From Giesbergeria sp. (lineage in GTDB: Bacteria; Pseudomonadota; Gammaproteobacteria; Burkholderiales; Burkholderiaceae_C): a stretch of DNA of 33,360 nt. The stretch is from positions 1 through 33,360 of the forward strand of contig NZ_JAQUCA010000028.1 in the NCBI RefSeq assembly GCF_028686475.1, written 5' to 3'. The notes below the pieces were generated by a model. The model worked only from the letters and a program-made list of their open reading frames with translations. It was not told where the DNA came from and did no database searches. The position numbers and the translations under genes were made by a program. Below, piece after piece: positions 1-33,360 of this stretch (within the stretch, counting starts at the first letter, position 1; every line of letters starts with the position of its first letter).

Positions 1-130
1 TGCGCTCGGACTTGAGCGTCTCGCAGGAGGAATCCAAGGCACTATTCCGCAAGGATAGTGTCGATGGAAGGCTCATTGCCGCAAGGCAGTGAGGAATCCC
101 CGTCATTCATGACGGGGAGGAGGTCAAAAA
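1..130 (+). mobile_element. Right end of an IS200/IS605-family (TnpB-type) element, with the 3' part of its omega RNA
   Basis: Three hairpins stand in a row. At 40-60, CACTATTCC pairs with GGATAGTG around a GCAA loop with one bulged T. At 72-93, CTCATTGCC pairs with GGCAGTGAG around a second GCAA loop. At 98-117, a perfect 8-bp stem CCCCGTCA/TGACGGGG closes on a TTCA loop, followed by AGGAGGTCAA. A GGAATCCCCGTC...GACGGGGAGG end of this kind is typical of IS605-type transposons whose tnpB lies just upstream on the same strand. There the hairpin serves both as the transposition end and as the scaffold of the TnpB guide RNA. The tnpB gene itself would lie left of the window and is not seen. Bases after about 128 would be flanking target DNA and therefore the guide. 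No reading frame in this stretch is convincing. Confidence 0.7.
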
Positions 131-152
131 AGAGTCTTGCATATGCTATTTC

Positions 153-183
153 TTACAACTTTAAATGTAGGCTTGGCTATACT
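153..183 (+). promoter_or_regulatory. Possible promoter of the M23 peptidase gene
   Basis: TATACT at 178-183 resembles a sigma70 -10 box. TTACAA at 153-158 is a poor -35 at a long 19-base spacing. The rest of 131-331 shows no gene. It is tentative, but something here must drive the M23 gene because the IS-like end lies immediately upstream. Confidence 0.25.
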
Positions 184-331
184 TCGCCCACTTTGCAGTG
201 GCGGATTCTAAGTGGCCCGCCTTTTCAGACCCGCCTGAGACGCTGCAGCCCGTCAGTCTGTGCGCTCCGCCGCACCCAGCTCCAGTGCTGGGATTTTGCC
301 CCGGACACACACTCACCTTGGGAAGAAAATT

Positions 332-1696
332 TTGAACAACGGCTTCACCACCGCCAGCACGGCACTGCTTTCCCGACTCTCTTATAGTCTTCAGCAACAC
401 CCTAAGCGGGTCACAGCCGCCTTGGCTGCTGTGTTGATCACCGGTGGTGGCGGCGCTTTTGCCGTGGCCTCTTTGGGGCCAGATGCCGCCAATTTGCCGG
501 TGCGCTTGGTCGAGCAAACCGTGCCCTCGTTGGCCAGTGGAGCCACGCTGGCCGATTTAAGCGATGGTGCCAGTTTCTCTTTGTACCGCGCCGACAATGT
601 ACGCAGTACCGACACGGCTGAATCTCTGTTGCGCCGTATGGGCATTGCTGACCCAGCGGCAGCGGCTTTCTTGCGCCGTGATGAGCATACGCAACAAAAC
701 CTGCTGGGCCGCAATGGCCGCGTGGTGCGCGCCGAAACCACCGACGACCATCGCTTAGTGCGTTTGGTAGCGCGTTGGGCGCATGAGGACAACGGCCTGT
801 TCAATCGCTTGGTGGTAGAAAAAGACGAAGAGGGCAAATTGACCTCGCGCCTAGAAACCGCCGAACTGACCACTTCCACCCGTTTGGTGGGCGGTGTCAT
901 TCAAAGCTCTTTGTTTGCCGCCACCGATGATGCCAACATTCCAGACAATGTAGCCACCCAAGTGGCTGAGATGTTCTCTAGCGAGATTGATTTTCGCCGC
1001 GACCTACGCAAGGGCGACCGTTTTTCGGTCGTCTATGAAACCCTAGAAGCCGATGGCGAACCGCTACGCAGTGGCCGCGTACTCAGTGCAGAATTCCGCA
1101 ATAATGGCAAAACGCACCAAGCGGTGTGGTTCCAAGCTCCGGGGGCCGAACAGGGGGCTTACTTCAACTTAGAAGGCGAGAGCCTTCGCCGCGCTTACCT
1201 CAGCTCACCGCTAGAATTTTCGCGCGTGACCAGCGGCTTTGCCATGCGCTTCCATCCCATCCACCAAACTTGGCGCGCCCACTTGGGCACTGATTTTGGC
1301 GCACCCACTGGCACCCCCGTGCGTACTGTGGGCGATGGTGTGGTCGATTTTGCTGGCACGCAAAACGGCTACGGCAACATCGTGATTGTCAAGCACCAAA
1401 ACCAGCATGTGACGGCCTATGCCCACCTGAACCGGATTGATGTGAAAAAAGGCCAAACTATTGCCCAAGGTGATTTCATCGGTACCGTGGGTGCTACCGG
1501 CTGGGCCACTGGCCCACACCTGCACTTTGAATTCCGCGTCAATGGCGTACACCAGGACCCAATGATTATCGCCAAGCAAAGCGAAGCCGCCGCCCCGGTA
1601 GCCGCCGCGCACCGTGCCGCCTTTAAGCAAATGGCCGCCAATATGCGCCTGCAATTGAATTCAGCAGAGTCGATACAACAGGCCAGCGCCCAATAA
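332..1696 (+). CDS. M23-family murein metallopeptidase (LytM domain), membrane-anchored
   Basis: Probable zinc endopeptidase acting on peptidoglycan cross-links in the periplasm. The C-terminal third carries the M23 signature: HxxxD (HLGTD, about H317/D321) and HxH (HLHFE, about H396/H398), inside the usual SGFAMRFHPI ... GTDFGAPTGTPV core. The N-terminus has one hydrophobic segment (about residues 25-50, AALAAVLITGGGG and onward), read as a signal anchor, then a long region matching the usual N-terminal part of these proteins. I chose the TTG at 332 because GGAAG lies 6 bases upstream and the protein then begins shortly before the anchor. A GTG at 260 would add 24 unlikely residues. anmK follows after 20 bases, which suggests cotranscription and a joint role in murein turnover. 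The family is clear; the exact cleavage specificity is not. Confidence 0.9.
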   Translation: MNNGFTTASTALLSRLSYSLQQHPKRVTAALAAVLITGGGGAFAVASLGPDAANLPVRLVEQTVPSLASGATLADLSDGASFSLYRADNVRSTDTAESLLRRMGIADPAAAAFLRRDEHTQQNLLGRNGRVVRAETTDDHRLVRLVARWAHEDNGLFNRLVVEKDEEGKLTSRLETAELTTSTRLVGGVIQSSLFAATDDANIPDNVATQVAEMFSSEIDFRRDLRKGDRFSVVYETLEADGEPLRSGRVLSAEFRNNGKTHQAVWFQAPGAEQGAYFNLEGESLRRAYLSSPLEFSRVTSGFAMRFHPIHQTWRAHLGTDFGAPTGTPVRTVGDGVVDFAGTQNGYGNIVIVKHQNQHVTAYAHLNRIDVKKGQTIAQGDFIGTVGATGWATGPHLHFEFRVNGVHQDPMIIAKQSEAAAPVAAAHRAAFKQMAANMRLQLNSAESIQQASAQ

Positions 1697-1707
1697 GCGC
1701 CCAATAA
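1686..1707 (+). repeat. 11-bp tandem duplication spanning the stop codon of the M23 gene
   Basis: GCGCCCAATAA occurs twice back to back (1686-1696 and 1697-1707). The first copy holds the stop codon of the peptidase gene. It looks like a slippage duplication and has no effect on the protein. Confidence 0.8.
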
Positions 1708-1716
1708 GTACCCGCT

Positions 1717-2823
1717 ATGCAGCGCTACATCGGTTTGATGTCGGGCACTTCGCTTGATGGCGTGGATGGCGTGCTGGCTGAATTAGACGGTTCACGCTGC
1801 ACCATCATCCAGCACCAAACCGCATCTTTTGACCCCATTTTGCGCGCTGAACTGCTGGCCTTGAACAGCAGTGGCCCCGATGAGCTGCACCGTGCCGCAC
1901 TGGCGGCCAATGCCTTGGCGCGGGTGTATGCCCAAGTGGTGCGGGCCTTATTGGCCGCCAGTGATTTACCTGCCTACGCCATTCAAGCGATTGGCGCGCA
2001 CGGCCAAACTGTGCGCCATCGCCCCGGCGTCTACGATGGCACCGGCTACACCTTGCAGCTCAATAGCCCGGCCTTGTTGGCCGAACTGACCGGCATTACC
2101 GTGGTGGCCGATTTGCGTAGCCGTGATGTGGCCGCTGGTGGCCAAGGCGCACCTTTGGTGCCAGCGTTTCACCAACAGGTGTTTGGCAGGCCGGGGCAAG
2201 ATACCTTGGTGTTGAACTTGGGGGGCATTGCCAATTTGAGCGTGTTGGCCGCCGATGGCACGGTGTTAGGGTTTGACTGCGGCCCCGCCAATGCCCTCAT
2301 GGATGCGTGGTGCCAGCGCCATACCGGCCAACCGTTTGACGCGGCTGGCGCTTGGGCCGCCAGCGGGCAGCTATTACCCGCTTTATTGCAACGCTTGCTG
2401 GCCGAACCCTTTTTACAGCAGCCTCCGCCCAAAAGCACCGGGCGCGACCTATTCAACGCCGATTGGCTGGCAACAAAACTCGAAGGTTTGGCCAATCTGG
2501 CCGCACCCGATGTGCAGGCCACCCTGACCGAGTTCACGGCGCGCGCCTGCGCCGACGCAGTGCAGCGCTACGGCTTGCACAGTGATGTGTTGCTGGTCTG
2601 TGGTGGTGGTGCGTTGAACCGGCACCTGATGGCACGCTTGCAAGCCTTGCTGCCTACCCTGACAGTGCAGCGCAGTGACGAGCATGGCCTGCCCGTGCAG
2701 CAGGTAGAAGCTGCCGCCTTTGCGTGGCTGGCACGCCAAGCCTTGCAAGGCGCACCGGGTAACTTGCCCAGCGTGACCGGCGCGCGCGGCTTGCGCGTGC
2801 TGGGCGCTATTTACCCCGCCTGA
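1717..2823 (+). CDS. anmK: Anhydro-N-acetylmuramic acid kinase
   Basis: Phosphorylates and opens 1,6-anhydro-MurNAc with ATP to give MurNAc-6-phosphate, a cytoplasmic step of peptidoglycan recycling. The 368-residue length is normal. The N-terminal phosphate-binding motif GLMSGTSLDGVD (residues 5-16), the GAHGQTVRH motif near residue 93, the LNLGGIANL segment near 170, GFDCGPAN near 190 and the VCGGGALN motif near 296 are all family hallmarks. It follows the M23 peptidase by 20 bases on the same strand, so a peptidase that releases muropeptides and a kinase that recycles the sugar are probably expressed together. The last 13 bases overlap, tail to tail, with the convergent Nudix gene. No clear Shine-Dalgarno sequence precedes the ATG. 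Confidence 0.96.
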   Translation: MQRYIGLMSGTSLDGVDGVLAELDGSRCTIIQHQTASFDPILRAELLALNSSGPDELHRAALAANALARVYAQVVRALLAASDLPAYAIQAIGAHGQTVRHRPGVYDGTGYTLQLNSPALLAELTGITVVADLRSRDVAAGGQGAPLVPAFHQQVFGRPGQDTLVLNLGGIANLSVLAADGTVLGFDCGPANALMDAWCQRHTGQPFDAAGAWAASGQLLPALLQRLLAEPFLQQPPPKSTGRDLFNADWLATKLEGLANLAAPDVQATLTEFTARACADAVQRYGLHSDVLLVCGGGALNRHLMARLQALLPTLTVQRSDEHGLPVQQVEAAAFAWLARQALQGAPGNLPSVTGARGLRVLGAIYPA

Positions 2824-3266
2824 AAGCAGGCCGGGTCAAATGGCTGGCCGCGCTCTTGCGCCAGCCATTCCAACACCGGCAAAGCACCGGGCAACACCGG
2901 GCGCACGGTCGGTGGCCACGGTTGCCAGGCCATTTGTTGGCCCTCGCGCATTTCAAACGCGCCCGTCCAATGCCAGACTTTGCACCAGTGCAAGCGCACC
3001 AAGGCATGGGGATAATCGTGTTCGGTCACTTTCCAGACTTCGGCAGCACCGATGGTCACGCCCAATTCTTCCATCAGTTCGCGGCGCAGGGCTTGTTCTA
3101 CGCTTTCACTGGCTTCAATTTTGCCGCCGGGGAACTCCCAGTAACCGGCATACACTTTGCCCGGCGGACGGGTAGTCAGCAACATCGCGCCATCGGGGCG
3201 CAACAGGATGCCTACAGCTACTTCAGTGTGCTGGCGTGGGGTAGAGGGAGGAGTCGCAGACATCAT
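2811..3266 (-). CDS. mutT: Nudix hydrolase, MutT-like (8-oxo-dGTP diphosphatase)
   Basis: Likely removes 8-oxo-dGTP from the nucleotide pool and so prevents A:T to C:G transversions. The complete Nudix box (G-x5-E-x7-REU-xEE-x-G-U) sits at residues 48-70, ending RRELMEELGV. The preceding YWEFPGG is typical of MutT, as is the short C-terminal part with PHALVRLHW. It is 151 residues long. The start ATG overlaps the stop of the upstream ATPase gene in an ATGA arrangement, which implies translational coupling. A second ATG directly follows, so the true start could be one codon later. The 3' end overlaps anmK by 13 bases. Assignment to MutT rather than another small Nudix enzyme is by overall sequence character. 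Confidence 0.88.
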   Translation of the reverse strand: MMSATPPSTPRQHTEVAVGILLRPDGAMLLTTRPPGKVYAGYWEFPGGKIEASESVEQALRRELMEELGVTIGAAEVWKVTEHDYPHALVRLHWCKVWHWTGAFEMREGQQMAWQPWPPTVRPVLPGALPVLEWLAQERGQPFDPACFQAG

Positions 3267-4201
3267 TCGACCGTGCTAGTTTCATCATCCAAGCCTGCCA
3301 CATCGGCAATGCGCTCTGCGCTGGCTTTGGGGGCCTCGGTGCGACCGGCATAATCGCGTGCAAACTGGTAGGCCACACGGCCACTGCGCGAGCCACGCTC
3401 TAGCGCCCAAACCAGCGCCTCGGGGCGGGCAGCGGCGATGGCGGCCTCGTCCAAGCCCAAAGACGATAGCCACTGCGCCACAATCGCCAAGTATTCTTCT
3501 TGGCTGAACGGGTAAAAACTCACCCACAGGCCAAAACGCTCCGACAGCGAGATTTTTTCTTCCACGCCCTCGCCCGGATGCACTTCGCCATCGGGGGTGT
3601 GTTGGTAGCTCAGATTTTCCGACAGGTATTCGGGCAACAGATGGCGCCGGTTGCTGGTGGCATAAATCAACACATTCGGTGTGGCGGCGGCCACCGAGCC
3701 ATCCAAAATCGACTTGAGCGCCTTGTAGCCCGGCTCTCCATCTTCAAAGCTCAAATCGTCGCAGAAGATGATGAATTTTTCTGGGCGGTTGCAAACTACC
3801 TCCACAATATCCGGCAAATCAACCAAATCGGTCTTGTCCACTTCAATCAGGCGCAAGCCTTGCGGCGCAAAAGCGTTCAGGCAGGCTTTAATCAGCGAAG
3901 ATTTGCCCGTGCCGCGTGCGCCGGTCAACAGCACGTTGTTGGCGGTGCGCCCACTTACAAACTGCCGGGTGTTGCGCTCAATTTTTTCCTTCTGCACCTC
4001 AATTTCTTTGAGCTCGTGCAGCGCCATGCCGCTGATATGGCGCACCGGCTCCAGCGTGGCATGGCCGCTACTGCGCTTGCGGTAGCGCCAAGCCACGGCA
4101 GCCGACCAATCGGGGGCCGACAGCGCTTGCGGCAGCACGGTTTCAATACGCGCCAGCAATTGCTCGGCACGGGCGATCAAGGTATCAAAAGAAGAAGTCA
4201 T
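3263..4201 (-). CDS. DUF815-family AAA ATPase
   Basis: A 312-residue ATPase of the DUF815 family, whose biological role is not established. Walker A is GARGTGKS at residues 94-101 and Walker B is FIIFCDDLSF at 143-152. After these come a sensor-like ATSNRRHL motif near 180 and the conserved SERFGLW segment near 220. The first 70 residues look like a helical, probably dimerising region. No signal peptide or membrane segment is present, so it is cytoplasmic. It lies 30 bases after argJ and overlaps mutT by 4 bases, so the three probably share a transcript. The order argJ-DUF815-mutT is, to my knowledge, common in related betaproteobacteria. Confidence 0.9.
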   Translation of the reverse strand: MTSSFDTLIARAEQLLARIETVLPQALSAPDWSAAVAWRYRKRSSGHATLEPVRHISGMALHELKEIEVQKEKIERNTRQFVSGRTANNVLLTGARGTGKSSLIKACLNAFAPQGLRLIEVDKTDLVDLPDIVEVVCNRPEKFIIFCDDLSFEDGEPGYKALKSILDGSVAAATPNVLIYATSNRRHLLPEYLSENLSYQHTPDGEVHPGEGVEEKISLSERFGLWVSFYPFSQEEYLAIVAQWLSSLGLDEAAIAAARPEALVWALERGSRSGRVAYQFARDYAGRTEAPKASAERIADVAGLDDETSTVE

Positions 4202-4231
4202 AGCGGCAAGAACCCGGCAGGCAAAGGGCGC

Positions 4232-5461
4232 TTAGGAGCGGTAATCGGCGTTGATGGTGACGTACTCGTGGCTAAAGTCGCAGGTCCAAACGGTGTCTTG
4301 CGCCTCGCCCCGGCCCAGTAGCACGCGCACGGTGATTTCTGCTTGCTGCATCACGCGCTGGCCGTCGGCTTCTTGGTAGGCGGGGTTGCGGCCTCCATTC
4401 ACCGCCACATGCACATCGTCCAGATACAGGTCGATTTTAGTTTGGTCTAAATCGGCAATGCCAGCATAGCCCACGGCGGCCAGAATGCGGCCCAAGTTGG
4501 GGTCGCTGGCGTAGAAGGCAGTTTTGACCAACGGCGAATGGGTAATTGCGTAGGCCACTTGGCGGCACTCTTCCGCTGTTTGGCCGCCTTCGACGCGCAC
4601 GGTGATGAATTTGGTGGCCCCTTCGCCATCACGCACAATGGCTTGGGCCAGTTTTTGTGCTACTTCTAACAGGGCCGCTTGCAGGGCTTGGCCTTCGGTG
4701 CTGCTCAGGCTGGTGATGGGGGTATTGCCTGCTTGGTGCGTGGCTACCAGCACGAAGGAGTCGTTGGTGGAGGTGTCGCCGTCAATCGTCACGCGGTTGA
4801 ACGAGCCATCGGCCAAGGTTTTGACCAAGGGTTGTACCAGCGCCGGGTCGATGGCGGCATCGGTGGCCAAGAAGCCGAGCATGGTGGCCATGTTGGGGCG
4901 AATCATGCCCGCGCCCTTGCTGATACCGGTAATGGTGATGGTTTTGCCCGCAATTTCTACCTGACGACTGTAAGCTTTGGGCAGGGTGTCGGTGGTCATG
5001 ATGCCTTCGGCAGCGCGGCCCCAGTGGGCGGCTTGGGCATCGGCCAAGGCCGCAGGTAGGGCAGCGGTGATGCGCTCCACCGGTAACTGCTCCATGATGA
5101 CCCCGGTAGAAAACGGCAGAATTTGGGTGGGGGCTACGCCCAAGGTAGCGGCCAGTGCGGCGCAGGTGGCACGGGCATTGTCTAGCCCTTGCGCGCCCGT
5201 GCCTGCATTGGCGTTGCCGGTGTTAATCACCATCGCACGGATACCTTGGTTGGCGGCCAGATGTTCGCGGCTGACCTGTACCGGTGCCGCACAAAAGCGG
5301 TTTTGCGTGAACACACCAGCTACGCTGGCCCCTTCGTCCAGCAAAAACACGGTCAGGTCTTTGCGGTTGAGTTTGCGGACACCGGCTTCGGCAACGCCAA
5401 TACGCACACCGGCCACCGGTAGCAGGTCAGAGGCCACAGGGGCCGACAAATTCACGGGCAT
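4232..5461 (-). CDS. argJ: Bifunctional ornithine acetyltransferase / N-acetylglutamate synthase
   Basis: Transfers the acetyl group from N-acetylornithine to glutamate in the cyclic arginine pathway. In bifunctional members it also makes N-acetylglutamate from acetyl-CoA. The precursor cleaves itself at an Ala-Thr bond. The site is visible as NMATMLGF, with Thr193 the new N-terminal nucleophile. The oxyanion region PFSTGVI is at 116-122, and the [10 protein letters not shown] segment directly precedes the cleavage site. I chose the ATG at 5461 (MPVNL...), giving 409 residues, the family norm. The frame stays open 22 codons further upstream, but that extension does not look like ArgJ. No strong Shine-Dalgarno sequence is visible. 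It is the first gene of the minus-strand group. Confidence 0.96.
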
Positions 5462-5817
5462 AGGAGGAGCTTTCTGAATGAAATCGAAACAAGCCAAAAA
5501 AGGGAGGGCCAGCCCACAGGGGCGCAAGCCTGCGCTATTGTGCAGTGGTTTTTTGACAACGCTGTGCCCAAGTCAGCATCTACACCGCCAACATCGCCAG
5601 TCATCATCCAACTGCCAAGTCTGAGCCAGTACAGCCCAGCGAACCAGTAAAGAAGCAGCCCATCCCGATGGCGAGGCCAAATCTTGGCTTACGCCAGTTG
5701 TAGTCTTAGCAGACCACCTGTCTTGGCCCAAGTTGGACATCGACTTATCCGTGCAATCCATCCGCCAGCCCGAAAAATTTCCGCTGCTGGCAAAAACGGC
5801 TATTGAACCCAACAGCC
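5462..5817. other. Intergenic region between divergent argJ and clpB, no gene recognised
   Basis: About 400 bases separate the two divergent genes. Short open frames here are unconvincing and have no family resemblance. A perfect TTGACA occurs at 5553-5558 but has no acceptable -10 box 16-18 bases downstream. The argJ promoter must be here, but I could not place it with confidence. The clpB promoter at the right edge is listed separately. Confidence 0.6.
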
Positions 5818-5846
5818 CTTGAAACTACGCACCAAGCCCCCCAACT
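5818..5846 (+). promoter_or_regulatory. Heat-shock (sigma32/RpoH-type) promoter of clpB
   Basis: CTTGAAA at 5818-5824 is a perfect -35 element. CCCCAACT at 5839-5846 matches the -10 consensus CCCCATNT except for one base, at a 14-base spacing, which is optimal. The start of transcription would fall near 5853, just ahead of the Shine-Dalgarno GGAGG at 5858-5862 and the clpB ATG at 5871. The promoter type agrees with what is known for clpB in many proteobacteria. Confidence 0.75.
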
Positions 5847-5870
5847 GTCCCCCATTCGGAGGAACACCCC

Positions 5871-8477
5871 ATGCGTATCGACAAGCTGACCACCAAATTC
5901 CAAGAAGCCCTGGCCGACGCCCAATCGCTGGCTTTGGGCCATGACAACGCCTACATCGAACCCACCCACCTGCTGCTGGCCTTGCTGCGCCAAGAAGACG
6001 GCCCGCGCGCCCTGCTAGAGCGTGCCGGGGCCAATCTGCCCGGTTTGCTCAAAGATGCCGAGGCCGCCGTCAAGCGCCTACCCCAAGTGCAAGGCCAAGA
6101 GCAAGTGCAGCCCAGCCCCGAATTGGGCCGGGTGCTGCAAGCCACCGAAAAAGAAGCCATCAAACGCGACGACAACTTCATCGCCAGTGAATTATTCCTG
6201 CTGGCCCTGACCGACAGCAAAGGCGAAGCCGCCCGCGTTGCCAAAGAGAACGGTTTAACGCGCAAAAGCCTAGAAGCCGCCATCAACGCCGTGCGCGGTG
6301 GCCAAAAAATGGACAGCCCCGAAGGCGAAGGCCAACGCGAAGCCCTGAAAAAATACTGCATTGACCTGACCGAACGCGCTCGCGCGGGCAAACTAGACCC
6401 CGTGATTGGCCGTGACGACGAAATCCGCCGCGCCATCCAAGTGCTACAACGGCGCACCAAAAACAACCCGGTACTGATTGGCGAGCCGGGCGTGGGCAAA
6501 ACCGCCATCGTCGAAGGGCTGGCACAGCGCATTGTGGCCGGTGAAGTGCCCGAATCGCTCAAAGGCAAACGGGTACTCAGTTTAGACATGGCGGCCCTGC
6601 TGGCCGGAGCCAAATTCCGGGGCGAATTTGAAGAACGCCTGAAAACCGTACTCAAAGAACTGGCCCAAGACGAAGGCCAAACCATCGTCTTTATTGACGA
6701 GCTGCACACAATGGTTGGCGCAGGCAAAGCCGAAGGCGCGATGGATGCGGGCAATATGCTCAAACCTGCCTTGGCGCGCGGCGAACTGCATTGCGTCGGT
6801 GCCACCACGCTGGACGAATACCGAAAATACATCGAAAAAGATGCGGCTTTGGAGCGGCGCTTCCAAAAAATATTGGTAGGAGAACCTACCGTAGAAGCCA
6901 CCATCGCCATTTTGCGCGGCCTGAAAGAGCGCTACGAAAAACACCACAACGTGGACATCACCGACCCGGCGATTGTCGCTGCCGCAGAATTGAGCCACCG
7001 CTACATCACCGACCGCTTCTTGCCCGACAAAGCGATTGATTTGATTGACGAAGCCGCCTCGAAAATCAAAATCGAGATGGACTCCAAACCCGAAGTCATG
7101 GACAAGCTAGACCGGCGCTTGATTCAATTGCAAATTGAGCGCGAAGCGGTGAAAAAAGAAAAGGACGAAGCCTCACTCAAGCGCTTAGATTTGATTGAAG
7201 AAGAAATTGGCACACTGCAAAAAGAAATTGCCGATTTGGATGAAATTTGGAAAATGGAAAAAGCCTTAGCGCAAGGCTCGGCCCATATCCGCGAAGAAAT
7301 CGATCAACTGCGTTTCCAAATTGAAGAACTCACGCGCAAAGGCGATTTCAACAAAGTCGCCGAACTGCAATATGGCAAACTGCCCGAGTTAGAGCGCAAA
7401 CTCAACGAAGCGCAGGCCAAAGAATCGGGCAAAGACGGTAGCCAAGCTGCGCCGCGCCTGCTACGTACCCAAGTGGGCGCAGAAGAAATCGCCGAAGTCG
7501 TCAGCCGCGCCACGGGCATTCCAGTAGCCAAAATGATGCAGGGCGAAAAAGACAAGCTGTTGCAGATGGAAACCAAGCTGCACGAGCGCGTGATTGGCCA
7601 AAACGAAGCCATTGCCGCCGTGGCCAATGCCATTCGCCGCTCACGCTCGGGTTTATCCGACCCCAACCGCCCCACCGGTTCTTTCTTGTTTCTTGGCCCC
7701 ACGGGTGTGGGTAAAACCGAACTCTGCAAAGCGCTGGCGGGTTTCTTGTTCGATAGCGAAGAGCATCTGGTACGCATCGACATGAGCGAGTTCATGGAAA
7801 AGCATTCAGTGGCCCGCTTGATTGGTGCGCCCCCCGGTTATGTGGGTTACGAAGAAGGCGGTTATCTGACCGAAGCCGTGCGCCGCAAACCTTACAGCGT
7901 TTTGTTATTGGACGAGGTAGAAAAAGCCCATCCCGATGTGTTCAATGTATTGCTGCAAGTATTGGACGATGGCCGCCTGACCGATGGCCAAGGCCGCACG
8001 GTAGATTTCAAAAATACCGTCATCGTCATGACCAGCAATATCGGCTCGCAAATGATTCAGGCGATGGTGGGCCAAGAGGCCGACGAGATTAAAGATGCGG
8101 TTTGGGGTGAGCTGAAAAACTACTTCCGCCCCGAGTTCCTCAACCGCATCGACGAAACCGTGGTATTCCACGGCCTGGATGCCCAACATATTGCTGCCAT
8201 TGCGCGCATCCAATTGCAATTGTTGCGGCAGCGGCTAGAACAAATGGACTTGACTTTGCAAGTCTCAGAGGCTGCCTTGGCCGAACTGGCCAAGGTGGGC
8301 TTTGACCCAGTGTTTGGTGCCCGTCCGCTCAAGCGTGCGATTCAGCAGCGCATCGAAAACCCGCTGTCCAAACTGCTGCTAGAAGGGCGCTTTGTGCCCA
8401 AGAGTACCATTGCCGTCGAGGTCAACCCGGCGCTAGAGCCTGGAGTATTCCGCTTCAGCAGCGCTGCACCGGTATAA
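5871..8477 (+). CDS. clpB: ATP-dependent disaggregase chaperone ClpB (Hsp100)
   Basis: A hexameric AAA+ machine that, with DnaK, pulls polypeptides out of aggregates after heat or other stress. The 868 residues hold every expected part. The N-terminal Clp-N repeats (about 1-145) are followed by the first AAA module with Walker A GEPGVGKT at 204-211 and Walker B VFIDELH. Next is a long charged coiled-coil middle domain (about 410-530). The second module has Walker A GPTGVGKT at 609-616, the pore loop GYVGYEEGG and Walker [11 protein letters not shown], and the C-terminal small domain is [11 protein letters not shown]. The ATG is fixed by GGAGG 8 bases upstream and by the family start MRIDKLT. 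It appears to be a single-gene unit under the promoter described. The next gene starts 94 bases downstream. Confidence 0.98.
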
Positions 8478-8571
8478 GCAGAAAAACCCTTGGCAAGGCT
8501 TGCAATTTTTTCGGCTGCCGCTTAGAGTGGCAAAAAATAGATTGCAGTGTTCCGTTGCCAAAGGGTTTTCC

Positions 8572-10137
8572 ATGTCGCATAAGCCGTTTACCGTGTCGCT
8601 CGTTTCTGTGGCCTTGCTCAGTGCCTGCGTCACCCCCAAAGAGCACCAAAATTGGAAAGAGCCCGAAGCCACGGTTGCCGTAGCGGCAGCCCCCAAAACC
8701 TCAGCCGTTAAAACCATTACCAACTTCTCGCCCGCCCTGCGCTGCATGGACGAGTTGTTCTTGGCTTACGGCAAAAACGGTATCGTTATCACCTCCACCG
8801 GCATCCCCGACGAAACCGGCAAGGTACGCACCGGCACCAAAGAAATGCTGATTACCGCCGTTGCCAAAATGACGGTAAAGAGCAATGCCTTTGAATTCAT
8901 TGATTTTCATGGCGGCGGTGATGATTTGGCACGCTTGTTTGATGCCAAAGGTTCCGAGCGGATGCGGATGCCAGACTATTACATCCGGGGTTCCATCACG
9001 CAAATGGACGACAACACCATTCGCAAGAGCAAAGGCGTAGGGTTTTTTACCCAGTTCCTAGACGGTAGCACCACCAAAGATGCCGCCTATGATTTGCTCA
9101 GTATGGACATGAGTATTGGTGATGCCAGCTCGCGCAAAATTTTGCCGCAAACCAGCACCTCCAACACCATGCTTATCACCAAGCAAGGCAACTCTGCCGA
9201 GCTGGGGGTGGGCAAACTGGGCAAAATTGGCCTGCAATTTAGCCTCGATTTCAGCCGCGCCGAGGGTCTGGGGGCCACCACGCGCACCCTGCTAGAGCTG
9301 GGCCTGATAGAAACACTGGGCAAATTTACCCAAGTGCCGTATTGGCGCTGCTTGGATGTGGATGTCACCAATCCGGTCATCCGAGAGCAAGCCCTCGAAA
9401 TTTACGACACCCTGACCGAAGCCGACAAAATCCTCTATGTGCAGCGCAAACTCGCTGGCAGCATGGCACGTTACAAAGGCCCCATCGATGGCCAAATGAA
9501 CCCCGCCCTCAAAGATGCCATCCTAGAATACCAAGCCCAAAATGGCTTGGTGGCCAATGGCAAGGTCAACTTTGACCTGTACGCCAACCTCATGGACGAT
9601 GTGCAAAACGTTTTGGCCTATGTTCCCAGCACGCCGGTTAGAGGCGCTGCTCCCGCCAGCGCACCCGCGCCCATGCCGGTCTCGCCCACTAGCAGCCCAG
9701 CGGCACCAGCTACCGCGCCTGTGTTCCGCGTCAACCTAGACAGCGACCGGGGTTCACGCCCCAGCTACAAAGTGGGCGACTTCCTGAATATGTCTTTATC
9801 GCTCACGGGCGATGGCACGGTGTATTGTTATTACGAAGACAGCAACCGCCAAGTGGCGCGCATCTTCCCCAACCAGTTTGCGGGCAACCCCACTTTGCGT
9901 GCTGGCAGCACTTTGCGGCTGCCCGCTGGTGGTTTTAAGATTCGTTTTGACCAAGCAGGCAAAGAGCGTGTCGCCTGTATTGGTGCCGACCGCGAGCAAG
10001 TGCTGCCCGGCAGCCTCAAAGGGGCTAAAGACTTAACCCCCTTGCCAGTGCATTCACTCGACGAAGTGGTACAACAATTCCGCCAGTCTAATCCGGCATC
10101 CACTGTCAGTTACGTCGATATTACCGTAGCCCGCTAG
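8572..10137 (+). CDS. CsgG/HfaB-like outer-membrane lipoprotein with peptidoglycan-binding domain and DUF4384
   Basis: Candidate export channel of the cluster. The chosen ATG gives a lipoprotein signal of 18 residues ending in the lipobox LLSAC. Upstream codons in the same frame would spoil this signal. Residues about 30-270 resemble CsgG/HfaB secretion lipoproteins: an N-terminal region with GTKEMLITAV, a YYIRGSITQMDDN segment, a stretch like transmembrane strands (SSRKILPQTSTSNTMLI), and the C-terminal helix ending LGKFTQVPYWRCL. Residues about 287-341 look like a PG_binding_1 domain (GPIDGQMNPALKDAI). A Pro/Ala/Ser linker (about 357-383) leads to a DUF4384-like domain (about 385-480, ending GKERVACIGA). 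CsgG forms the pore for curli subunits. The extra domains could fix the pore to the cell wall. Channel function is inferred from resemblance only. Confidence 0.75.
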   Translation: MSHKPFTVSLVSVALLSACVTPKEHQNWKEPEATVAVAAAPKTSAVKTITNFSPALRCMDELFLAYGKNGIVITSTGIPDETGKVRTGTKEMLITAVAKMTVKSNAFEFIDFHGGGDDLARLFDAKGSERMRMPDYYIRGSITQMDDNTIRKSKGVGFFTQFLDGSTTKDAAYDLLSMDMSIGDASSRKILPQTSTSNTMLITKQGNSAELGVGKLGKIGLQFSLDFSRAEGLGATTRTLLELGLIETLGKFTQVPYWRCLDVDVTNPVIREQALEIYDTLTEADKILYVQRKLAGSMARYKGPIDGQMNPALKDAILEYQAQNGLVANGKVNFDLYANLMDDVQNVLAYVPSTPVRGAAPASAPAPMPVSPTSSPAAPATAPVFRVNLDSDRGSRPSYKVGDFLNMSLSLTGDGTVYCYYEDSNRQVARIFPNQFAGNPTLRAGSTLRLPAGGFKIRFDQAGKERVACIGADREQVLPGSLKGAKDLTPLPVHSLDEVVQQFRQSNPASTVSYVDITVAR

Positions 10138-10147
10138 GCTCCAGACT

Positions 10148-10726
10148 ATGCCAAAAATTCCTACCATTGTCCGCAGTTGTCTTCTGGCCAGCTGGCTGGC
10201 AATGGCAGGAGCGCAGGCAGAATTGATTATCGGGCCAGAGCCGCCAACGCCGGGCGAATCGGCCAAATCGAAAGCCCAGCAGCAGCGCGAAAAAGCCGAG
10301 GCCATCTATCGGGGTCACTCTCCCAACATCATTATTGAGATGGACGAAGAAACCGAGGGCATCCTCAGTCCGCGCAGTGGTGCCCCAACACAAGAGCGGG
10401 CTTTTGAGCAACGCTGGCGCGCACGCATTCTCCAAGACAGCCCCAAACCCGTAGCGCCTGATTTACCTTTGGGGCCAGCGCCGCCCGAGTTACAAAATGC
10501 GCGTGATAAAGCCGCCCAACTGCGTGGGCGCGCGCGCAGCATGTACTACACCGGCACCGGCAATTGGCAAGACCTTGACTTGAGCCAGCGTGATAAAGAT
10601 GGCCTGCCGCTGGTGTATTGCCATAGCACCGACAACGTAGCAGGACGTATCGGCGATGGCACCACTTCTGGGAGCGTAGTGATACTAAATCGCAATGGGC
10701 AGCAAATAAAAGTGCGCTGCCGTTAA
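10148..10726 (+). CDS. Secreted protein of unknown function, second gene of the fibre-like cluster
   Basis: I do not recognise the family. The protein has 192 residues. A signal peptide (about 1-24) ends MAGAQA before ELIIGPEPP. The mature part is polar, and two segments resemble each other: residues about 34-54 (ESAKSKAQQQREKAEAIY) and about 117-139 (ELQNARDKAAQLRGRARSMYY). These may be two short helices that bind the same partner. The C-terminal 45 residues have a glycine-rich beta pattern with two cysteines, one in VYCHSTD and one in the terminal VRCR, likely a disulfide after export. It starts 10 bases after the CsgG-like gene, so the two are almost certainly cotranscribed. It may be an accessory factor in the position CsgE or CsgF hold in curli systems, but no similarity supports that. 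Confidence 0.7.
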   Translation: MPKIPTIVRSCLLASWLAMAGAQAELIIGPEPPTPGESAKSKAQQQREKAEAIYRGHSPNIIIEMDEETEGILSPRSGAPTQERAFEQRWRARILQDSPKPVAPDLPLGPAPPELQNARDKAAQLRGRARSMYYTGTGNWQDLDLSQRDKDGLPLVYCHSTDNVAGRIGDGTTSGSVVILNRNGQQIKVRCR

Positions 10727-10730
10727 AAAG

Positions 10731-10772
10731 ATTCAAAAAATTCAAAAAAACCGTCAACCAAAGCAACCAAAG
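10731..10772 (+). repeat. Two tandem 9-base direct repeats in the gap before the 10817 gene
   Basis: ATTCAAAAA is repeated head to tail at 10731-10739 and 10740-10748. CAACCAAAG is repeated at 10755-10763 and 10764-10772. They fill most of the 90-base gap between two secreted-protein genes. They could be regulator half-sites at 9-base spacing or slippage products. No clear promoter boxes were found beside them. Confidence 0.6.
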
Positions 10773-10816
10773 AGGCGTTGTTGCAGTAAAAATATCAAAC
10801 AAATGGGGGGTGTAGC

Positions 10817-11134
10817 GTGAAGAAGCTTTTCCTTGCTGGATTGGCCCTCTGCGCTGGCTGGGTCTCTGTGGTGCAAGCACAGGTAGCAGTCAATGTATCA
10901 GGGAGCAATGTCAGCGTGCAAACCGGCGGCAGCAATGGCTCAATGGCCAGCAACACTACGGCCACTTTAGGCCCCGATGTAGAAATGGAAGGGGTAGCCG
11001 TGATTAATGAGGAAGTCTTCATTGATGGCGTGAAAGTCCCCCACGGAAAAACCAGCTACTTTAGCAAAAAATCGGGTAAATCCTATACCATTCGGTGGGG
11101 TAAAAACGGCAACATAGCCGTTCAAGAAAAGTAA
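10817..11134 (+). CDS. Small secreted Gly/Ser/Asn-rich protein of the fibre-like cluster
   Basis: A 105-residue protein starting at GTG, with a run of six G at 10805-10810 as probable ribosome binding site. An ATG just upstream reads into a stop within five codons. The signal peptide ends VVQA (about residue 21). The mature N-terminus alternates polar and small residues (VNVSGSNVSVQTGGSNGSM), a pattern expected for beta strands. The C-terminal half reads VFIDGVKVPHGKTSYFSKK and onward, a compact beta-rich module. It is not the 37-residue repeat seen in its neighbours but shares its composition. It could be a minor fibre subunit or nucleator. Function is not known from the sequence. Confidence 0.7.
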   Translation: MKKLFLAGLALCAGWVSVVQAQVAVNVSGSNVSVQTGGSNGSMASNTTATLGPDVEMEGVAVINEEVFIDGVKVPHGKTSYFSKKSGKSYTIRWGKNGNIAVQEK

Positions 11135-11150
11135 ACAAGGGAGAGGCCCA

Positions 11151-12050
11151 GTGAACCATCCATTCAAACACTTCCAGCGAAAAATACGCCTTTGGGGCAG
11201 TGTTGGCCTGCTGTGGGCTGGTTTGCAAACGGCTTGGGCCATTCAGCCGGTCAGTGCCCCAGTAGCGCAAGTCTTAGAGGCACAATCACAAAGCCTTAAT
11301 TTGTGGCAATTGGCCGATAACCCCGAAGTCTTTATTTTTGATTTTCCGGGCTTGGCCTACCAAGGGCGCAGTTTTAACCGCATTACCCAGTTTACCGAAC
11401 AACAATTCAGCGAGCCTTACCCTCGGGTACTCAATAACCAAGAGTTAGCGCGCTATATTCAGGCTTCGCGCCGTACCCAAACCGATTTTGCCTTTGGACA
11501 CGATGTCTTGGTCTCTGAGTTGGTACAGTTTTTTAATTATGCTCTGCGTGATAAAGTAGAACTTTACCCCGAAGAGCTGGTTATTCGTGATTTTCTGTTA
11601 GAGCAAGGTTTAATCCGTTTTTGGCGTGGTTTTTATCAAGGCTTGCGCCCAGATGCCGTAGTGTTGGCAGTGCCTCAGGTACAAGCGCGCAAATCTGATG
11701 AACCTATGGTAACCGCCCAAGCCCGTGCTACCATTTTGTTGCACGAACTGGCCCACGCCGAGTATTATACCAATGTTCATTTTCGCAAATTTTGCCAACG
11801 CTTTTGGTACGAAATTCTACAACCCGAGCAGCGCGAGGCATTTAAGCGCTTTCTGGCTAATTTTAACTATGCAGTAGCCAACGAAGAGCTTCTCATCAAC
11901 GAGATGCAGGCTTACCTGATGTTCACGCCAGACCGCCATTCTTTCAGTGCGCGTAAACTGGGGGTTTCTGAAGAAGAACTGCAATCTATGCGTAATGCCT
12001 TTCGCAGCAAGGTGCCTCCCATTCCGCTGCCCATGCCAGGAGATATGTGA
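11151..12050 (+). CDS. Exported putative zinc metallopeptidase (HExxH protein)
   Basis: A 299-residue protein starting at GTG, preceded by GGGAGAGG. A signal peptide (about residues 1-30) ends QTAWA. The central motif HELAH at 198-202 in TILLHELAHAEYY is a zincin HExxH site (H198, E199, H202). About 45-50 residues later, NEELLINEMQAY offers glutamates (E245, E246, E251) that could be the third metal ligand, as in gluzincins. I do not recognise the subfamily. Its place between small secreted proteins, with a 1-base stop/start overlap to the next gene (TGATG), suggests it acts on cluster products: trimming subunits, removing misfolded ones, or opening the cell wall. Sampled GC is low: one 60-base line at 11521 counts to 40%. 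Peptidase activity is inferred from the motif. Confidence 0.72.
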   Translation: MNHPFKHFQRKIRLWGSVGLLWAGLQTAWAIQPVSAPVAQVLEAQSQSLNLWQLADNPEVFIFDFPGLAYQGRSFNRITQFTEQQFSEPYPRVLNNQELARYIQASRRTQTDFAFGHDVLVSELVQFFNYALRDKVELYPEELVIRDFLLEQGLIRFWRGFYQGLRPDAVVLAVPQVQARKSDEPMVTAQARATILLHELAHAEYYTNVHFRKFCQRFWYEILQPEQREAFKRFLANFNYAVANEELLINEMQAYLMFTPDRHSFSARKLGVSEEELQSMRNAFRSKVPPIPLPMPGDM

Positions 12051-12364
12051 TGCGAGTGAAGACACTTGGTATTTTATTGGGTACGGGTTTGCTGGCAACT
12101 TCTGCTGCCTCGGTTTGGGCGCAAGCCAACCAGCGTACTAGCATTCAGGGCAACACCCAAATCAATGTTAGCACGCAAAACATGACAGCCATTGCCACAG
12201 GCGAAAACAACGTAGCTAAAAACAGGATAGGTGTGATAAAAGGCGATAAACGCGGCGATACCAACATCAGCGTTGTTACCAAAGATGTGACCACCATTTC
12301 TAGCGGGCGTAATAAAAAAGCATGTACCAATATTGGAGGAATTGTCAGCGATGAATGCAAATAA
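12050..12364 (+). CDS. Divergent member of the 104-residue repeat family, with cysteines
   Basis: It has exactly 104 residues, like the three tandem proteins at 13375-14422, and the same plan: a signal peptide (to about residue 24, ending VWA) followed by two repeats. Repeat one holds SIQGNTQINVSTQN, then TAIATGENNVAKN, then GVIKG. Repeat two is degenerate (DTNISVVTKDV, ISSGRNKKACTNIGGI). The shared frame is xIQGNTxI, then AxxxGxxNxAxN, then GxIxG. Unlike the others it has two cysteines, in KACTN and at the end DECK. It starts at an ATG overlapping the stop of the peptidase gene, with AGGAG upstream. By curli logic it could be a nucleator or cap, since it is single-copy and divergent. That is inference. 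Confidence 0.75.
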   Translation: MRVKTLGILLGTGLLATSAASVWAQANQRTSIQGNTQINVSTQNMTAIATGENNVAKNRIGVIKGDKRGDTNISVVTKDVTTISSGRNKKACTNIGGIVSDECK

Positions 12365-12665
12365 ATACACCATCCGTGCCTTGCTCATCGCATCGGCATT
12401 GGCCTTGCCATTCAGTGCACAAGCCGTGCAGGGCTTAGATTCTTCCGGGCAAACCAAGGTCAACAAAGCACTGGCCGAGCGTTGGGTGCGACAAGACAAT
12501 ACACAGAAAAAAACACCCGCAGAAGAAAGGCGGGTCACCAATATCGGTAGCAGACGCGATGGCACCTGCAATGTGAATGTAGGCACAGCCCAACCCGATA
12601 GCCGTGGCCGGGCACCTAGAAACATTGTGGTTACCACCAAAGAAGTCGTCAACGTTTGCCGGTAA
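12351..12665 (+). CDS. Small secreted protein with two cysteines, fibre-like cluster
   Basis: A 104-residue protein from the ATG at 12351, which overlaps the end of the preceding gene by 14 bases. GGAGGA lies 10 bases upstream. The signal peptide ends PFSAQA (about residue 25). The C-terminal half has TNIGSRRDGTCNVNVGTA, then NIVVTTKEVVNVCR at the very end. The motif NIVVTTKEV recalls NISVVTKDV in the preceding protein, so this may be a strongly diverged relative of the repeat family in a different arrangement. Two cysteines may form a disulfide in the periplasm or outside. The ending of cysteine plus a basic residue is shared with the products at 10148 and 12050. Role unknown. Confidence 0.68.
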   Translation: MNANKYTIRALLIASALALPFSAQAVQGLDSSGQTKVNKALAERWVRQDNTQKKTPAEERRVTNIGSRRDGTCNVNVGTAQPDSRGRAPRNIVVTTKEVVNVCR

Positions 12666-12674
12666 AATTTGGGT

Positions 12675-13343
12675 ATGAAAAAATTTAATCATTTCACTGC
12701 TTGGTCGCGTGTGGCTGCACTGCTGTTGGGCAGTTTGGCTATCAGTACCGCCCATGCCCAAGGTAATTTTGAGGATGAAGAAAAATTGCGCGCCCTAGAG
12801 CGCGCCATGCAAACTTCGTCCGAGCCAGCGGCACAGCCTCAGCATAAACAGCAGCGGCGTACCCGTGCGATTGTGTTCGAGAATGAGCAAGAATCTGCCC
12901 CCATGCAGCAACAGCAACAGCAACCCAGCTATGGCAATGCGCCACAGCAGCCTAGCCGAGCTATGGCCATTATGGATTGTGCTGGTTTGCCCCCAGGGGT
13001 CAGAACCATCGGTGTCGATTTTGCTATCCAATTTAGAGTGGGTAGCGCGGTGGTTTCGCCCACTTCAGAGCGCACCCTTAACCAAATTGCCCGTATTCTG
13101 GCCCTATCGCCCGAGCGTTGCGTGATTGTGGAAGGCCACACCGATGCCACCGGCAATTACGAGCGCAACCTAGAACTTTCTCACGACCGCGCCAATTCGG
13201 TAGTTAATTTTATTTCTGACCGCAACGGAATCGATCGCCGCCGCTTGGTGCCCATAGGCAAAGGTTCTAGCGATCCTGTGCAAAATCTCGATGCACGTGA
13301 TCCCAAAAATCGCCGTGTAGTGTTCAAGGTAGTGACTGGTTAA
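12675..13343 (+). CDS. OmpA-like peptidoglycan-binding protein
   Basis: A 222-residue protein with a signal peptide ending STAHA (about residue 28) and no lipobox cysteine. A low-complexity, glutamine-rich linker follows (six Q in a row near residue 80). The OmpA C-terminal domain spans about 113-221: FRVGSAVVSPTS, VEGHTDATGNYE, LSHDRANSVVNFI, LVPIGKGSSDP, KNRRVVFKV. The two residues that hold diaminopimelate in OmpA domains are present, Asp157 in GHTD and Arg172 in SHDRA, at the standard spacing of 15. It therefore probably binds the cell wall. With no lipid anchor and no beta barrel it may bridge the wall to the CsgG-like protein or to the fibre subunits. The gap to the previous gene is 9 bases. 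Confidence 0.87.
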   Translation: MKKFNHFTAWSRVAALLLGSLAISTAHAQGNFEDEEKLRALERAMQTSSEPAAQPQHKQQRRTRAIVFENEQESAPMQQQQQQPSYGNAPQQPSRAMAIMDCAGLPPGVRTIGVDFAIQFRVGSAVVSPTSERTLNQIARILALSPERCVIVEGHTDATGNYERNLELSHDRANSVVNFISDRNGIDRRRLVPIGKGSSDPVQNLDARDPKNRRVVFKVVTG

Positions 13344-13374
13344 GTCGGTCAATTTTCTAATACGAGAGAAAATT

Positions 13375-13689
13375 ATGCGTTTAGTCTCTATCATGGTAGC
13401 TGCAACTTTGCTGTCTGCCCCTGCATTGGCCCAACAAATTCAGCGCAGTAGCAATCCCCAGGGCGTGCAAATTCAGGGCAACACCACTATTCAAGCAGAA
13501 AATCAAAATACTTCTGCGCTTGCGGTGGGGCAAGGCAACGACAGCAGAAATATCAGTGGTGCTATCAAAGGTGGCACCCAAATTCAGGGCAACACCGAAA
13601 TTCGTGCCAAACAAGTCAATTCTACGGCTGTCACCGTCGGCAAGGACAATAAAGCTTCTAACGAAGCGGGTGTGATTGGTGGCAAATAA
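13375..13689 (+). CDS. Repeat-built secreted protein 1 of 3 (candidate fibre subunit)
   Basis: A 104-residue protein with a signal peptide ending APALA (about residue 19), then a short QQIQRSSNPQG lead and two repeats of about 37 residues. The first begins VQIQGNTTIQAENQN and contains SALAVGQGNDSRN, ending GAIKGG. The second begins TQIQGNTEIRAKQVN and contains TAVTVGKDNKASN, ending GVIGGK. The G-x-x-N-x-A-x-N core with alternating small, polar and aliphatic residues resembles the strand-turn-strand repeats of curlins (S-x5-G-x-x-N-x-A), though it is not a canonical curlin repeat. It has no cysteine or tryptophan. It is the most divergent of the three tandem copies. Its own start region (CGAGAG before the ATG) differs from the 33-base segment shared by the other two. 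Fibre formation is inferred. Confidence 0.78.
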   Translation: MRLVSIMVAATLLSAPALAQQIQRSSNPQGVQIQGNTTIQAENQNTSALAVGQGNDSRNISGAIKGGTQIQGNTEIRAKQVNSTAVTVGKDNKASNEAGVIGGK

Positions 13690-13700
13690 TTCATTTTTTG

Positions 13701-14107
13701 TTAATGGTTCAGTTTTTTCACTAGGAGGATGGTATGCGTTTAATTTCTATGATGATTGCTGCTGTTGTAGTTTCTGCTCCAGCTTTTGCCCAAAAAACCC
13801 AACAAAGCAGCAACCCCCAAGGTGTGCAGATTCAGGGTAATACCAACATCCAAGCCGAGAACAAAAACGTCTCGGCGGTGGCAGTGGGTGAAGGCAACGA
13901 AGCCAGAAACACTACCGGTGCTATCAAGGGTGGTACCCAAATCCAAGGTAACACCAATATCAACGCCAAGCAAACCAATGCCAGCGCTGTCGCAGTGGGT
14001 AAAAATAACACTGCCGCTAACGAAGCTGGCGTGATTGGCGGTAAATAATTACAATTACAGTCATTAGTTACTGGTTAATGGTTCAATTTTTTCACTAGGA
14101 GTATGCT
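13701..14107 (+). repeat. Duplicated 33-base upstream segments of subunit genes 2 and 3
   Basis: The bases directly before the second and third subunit genes (13701-13733 and 14075-14107) match at 30 of 33 positions. Both start TTAATGGTTCA, continue with a run of T, TCACTAGGAG, and end at the ATG. AGGAG is the ribosome binding site in both. The unit duplicated in tandem was therefore gene plus leader, and the two genes keep the same translation signals. Confidence 0.85.
13734..14048 (+). CDS. Repeat-built secreted protein 2 of 3 (candidate fibre subunit)
   Basis: A 104-residue protein with a signal peptide ending APAFA, then two repeats of about 37 residues (VQIQGNTNIQAENKN... and TQIQGNTNINAKQTN...). 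It differs from the third copy at 7 of 104 residues by direct comparison, and from the first copy at many more. Within each repeat the constant positions are Q-I-Q-G-N-T, an asparagine before SAVAVG, the N-x-A-x-N pair and G-x-I-x-G-G, which suggests one turn or layer of a beta solenoid or amyloid stack per repeat. AGGAGG lies 6 bases ahead of the ATG. The gene is separated by about 45 bases from gene 1 and 59 bases from gene 3, with no terminator between. Confidence 0.8.
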   Translation: MRLISMMIAAVVVSAPAFAQKTQQSSNPQGVQIQGNTNIQAENKNVSAVAVGEGNEARNTTGAIKGGTQIQGNTNINAKQTNASAVAVGKNNTAANEAGVIGGK

Positions 14108-14422
14108 ATGCGTTTGATTTCTATGATGATTGCTGCTGTTGTGGTTTCTGCTCCCGCTTTTGCCCAACAATCCCAACAAAGCAGCAACCCCCAAGGTGTG
14201 CAGATTCAGGGCAACACCAACATCCAAGCCGAGAACAAGAACGTCTCGGCGGTGGCAGTGGGTGAAGGCAACGAAGCCAAAAACACCACCGGCGCTATCA
14301 AGGGTGGTACCCAAATCCAAGGTAACACCAATATCACCGCCAAGCAAAAAAATGCCAGCGCTGTAGCCGTGGGCAAAGACAACAAAGCTGCCAACGAAGC
14401 AGGCGTGATTGGCGGCAAGTAA
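14108..14422 (+). CDS. Repeat-built secreted protein 3 of 3 (candidate fibre subunit)
   Basis: A 104-residue near copy of the preceding protein. The signal peptide and first repeat are the same apart from three substitutions. The four changes in the second repeat swap N/T for D/K (NITAKQKN, GKDNKAAN). The substitutions fall on polar positions expected to face outward, while the Gly, Asn and Val core is unchanged, so selection seems to keep the fold. It is the last gene of the cluster, followed by a hairpin at 14433-14451 and a strong terminator at 14468-14504. As with the other copies, surface export through the CsgG-like protein is my inference from context. Confidence 0.8.
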   Translation: MRLISMMIAAVVVSAPAFAQQSQQSSNPQGVQIQGNTNIQAENKNVSAVAVGEGNEAKNTTGAIKGGTQIQGNTNITAKQKNASAVAVGKDNKAANEAGVIGGK

Positions 14423-14432
14423 GCTGCTGTGC

Positions 14433-14451
14433 CTTAGCCTCAAAGGCTAAG
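14433..14451. other. Small perfect hairpin after the last subunit gene
   Basis: CTTAGCCT (14433-14440) and AGGCTAAG (14444-14451) form an 8-bp stem on a CAA loop. No T-run follows, so it is not itself a terminator. It may protect the 3' end of the upstream mRNA from exonucleases, which would favour abundant subunit message. Confidence 0.6.
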
Positions 14452-14467
14452 CACCATAGCCACACCA

Positions 14468-14504
14468 CGGTGGGCCAGAAAATGATCTGGCCCACCGTTT
14501 TTTT
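14468..14504 (+). terminator. Strong Rho-independent terminator of the fibre-like cluster
   Basis: A 12-bp perfect stem, CGGTGGGCCAGA (14468-14479) with TCTGGCCCACCG (14486-14497), on a 6-base loop, followed directly by seven T (14498-14504). It lies 45 bases after the last subunit gene and just before the convergent diguanylate cyclase gene. There is no T-run on the minus side, so it terminates the plus strand only. Confidence 0.95.
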
Positions 14505-14521
14505 ATGCGCTCTCAAATGGC

Positions 14522-15292
14522 TTAGGCGCTGGGCCGTTCGTACAAACGCCAGCCATTGCGCCCCGCATTTTTGGCTTGGTACAAGGCGGCATCGGCGCAG
14601 GCAATCAGGCCATCGACTTGCTCGGCGTGGTCTGGAAACAGGGCAATCCCAATGCTGGTGCCAATATGGGCCACACCGGCGCTCAAGGCGAAGGGCTGCG
14701 CCAAATTATGAACCAGCCGTCCGGCCAGTGCTTGGGCATCGGCGGCAGTGAGCATATCGGGCAAGATGCACAAAAATTCATCGCCACCCAGCCGGGCTAC
14801 GGTATCTACGGCGCGCACGGCATCGCGCAAACGTTGCGACACTTGGCGCAATAGCTCATCCCCTGCGGCATGGCCCATGTTGTCGTTGACCCACTTGAAA
14901 CGGTCTAAATCCATATAAAACACGGCCAATGGCAGTTGGCTGCGCCGCGATTGCTCCATGCCTTGTTGTAGCCGGTCGCGGGCAATGGCGCGGTTGGCCA
15001 AACCCGTCAGGGGGTCGTAGTTGGCCAGCTCTAGCTCTTGCTTGGTGCGCTGGAGGTGGTCAATCGTGCATTGCAGCTCAAACTCCTTCACTTCATGCTG
15101 TACCACCAATTTGGCAAAGGCTTCGGCCAGCGCTGCCAGTTCGGGCGATTCTGGATGCTCTGAAGCCATGTCCAGCAACTCGGGCACGGCTTGCATATCC
15201 CCTTGGTGGGCGATGCGTTCGGCCACGGCCAGCAGTTCGGCCAGCAACAAGGCATGGGGGGCAGCAGGAGAGGAAGGCAGATCTGTGGGCAT
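14522..15292 (-). CDS. Diguanylate cyclase (GGDEF domain) with an inhibitory site
   Basis: Makes cyclic di-GMP from two GTP. The 256-residue protein has an N-terminal helical part (about 1-60), a probable coiled coil (about 60-90, ending RTKQELELANYDPLTGLANR) and a complete GGDEF domain. The catalytic GGDEF is intact at residues 169-173. The product-inhibition site RxxD (R160-D163, RAVD) stands at the standard five residues before it. DxxxFKxxND-type metal and substrate residues appear as MDLDRFKWVNDNMGH. There is no membrane segment or receiver domain, so what it senses is unclear. It follows ybiB by 51 bases on the same strand and is convergent with the fibre-like cluster. C-di-GMP commonly drives fibre and holdfast production, so a link is plausible but not shown. 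Confidence 0.95.
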   Translation of the reverse strand: MPTDLPSSPAAPHALLLAELLAVAERIAHQGDMQAVPELLDMASEHPESPELAALAEAFAKLVVQHEVKEFELQCTIDHLQRTKQELELANYDPLTGLANRAIARDRLQQGMEQSRRSQLPLAVFYMDLDRFKWVNDNMGHAAGDELLRQVSQRLRDAVRAVDTVARLGGDEFLCILPDMLTAADAQALAGRLVHNLAQPFALSAGVAHIGTSIGIALFPDHAEQVDGLIACADAALYQAKNAGRNGWRLYERPSA

Positions 15293-15343
15293 AAGGGCTG
15301 GGTATGGATGGGGATGATGAGGGGGAATAAAATAGCTTGCTGG

Positions 15344-16297
15344 CTAGTCCAGCGTCGATGGCCCCAAAGGAGCATCGGGCTTGGCTTGCTGTTCTATTTG
15401 CTGCACCAATTGCACAATATGTTGCACTTGTCGCTGCAAAGCTGGTGGCACGGGTTGTTGGCCTTGCAACACCTGCTGGGTGTAGGCAGCGGTACTGGCG
15501 ATGTCCATGTCGGTGGGCAGGCCGGGAACCTCGGTGGCGGTGCCTGCTTGTTGTTCCTCCCATACTTGGTGTTGGCCGCGCACCAAGGCATCGTAACGCG
15601 GCCAGCGGCGCGGGTCAGCTACCACTTCACCTTCTAACCCGCGTGACAGCAGTGCATCGGCCTCTAACAAAGCCAAAGTAGCGCACAGCCGGTCTAGGTA
15701 TTCGGGATGGGTGTAGCTGCTCACGAGCAATGCAGGCCCAGCACAAGGTTGTATCAGCTTAACAACGCTGTGGCCGGGGTTGCGTAGGCCAATTTGTTCG
15801 CGCGTGGCCAACAGGCGGGCCAAGCCGGGGTGCAGTTGCGCGGTGTGCAGATGGGCCACTTGACCGGGCGCAATCGCCTGTGCCACTGTGAGCGCTGCGA
15901 TGCCCAAGGCTTGCAAGACATCGGAGGCCAAGACCCGACGGGCTTCGGTACGCATCCCGTGCAGCAGCACGGGCAGGCCCTCACGCGCCAGCAGCAGCGC
16001 CAGCAGGGGTGTGAGTACGGGCAGCTTGCGCGCCCCGTTGTAGCTGGGCAACACCACCAGCGGGCGCGTGCTGGCAGGCAACAGCGCCAGCCGTTGTTGG
16101 GTGGCATCGATAAACCCGGCCAACTCTTCGGGGGTTTCGCCCTTGATACGCATGGCCAGACAGAACGCACCGATTTCCAAATCGCTGACGCTGCCATCGA
16201 GTATTTGGCCGAATAAATCAGCCGCCTGCGCGCGCGTGAGTGGTTTGGCACCGCGTGGACCGCGCCCAATCTCTTTGATGTAGTGGCCTATGCCCAT
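15344..16297 (-). CDS. ybiB: YbiB/TrpD2-family DNA-binding protein
   Basis: A 317-residue protein of the YbiB/TrpD2 group, which has the anthranilate phosphoribosyltransferase fold but binds nucleic acid rather than making tryptophan precursors. Visible features are the N-terminal helical bundle (LTRAQAADLFGQILDG, FCLAMRIKGETPEEL), the central LPSYNGARKLPVLTPLLALL segment typical of the group, and a C-terminal region with SRGLEGEVVADPRR. The glycine-rich phosphate loop expected in a true TrpD is missing. An AGGA lies 8 bases before the ATG. It is upstream of, and probably cotranscribed with, the diguanylate cyclase. In E. coli ybiB is associated with the LexA regulon. I saw no LexA box here. 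Confidence 0.88.
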   Translation of the reverse strand: MGIGHYIKEIGRGPRGAKPLTRAQAADLFGQILDGSVSDLEIGAFCLAMRIKGETPEELAGFIDATQQRLALLPASTRPLVVLPSYNGARKLPVLTPLLALLLAREGLPVLLHGMRTEARRVLASDVLQALGIAALTVAQAIAPGQVAHLHTAQLHPGLARLLATREQIGLRNPGHSVVKLIQPCAGPALLVSSYTHPEYLDRLCATLALLEADALLSRGLEGEVVADPRRWPRYDALVRGQHQVWEEQQAGTATEVPGLPTDMDIASTAAYTQQVLQGQQPVPPALQRQVQHIVQLVQQIEQQAKPDAPLGPSTLD

Positions 16298-16316
16298 GAA
16301 AAATGTCCTGCCTGAA

Positions 16317-16336
16317 GTGTAGATATGTGTAGATAT
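16317..16336. repeat. Perfect tandem decamer between divergent ybiB and tsaD
   Basis: GTGTAGATAT occurs twice head to tail (16317-16326 and 16327-16336). One unit per helical turn places both copies on the same DNA face. It sits 61 bases upstream of tsaD and 20 bases upstream of ybiB, so it could be a regulator site or a chance duplication. Confidence 0.55.
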
Positions 16337-16384
16337 TGCCAGCCGCCATTTTCTGCCAAGTAGCGTGGTTTAAGGGGGCTGCCC

Positions 16385-16390
16385 TACACT
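16385..16390 (+). promoter_or_regulatory. Probable -10 box of tsaD
   Basis: TACACT ends 7 bases before the tsaD ATG. If it is used, the transcript would begin at or next to the start codon and lack a ribosome binding site. No Shine-Dalgarno sequence is visible, which agrees. The -35 region is not recognisable. Confidence 0.45.
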
Positions 16391-16397
16391 TGCGCGC

Positions 16398-17453
16398 ATG
16401 AGTTTATTAATTTTAGGAATTGAATCTTCGTGCGATGAAACCGGTGTCGCCTTGGTACGCAGCAGTACGGGTGCCGCCGTGCCTGCCTTGTTGGCCCACG
16501 CGCTGCACAGCCAAATTGAGATGCACCAAGCCTATGGCGGTGTGGTGCCTGAACTGGCCAGCCGCGACCATATTCGCCGCGTACTGCCCCTGACCGCGCA
16601 GGTGCTGGCCGAAGCTGGGCAAACGTTGGCCGCTGTCGATGTGGTGGCTTACACCCGTGGCCCCGGTTTGGCTGGAGCCTTGTTGGTGGGTGCTGGCGTG
16701 GCTTGTGCCTTGGGGGCCGCTTTGGGTAAGCCGGTGCTGGGCGTACACCACTTAGAAGGGCATTTGCTCTCGCCGTTTTTAAGTGCCGACCCGCCGGAGT
16801 TTCCGTTTGTCGCGCTGTTGGTGTCGGGTGGGCATACCCAATTGATGCGCGTCGATGGCGTGGGTCAATACCAGTTGCTGGGCGAAACCATCGACGATGC
16901 AGCGGGCGAAGCCTTTGACAAATCGGCCAAACTGTTGGGCTTGGGTTATCCCGGTGGGCCAGCCTTGTCGCGTTTGGCAGAACAAGGTCAACCCGATGCC
17001 TTCAAGCTGCCGCGCCCCTTGTTGCACAGTGGCAACTTGGATTTTTCTTTTGCTGGGCTGAAAACCGCTGTGTTGACACAAGCCAAAAAGCTGGGCCAGG
17101 ACTTGGCAGCACGCAAAGCTGATTTGGCCGCCAGCACGCAAGCGGCGATTGTGGATGTGCTGGTCAAAAAATCCATCATGGCACTGAAAGAAACCGGCCT
17201 GCGCCGTTTAGTGGTAGCCGGTGGCGTGGGGGCCAATGCGCTGCTGCGCCAGCAACTCAATGCGGCCTGCGCCCGTTTGCAGGTGCGCGTGCATTACCCG
17301 GAGCTGCACCTGTGTACCGACAACGGGGCCATGATTGCGCTGGCCGCTGCCATGCGTTTGCAATCGGGTCAACAGCAGGCTACTACCACCTATGCCTTTG
17401 ATGTCATGCCGCGCTGGCCGTTGGATGCGATAACCGGAAGCCCACGCGGATGA
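16398..17453 (+). CDS. tsaD: tRNA N6-adenosine threonylcarbamoyltransferase TsaD
   Basis: Transfers the threonylcarbamoyl group from its adenylate to A37 of tRNAs that read ANN codons, with TsaB and TsaE as partners. The 351-residue protein starts [16 protein letters not shown], as in the family. The metal-binding HxxxH is at H118-H122 (HHLEGH). Other hallmarks are [35 protein letters not shown], and near the end [12 protein letters not shown] with the metal-binding Asp in CTDNGAM. It is essential in most bacteria. Its stop overlaps the start of the antiporter gene by four bases (ATGA), so the two are translationally coupled. Confidence 0.98.
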
Positions 17454-18718
17454 CTGAACCCACTCCCATCCAACTCATAGGCACAGTGCTGTTTGCCTTG
17501 GCGGTGCTGCACACTTTTTCTACCAAATTTTTTGAGCGCCTAGCCCACACCCAGCCGCGCCATGCCGGTATTTGGCATCTATTGGGCGAGGTTGAAGTGG
17601 TGTTTGGTTTTTGGGCGATGGTGCTGATGGTGTTCATGTTTGCCATGATTGGCAAAACAGAGGCTACCCAGTACCTAGACACGCGCAACTTCACCGAGCC
17701 GATGTTTGTGTTTGCCATCATGGTGATTGCGGGCACGCGCCCTATTTTGCAAGTGGCGGCATGGTTGGTGCAATTGGTAGCCCGGCTGCTGCCGCTGCAC
17801 CGCCAGATGGCACTGTATTTTGTGCTGCTCTCTTTAGTGCCATTGTTGGGTTCTTTGATTACCGAGCCTGCCGCCATGACCTTGGCTGCCCTGATGCTGC
17901 GCGACACCATTTTTAGCCGTAACGTCTCTACCCGACTCAAGTACAGCACGGTGGGCGTGCTGTTTGTCAATATCTCTATTGGTGGCACCCTGACCCCGTT
18001 TGCCGCACCGCCGGTGCTGATGGTGGCCACCCAGTGGAATTGGGATGTCTGGTTCATGATTAGCCATTTTGGCTGGAAGGCAGCTATGGCGGTGCTAATC
18101 AATGCCAGCATTGCCATGTTGCTGTTTTCGCGTGAATTGCGCGGCTTAACTCCACAAAAGCCAGAAAGTATGGCTGCCGACGGCATGGTGCCTTGGCAAG
18201 TGGTGCTGGTGCATCTGCTATTTTTGCTGGGTGTGGTGGCGTTTGGGCACCATCCAGCAGTGTTTATGGGGCTGCTGTTGTTCTTCTTGGGTTTTACTAC
18301 GGCTTACCAGCGCTACCAAGACCCGCTCATTCTGCGCGAGTCTTTGCTGGTGGCCTTCTTTTTGGCCGGGCTGGTGGTGTTGGGTGGCTTGCAGCAATGG
18401 TGGCTCAAGCCGGTGCTGATGGGCATGGATGCCACTACGGTATTTTTTGGCGCTACCGCCCTGACGGCCATCACCGATAACGCTGCCCTGACCTATCTAG
18501 GCTCCTTGGTGGAAGGTTTGAGCCAAGAATTCAAGGTTGCACTGGTGGCTGGTGCCGTGACCGGCGGCGGCCTGACGGTGATTGCCAATGCGCCCAACCC
18601 GGCGGGCGTGTCGATTTTGCGCGGTAGTTTTGAGCATAACGCCATCCACCCACTGGGCCTCTTGCTGGCCGCCTTACCGCCCACCTTGGTAGCGATACTG
18701 GCGTTCCGCGTTTTGTAA
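17450..18718 (+). CDS. Putative Na+/H+ antiporter (polytopic membrane protein, PF07399-like)
   Basis: A 422-residue, very hydrophobic protein with about ten to eleven predicted membrane segments, beginning [17 protein letters not shown]. Polar breaks inside segments ([46 protein letters not shown], and [15 protein letters not shown]) mirror the paired re-entrant segments of NhaD and ArsB-type ion transporters. The overall text fits the family annotated as putative Na+/H+ antiporter. It would exchange cytoplasmic Na+ for protons. Its start codon is embedded in the tsaD stop (ATGA). Substrate is inferred from family resemblance only. Confidence 0.85.
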
Positions 18719-18740
18719 CACGACTGCCTGCACCTGCAAC

Positions 18741-18746
18741 GATAAT
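18741..18746 (+). promoter_or_regulatory. Probable -10 box of dapF
   Basis: GATAAT, five of six to consensus, ends 8 bases before the dapF ATG. No Shine-Dalgarno sequence lies in between, so a transcript from here would be leaderless or nearly so. No good -35 is seen. Confidence 0.4.
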
Positions 18747-18754
18747 GGCATCCT

Positions 18755-19624
18755 ATGCAGATTCGATTTACCAAAATGCAAGGTGCAGGCAATGATTTTG
18801 TCGTGCTGGATGAAACCCAAGGCCGTTGGGGCCTGACACCCGCCCACTACCGGCTACTGGCCGACCGCCACTTTGGCATTGGGGCCGACCAAATCCTCAC
18901 GGTACGGCCATCGCCGGGGCCGGGCATTGATTTTGAATACCTCATTCACAATGCCGATGGTGGCGAGGTAGAACAATGCGGCAATGGCGCGCGCTGCTTT
19001 GCCCGCTATGTGCATGAGCAAGGCTTGACCCATAAAGAGCGCATCCGCGTGCAAACCCGCGCTGGCATCATCGCGCCACGCCTCAACGCGGATGGTCGAG
19101 TGACGGTAGATATGGGCTACCCGGTGCTAGAGCCAGCCTTGGTGCCGTTTGATGCCAACGGCTTGCAAGCCACGCCACAAGGCCAAGGGCAACGCTGGCC
19201 GCTGGCGCTGGACAATGGCGTGCAAGTGGCCGTTACGGTGGTGTCGATGGGCAATCCCCATGCGGTGCAATTGGTAGAGGATATCAATACCGCCCCGGTA
19301 GCGCACACTGGCCCCTTGATAGAACAACACCCGCGTTTTCCGCAGCGCGTCAATGCGGGTTATATGCAGATAGTGGCGCGCAACCACATCCGTCTGCGCG
19401 TTTATGAGCGTGGCGCGGGCGAAACCCTGGCCTGCGGCACCGGGGCCTGTGCGGCCGTGGTGGCGGGTATCCAGCTGGGGCTGCTCGATAGTGCTGTGGA
19501 GGTAGATACCCGTGGCGGGCGTTTAAGCATTGCCTGGAGCGGCCAGCCCGCCGATGCCGTCTTTATGACCGGCCCTGCCACAACCGTTTTCCAAGGCCAG
19601 ATAGAACTCCCAGACACTTTATGA
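18755..19624 (+). CDS. dapF: Diaminopimelate epimerase
   Basis: Converts LL- to meso-diaminopimelate, used for lysine and for peptidoglycan. It is a cofactor-free enzyme with two catalytic cysteines, both present: Cys75 in EQCGNGARC and Cys227 in ACGTGAC. The N-terminal [16 protein letters not shown] is the family start, followed by FGIGADQIL. The 289 residues are slightly longer than the usual 275 or so because of modest loop insertions. The 3' end overlaps the next gene by 4 bases (ATGA). The dapF-DUF484 pairing is common in proteobacteria. Confidence 0.98.
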
Positions 19625-20319
19625 CCGCCCACGACCCTTCCGCCTTCATCGCCCCGATTACCGAAGAGGATATTGCCGACTACCTGTTGCAAACGCCAGG
19701 TTTTTTTGAGCGCCACGCCGAGCTGCTGACCAATGTGCAAATTATCAGCCCGCACGGTCACCGCGCTGTGAGTTTGCAAGAGCGCCAATCTGAGCGCCTG
19801 CGCGCCAAAATTACCGATTTAGAGCAGCGCATTTTAGAGATGGTCCACAACGGCCAGCAAAACATGTTGATTGACGAACGCCTGCACCAATGGGCCTGTG
19901 ATTTGCAGCGCATTAGCCATCCCATGTCTTTGCCCGAAGCGGTAGTGCAAGGCATTCGGCGCCAGTTTGAAGTGCCCCAAGCCGCCATGCGACTCTGGAG
20001 TGTGGCTCCCCCCTATGCCAACGCCCCGTTTGCCCAAGGGGCCAGCAACGATGTGCGCGCTTTTGCCAGCTCTCTGACCATGCCGTTTTGCGGCCCCAAC
20101 TTGGGTTTTGAACCGCTGGGCTGGCTGCGCGATGGCGATATGGTGCAATCGCTGGCGCTGCTGCCTTTGCGCGATGGCCCAATGGAGCGCGCTACCCCGG
20201 CCTTTGGCCTGCTGGTATTGGCCTCGGATGACCCGCACCGCTTTGAAGCCACGATGGGCACCGATTTTTTAACCCGTATTGCCGAAACCGCCAGCGCGGC
20301 CTTGTCACGTTTACGTTGA
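19621..20319 (+). CDS. DUF484-family protein (GAF-like)
   Basis: A 232-residue cytoplasmic protein. The N-terminus [20 protein letters not shown], then [12 protein letters not shown], is the hallmark of DUF484 proteins. A helical stretch leads to a GAF-like domain from about residue 90. The function is not established, but the gene usually lies between dapF and xerC, the dimer-resolution recombinase. Here dapF is overlapped by 4 bases, yet no xerC follows. The next gene is a convergent histidine kinase whose end is only 9 bases away. Confidence 0.92.
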
Positions 20320-20328
20320 TGTTTACGT

Positions 20329-22071
20329 TTACGCTGGTGCCTGCCACACCAAAGGCAAAGACAGCGTAAAACACGCACCAGAACCCAGCGTCGATTGCAG
20401 CGTCAGGGTACCGCCCAACAATTGCGCCAAGCCGCGCGATAGGCCCAAGCCCAAACCCGTGCCGCCATGATCGTAGCTGACGCGCTCGTTGCCTTGGCGA
20501 AAGCGTTCAAAAATGCGCTCGTGCAACTCGGGGGCAATGCCGGGGCCAGTATCGGTGACGTGCAGCAACAAGTGCTGACCGCTGCCATCGAGTTCTAGCC
20601 ACAGCTCCACTTGGCCTTGTTCGGTAAATTTGATGGCATTCGACAGCAAATTGTTCAAAATCTGCTTCAGCTTAAGCTGGTCTGTCACGAGGCGTTCAGG
20701 TACTTCGGGGGCGATAGAGGTGGTCAATTGCAATGACTTGGACGAAGCGCTGATTTGAAACAGTGCCGTCACTTCATGCACCACCTCGTGCAGCAACACC
20801 GGCTCAGGATGCGTGGGCATGGCCTTGGCTTCAATGCGTGCCAAGTCCAAAATTTCGGTCAGTAGGCTGTTCAGGTGCGTGGCAGCATGGCTAATCAGCT
20901 CGGCTTGCTCTACCGTGGCCCGATCTTGGTTACGCATGGCAATGAGTTCTGAAAAGCCCTTGATGCTGGTCAGGGGTGTGCGTAATTCGTGCGACATAGC
21001 GGCCAAAAATTCGCTTTTGGCTTGGCTGGCCTGTTGGGCCAAAGCCTCGCTGGCCACCAAGGCTTGGTGGCTTTGCGCCAATTGGCGCACGCTGTTGCGA
21101 AACAAGGCCACAAAAGCCAGTACGCACAAGCTGGCCAAGATGGACATCAGCAGCAGCAAATTGCGGTTAGCCCGCCATTGGGTAAATGCTTGCTCTACGC
21201 TGGTGCCACTTAGCACCGTTAAGGGGTAATTGCCGACGCGGCTGTAGCCCACAATGCGCTCGACACCATCGCCACCTTGAACGACCAGCATCCCATCCAT
21301 GTTTTCTAGTATCGCCAAGGCCAGTGCGGCTGATAACCGTTCACCCACGCCAGAACTCATGCCGTCAACCACACGCACCCGCACAATTTCGTCTAGCCCC
21401 GCCAGCGCCAACCCGGCCCCTGGGCTGAGTTGCACATTGCTGTACACATTGGATAAATGGATAGGATTGAGCGAGGCCACCACCACCCCTACGGTGCGTC
21501 CATCCAGCCCGACCACCTTGCGTGAGAGTTGAATCGTCCATTGCCCAGACACCCGCCCTTGCAATGGCCTGCTAATAAACAAACCATCCCACAGCTCGCG
21601 CGAAGTGGGGTCGGTATCACGCTCTTGCAAATGCACCCGGATATGCTCGCGGTCTTTGAGGCTGATGTTGCCGCTGCGCTTGCCATCGGGGTCTAGGTTG
21701 CTGCCTTGGAAATAGCCTTGGGCATCCACAAAGCCCAATTGCGTCATGATTTCTGGTACCAAGCCGGTTTCATTGGCAATTTGCAAATAATCTTGGGGTT
21801 TGGGCTTTTGTTCTGCGGCCACGGTTTGCAGGCGCAGCACCGCTTGGTCCATCGTTTCTAACACGCGCAAGGTATGCTCTTTCAGGGCGCGCGCCATGTT
21901 GATGTTTTGGCGCAGTTCAGCCTCTAGGGTGGACTGCCACTGCCAATACAACATGGTAAGCACGGTACCCCAGGCCACGACCAGCACCAGCACACTAAAA
22001 CCATAGACGATGGCCACGTGTTGGCGCGGGCGATGCAGCTCCTTGAGCGCGGTAGAAGCTGGAGTATTCAT
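20329..22071 (-). CDS. Membrane sensor histidine kinase with a periplasmic Cache-like domain
   Basis: A transmembrane kinase that probably phosphorylates the response regulator encoded at 22871-23239. With the ATG at 22071 it has 580 residues. TM1 is at about 17-42. A large periplasmic sensor follows (about 45-300), with the layout of a double Cache domain (KDREHIRVHLQE, VVVASLNPIHLSNVY). TM2 is at about 305-324. The HisKA domain has the phospho-acceptor His361 in AMSHELRTPLTS. The ATPase domain carries an N box (KQILNNLLSNAIKFTE), G1 (VTDTGPGIA), an F box (IFERFRQG) and G2 (GTGLGLGLSRGL). A TTG at 22089 in frame is a less likely start. It is the last gene of a minus-strand group after the regulator and the HD-GYP gene. 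Confidence 0.93.
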   Translation of the reverse strand: MNTPASTALKELHRPRQHVAIVYGFSVLVLVVAWGTVLTMLYWQWQSTLEAELRQNINMARALKEHTLRVLETMDQAVLRLQTVAAEQKPKPQDYLQIANETGLVPEIMTQLGFVDAQGYFQGSNLDPDGKRSGNISLKDREHIRVHLQERDTDPTSRELWDGLFISRPLQGRVSGQWTIQLSRKVVGLDGRTVGVVVASLNPIHLSNVYSNVQLSPGAGLALAGLDEIVRVRVVDGMSSGVGERLSAALALAILENMDGMLVVQGGDGVERIVGYSRVGNYPLTVLSGTSVEQAFTQWRANRNLLLLMSILASLCVLAFVALFRNSVRQLAQSHQALVASEALAQQASQAKSEFLAAMSHELRTPLTSIKGFSELIAMRNQDRATVEQAELISHAATHLNSLLTEILDLARIEAKAMPTHPEPVLLHEVVHEVTALFQISASSKSLQLTTSIAPEVPERLVTDQLKLKQILNNLLSNAIKFTEQGQVELWLELDGSGQHLLLHVTDTGPGIAPELHERIFERFRQGNERVSYDHGGTGLGLGLSRGLAQLLGGTLTLQSTLGSGACFTLSLPLVWQAPA

Positions 22072-22097
22072 CAAGGTGCGCGCTGCCAAAAAGTGGC

Positions 22098-22865
22098 TTA
22101 GCTGCCTAGCGATTTATCGTTGACCAAATCCGCAAACGTCATGCGCTTGGTGCTTACTTGCTGGCGCAAGGCCAGCAAGGCAGGGTGGTTGTCGATAAAA
22201 CAATCCACGATGTCTGGATCAAACGCATGGCCGCGCTCATCACGCACCATCGCCAAGGCTTTTTCTTCGCTGAAGGCTTTGCGATAGACCCGGTCCATCG
22301 TCAGGGCATCGTAAAAATCGGCAACGGTGACAATGCGCCCCGACAGCGGGATGTCTTCGCCCGCCAAGCCCGAGGGGTAGCCTTGGCCATCCCAGCGCTC
22401 GTGGTGTGACAGGGCTATTTCGGAGGCCATTTGGAACAGCGCAATGCGCGATTTTCCCAAAATATCCGCCCCAATCGCCGGGTGCTGGTTCATGATTTGG
22501 CGCTCGGCAGGGTCGAGTTTGCCGGGTTTTTTGAGCACATTATCGGGGATACCAATTTTGCCGATGTCGTGCATGGGGGCGGCTTTGCGTAGCAGCGTGG
22601 CATAGGCGCGCGATTGCCCCAAATACAAAGCCAAAGCCTCGGCCAAAAAGCCAATGCGTATGATATGCACACCGGTATCGTCGTCTTTGTATTCTGCCGC
22701 CAACGCCAAGTGAAACAGCGCCTCGTGGTGGGCGCGCGCTACCTCTTGCAGGGCCTCGTTGCGCTCGTAGTACATGCGCCCCAGATCGGAAATGATTTTT
22801 TCCATCTGGTCTGCGGCGGCTGCATCAAACTGGGTAGCCTCTGCGGGACGCGCGGCTTTGGGCAT
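22098..22865 (-). CDS. HD-GYP phosphodiesterase (cyclic di-GMP hydrolysis)
   Basis: A 255-residue protein. Likely breaks down c-di-GMP. The HD pair is His99-Asp100 in APMHDIGKIGIPDNVLKKPG, and the GYP motif is at 162-164 in HHERWDGQGYPSG. The supporting residues of the family (TGVHIIRIG near 64, NQHPAIGADIL near 116, VADFYDALTMDRVYR) are present, so it should be active. There is no receiver domain in the same chain. Instead a stand-alone receiver protein is encoded 5 bases upstream. The N-terminal 45 residues are helical and may be the docking part. It gives the region a c-di-GMP-degrading partner to the cyclase at 14522. Confidence 0.94.
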   Translation of the reverse strand: MPKAARPAEATQFDAAAADQMEKIISDLGRMYYERNEALQEVARAHHEALFHLALAAEYKDDDTGVHIIRIGFLAEALALYLGQSRAYATLLRKAAPMHDIGKIGIPDNVLKKPGKLDPAERQIMNQHPAIGADILGKSRIALFQMASEIALSHHERWDGQGYPSGLAGEDIPLSGRIVTVADFYDALTMDRVYRKAFSEEKALAMVRDERGHAFDPDIVDCFIDNHPALLALRQQVSTKRMTFADLVNDKSLGS

Positions 22866-22870
22866 CGGAA

Positions 22871-23239
22871 TCAGCTTTCTAATTGATTGATAGTTTCGAT
22901 CAATTTGAGCGGGCTAAAAGGTTTGAGCAGATAGGTATCGGCCCCAGCGGCCAAACCGGCCTCAATATCTTGGCTTTGACCACGGGCTGTGAGCAAAATA
23001 ACATGCGGATGGTTTAAGTCAGGGTCATTTTTAACCAAACGGCACAGGCCCAAACCATCCATCGTGCCGGGCATCATGACATCAAGCAACAGCAAATCGG
23101 GACGCTGTTGGCGCGCTTGCAATAAACCCTCGTCTGCATTGGCGGCTTCGTGAATTTCATGGTCTTCAAACTCTAAAGTCATGCGGATCAGCCGCCGGAT
23201 ATCGGCATGGTCTTCGACAATCAATATGCGTTTGCCCAT
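22871..23239 (-). CDS. Single-domain response regulator (receiver only)
   Basis: 122 residues from the ATG at 23239 (MGKRILIVEDHADIR). The open frame extends far upstream, but that part lies in the operator region and the opposite gene and is not coding. Asp53 in LLLLDVMMPG is the phosphorylation site. The acidic pocket is E9-D10 in IVEDH, the threonine is in LLTARG, and the lysine is in LLKPFSP. No output domain is present, so it probably acts by contact, most simply on the HD-GYP protein encoded 5 bases downstream. The sensor kinase at 20329-22071 is the likely phosphate donor. The 39-bp dyad just upstream is probably the promoter-operator. Confidence 0.93.
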   Translation of the reverse strand: MGKRILIVEDHADIRRLIRMTLEFEDHEIHEAANADEGLLQARQQRPDLLLLDVMMPGTMDGLGLCRLVKNDPDLNHPHVILLTARGQSQDIEAGLAAGADTYLLKPFSPLKLIETINQLES

Positions 23240-23280
23240 GATGTGGTTTTTCTGCAAGAAGCGACAGTAGTTAAGGGTGA

Positions 23281-23319
23281 TTTTATCATATTTGTCATAA
23301 AACGACAAAAATGATAAAA
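23281..23319. promoter_or_regulatory. 39-bp AT-rich dyad between divergent regulator genes, probable operator
   Basis: TTTTATCATATTTGTC (23281-23296) and GACAAAAATGATAAAA (23304-23319) are inverted repeats matching at 15 of 16 positions with a 7-base spacer. A further ATGATA follows at 23320-23325. The dyad sits 41 bases upstream of the receiver gene and 15 bases before the likely start of the divergent DNA-binding regulator. The latter is the obvious candidate to bind it, which would make it self-regulating. Confidence 0.7.
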
Positions 23320-23334
23320 ATGATAGAATTTCGT

Positions 23335-23999
23335 ATGCTGAACGCAGAGCAAATAACCTTGTTACCCGACCATTGCAGCACCCGAGACGTAGCGCGGGCG
23401 CTGGGTTTGGCGGTGCGCTCGGTGCGCTCGGTGCGCTCGGTGCAGCTGATGGTAGATCGGGGCGAGTTGCTGGCTTGGAAAACCCCCGGTGGCCATCGGC
23501 GCATTGCACGGGCATCGGTGCAACAGTGGTTAGCGCGCAGCCAAGCTGACCATGCTGCGCCCACAGTGGTGCCCAAGGCAGCCGCAGCAGTCAGTGTACC
23601 GGTGGCCCGTGGTTTGCGGGTGTTGCTGATTGAGGATTCACGGCATATCCAAAATTTGGTTCGGTGCTTATTGCAGCACTATTTTCCTCAAATAGAGCTG
23701 TACGTGGCGGATGATGCCATTGTGGGCTTGGTCATGGCAGGGCAATTGCAGCCCCAAGTGCTGCTGGTCGATATTGTGTGTTACCGGGGATAGATGGCAG
23801 CACCTTGGTGCGGCGCTGGCAGGCGCAGCCGCCCTTGATAGGCAGCCAGTTGGTGGTTCTGACGGGCTTAGATGCCGAGCAACGCGCTGCCCATGCCTTG
23901 GCTTTGGCCGGGGTGCCCGTGGTATATAAGCCACAATTGGTGCAACAACTGCCCACGGTGTTGGTGGCTTGTTTGCAAGCTGCTGGCGCTGCTGGGTAA
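23335..23999 (+). pseudogene. Frameshifted DNA-binding response regulator (HTH plus receiver domain)
   Basis: The first part (23335-23793, 152 residues) has an excisionase/MerR-like helix-turn-helix, STRDVARALGLAVRSV and onward to WKTPGGHRRI, then a receiver domain beginning LRVLLIEDSRHIQ and reaching the phospho-acceptor Asp in VLLVDIV, where the frame runs into a stop. The missing continuation, LPGIDGSTLVRRW to the lysine in VVYKPQ, lies in another frame and ends at 23999. Removing one GT from the (GT)3 at 23776-23781 restores LLVDIVLPGIDG, so a 2-base insertion explains the break. A 9-base unit is also tripled inside the helix-turn-helix. An ATG at 23311 is in frame but lies inside the dyad. 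The gene may be dead, phase-variable, or the result of a sequencing error. Confidence 0.85.
23412..23443 (+). repeat. Tandem 9-base repeat inside the helix-turn-helix coding region
   Basis: GGTGCGCTC is present three times head to tail (23412-23438) plus a 5-base partial copy. In protein terms this is a tripled Val-Arg-Ser. Related HTH domains normally read VRSVQLMV at this place, so two units (six residues) look inserted in frame. Confidence 0.85.
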
Positions 24000-24059
24000 T
24001 CAGGGCAAATTCGGGGGGCCGTAAGAATCAATGGCCCCATCGTTCAATCCCTTCCGCGC

Positions 24060-24065
24060 TACAAT
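24060..24065 (+). promoter_or_regulatory. Probable -10 box of the asd leader transcript
   Basis: TACAAT, five of six to consensus, ends 8 bases before the ATG of the leader peptide. Transcription would begin near 24072, producing an asd leader of about 200 bases. No -35 is recognisable at 17 bases. Confidence 0.45.
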
Positions 24066-24073
24066 CTAAAACC

Positions 24074-24178
24074 ATGCTTGTTGCCGCCCGCCAGTTTCTG
24101 CTAAACCATCCCTCCGCTACCCCTGCGGGTGGGGCTGTGCGCGCAACCATAAGCAAAACCACAACGATTAAGGGCTGA
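24074..24178 (+). CDS. Putative leader peptide of the asd attenuator (Thr/Ile/Lys-rich end)
   Basis: A 34-codon open frame just after a good -10 box. The last eleven residues before the stop read ATISKTTTIKG: four Thr, two Ile and two Lys, coded by ACC, ATA, AAA, ACC, ACA, ACG, ATT, AAG. Threonine, isoleucine and lysine are end products of the pathway that Asd feeds, so a ribosome stalled here would report their shortage. There is no Shine-Dalgarno sequence, and a start directly at the transcript's 5' end is likely. The peptide itself probably has no function. Recognition rests on codon content and on the hairpins that follow. Confidence 0.5.
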   Translation: MLVAARQFLLNHPSATPAGGAVRATISKTTTIKG

Positions 24179-24184
24179 TTAAGC

Positions 24185-24253
24185 TCTGGCATCGTCGTGC
24201 GCCCTTCCTGGCCAGACGAGCCGGGCAAAACAGCCTAATCTGGCACTGTTTTT
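24185..24253 (+). promoter_or_regulatory. Putative transcription attenuator upstream of asd
   Basis: TCTGGC occurs at 24185-24190 and again at 24239-24244, and their common complement GCCAGA is at 24211-24216, so the middle element can pair with either one but not both. The downstream pairing is followed by ACTG and TTTTT (24249-24253), like a terminator. An overlapping hairpin AAAACAG/CTGTTTT (24227-24233 with 24246-24252) adds to it. The leader stop codon ends 6 bases before the first element. A ribosome at the stop would cover element one and allow the terminator. One stalled on the Thr/Ile/Lys codons would leave it free to pair with the middle element, and transcription would continue into asd. 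Confidence 0.5.
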
Positions 24254-24272
24254 ATCAAAAAGGGCGTTAAAA

Positions 24273-25385
24273 ATGAGCAAAAAATTAGTAGGTTTGGTCG
24301 GCTGGCGCGGTATGGTCGGCTCGGTGTTGATGGACCGTATGCAGGCCGAGGGCGACTTTGACCTGATTGATTCCATCTTCTTCTCTACCTCCAACGCCGG
24401 TGGCAAGGCCCCCGCGCAAGCACAGGCACACAACACGCTGCAAGATGCCAACGACATCACCGCGCTGGCCCAGTGTGACATCATCATCACCTGCCAAGGC
24501 GGCGATTACACCAAAGAGGTGTTCCCTAAGCTGCGCGCTTCGGGCTGGCAAGGCCACTGGATTGATGCCGCCTCGTCGCTGCGGATGGAGCAAGATGCCG
24601 TCATCGTGCTGGACCCGGTCAACGACAACGTGATTCAAAAAGCGCTGGCCGCCGGTGGCAAGAACTGGATTGGTGGCAATTGCACCAACTCTATCTTGCT
24701 GATGGGCTTGGGTGGGCTGTTCAAGGCCGATTTGGTCGAGTGGGTCAGCTCCATGACCTACCAAGCCGCATCGGGTGGCGGGGCCAACCACATGCGCGAG
24801 TTGCTCAAGGGCATGGGCGTAGTCCATGCGGCGGTGGCCGATGAGTTGGCCACTCCCGCTTCGGCCATTTTGGACATTGACCGCAAAGTGGCCAAGACCA
24901 TCCGCGAAGACGTGCCGACTGAGTTCTTTGGTGCCCCGCTGGCTGGTGGTCTGATTCCGTGGATTGATGTGCAACTGCCCAATGGCCAATCGAAAGAAGA
25001 ATGGAAGGGCCAAGCCGAGGTCAACAAGATTTTGGGCACCGAAGCCACCATCCCAGTCGATGGCCTGTGCGTGCGCATCGGTGCCATGCGCTGCCATAGC
25101 TTGGCCCTGACGCTCAAGCTCAAAAAAGACCTGCCCTTGGCAGAGATTGAAGCCCTCATCCAAGGCGGCAACCCTTGGGTGAAGTGGGTGCCGAACGACC
25201 GCGCCATCACGGTGCAAGAACTCACCCCGGCTTCTATCACTGGCGGCCTGCAAGTGGGCGTGGGCCGGGTGCGTAAGCTCAACATGGGGCCAGAGTACCT
25301 GTCGGCCTTTGTGATTGGGGACCAATTGCTCTGGGGTGCGGCCGAACCGCTGCGCCGCATGTTGCGTATTTTGTTGGCTGCTTAA
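24273..25385 (+). CDS. asd: Aspartate-semialdehyde dehydrogenase
   Basis: Reduces aspartyl phosphate to aspartate semialdehyde with NADPH, the branch point to lysine and diaminopimelate, threonine, isoleucine and methionine. It has 370 residues. The N-terminus [19 protein letters not shown] is the NADP-binding loop of the gram-negative type. The catalytic Cys137 is in GGNCTNS and the base His275 is in [10 protein letters not shown]. The family segment [14 protein letters not shown] is near residue 165. It stands alone on the plus strand between the broken regulator and fimV and seems to be controlled by the attenuator just upstream. The usual leuB neighbour is not present. Confidence 0.98.
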
Positions 25386-25404
25386 TCAGCCGATAACGCC
25401 CAGC

Positions 25405-25458
25405 AACCGGGTGTTGTGCTTAGAAACACCCGGTTACCTCTCGTTGTCAGAAGACAAC
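25405..25458 (+). terminator. Two stem-loops after asd, possible terminator region
   Basis: An 11-bp perfect stem, AACCGGGTGTT (25405-25415) with AACACCCGGTT (25425-25435), has a 9-base loop. A second, GTTGTC/GACAAC (25443-25448 with 25453-25458), has an AGAA loop. Neither is followed by a T-run, so they are not typical Rho-independent terminators. They may stabilise the asd mRNA end or act with Rho. The remaining bases to 25640 show no gene. Confidence 0.5.
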
Positions 25459-25640
25459 ACACCAAGGAACGGTAAGCTGTAATTGTGCAAGCAGTAGCCG
25501 GGCAAGGCCTTGCTTGCCTTGTCAGGCCAGGGCATTGCTGCTATGGTGTTTTGCTACTTCTCCAAGCCGGAGCAAGCGCCGGGTTTCTTCTCTACAGGCC
25601 GCTTGACCGGGCCTTTTTTTTCTTATCTTTGATAGCAACC

Positions 25641-28472
25641 ATGCATCGTTGGAAATACTCTGCGCTGGCAGGAGCGGTCGTGGCGACCCTTGGCCTGTAC
25701 GCCGCTGACGCTTCGGCACTGGCCCTAGGACAAATCACGGTGCAGTCTGCTCTGGGTGAGCCTTTGCGCGCCGAGATCGAACTGCCCCAAATCAGTGCCG
25801 CCGAGGCTGATACCTTGCGCGTCAGCCCTGCTGCCCCGGAAATTTTCCGCAGCCAAGGAATGGAATACTCCTCCGTGATTCCACAAATGCGCGTGCGGCT
25901 AGACCGGCGTGCCAATGGCCGCATGGTGTTGCAAATCGCCAGCGACCGGCCTGTGAATGACCCATTTCTTGACTTGGTGATTGATGCCTCATGGGGTACC
26001 GGGCGCATCACGCGCAGTTACACCATGCTGTTTGACCCACCCGCCCTGCGTCGGCCCCCGGTGGCTTTGGCAGCGGCCCCGCAAATTACCCCAACGCCTC
26101 TGCCAACACCGGCACCGATTCCAACACCGGTAGAGGTGGTAGAGCCGCAGCGCCCCACAGAAGCGCCAGCCCCAGCAGCCGAAACCCAGAAACCAGCCCC
26201 CACGCCTGCACCAGCACCAGCAGCCACGCGGGCTATCCCAGCAGAGCCGCCTCCTGCCCCGGAGCCTGCACCAGCACCCGTACCCGTACCAGCCCCAGAC
26301 AATGCACAAAGCGTACAAGTGCGCTTGGGCGATACCGCTGGCCGCATTGCCGAAAGCCGCCGTGCTGCGGGTGTATCGCTAGACCAAATGCTGGTCGCCT
26401 TGCTACGTGCCAACCCCGAAGCCTTTGCCGCTGGCAACGTACACCGCTTGAAAGCCGGTGCAGTGCTAGAAGTGCCCAACGCCGAGCAAGCCCAGTCCGT
26501 GCCGGTGGCCCAAGCGCGCCAAATCATGGCGGCACAAAGCCGAGACTTCAATGAATTCCGCCGCCGTTTGGCAGCCACCGCCCCGGCGGTGCAAATTGAG
26601 GCCGCCGACCGTTCGGCCAAAGGCACGGTACAAACGCGCGTCGAAGACAAACGCCCCACCAGTGCCGCCCCCGATAAGCTCACCTTGTCCAAGGGAGCCA
26701 TGACCGGGCAAAAAGCCACGCCCGAAGAACAACTGGCGCAAAGCAAACAAAAGAACGAAGCCAACACCCGCGCCCAAGAACTGGCGAAGAACATTGAAGA
26801 CCTCAATAAGCTCAATGCCAGCGTAACCGCCCCCGTGTTGGCCCCCAAGCCAGCACCCGCCCCAGAACCAGCACCCACGCCAGCGCCAGCGCCAGCACCG
26901 GCCCCCACGCCAGCTCCAGAGCCTGCACCAGCACCCGCTCCGGCTCCAGAAGTCGCCTCTACCGATGCTCCTGCGGTTGCACCCGCCCCTGCACCGGTGT
27001 TGGCGACAGAGCCAGCGCCAGCCCCAGCAGAGCCTGTATCTGCTCCAGCACCGGCCCCAGCGCCTGCGCCCACACCGGCCCCAGCGCCCGAAGAACCCAG
27101 CTTCGTCAGTGGCCTGCTAGAAGACCCGATACTGCCCTTAGCTGGCGGCGGCTTGCTTGCGCTGCTGGCTGGTTATGGGGGTTATCTGGCCTACCTGCGG
27201 CGCAAGAAGGCCAAAGAATCGGTGGATAGCTCGTTCAGTGAAAGCCGCTTGCCGTCCGATTCTGTGTTTAACACCAGCGGCGGCCAGCAAGTCGATACCA
27301 GCAATGCGGCTGAATCCACCACTGGTTCCTCTTCCATGTCGTATGGTTCCAGCCAATTGGACCCGGGCGGTGATGTAGACCCCGTGGCCGAGGCCGATGT
27401 CTATCTGGCCTATGGCCGTGACTTGCAAGCTGAAGAAATCCTCAAAGAAGCCCTGCGCCATACCCCCGAGCGTGTCGCCATCCACACCAAATTGGGCGAA
27501 ATCTACGCCAAGCGCCAAGACCGCAAGGGCTTGGAAGCGGTGGCCGCTGATGTTTACAAACTCACCCAAGGCCAAGGCCCCGACTGGAACCGTATCGTCG
27601 ATTTGGGCCGTGAAGTCGATCCTAGCAATCCCATGTACCAGCCCGGTGGCCCGACCCGCCCTGCCGGTCTAAGCGCCGGTGCCGCTGGGGCTGTTGGGGC
27701 CGCTGCGGCAGCTGCCGCCAGCACCGGCTTTGCCAGCACCCAAGGTGACCTCAACACCGGTGCCGGACAGTTGCCGCCCGAGTTGGATTTTGACCTCGAT
27801 TTAGAGCTGCACGATACCCCGGCCGAAGATGCCGCTGCCGACCCCGGTGGTTTTGCGGCCGCCATTGCCTCGGCCACCGAGATGCCCGAGCTGGCCATGC
27901 CGGTACTCGATACCGGCCCCATTTCGCCACCACCGCCTGCACCTACCCCAGCCCCAGAGCAAACGCCCGAGCCTGCCCCCGACATGAGCCTGTCTTGGGA
28001 CGTGCCCGATTTACCAGTGGTGCAGCCTCCCCAGCCCGCCGCCGCCGCACCAGCCGCCGGTTTGCCGTCCATTGATGCGCCCGCTACGCCGGTAATGGCC
28101 GATTTGGAGTTCTCGCTGGACATGCCCTCGGAGCAAGCCAGCGCAGAACCCAGCGCGGCCCCTTTGCCCGAGTTGGAAGTCACTACCGCCCCAGCTACTG
28201 ATTCGCAGCTGATGGACTTCGACTTTGGCGCGCTGTCCATCGACCCACCGGCCGCTGCACCCGCAGTCAACGAGGCGGTGGCCGCGCTAGAGCAAGATGG
28301 CCCGTTTGAAGGTCAGTCCGAAGACCCACTCGAAACCAAACTGGCTTTGGCGCAAGAGTTCAACGCCATTGGTGACAGCGATGGCGCACGCACCCTGATT
28401 GAAGAGGTCATCGCCGAATCTTCGGGTGCCCTCAAAGCCAAGGCGCAAGCCATGTTGTCGGAGCTGGCCTGA
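25641..28472 (+). CDS. fimV: FimV-type hub protein (type IV pilus / polar assembly factor)
   Basis: A 943-residue inner-membrane protein that in relatives organises type IV pilus secretin assembly and polar signalling. The ATG at 25641 (MHRWKYSAL) is chosen because a signal peptide follows directly (ending ADASA). The frame stays open upstream without resemblance. The FimV N-terminal domain spans about 27-135 (LGQITVQSALGEPLRAEIEL). A LysM-like peptidoglycan-binding stretch lies at about 220-280 (VRLGDTAGRIAESRR). Long Pro/Ala-rich linkers follow. One membrane helix is at about 495-518 (LAGGGLLALLAGYGGYLAYL). A cytoplasmic TPR-like part begins VDPVAEADVYLAYGRDLQAE, and the conserved C-terminal FimV motif is at about 893-942 (KLALAQEFNAIGDSDGART). 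No pilus genes are in the window. Confidence 0.95.
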   Translation: MHRWKYSALAGAVVATLGLYAADASALALGQITVQSALGEPLRAEIELPQISAAEADTLRVSPAAPEIFRSQGMEYSSVIPQMRVRLDRRANGRMVLQIASDRPVNDPFLDLVIDASWGTGRITRSYTMLFDPPALRRPPVALAAAPQITPTPLPTPAPIPTPVEVVEPQRPTEAPAPAAETQKPAPTPAPAPAATRAIPAEPPPAPEPAPAPVPVPAPDNAQSVQVRLGDTAGRIAESRRAAGVSLDQMLVALLRANPEAFAAGNVHRLKAGAVLEVPNAEQAQSVPVAQARQIMAAQSRDFNEFRRRLAATAPAVQIEAADRSAKGTVQTRVEDKRPTSAAPDKLTLSKGAMTGQKATPEEQLAQSKQKNEANTRAQELAKNIEDLNKLNASVTAPVLAPKPAPAPEPAPTPAPAPAPAPTPAPEPAPAPAPAPEVASTDAPAVAPAPAPVLATEPAPAPAEPVSAPAPAPAPAPTPAPAPEEPSFVSGLLEDPILPLAGGGLLALLAGYGGYLAYLRRKKAKESVDSSFSESRLPSDSVFNTSGGQQVDTSNAAESTTGSSSMSYGSSQLDPGGDVDPVAEADVYLAYGRDLQAEEILKEALRHTPERVAIHTKLGEIYAKRQDRKGLEAVAADVYKLTQGQGPDWNRIVDLGREVDPSNPMYQPGGPTRPAGLSAGAAGAVGAAAAAAASTGFASTQGDLNTGAGQLPPELDFDLDLELHDTPAEDAAADPGGFAAAIASATEMPELAMPVLDTGPISPPPPAPTPAPEQTPEPAPDMSLSWDVPDLPVVQPPQPAAAAPAAGLPSIDAPATPVMADLEFSLDMPSEQASAEPSAAPLPELEVTTAPATDSQLMDFDFGALSIDPPAAAPAVNEAVAALEQDGPFEGQSEDPLETKLALAQEFNAIGDSDGARTLIEEVIAESSGALKAKAQAMLSELA

Positions 28473-28485
28473 GTTGGTAGCCGGT

Positions 28486-29304
28486 ATGCGTGTCGCCTTG
28501 GGGGTGAGCTACAACGGCCAAGCCTACCAAGGCTGGCAAAGCCAACCCTCGGGCCAAACCGTACAAGACCGGCTAGAAGCGGCCCTGAGCCGCTTTGCCA
28601 CCCAACCCGTGCATACTTTGTGTGCCGGTCGCACCGATGCGGGCGTGCATGGGCTGATGCAGGTGGTGCATTTCGATGCCCCAGTGCAGCGGTCTATGGC
28701 CTCTTGGGTGCGCGGTAGCAATGCCTTTTTGCCGCCCGATATTGCAGTGCAATGGGCGCAGGCCGTGCCCGATGGCTTCCATGCACGCGCCAGTGCCACA
28801 GCGCGGCGCTACGCTTATGTGCTGTTGCAATCGCCGGTGCGTCCCAGTGTAGAGGCCGGGCGCGTGGGCTGGGTTTTTCAGGCGCTGGATGGCGAGGCCA
28901 TGCGCGCAGCCGCCGCCCAACTGCTGGGGGAACACGATTTCACCTCGTTTCGGGCGGCAGCTTGTCAGGCTTTGTCGCCCATTAAAACCATGCAGCGCAT
29001 CGACATCACCCAACGCGCGATGCAGGCAGGCCAAACGGGCATGGCGATTCCAGTCTGCTATTGGCGTTTTGAGTTCGAGGCCAACGCTTTTTTGCACCAC
29101 ATGATTCGCAACATCATGGGTTGCTTGGTGGCCGTGGGGCGTGGTAGCCGCTCAGCCAGTTGGATGGGCGAGGTGCTGCAAGCGCGCTCACGCCAAGTAG
29201 CCGCCCCTACCTTTGCACCCGATGGTTTGTATTTTTTGGGGCCAGTGTATGACCCGGCTTGGGGCTTGCCCGAGCGCACCCCGGCTTTTGATTGGCTCCC
29301 CTGA
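28486..29304 (+). CDS. truA: tRNA pseudouridine(38-40) synthase TruA
   Basis: Converts uridines 38-40 in the anticodon arm of many tRNAs to pseudouridine. From the ATG at 28486 (MRVALGVSYNGQAYQGWQ) it has 272 residues. The frame overlaps the end of fimV further upstream, but that part is the fimV coding strand read in another frame. The catalytic Asp51 is in CAGRTDAGVHG. Other marks are FHARASATARRYAY, GEHDFTSFRA and the C-terminal FLHHMIRNIMGCLV. It lies 13 bases after fimV, and trpF follows after 14 bases. The order fimV-truA-trpF is conserved in Burkholderiales. Confidence 0.97.
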   Translation: MRVALGVSYNGQAYQGWQSQPSGQTVQDRLEAALSRFATQPVHTLCAGRTDAGVHGLMQVVHFDAPVQRSMASWVRGSNAFLPPDIAVQWAQAVPDGFHARASATARRYAYVLLQSPVRPSVEAGRVGWVFQALDGEAMRAAAAQLLGEHDFTSFRAAACQALSPIKTMQRIDITQRAMQAGQTGMAIPVCYWRFEFEANAFLHHMIRNIMGCLVAVGRGSRSASWMGEVLQARSRQVAAPTFAPDGLYFLGPVYDPAWGLPERTPAFDWLP

Positions 29305-29318
29305 TTTGGAGCGCTTGC

Positions 29319-30068
29319 ATGAGTTTGTCTTCCTCTTTGCGCGGGCTACACCGCACCCGCATCAAAATTTGTGGCCTAACACGCGAGTCAGATGTCGATG
29401 CCGCCGTGGCGGCGGGCGTGGATGCCATCGGCTTTGTGCTGTATGCGCCCAGCCCACGCGCCGTGAGCGTGCAACGCGCGGCTGAACTGGCCCGGCGCTT
29501 GCCTGCCTTTGTCACGCCCGTGCTGTTGTTCGTCAATGAGTCCGCCGCGCAGGTACAAGCGGCTTGCGCCCACATCGGCAACGCCTTGTGCCAATTTCAT
29601 GGCGATGAATCCTTGGCGGATTGCTTGGCGGCCACCAACCACGGGGCGCGTCCGTTTGTGCGCGCCGCCAGAATACCCTTAGGCGCAGGGGCGGCACAGT
29701 TTGACCTCGTAAAATACGCCGCTTCCTATTCTCCAGCGCAGGCCATTTTGCTCGATGCCCATGTAGAGGGCTACGGCGGTGGCGGCCAGGCATTCCATTG
29801 GTCACTCCTTCCTCCAAGCGTCAACGCTCACCTCGTCTTGTCTGGTGGGCTTACACCTGCAAACGTGGGCGATGGCATCCTGCAAGTGCGCCCGCGTTGC
29901 AAAACGCTGGCGGTTGATGTCAGCTCCGGCGTTGAACAAGATGGCCCCGATGGCAAACCCCTGCGCGGCCTAAAAGACGCTGAAAAAATCCATCGCTTTG
30001 TGGCTGCCGTGCGTGCAGCCGATGCCCAACTTGCAAATACCTCTCATGGCTTCCTACCAATACCCTGA
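29319..30068 (+). CDS. trpF: Phosphoribosylanthranilate isomerase
   Basis: Third step of tryptophan synthesis from chorismate, an Amadori rearrangement of PRA to CdRP. It has 249 residues from the ATG at 29319, with GGAG 7 bases upstream. A longer frame start overlapping truA is less likely. The core begins [13 protein letters not shown], with the catalytic Cys18. [18 protein letters not shown] and, near the end, [14 protein letters not shown] and [14 protein letters not shown] (catalytic Asp) are all present. The barrel is about 20-40 residues longer than minimal TrpF because of an N-terminal lead and a C-terminal tail. The last 23 bases overlap trpB. Confidence 0.97.
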
Positions 30069-31320
30069 TGCTTCTGGCCACTTTGGCCGTTACGGCGGCA
30101 GTTTTGCCAGCGAAACCCTGACCTTTGCGCTACAAGAACTGCGCGAGGCTTACGCCCGCTACCAACACGACCCCCAATTTGTGGCCGAATTCAATTATGA
30201 GTTGGCCCACTTTGTCGGGCGGCCCTCACCGGTGTACCACGCCGCGCGCACCAGCCGCGAAATGGGTGGCGCGCAAATTTTCCTCAAGCGTGAAGACTTG
30301 AACCACACCGGCGCGCACAAAATCAACAACGTGATTGGCCAAGCCATGCTGGCCAAGCGCATGGGCAAGCCGCGCATCATTGCTGAGACCGGCGCTGGCC
30401 AACATGGTGTTGCCACGGCCACCATCTGCGCCCGCTATGGCCTAGAGTGCATCATCTACATGGGGGCCGAGGATGTTAAACGCCAAAGCCCCAATGTGTT
30501 CCGCATGAAGCTGCTGGGTGCAACGGTAGTGCCAGTAGAGTCGGGCAGTAAAACCCTGAAAGATGCGCTCAACGAAGCCATGCGCGACTGGGTGGCCAAT
30601 GTGGACAACACCTTCTACATCATTGGCACCGTGGCCGGGCCACATCCCTACCCGATGATGGTGCGCGACTTCCAAAGCGTGATTGGCACCGAATGCCTGA
30701 CGCAAATGCCCGCCATGCTGGCCGAGCAAAAAATGGCCAATCAGCAGCCCGATGTGGTGGTGGCCTGTGTGGGCGGTGGCAGCAATGCAATGGGCATCTT
30801 CTACCCCTATATCCCTTACGAAAAAACACGCCTGATTGGTGTAGAAGCCGCCGGTGAGGGGCTGGATACGGCCAAGCATTCGGCCTCGCTGCAAAAAGGC
30901 AGCTCTGGCGTGCTGCACGGCAACCGTACCTTCATTTTGCAAGACAATAACGGCCAAATTATGGAAACGCACAGCATCAGCGCTGGCTTGGATTACCCCG
31001 GTGTGGGGCCAGAACATGCGTGGCTGCAAGAGCTGGGCCGGGCCGAGTATGTGGGCATCACCGACAAAGAGGCGCTGGCCGCCTTCCATTACCTGTGCCG
31101 CACCGAAGGCATTATTCCGGCCTTAGAGTCTAGCCATGCCTTTGCCTACGCCATGAAGCTGGCCAAAACCATGCGCCCCGACCAATCTATTTTGGTCAAC
31201 CTGTCGGGCCGGGGCGATAAAGACATCGGCACGGTGGCCGATTTGTCGGGAGAAGATTTTTACGACCGCCCCTCCATGCGCGGCCTGAGCGTCAAGGGCG
31301 GAGAAAGCAACAAGCCATGA
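30046..31320 (+). CDS. trpB: Tryptophan synthase beta chain
   Basis: Condenses indole with serine in a pyridoxal-phosphate reaction, in a complex with TrpA. It has 424 residues from the ATG at 30046 ([18 protein letters not shown]), overlapping trpF by 23 bases. An in-frame ATG at 30022 is the alternative. The PLP lysine is Lys92 in [10 protein letters not shown]. The substrate-loop motif [12 protein letters not shown] and the phosphate-cup GGGSNA are intact. The conserved Glu in GVEAAGEG and the C-terminal SGRGDKD are also visible. The stop overlaps the trpA start (ATGA), as expected for coupled synthesis of the two subunits. Confidence 0.98.
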
Positions 31321-32126
31321 GCCGTATCCAAACCACGTTTGAACAATTGCAAGCCAAGGGCCGTAAAGCCCTGATTCCCTACGTTACCGCAGGTTTTCCG
31401 TTTGCCGATATTACCCCGGCGCTGATGCACGCGATGGTCGATTCTGGGGCCGACATCATCGAGTTAGGCGTTCCCTTCTCTGACCCGATGGCCGATGGCC
31501 CGGTGATTCAAAAAGCGGGCGAAAAAGCCCTGTCACTCGGCATCGGCATGGTGCAGGTATTGGGCCATGTGCGCGAGTTTCGCAAGCGCAACCGCACCAC
31601 GCCGGTGGTGTTGATGGGCTACGCCAACCCGGTAGAGCGCTATGACCAGCTGCACGGCGAAGGCGCTTTTGTGCGCGATGCGGCGGCGGCAGGTGTGGAT
31701 GGTGTCCTCATCGTTGATTACCCGCCCGAAGAGTGCGAAGAGTTTGCCGCGCAACTGCGTGCCAATGGCATGGATTTGATTTTCTTGCTGGCCCCCACCT
31801 CTACCCCCGAGCGCATGGCCCAAGTGGCGCGCGTGGCCAGCGGTTATGTGTATTACGTCTCGCTCAAGGGCGTGACGGGTTCGGCGGCACTGGATACTTC
31901 GGCAGTAGAAGAAATGCTGCCGCGCATTCGCGAGCATGTCAAAATTCCGGTGGGCGTGGGCTTTGGCATTCGTGATGCGGCCAGCGCCCAAGCCGTGGGC
32001 CGGGTGGCCGATGCGGTGGTGATTGGTACGCGCATCATCCAATTGCTAGAAAACCAACCCTACGAAAAAGTGGTGCCCCTCATCATTGACTTTATGCGTG
32101 GTATTCGCAAAGCCCTTGACGCTTAA
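31317..32126 (+). CDS. trpA: Tryptophan synthase alpha chain
   Basis: Splits indole-3-glycerol phosphate to indole, which passes through a tunnel to TrpB. It has 269 residues, the normal length. The catalytic pair is Glu49 ([11 protein letters not shown]) and Asp60 (MADGPVIQ). YVTAGFP near residue 22, the loop-6 stretch [12 protein letters not shown] and the phosphate-binding VGFGIRD are standard. It is joined to trpB by a 4-base overlap. The accD gene follows after 17 bases, an arrangement typical of proteobacteria in which tryptophan and fatty-acid genes share a transcript. Confidence 0.98.
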
Positions 32127-32143
32127 ACCCCAGGAAGCAATCC

Positions 32144-33016
32144 ATGTCTTGGCTAGAAAAACTCCTGCCCTCGCGCATCCAGCCTACCAACCCGACCGAG
32201 CGCCGCCAAATGCCCGAAGGGCTGTGGATTAAGTGCCCCAGCTGCGATGCGGTGTTGTACAAAACCGATTTAGAGCATAACCAATGCGTTTGCCCGCAGT
32301 GCAAGCACCACCATCGCATTGGTGCGCGCGCCCGACTGGATGCCTTTTTGGACCCCGAAGGCCGCTATGAAATCGGCCAAGAAGTCATCCCAGTGGATGC
32401 ACTCAAGTTCAAAGACAGCCGCAAATACCCCGAACGCCTGAAAGAAGCCCTAGAAAGCACTGGCGAAACCGATGCCTTGGTGGTGTTTGGTGGTGCGGTG
32501 CAAAGCATTAACGTGGTAGTGGCCTGCTTTGAATTTGAGTTCATGGGGGGCAGCATGGGCAGCGTGGTGGGCGAGCGCTTTGTGCGTGGCGTTGAAACCG
32601 CGATTGAGCAAAAAGTGCCGTTTATCTGCTTTACCGCTACCGGCGGCGCCCGGATGCAAGAGGGCTTGCTGTCGCTGATGCAAATGGCTAAAACCAATGC
32701 AGCCCTGACCCGCTTGGCGAAAAAAGGCTTGCCCTATATCAGCGTCCTCACCGACCCCACCATGGGGGGCGTGAGTGCTGGCTTTGCCTTTGTGGGTGAT
32801 TTGGTGATTGCCGAACCCAAAGCACTGATTGGTTTTGCTGGCCCGCGTGTGATCGAGTCCACCGTGCGCGTGACGCTGCCCGAAGGATTTCAGCGAGCCG
32901 AGTTTTTGCTAGAAAAAGGCGCGGTTGATTTGATTTGCGACCGCCGCGACTTGCGCGCCACCATTGCCAACAGTTTGGCGATGTTGCAACGCTTGCCCGC
33001 CGATGCCGTGGCCTAA
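32144..33016 (+). CDS. accD: Acetyl-CoA carboxylase carboxyltransferase beta subunit
   Basis: With AccA it moves the carboxyl group from biotin to acetyl-CoA, the committed step of fatty-acid synthesis. It has 290 residues. The N-terminal zinc ribbon has four cysteines, Cys31, Cys34, Cys50 and Cys53 (CPSC, CPQC). The crotonase-like core has [15 protein letters not shown], the oxyanion motif [12 protein letters not shown] and the [17 protein letters not shown] segment, with [12 protein letters not shown] after it. AGGAAG lies upstream of the ATG. In related genomes folC usually follows accD. Here it does not, and the sequence turns to foreign-looking DNA after about 220 bases. Confidence 0.98.
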
Positions 33017-33103
33017 CACCGAGGCCACAGTACGGCTCTAGCGCCAGCCCCAACCCCAAAAACCCCGCCTGCTGCGCCACGAAGCGCGTGCCAGCGGTTG
33101 CTT

Positions 33104-33241
33104 TTAGCGGTTGGGGGCTTGTCGCCACGGCTTGTGCAGCAGCACATAGGCCAAACCACCAATCACCACCCCCCAAAAGGCCGAACCCAAACCCCAGAGC
33201 GTCATGCCCGAGGCCGTGGCTAAAAAAGTGATGGGTGGTGG
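33104..33241 (-). pseudogene. C-terminal fragment of a BenE-like benzoate transporter
   Basis: Read on the minus strand, 45 codons end in a stop at 33104-33106. They encode ITFLATASGMTLWGLGSAFW, a glycine-rich hydrophobic segment (VVIGGLAYVLL) and a basic tail (HKPWRQAPNR). The text matches the last membrane helices of benzoate/H+ symporters of the BenE family. Going upstream, the homology stops at about 33241, where the DNA becomes AT-rich. The same frame meets a TAG at 33290-33292 with no start in between, so only the end of the gene is left. The whole gene was probably cut by an insertion or rearrangement. Confidence 0.65.
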
Positions 33242-33360
33242 TAAAATTTCAAATGTTTTCAATTTTTTTGTTTTTAAAATTATTAACTTCTAAATAAAAG
33301 ATTTAAATTATACTTTCGTATAAAAAGATGAGTGACAAGGTTGTGAAATTCATCGGATTT
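33242..33360. other. AT-rich flank, probable edge of an acquired segment
   Basis: Base composition drops sharply compared with everything to the left: long A and T runs and few G or C up to 33330. A perfect inverted repeat, TTATAC-TTTC-GTATAA, lies at 33308-33323 and could be an operator overlapping a -10-like sequence. An ATG at 33328 opens a frame (MSDKVVKFIGF) that runs off the window end. Its identity cannot be judged from 11 codons. Confidence 0.6.

Follow-up and report, generated by a model that had tools for sequence, protein, structure and literature searches.

Layout of the gene cluster

The window analysed here, a stretch of 33,360 nucleotides from Giesbergeria sp. (contig NZ_JAQUCA010000028.1), contains ten open reading frames between positions 8572 and 14422, all on the + strand and here called g1 to g10, with successive intergenic gaps of 10, 90, 16, -1, -14, 9, 31, 44 and 59 nt. 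An initial annotation had described ten co-directional, closely packed genes whose products all carry apparent signal peptides and which end at a strong terminator. All of this is borne out: gaps range from -14 to 90 nt, Sec signal peptide-like N-termini can be read by eye on 10/10 products, and a stem with a T-run closes the cluster. This stem is the longest among 14 terminator-like sites found by scanning the window, a total that is no excess over shuffled sequence (12.3, sd 3.6). GTG is the start codon of g3 and g4; two candidate starts are present in g5 (GTG 12047, ATG 12050) and in g7 (TTG 12669, ATG 12675).

8572..10137, + strand: g1, 521-aa CsgG-fold lipoprotein-like putative exporter with C-terminal PG_binding_1 and DUF4384 (fold and profile comparison)
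8626..8628, + strand: Cys19 of the lipobox-like LSAC in g1 (read by eye)
8710..9363, + strand: CsgG-fold region of g1, residues ~47-264 (from alignment ranges, widest 46-272)
8977..9123, + strand: long hairpin E136-156/E167-184 of g1, at the place of CsgG pore hairpin 1 (model; tip pLDDT <50)
9157..9249, + strand: strands E196-205, E213-218 and E221-226 of g1, at the place of CsgG pore hairpin 2 (model)
9436..9582, + strand: PG_binding_1 (PF01471) of g1, residues 289-337 (Pfam match)
9763..9987, + strand: DUF4384 (PF14326) of g1, residues 398-472 (Pfam match)
10148..10726, + strand: g2, 192-aa exported protein, no family in Pfam or NCBIfam
10817..11134, + strand: g3, 105-aa exported protein, C-terminal half conserved, without a Pfam family
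11151..12050, + strand: g4, 299-aa exported protein with an HExxH motif, putative metalloprotease, without a Pfam or NCBIfam family
11742..11756, + strand: HELAH motif of g4, H198-H202 (invariant, 19 rows)
11901-11903, + strand: E251 of g4, candidate third ligand (invariant, 19 rows)
12050..12364, + strand: g5, 104-aa repeat protein with paired Cys in the last rung, proposed to cap or nucleate (repeat analysis)
12351..12665, + strand: g6, 104-aa exported accessory protein, non-repetitive, two invariant Cys (alignment)
12675..13343, + strand: g7, exported OmpA-like protein, proposed wall anchor (OmpA domain 13032-13301)
13375..13689, + strand: g8, 104-aa repeat subunit, 75% identity to g10
13734..14048, + strand: g9, 104-aa repeat subunit, 93% identity to g10
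14108..14422, + strand: g10, 104-aa repeat subunit, predicted two-rung beta-solenoid
14467-14498, + strand: intrinsic terminator-like stem closing the cluster (13 pairs, 9 GC, T-run)

A CsgG fold in the first gene product

That g1 is a CsgG-like lipoprotein, as first annotated, holds for the fold as judged by fold and profile comparison: CsgG is the sole fold at Foldseek ranks 1-24 for the g1 model and lies above PelC by 4 Z units. The family models are less accommodating. Pfam CsgG (PF03783) does not match g1 of the window, with one match, at E 0.07, among 19 rows, and the NCBIfam model for HfaB (NF037935) matches g1 at E 0.0012 and 18 bits, far under its cut-off of 300 bits. The lipoprotein part of the claim comes from a lipobox read by eye, which is also seen in Giesbergeria; in the Rhodocyclales g1 rows read (e.g. 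L078, L079, L081) an ordinary-looking signal peptide replaces it.

The predicted structure supports a CsgG tertiary fold in g1 and puts strands at both positions that pore hairpins occupy in CsgG, which is where pore-forming strands were to be expected. Residues 218-226 are amphipathic, and alternation scores for the hairpins are 3.83 and 5.27, the highest control reaching 5.03, with pLDDT below 50 at the hairpin tip. The DUF4384 part of the model resembles Ig-like beta-sandwiches in structure comparison.

Repeat proteins with a 35-37-residue period

Four of the products, g5 and g8 to g10, had been singled out as 104-residue, G/N/Q-rich repeat proteins. Length and repeats stand, as does the richness of mature g8-g10 (39-42% Gly+Asn+Gln), which is weaker in g5 (27%); the size, however, is not special to them, g6 being likewise 104 residues long and free of repeats. 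Self-identity at lag 37 reaches 0.62 in g10 (next best lag 0.24) and 0.46 in g8 (next best 0.18), and the best lag is 35 in g5 and 36 in a Thiodiazotropha protein, none of which corresponds to a curlin-type repeat of ~23 residues. The fold prediction proposed at the outset returned a two-rung beta-solenoid of period 37 for residues 31-101 of g10 (14198-14410; AF2 model, pLDDT 92-95), with three predicted strands per rung and no capping domain. A repeat-built, cap-free solenoid subunit, as expected of functional amyloid, is thus predicted here, and similar cap-free copies number three in the window and one to four in relatives.

The canonical curli components had been called unrecognisable in the cluster, and the same is true of the genome: curlin (PF07012), CsgF (PF10614) and CsgE (PF10627) models each give 0 matches in the window's own genome, with E. 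coli controls positive, and the repeat proteins tested contain no curlin match.

Conservation of the cluster

Comparison across genomes used 118 loci chosen for holding g1, which include near-duplicates (98 clusters at 90%). The gene order of the cluster recurs, as the initial annotation had suggested checking, in 16 of the 80 named g1 loci, and flanking genes differ among the six locus maps read. Giesbergeria anulus ATCC 35958 (L074) is one named carrier. Relatives of g2 occur at 17/118 loci, always on the same strand as g1 and at a median distance of 1 nt, and the g6 family at 72/118. A g7-like OmpA frame is found at 64 of the 80 named loci, on the opposite strand in five; the OmpA-like assignment of g7 itself is secure (PF00691, E 5.1e-19), and so is that of g4 as an HExxH protein, with H198, E199, H202 and E251 unchanged in 19/19 aligned rows.

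Linkage of the repeat proteins to g1 across genomes is strongly supported. Had the repeats occurred widely without g1, the proposed export role would have been in doubt; instead, all 4 genomes carrying the close repeat form also carry g1 (with limited candidates scored per genome). These are the window's own genome, two of one genus, and G354, where repeat matches are weaker and lie ~8 kb from g1. Non-iterated profiles capture the close form only, again among limited candidates per genome, and diverged repeats (e.g. L054-L056) are detected by iterated profiles only. Because iterated profiles can drift, we give repeat-profile counts of 32 and 44 loci beside that of 67, keeping in mind that the starting profile derives partly from the g1 loci themselves and that the reversed-sequence control covers composition but not every artefact.

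A candidate surface-fibre system

The combination of a CsgG-fold protein with repeats that are predicted to stack and differ from those of curli points to an undescribed, predicted surface-fibre system in several bacterial groups. We consider it probable that the cluster is a dedicated CsgG-type system that secretes and assembles a surface fibre not made of curlin. The ten products would all leave the cytoplasm via Sec. Once in the outer membrane, g1 would oligomerise into a pore of the CsgG type, fastened to peptidoglycan by its extra domains, with g7 as a second wall anchor. The subunits g8-g10 would pass the pore unfolded, fold outside as two-rung solenoids with three strands per rung and build a cross-beta fibre by stacking their rungs on one another. 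With its disulphide-capable last rung, g5 may cap or nucleate the fibre; g6, which often lies near g1, might be a chaperone or gate standing in for CsgE/CsgF; and g4 may act as a periplasmic metalloprotease in subunit maturation or clearance.

There are a number of other scenarios. One is that g1 exports the repeats but that these remain small adhesins or a surface coat, anchoring polysaccharide in the manner of HfaA/HfaD and forming no long fibre. HfaB, the sub-threshold match of g1, anchors the holdfast together with HfaA and HfaD in the available text of one study (PMC6707917), and subunits of two rungs only would suit such a role. Yet Pfam assigns none of the ten proteins to a family that makes or exports polysaccharide, several similar cap-free copies suit a bulk polymer better, and neither HfaA nor HfaD is among the NCBIfam matches listed, from a library that may be without such models. 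We regard this scenario as unlikely.

A second possibility, which we consider decidedly unlikely, is that g1, like PelC or FlgT, forms a CsgG-fold ring that is bound to peptidoglycan in the periplasm and does not cross the membrane, with the repeats as periplasmic envelope scaffold or stress proteins. Both the preference of the model for CsgG over PelC and its CsgG-like hairpins argue against this. An ordinary but strongly diverged curli operon, its curlin, CsgE and CsgF changed past recognition, would account for the CsgG fold, the G/N/Q-rich repeats, the beta-solenoid model and a variant subunit as possible CsgB; we find it highly improbable given the genome-wide absence of all three curli models and a period of 35-37 with three strands per rung, against a curlin repeat length given as 23 +/- 5 residues in the available text of Sleutel 2023. 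Finally, although none of the gene products is characterised, a chance run of genes with unrelated functions is refuted by the recurring order amid differing flanks.

Returning to the dedicated fibre system, we put forward tentatively, and with slightly more doubt than belief, that it may be a CsgG-dependent functional-amyloid pathway that is neither curli nor Fap, marked by a subunit fold of its own (three-strand rungs of 36-37 residues), a Cys-locked cap (g5), a recurrent two-Cys partner (g6) and a wall-tied pore. On this view it would have spread by transfer between Proteobacteria and would supply some of the as yet unassigned amyloid in Betaproteobacteria of sludge, for example Accumulibacter. 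A curli survey reports, in the text available, many CsgG matches outside curli loci, deemed likely paralogs, and just two curli systems in Betaproteobacteria (PMC3521004); the cluster offers a concrete candidate cargo for one such non-curli CsgG branch. If our reading is true, CsgG pores handle solenoid amyloids of more than one architecture, and a very small unit (~70 residues, two rungs) would be at hand for structural work and materials. The cluster is present in Accumulibacter and Azonexus genomes and is therefore a testable candidate source of matrix protein in sludge granules; curli detected in two recent studies are assigned, in the available text, to Flavobacterium and Kaistella (PMC12019908, PMC12016536).

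Comparison with known systems

PelC and other CsgG-fold periplasmic rings are not known to have the two pore hairpins of CsgG, unlike the g1 model, in which CsgG-like hairpins are predicted. As in Caulobacter HfaA-HfaB-HfaD, where CsgG-like HfaB acts with HfaA and HfaD in holdfast anchoring (PMC6707917, available text), a CsgG-like protein is clustered with exported surface proteins. Of the holdfast likeness first proposed, this shared element stands and nothing else supports the comparison: g1 has extra domains, the HfaB model scores far under its cut-off, and polysaccharide families are absent from the ten proteins.

The Fap system of Pseudomonas exports through the barrel FapF. Its FapC shares with our repeats a longer repeat length, one cross-beta layer per repeat and conserved Asn/Gln, and is first and sixth of six weak Foldseek matches (E 1.3 and 9.4, no significant similarity). 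The FapC rung is, however, a five-strand Greek-key with linkers between repeats, in the available text of PMC12392863, against a predicted three-strand rung here.

Curli comes closest in plan, with a CsgG-fold putative exporter, N/Q/G-rich repeat subunits that are Sec-exported (signal peptides by eye) and predicted beta-solenoids, and a minor related subunit (g5) alongside the major ones. CsgE/CsgF are absent from some curli systems as well (PMC3521004, available text). Unlike curli, the cluster encodes its own OmpA-like, HExxH and two-Cys proteins and matches no CsgE, CsgF or curlin model; unlike curli CsgG, g1 carries PG-binding and DUF4384 domains; and the predicted rungs have 37 residues and three strands, where those of curli are strand-turn-strand units of ~23 residues.

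Recurrence of the ten-gene order

The cluster and its surroundings in the window are laid out as follows:

5871-8477: gene preceding the cluster, which from its sequence we take to be ClpB-like
8572-14422 (+): ten genes, g1-g10, with intergenic gaps of -14 to 90 nt
14467-14498: 13-pair terminator-like stem ending the cluster
14522-15292 (opposite strand): GGDEF-motif gene facing the cluster

GC content is 0.52 in the cluster versus 0.57 in the window. Only g1 (PG_binding_1, DUF4384) and g7 (OmpA) score over the Pfam cut-off; the other eight products match nothing over cut-off in Pfam or NCBIfam. The initial annotation had asked whether the gene order recurs in other genomes, and it does: a search with g1 brought in 199 loci, of which 80 were kept, and 16 of these 80 (L074, L076-L085, L088, L089, L091, L092, L094) match all ten window proteins, on a single strand, arranged g1-g2-g3-g4-repeat-g6-g7-repeat(s). 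At L087 only g2 went undetected, and L095, from a Rhodospirillales MAG, has relatives of g1, g4, g5, g7 and g8-10 in a different order. Maps of six relatives, compared by eye, differ in their flanking genes and carry the terminal repeat gene in one to four copies. The GGDEF-motif gene, a possible link to c-di-GMP, was not noticed as a cluster neighbour in these six maps. Interrupted or run-on frames in g5, the terminal repeats and g1 of three relatives (L078:11794-12096, L079:12946-14416, G379:C207:28381-29929) could reflect either mutation or assembly error.

Association of g1 with repeat proteins

Adding others to the 80 loci gave a wider set, 118 g1 loci in all, which form 98 clusters at 90% identity. 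Repeat proteins were found in 32 of these with the starting profile, in 44 after one iteration and in 67 after three, with zero matches to reversed sequences in every round, and every one of the 135 repeat reading frames shares the strand of g1. The family of g6, a two-cysteine exported protein, is present in 72 of the 118, together with a repeat in 65. Counting against a linkage between g1 and the repeats, 44 loci have neither a repeat nor g6: 19 from Azospirillum (L097-L101, L104-L111, L113, L115, L116, L118, L124, L135), the eight of a diverged g1 paralogue group (L046-L053), several from roseomonads and some on short contigs. One of the Azospirillum loci (L099) has a DUF4399 protein immediately upstream.

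The initial annotation would have counted repeats widespread without g1 against its reading. A survey of 369 genomes of the class found the close form of the repeat in four and g1 (E 1e-20) in six, and all four repeat genomes carry g1. Among 150 genomes of the window's family, the close form is confined to the window's own, with g1-type or DUF4384-type matches in 44; G141, the sole other species of the genus in this draw, has neither the close form nor such a match. We consider it likely that g1 has the repeat proteins as its cargo.

Both g6 and the OmpA-like g7 recur with g1. In the last two search rounds over the wider set, g6 gave 73 hits, all but one counted on g1's strand and 41 within 150 nt upstream of it, and 64 of the 80 loci have a g7-like OmpA frame within the stretch fetched (on the opposite strand in five). 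This makes g6 and g7 the strongest candidates for core partners. Rarer are g2 (17/118) and g4 (18/118). H198, E199, H202 and E251 of g4 are kept in 19/19 aligned rows, which matches the HExxH...E signature of active zinc proteases, the assignment of ligands being putative; the two cysteines of g6 are kept in 18 rows. Any roles for g4, g5 and g6 are guesses. Some relatives (L078:10426-10776, L080:10393-10740) have an extra exported gene of ~116 aa, with no family match, between g3 and g4, where the window has a gap of only 16 nt; its group is represented in 14/118 loci.

At L054, L055 and L061 the genes around a more distant g1 are different ones, reading repeat protein(s), g6-like, g1, DUF2807 (head GIN), OmpA-like, ECF-type sigma and caspase-like (sigma and caspase domains Pfam-confirmed in L055 only). 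The arrangement suggests a sister system with a sigma factor of its own. Several g1 loci (L092, L095, L103, L114) have large WD40 or WD40-caspase proteins nearby; of such neighbours, group 19 occurs in 9/118 loci and caspase-like group 3 in 34/118. L095 carries a caspase-DUF4384 protein.

Repeat proteins as predicted solenoids

Identity to g10 is 93% for g9 and 75% for g8, and the repeat period is 37 in g8 and g10. In the AF2 model of g10, built from 48 rows, confidence is low at the N-terminus and high (pLDDT 92-95) in the body, whose six strands form two three-strand rungs (37-44, 47-53, 56-64 and 74-81, 84-90, 93-101). A solenoid reading gains support from three MAGs, two of Thiodiazotropha and one of a clam symbiont (L131, L132, L134), in which 204- and 316-residue proteins beside g1 consist of several copies of a 36-residue version of the repeat. 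Foldseek against solved structures returned six weak matches only (E 1.3-9.4), of which ranks 1, 2 and 6 are FapC, CsgA and FapC, a suggestive result without significance. That the repeat proteins form surface fibres seems to us somewhat favoured.

The related g5 (40% identity over 75 residues) has a cysteine pair in its last rung, as do 16/16 g5-type relatives counted, while the mature part contains a cysteine in 0/30 g8-10-type relatives; rows under score limits, including the broken g5 of L078, were excluded from these counts. The terminal pair also occurs in the repeat protein read at six loci of other layouts (L102, L103, L114, L125, L127, L136) and is absent from that of L129, L131, L132 and L134.

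Origin

In the g1 tree, midpoint-rooted for drawing only, the window and Giesbergeria anulus (86% identical) fall within a supported seven-row set (100/99). The remaining five rows of this set come from Rhodocyclaceae, Azonexus and Accumulibacter, and the g1 of Variovorax (roughly 30% identical) is placed elsewhere. This placement suggests that the cluster was transferred into the window's lineage. A ClpB-like gene also lies upstream in Giesbergeria, with one gene between, so the site is probably shared.

Comparison with curli and the holdfast

A holdfast anchor is rejected by the HfaB model. A curli system by content is likewise rejected: as the initial annotation had it, CsgE, CsgF and a canonical curlin are unrecognisable, with no match to PF10627, PF10614 or PF07012 in the window's genome and E. 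coli positive in each control, and the period is not that of curlin. The genome's only PF03783 match, a 285-aa frame elsewhere than the cluster (L001, G000:C54:90265-90762), falls just below cut-off (20.1 vs 20.8 bits). In literature mostly outside subscription journals we found no published description of the cluster, which is a concrete case with candidate cargo. We are in almost no doubt that g1 has the CsgG fold. On paper, the cluster resembles curli in pairing a CsgG-fold exporter with cap-free solenoid subunits, but differs in its repeat period, 37 residues against the 23 +/- 5 given for curlin (Sleutel 2023).
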